Of a DNA stretch of 6,419 bases, positions 1-6,419 are shown in pieces. This stretch comes from Nitrospinota bacterium. GTDB taxonomy: Bacteria > Tectomicrobia > Entotheonellia > J063. The stretch's first letter is position 1. Every line of letters begins with the position of its first letter. The translations under genes and the position numbers were made by a program. The DNA is taken from positions 1 to 6,419 of the forward strand of contig RFHZ01000423.1 of NCBI GenBank assembly GCA_003696125.1, written 5' to 3'. The notes beneath the pieces were generated by a model. That model did no database searches. It saw nothing but the letters and a program-made list of their open reading frames with translations, and was not told the DNA's origin.

Positions 1-1237
1 CATGTACCTGATCGATTACCTCCATCAGCAGGGGATCGGTGTCATCCTCGATTGGGTCCCTTCCCATTTCCCCAGCGATGAACACGGGCTGGTCTATTTC
101 GACGGTACCCACCTGTACGAACATGCCGACCCCCGGCAGGGGTACCACCCGGACTGGCATAGCTATATCTATAACTACGGCCGCAACGAAGTGCGGGCCT
201 TCCTCATCAGCAGCGCCTTCTTCTGGCTGGATCGCTACCACGGGGATGGCCTGCGCGTGGATGCGGTCGCCTCCATGCTCTACCTCGATTACTCTCGTAA
301 GGAAGGGGAGTGGATCCCGAACCGGTACGGGGGACGAGAGAACCTGGAGGCGATCGACTTCCTCAAAAGCTTCAACGAAGCGGTGTACGGGGCCTTTCCT
401 GCCGTGCAAACCATCGCCGAAGAATCGACCGCCTGGCCCATGGTCTCCCGTCCCACCTACCTGGGAGGCCTGGGGTTTGGGATGAAGTGGAACATGGGGT
501 GGATGCACGATACGCTCGACTACTTCGCTCATGATCCCCTCTACCGCAAGTACCACCACAACCAGCTCACCTTCAGCCTCTGGTACGCCTTTGCCGAGAA
601 TTTCATCCTCCCCCTCTCGCACGATGAGGTGGTCTACGGCAAGGGGTCCCTGCTGGGAAAGATGCCCGGGGATGAGTGGCAACGGTTTGCCAACCTCCGC
701 CTCCTCTTTGGCTACATGTACGGCCATCCCGGCAAGAAGCTCCTCTTCATGGGGGGGGAATTCGGGCAGGAGCAGGAGTGGAATCATGAGGCCAGTCTCG
801 ACTGGCATCTCCTGCAATCCCCTCTCCACCGGGGAGTGCAACGCTGGGTCCAGGATCTGAACCGCTTCTACCGTACCCACCCGGCCCTGTACGAACAGGA
901 CTTTGTTCCAGAGGGATTCGAGTGGATCGACTTCCGGGACTGGGAACAGAGTATCATCAGCTTCCTTCGCAAGGGAAAAACCGCCTCTGCCCCCCTCCTG
1001 GTGGTCTGCAACTTCACCCCGGTCCCCCGGCAGAACTACCGGGTAGGGGTCCCGCAGGGAGGATTCTGGAAAGAGGTGCTGAACAGCGATGCCCCTGTCT
1101 ACGGCGGGAAGGGGTACGGGAACTTCGGAGGGGTAGAGGCGACCCCGGTACCTGCCGCCGGGAGAGAATACTCCCTCTCCCTCACCCTCCCCCCTCTCGG
1201 TGTCCTCTTCTTCCTGGGAGAAGGCGATGCTCATTAA
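1..1237 (+). CDS. glgB: 1,4-alpha-glucan branching enzyme GlgB (GH13), 3' part; 5' end outside window
   Basis: Cytoplasmic glycogen branching enzyme: it cuts an alpha-1,4 chain and rejoins it by an alpha-1,6 bond. The 411 visible residues (first full codon at base 2) begin inside the GH13 barrel just before region I ([10 protein letters not shown], Asp17, His22). They include the nucleophile Asp87 (GLRVDAV), the acid/base Glu140 (TIAEEST) and the stabilising Asp208 (LPLSHDEVV), then MGGEFGQE at 250-257 and a C-terminal beta domain from about residue 300. The spacings 87-140-208 equal those of E. coli GlgB (405-458-526, from memory). By that alignment about 318 N-terminal residues, with the CBM48-type domain, lie off the left edge, and the Met at base 2 is internal. 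The stop is TAA 1235-1237; treZ begins 11 bases before the gene ends. No frameshift or lost catalytic residue is seen. Confidence 0.97.
1216..1224 (+). promoter_or_regulatory. Ribosome binding site that fixes the treZ start
   Basis: The purine-rich GGGAGAAGG lies inside the end of glgB. Its GGGAG core ends six bases before the ATG at 1227. The only longer start in this frame, GTG at 1200, has pyrimidine-rich sequence in front of it and no Shine-Dalgarno, so the ATG is preferred. Because the site is inside glgB, ribosomes finishing glgB would pass over it, which suggests translational coupling (inference). Confidence 0.7.
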
Positions 1238-3083
1238 GAGAGAAGCGTTGCCGAAAAACGGCGCCTGGTACAGGGAAAACCATCGCTGCACCTTCCGGGT
1301 CTGGGCCCCCCTGGCCCCGTCTGTAGACCTCAGGCTCCTCACCCCTGAGGAGCACCGGATACCGATGGACCGGCAGGAGCGAGGATACTGGGAGGTGGTG
1401 GTGGAGGGGATCGCTCCTGGTACACGCTACCTGTACCATGTGCCGGGAAAGGGGGAGCGCCCCGATCCTGCCTCCCATTTCCAACCCGACGGGGTCCATG
1501 CCCCCTCCCAGGTCGTCGATCACACCGGTTTTCCCTGGACCGATGATCGCTGGCGAGGACCTCTCCTCTCCGAGTTGATCATCTACGAGCTCCACGTGGG
1601 GACCTTTACGCCAGAGGGGACCTTTGAGGCGATCCTCCCCCGTCTCCCTGCCCTCCAAGAGCTGGGAATCACTGCTCTTGAGCTTATGCCGGTGGCCCAG
1701 TTCCCCGGGGAGCGGAACTGGGGATACGATGGGGTCTACCCCTTTGCCGTGCAGAACTCCTATGGGGGGCCGGCAGGACTGAAACGGCTTGTCAACGCCT
1801 GTCACAACGCCGGTATCGCCGTCATCCTCGATGTGGTGTACAACCATCTCGGTCCTGAAGGAAACTACCTGCGCGACTTCGGTCCTTACTTTACCAGGCG
1901 CTACCAGACACCATGGGGGGAGGCGATCAACTTCGACGGGGCGTACAGCGATGAGGTACGAGCCTTTTTCATCGAGAATGCCCTGTACTGGCTCCACCAC
2001 TACCACATCGATGCCCTCCGGCTCGATGCCGTGCACGCCATCCATGACCAGAGCGCCCTCCCCTTTCTCCAGGAACTCGCCCAGCAGGTAAACCGCTGGG
2101 CCCAGTACGAAGGGAGACGGGTCTATCTGATGGCGGAGAGCGATCTCAACGATCCCCGCCTCATCCGTCCCCCCCTCGTCGGGGGATACGGTATCCATGC
2201 CCAGTGGTGTGACGACTTCCACCATGCCCTGCATGCGTTGCTGACCGGAGAAAAGCAGGGCTACTACCAGGACTTCGGCAGAATAGCGCATCTGGTCAAA
2301 GCCTTGCGCGAAGGATTCGTCTATACCGGCCAGTATTCGGCTTACCGGCAGAGACGACACGGCCATACGGCAAAAGACCGTCCGGCCGAGCAGCTGGTCG
2401 TCTTTGCCCAGAACCACGATCAGATCGGGAACCGGATGCGGGGAGAGCGCCTCTCCCGGCTGGTCTCTTTTGAAGGGTTAAAACTCGCAGCCGGTGCGCT
2501 ACTCCTCTCCCCCTTCCTCCCCCTCCTCTTCATGGGAGAAGAATACGGGGAGGAGGCACCTTTCCCCTACTTCGTGAGCCACTCCGATCCGGCCCTGATC
2601 GAGGCGGTACGGCAGGGACGACAGGAGGAGTTTGGTGCCTTTGCCTGGCAGGGAATCCCCCCGGATCCGCAAAGCGTCGAGACCTTCCTCTCCGCAAAGC
2701 TCCGCTGGGAGAGGCAGGAGCAGGGGAAACACCGGGTCTTGCGAGACTTCTATCGCACGCTGATCCAACTGCGCCGGGAGATTCCGGCCCTGGCACAGCG
2801 GGATAAGGAGGCCCTGGAGGCGTGGGGGTGGGAAGCCCCTGAGGTACTCTTCCTGCGGCGGTGGACAGAGGAGAGCCAGGTCTTTCTCCTCTTCAACTTC
2901 CATCCTACCGCAGCCACCCTCCCCCTGCCCCTCCCTCCAGGACACTGGGACAAACGTCTTGACTCGGCAGAGTCCTGCTGGTATGGTCCAGGAACAGATC
3001 TACCGGACCGGCTGACGTCTGGTGAGACGGTCACCATCCGTGGCGAGAGCGTTGCCCTCTATTTACAGGAGGAGAGCGGATAA
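1227..3083 (+). CDS. treZ: Maltooligosyltrehalose trehalohydrolase TreZ (GH13)
   Basis: Hydrolyses the alpha-1,4 bond next to the trehalose end of maltooligosyltrehalose, the product of TreY, and so releases free trehalose in the cytoplasm (EC 3.2.1.141). The 618 residues start with a CBM48/E-set-like beta domain (about 10-100, with FRVWAP at 23-28). The GH13 barrel follows: [13 protein letters not shown] at 121-133, WGYDGVYPF at 165-173, region [16 protein letters not shown] at 201-215, nucleophile Asp267 (LRLDAVHAI), acid/base Glu304 (LMAESD), stabilising Asp398 (AQNHDQIGN), then [15 protein letters not shown] at 428-442 and a short C-terminal beta domain. The Glu-Asp spacing of 94 equals that recalled for Sulfolobus TreZ (283-377). 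NWGYDGV and NHLGPEGNY separate TreZ from branching enzymes. Length is normal or slightly long. The gene overlaps glgB by 11 bases in the +1 frame and shares one base with the next gene. The start was chosen on its ribosome binding site; a GTG at 1200 would add nine residues. Confidence 0.96.
1328..1353 (+). repeat. Overlapping inverted repeats inside treZ (two alternative hairpins)
   Basis: Two perfect stems share bases and cannot form together. GCTCCTCA (1334-1341) pairs with TGAGGAGC (1346-1353) across a CCCC loop. CCTCAGG (1328-1334) pairs with CCTGAGG (1344-1350) across nine bases. They lie about 100 bases into treZ, within codons for LLTPEE. No U-run follows, so this is not a normal intrinsic terminator. 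The pairing is seen directly; any function is unproven and it may be a by-product of coding. Confidence 0.3.
3067..3074 (+). promoter_or_regulatory. Strong Shine-Dalgarno site for the GH57/DUF3536 gene
   Basis: AGGAGGAG lies eight bases before the ATG at 3083, within the last codons of treZ. It is the best Shine-Dalgarno match of the three junctions in the window. With the TAATG stop-start overlap it supports both efficient initiation and coupling to treZ translation. Confidence 0.75.
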
Positions 3084-5503
3084 TGGAGCGATATCTCTGC
3101 ATCCATGGACATTTCTACCAGCCTCCCCGGGAAAACCCCTGGCTGGAAGAGGTGGAACTCCAGGACTCTGCCTATCCCTATCACGACTGGAATGAGCGGA
3201 TCACGGCCGAGTGTTATGCCCCCAACACCGCCTCCCGTATCCTCGACCCGGAGGGACGGATCATCGATATCGTGAACAACTACGCCAAGATGAGTTTTAA
3301 CTTTGGTCCCACCCTCCTCTCCTGGCTGGAGCGCCATAAGCCCGAGGTCTATCAGGCTATTATCGATGCCGATAAAGAGAGCAGGACCCGCTTCTCAGGA
3401 CATGGTTCTGCCCTGGCTCAGGTCTATAACCACATGATCATGCCTCTGGCCAACCGACGGGACAAGTACACCCAGGTGCTCTGGGGGATCAGGGATTTCC
3501 AGCACCGCTTCGGCCGCTTTCCAGAGGGGATGTGGCTTCCAGAGACGGCCGTCGATACGGAAACCCTCGAGGTCCTGGCCGAATGCGGGATCACCTTCAC
3601 CATCCTGGCCCCGCGCCAGGCCAGGCGGATCCGTCCCCTCCAGGCAACAACCTGGGAAGAGGTGGACAACGGCCGTATCGATCCGACCCGCCCCTACCTC
3701 TGCCTCCTCCCCTCTGGCCGGCAGATCACACTCTTCTTTTACGATGGCCCCATCTCCCAGGATCTCGCCTTTGGCGGGTTGTTGAACAGCGGGGAAGCCT
3801 TTGCCCAACGCCTGGTCTCTGCCTTTAACGAGCAGCGCACCTGGCCCCAGTTGGTGCATATCGCCACCGATGGCGAAACGTACGGCCACCATCACCGCTA
3901 CGGAGAGATGGCCCTCTCCTATTGTCTCCACTTCCTCGAGTCGCAAAACCTGGTTCGCCTCACCAACTATGGGGAGTACCTGGAAAGGCATCCCCCGACC
4001 CACGTGGTAGAGATCTTCGAGAACTCCTCCTGGAGCTGTATCCATGGGGTGGAACGCTGGCGGGAGGACTGCGGCTGCAACAGCGGGATGCATCCGGGCT
4101 GGACCCAGGCCTGGCGCAGGCCGCTGCGGGAGGCGATGGACTGGCTCCGCGACCGGCTGGCTCCTTTTTACGAGAGCACCGCCTCCCGGTACCTGCACCA
4201 TCCCTGGCGGGCGAGGGACGAGTACATCTCCCTCATCCTGGACCGCTCTCCGGAACGTGTCGAGGCCTTTCTCCACACCCACGGGAAAAGGCCCCTGTCC
4301 CGGGAGGAGAAGGGCACCGTCCTCATGCTGTTAGAGATGCAAAGAGATGCCTTGCTCATGTACACCAGTTGTGGCTGGTTCTTCGATGAAATCTCTGGCA
4401 TAGAGCCGGTCCAGGTCATGCTGTACGCCAGCCAGGCGATGCAGTACTACGAAAAGCTCGGGCAGACCTCGTTGGAGCCGGGGTACCTGCAGATTCTGGC
4501 CCAAGCCCCGAGTAACGTCTATGCGCACGGTGCCGAGCCGTACGAGATGTTTGTCAAGCCGGCCCGTGTCGATCTCCTCCGCGTCGGGGCCCACTATGCC
4601 ATCTCTTCCCTCTTTGCCGAGTACCCGCAAGAGACGCAGATCTTCTGCTATACGGCCCAGAGCGAGCGCTACGAACGGAGGGAGGCCGGACGGGTAACCC
4701 TGGCCACCGGAAAGGCGACTGTCCGCTCGGACATCACCTGGGAGGAGACGATGATGAGCTTTGCCGTGCTTCACCTGGGAGACCATAACATCCACGGCGG
4801 AGTGCGGGACTTCTCGGGTGAAGAGGAGTTCTCGGCGATGCAGGCCGAGGTGGGAGAGGCGTTTGAGCGGGGGGACCTGCCGGAAGTCATCCGGCGCATC
4901 GATACACACTTTGCCCCCCACACCTATGCCATCTGGCATCTCTTTAAAGATGCGCAGCGGCAGATCCTGGACCAGATCCTGCAATCGACCTATGAAGGGA
5001 TTGAGGCCCTCTACCGGCAGATATACGATACCAACTATCCCCTGATGAACTTCCTGCACGGACTCCAAATCCCCTTACCCAAGCCTCTTGCCGTTGCCGC
5101 AGAATACATCATCAACCGCGACCTGCAGGCCCTCTTTGCGCATGAGGAGATCGACCGGGAACGGTTGACCAACCTCATCCAGGAGACGAAGAGGCAGGGC
5201 ATCGAGCTCGATCGATCGACCCTCCGCTTTGCCGCCAGCCTCTGGATTACCTCCCAGTTTGAGCGTCTCTCCCAGCAGCCGGAAGACCTCTCCCTGCTCG
5301 AGACCCTCGAGGCGGTCTTTCAACTTTTGGCCCCCCTCTCCCTGGACCTCGATCTCTGGAAAGCCCAAAACCTCTACTCCTCTATCGGTGAGCACCTGTA
5401 TCACAGCCAGCAGGAAAGGGCCGCCCAGGGAGATGAGACCGCCCAACGGTGGGTCAGCCTCTTCCACACCCTCGGCTCCTATCTCGGGGTAAAGGTGAGC
5501 TGA
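3083..5503 (+). CDS. GH57-fold glycoside hydrolase, DUF3536-type; putative alpha-glucan-active enzyme of the trehalose operon
   Basis: An 806-residue protein, probably cytoplasmic (no signal peptide or membrane segment). The N-terminal half is a GH57-type catalytic domain: CIHGHFYQPPREN at 6-18 (the family's HxHQP-like region I), GMWLPET at 149-155 with the predicted nucleophile Glu154, and ATDGETYGHHH at 261-271 with the predicted acid/base Asp263. Both catalytic residues are present, so activity is likely. Next come a Cys-rich block (WSCIHGVERW then DCGC; Cys319, Cys330, Cys332) and MYTSCGWFFDEISGIE at 426-441, with Cys430. The rest, to 806, is largely helical with a conserved-looking patch LHLGDHNIHGG at 563-573; I assign it to DUF3536 from memory. 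GH57 members include amylases, branching enzymes and 4-alpha-glucanotransferases. The position between treZ and treY, sharing one base with each, suggests a maltodextrin substrate. The exact reaction is not known to me; debranching, chain trimming or transfer are all possible. The start is secure, because region I begins at residue 8 behind a strong ribosome binding site. Confidence 0.85.
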   Translation: MERYLCIHGHFYQPPRENPWLEEVELQDSAYPYHDWNERITAECYAPNTASRILDPEGRIIDIVNNYAKMSFNFGPTLLSWLERHKPEVYQAIIDADKESRTRFSGHGSALAQVYNHMIMPLANRRDKYTQVLWGIRDFQHRFGRFPEGMWLPETAVDTETLEVLAECGITFTILAPRQARRIRPLQATTWEEVDNGRIDPTRPYLCLLPSGRQITLFFYDGPISQDLAFGGLLNSGEAFAQRLVSAFNEQRTWPQLVHIATDGETYGHHHRYGEMALSYCLHFLESQNLVRLTNYGEYLERHPPTHVVEIFENSSWSCIHGVERWREDCGCNSGMHPGWTQAWRRPLREAMDWLRDRLAPFYESTASRYLHHPWRARDEYISLILDRSPERVEAFLHTHGKRPLSREEKGTVLMLLEMQRDALLMYTSCGWFFDEISGIEPVQVMLYASQAMQYYEKLGQTSLEPGYLQILAQAPSNVYAHGAEPYEMFVKPARVDLLRVGAHYAISSLFAEYPQETQIFCYTAQSERYERREAGRVTLATGKATVRSDITWEETMMSFAVLHLGDHNIHGGVRDFSGEEEFSAMQAEVGEAFERGDLPEVIRRIDTHFAPHTYAIWHLFKDAQRQILDQILQSTYEGIEALYRQIYDTNYPLMNFLHGLQIPLPKPLAVAAEYIINRDLQALFAHEEIDRERLTNLIQETKRQGIELDRSTLRFAASLWITSQFERLSQQPEDLSLLETLEAVFQLLAPLSLDLDLWKAQNLYSSIGEHLYHSQQERAAQGDETAQRWVSLFHTLGSYLGVKVS
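5492..5498 (+). promoter_or_regulatory. Ribosome binding site of treY, inside the end of the GH57 gene
   Basis: AAGGTGA ends four bases before the ATG at 5503. The spacing is short and the match to the anti-Shine-Dalgarno is moderate. The stop TGA at 5501-5503 overlaps the start as TGATG, so re-initiation by ribosomes leaving the upstream gene probably contributes (inference). Confidence 0.55.
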
Positions 5504-6419
5504 TGCGTATCCCTGTGGCTACCTATCGACTCCAATTCTCCCCGGCTTTGGGCTGGAGACAGGCACAAGAGATCGTGCCCTACCTGGCTGCCCTGGGGAT
5601 TTCTGACATCTATGCCTCCCCCATCTTCCAGGCCCGACCGGGGAGCACACACGGGTACGATGTGGTCGATCCGACCCGACTCAACCCGGAACTCGGCACG
5701 GCAGAGGATTTTGATATCCTCATCCAGCAGGTAAAGGCCCGCAACATGGGCTGGCTACAGGACATTGTCCCCAACCACATGGCCTATGACGGGACCAACC
5801 CGCTGCTCAGGGATGTGCTGGAGAATGGGGAGAGTTCTCCTCACTTTTCCGTCTTTGATATCGACTGGTCGCATCCCTATGCCAGCCTCCGGGGACGGGT
5901 GCTGGCCCCCTTTCTCGGCCGACCGTATGGGGAAGCGCTGGAAGCGGGAGACATCACCCTCCGTTACGACCGGCAGGGATTCACCATCAACTACTATACG
6001 CTGCAACTTCCCCTCAAGATCGAGTCCTACATTCCTCTCCTCACCCATCGGCTTTCCCTGCTCAGAAGACGGCTGGGAGAGGATCATCCCGACTACATCA
6101 AGTTTCTGGGCATCCTCTACTCCCTGAAAAACCTGCCCCTTGCGCCGACCGATTATCAGGAGAGGGCCGATCAGATCCGTTTCATCAAGCGGATGCTCTG
6201 GGAGCTGTACACCCAGAACGCAACCCTGCGAGACTTCCTGCAGGAGAATATTTCCCTCTTTCAGGGTGAGGCGGGAAAGCCGGAGAGTATAACCCGGCTG
6301 GACCATCTCCTCTCGGAACAGCACTTCCGTCTGGCCTTCTGGAAGGTGGCCACAGAAGAGATCAATTATCGGCGGTTCTTTAACATCAATGAGCTGATCT
6401 CGCTGCACATGGAAGAGGA
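5503..6419 (+). CDS. treY: Maltooligosyltrehalose synthase TreY (GH13), 5' part; runs off the right edge
   Basis: Intramolecular transglucosylase that converts the reducing-end alpha-1,4 bond of a maltodextrin into an alpha,alpha-1,1 bond (EC 5.4.99.15), giving the substrate of TreZ. The frame is open from ATG 5503 to the edge: 305 full codons plus two bases. Diagnostic motifs are ATYRLQF at 6-12, LGISDIYASPIF at 31-42, GSTHGYDVVDPTRLNPELG at 47-65, region I LQDIVPNHMAYD at 85-96 and YRRFFNINELISL at 289-301. The GYDVVDP and YRRFF blocks are specific to TreY within GH13. TreY proteins usually have about 700-950 residues, so well over half is missing. The catalytic residues lie beyond the edge: the nucleophile sits in an RIDHxDG-type region that normally follows shortly after YRRFF. 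The start fits the N-terminal motif and overlaps the upstream stop by one base. Nothing suggests that the visible part is damaged. Confidence 0.96.
   Translation, partial: MRIPVATYRLQFSPALGWRQAQEIVPYLAALGISDIYASPIFQARPGSTHGYDVVDPTRLNPELGTAEDFDILIQQVKARNMGWLQDIVPNHMAYDGTNPLLRDVLENGESSPHFSVFDIDWSHPYASLRGRVLAPFLGRPYGEALEAGDITLRYDRQGFTINYYTLQLPLKIESYIPLLTHRLSLLRRRLGEDHPDYIKFLGILYSLKNLPLAPTDYQERADQIRFIKRMLWELYTQNATLRDFLQENISLFQGEAGKPESITRLDHLLSEQHFRLAFWKVATEEINYRRFFNINELISLHMEE

Follow-up and report, generated by a model that had tools for sequence, protein, structure and literature searches.

A probable alpha-1,4-glucan-trimming GH57/DUF3536 enzyme encoded between treZ and treY, in a gene order that recurs among bacteria

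The usual route to trehalose relies on GlgP and TreX to make the linear chains on which TreY-TreZ act (review, PMC11046441). A DUF3536-containing GH57 protein, PoGH57 (WP_137759307.1) from Pontibacter sp. SGAir0037, was assayed in 2024, and its gene cluster was listed as TreZ (GH13_10), GH57, TreY (GH13_26) and MalQ (GH77) (PMC11206854). It trimmed branches longer than DP6, shortened branches made by a branching enzyme and raised DP3–4 chains, while the number of branches stayed constant; the authors named it a probable 4-alpha-glucanotransferase with hydrolytic action, not a branching enzyme (PMC11206854). Its activity on alpha-1,4 chains was very low (27.7 mU/mg on amylose and 4.2 on MD18, maltooctadecaose), and these rates may be underestimates, because they were measured at 50 °C against an optimum of 30 °C and no metal was mentioned (PMC11206854). 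A second point of reference is the GH57 group termed “non-specified amylases” (Martinovicova and Janecek 2018, PMC6037648). It comprises 170 sequences with a mean length of 785 aa, one of them characterised (Wang et al. 2011); its CSR-V ends in two phenylalanines and its CSR-IV has Ser at position 23.

The DNA analysed here (the window, 6,419 nt) made up an entire contig (G000:C754) in the fragmented draft assembly of a Nitrospinota bacterium (4.18 Mb in 990 contigs, 94.8% complete and 8% contaminated), which was searched family by family. The window contained four co-directional genes (+ strand) in a tight glgB-treZ-GH57-treY operon. At its 5′ end lay the C-terminal 411 aa of a glycogen branching enzyme (glgB, GH13_9, 2–1237 bp; NCBIfam TIGR01515, 662 bits), the 5′ part of which was off the window. 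treZ (maltooligosyltrehalose trehalohydrolase, 1227–3083 bp; TIGR02402, 766 bits against a cut-off of 538.8) probably started at the ATG at 1227, as read from the start region, and so overlapped the end of glgB. The GH57/DUF3536 gene (3083–5503 bp) encoded 806 aa with no internal stops; its ATG, preceded by an AGGAGG ribosome site, shared one base with the TAA of treZ (3081–3083), and its TGA (5501–5503) shared one base with the ATG of treY (maltooligosyltrehalose synthase, 5503–6419 bp), of which the N-terminal 305 aa were present before the gene ran off the window (TIGR02401, 270 bits; PRK14511-type, 353 bits; first third of the models). The sequence-only reading of a complete 806-residue GH57-type protein, set between treZ and treY and sharing a base with each, was thus confirmed.

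Pfam searches of the 806-aa protein detected PF03065 (Glyco_hydro_57, residues 18–310, 72 bits) and PF12055 (DUF3536, residues 340–621, 391 bits). By profile alignment, E154 (codon 3542–3544) matched the “WLPE” and D263 (codon 3869–3871) the “D-x-E” catalytic region of GH57 enzymes with known structures, as the predicted nucleophile (CSR-III, WLPE) and proton donor (CSR-IV, TDGETYGHH), respectively. Both residues had been predicted earlier from the letters of the gene, and they were kept in 87/88 (E154) and 88/88 (D263) homologues; the sole exception for E154 was a sequence (L004) that was frame-broken in that part. An AlphaFold model of the protein (pLDDT 93.2, pTM 0.89) displayed the incomplete beta/alpha barrel and following helical bundle of the GH57 fold, then a beta domain and an all-helical C-terminal domain (residues 576–806, 4808–5500 bp, pLDDT 91.5). 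The top 19 structural matches were all GH57 enzymes (Z 27–30), among them the Aquifex amylopullulanase (Z 29.9, rmsd 2.4, 335 aligned residues), the Pyrococcus maltose-forming amylase 4cmr (Z 29.3, rmsd 3.0, 461 aligned over residues 1–625, the longest match), the branching enzyme 3n8t (Z 29.3, rmsd 2.6, 375 aligned) and the glucanotransferase 1k1x (Z 27.9, rmsd 3.1, 344 aligned). Matches within about 1 Z were taken as ties, by which the branching enzyme, the amylopullulanase and the maltose-forming amylase tied with the glucanotransferase close behind, and a specificity could not be read from the fold because these scores tied across GH57 activities. The helical domain had no clear match in the PDB: the best hits (Foldseek, E 0.1; VIA, Z 7.8) stayed within the background to be expected of helical proteins. 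Three short natural versions of the protein (about 495–528 aa; L009, L010 and L011) ended after the catalytic part, with both the beta domain and the helical C-terminal domain missing; one of these genes (L010) was directly followed by malQ.

The window protein resembled PoGH57 in its DUF3536, its cluster with treZ and treY, and its HGHFY and ETYGHH motifs; PoGH57 differed in coming from a mesophile and from a GlgE-pathway cluster, and related Pontibacter species had GlgX elsewhere. Eight Pontibacter loci showed the same treZ-DUF3536-treY layout at 52–54% identity to the window protein, a figure that applies to these congeners and not to PoGH57 itself. Like members of the “non-specified amylase” group, the protein had an intact catalytic pair, a comparable length (806 aa against a mean of 785) and a CSR-V, C430-G-W-F-F434 (4370–4384 bp), ending in two phenylalanines, with W432, F433 and F434 in 88/88 homologues. 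At CSR-IV position 23 (mapped with D263 as position 20) the group has Ser but the window protein had Thr (T266), and its homologues had Thr in 62/87 and Ser in 25/87. Membership of this group was therefore judged likely from fingerprint and length, but short of proof, as Ser-23 occurred in only some homologues. The maltose-forming GH57 amylase of Pyrococcus sp. ST04 (4cmr), although the longest structural match, was archaeal, had 597 residues and 16% identity, and its group has a CSR-V ending in Phe-Trp (PMC6037648), unlike F433-F434 here. The sequence-only reading had known of no assigned activity for the subgroup, a view overtaken by the PoGH57 assay (PMC11206854) and by the fit to this described group (PMC6037648).

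A further set of Cys and His residues was also conserved. The motif C319-x-H321...C330-G-C332 (4037–4078 bp, + strand), a candidate metal or structural site, had all four residues in 88/88 homologues; C430 (4370–4372 bp), inside CSR-V, was kept in 87/88 and C6 in most, and C319, H321, C330, C332 and C430 sat in well-predicted regions of the model. No paper on a GH57 metal site was found in a brief literature search. It is possible, though on balance doubtful, that in DUF3536-type GH57 enzymes these residues (C319, H321, C330, C332, C430 and possibly C6) form a metal or iron-sulfur site next to the catalytic region, which would stabilise or regulate glycogen trimming and would explain the low activity of the one member assayed, which was run without reported metal.

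The neighbourhood of the gene was scored in the best 80 of at least 572 relatives in genome_contigs, a set favouring close relatives; 73 of these loci had room on both sides. treZ was immediately upstream and treY immediately downstream in 34/73, with overlapping ends in several; treY alone adjoined in 4 and treZ alone in 2, and neither tre gene adjoined in 33/73. Loci linked to treYZ carried 14 named phylum labels, as given in the titles of records that were mostly drafts. When treYZ linkage was traced on an 84-sequence tree, it required 15 changes, at least 6 of them forced by strong branches, against 25 with shuffled labels. This recurrent gene order is far beyond chance; the clustered changes indicated repeated gain or loss of the arrangement, followed by its retention, and its presence in 34/73 loci and 14 phyla indicated that it is functional. 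Other genes of interest were also near: within 5 kb of the 80 best loci, GH77 MalQ occurred at 30 (and a longer GH77 at a further 5), GlgB at 26, TreS at 19 and GlgE at 9, and MalQ was within 5 kb of 20/44 treYZ-linked loci. MalQ, TreS and GlgB, alpha-glucan enzymes all three, supported as neighbours an enzyme acting on alpha-1,4-glucans. In four related drafts (L028, L030, L031 and L038), three of them labelled Deltaproteobacteria, a phosphoketolase gene lay upstream of the treZ-DUF3536-treY cluster. In two other loci (L013 and L033) GlgB-DUF3536 belonged to a GlgE-type glycogen cluster, with a TreY fragment and genes of the GlgE and TreS types lying upstream of it.

A broad sample comprised 241 bacteria: besides the window's genome it included four of its class and otherwise genomes spread over the domain. 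DUF3536 was present in 51/241 of them and TreZ in 23/241. Both were present in 11 genomes, where chance would give 4.9 (Fisher p=0.0025, or 0.006 when the window's genome is removed), and with the layout under 14 phylum labels this upheld the proposed tie of the protein to TreY/TreZ. However, TreZ was missing from 40/51 DUF3536 genomes, and within about 6 kb of DUF3536 (coordinates read by eye) GlgB was the commonest of the neighbours tested (15/51), against TreZ in 8/51 and MalQ in 5/51. Since so many homologues were in genomes without TreZ, feeding TreY cannot be the general role of the DUF3536 family. The family is thus a general glycogen/maltodextrin enzyme, repeatedly recruited to the treYZ operon, and a dedicated treYZ enzyme was ruled out by this sample. 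The sequence-only reading of a “dedicated” extra step therefore failed, both here and in the 33/73 close homologues with no adjoining tre gene: flanking by both genes held for 34/73 of the best loci, but the family as a whole lay mostly away from treY/treZ. Distance correlations of DUF3536 with TreZ, TreY, GlgB and MalQ were high but lacked a species baseline and were left out of the evidence.

Taken with the assays of PoGH57, which make trimming of outer alpha-1,4 chains the best-supported mechanism, these data suggest, with somewhat better than even confidence, that the intact gene encodes a starch/glycogen-cutting GH57 protein, an outer-chain-trimming amylase/glucanotransferase that feeds TreY. 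By analogy we infer that the window protein has a PoGH57-like activity and that its product feeds TreY in vivo. It would be a cytoplasmic retaining enzyme acting on alpha-1,4-glucans, cutting the longer of the outer chains in glycogen or maltodextrin and partly re-transferring them to give short linear maltooligosaccharides. These chains would be supplied to, or resized for, the TreY of the same operon, which would isomerise the reducing end for TreZ to cleave to trehalose, and GH77 MalQ, encoded on another contig of the window's genome, may re-lengthen the short chains left over. An earlier suggestion that the protein supplies short linear maltodextrins from glycogen fits the assay of the homologue (PMC11206854).

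The same suggestion had extended to a substitute for TreX. In this role the protein would be an amylopullulanase-like GH57 debrancher that provides TreY with linear chains by cleaving alpha-1,6 bonds. Such an enzyme would fill the slot of the TreX/GlgX of the TreX-TreY-TreZ pathway, amylopullulanases were among the top fold matches, and family profile searches of this 94.8% complete draft found no GlgX/TreX or GDE_C; TIGR02100, the model for GH13 TreX/GlgX, did not match the window protein and in its genome matched TreZ only. GlgX was also rarer in treYZ-linked than in unlinked DUF3536 genomes (6/25 against 13/24, p=0.04), with neither GlgX nor GDE_C in 12/25 of the linked ones, and among the TreZ genomes of the broad sample, grouped after the data had been seen, it occurred in 3/8 linked genomes and 13/15 others (p=0.026; 0.054 without the window's genome). 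This trend agreed with what the sequence-only reading would predict but was weak and phylogenetically confounded, with many incomplete drafts, and about half of the linked genomes did have GlgX or GDE_C. The absence of TreX noted earlier thus held for this draft, and 19/25 treYZ-linked genomes were likewise without GlgX, but linked Ignavibacteriales genomes and all four Pontibacter genomes checked keep GlgX despite the linked layout. TreX/GlgX is moreover a GH13 enzyme cutting alpha-1,6 bonds, another family and, by the PoGH57 assay, another bond; the unchanged branch number in that assay (PMC11206854) argues against a TreX-like debrancher. A stand-in for TreX therefore appears improbable, and that part of the sequence-only reading is not retained.

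A greater, if still minor, probability was given to a general glycogen-architecture enzyme, which, together with GlgB (and MalQ), would set the length of outer chains as glycogen is made or recycled, its place between treZ and treY reflecting a shared substrate and not a trehalose step. The prominence of GlgB in the broad sample agrees with this, as do the glgB in the window's own operon, the GlgB or MalQ found near 16/33 and 13/33, respectively, of the tre-unlinked loci, and the shortening of enzyme-made branches by PoGH57 (PMC11206854). The repeated exact placement between treZ and treY under so many phylum labels, often with overlapping ends, nevertheless suggests more than a shared substrate. 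That same placement might instead reflect action on maltooligosyltrehalose itself or another glucan intermediate, and the very low activity of PoGH57 on amylose (PMC11206854) leaves room for some other true substrate; however, TreZ already performs the release step and most broad-sample homologues come from genomes without TreZ, so we regard this as very unlikely. Least probable of all is a GH57 glycogen branching enzyme: although the fold is in common (3n8t), the HxHLP (CSR-I) and ELF(Y)GHW (CSR-IV) fingerprints of such enzymes (PMC11206854) are replaced by HGHFY (residues 8–12) and ETYGHH (265–270), and the PoGH57 authors reached the same negative conclusion for their protein. This candidate was dropped because those fingerprints are missing and the operon already has its own GlgB.

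DUF3536 is still listed as of “unknown function” in Pfam, yet it occurred in a fifth of the broad bacterial sample. The GH57/DUF3536 group is already partly studied, and what this analysis most usefully adds is how widely the treZ-DUF3536-treY arrangement occurs. The picture of a step simply dedicated to trehalose is corrected. Repeated placement of the gene between treZ and treY, often in genomes without TreX, points to a glycogen-to-trehalose route that would proceed by trimming alpha-1,4 chains and not by debranching.
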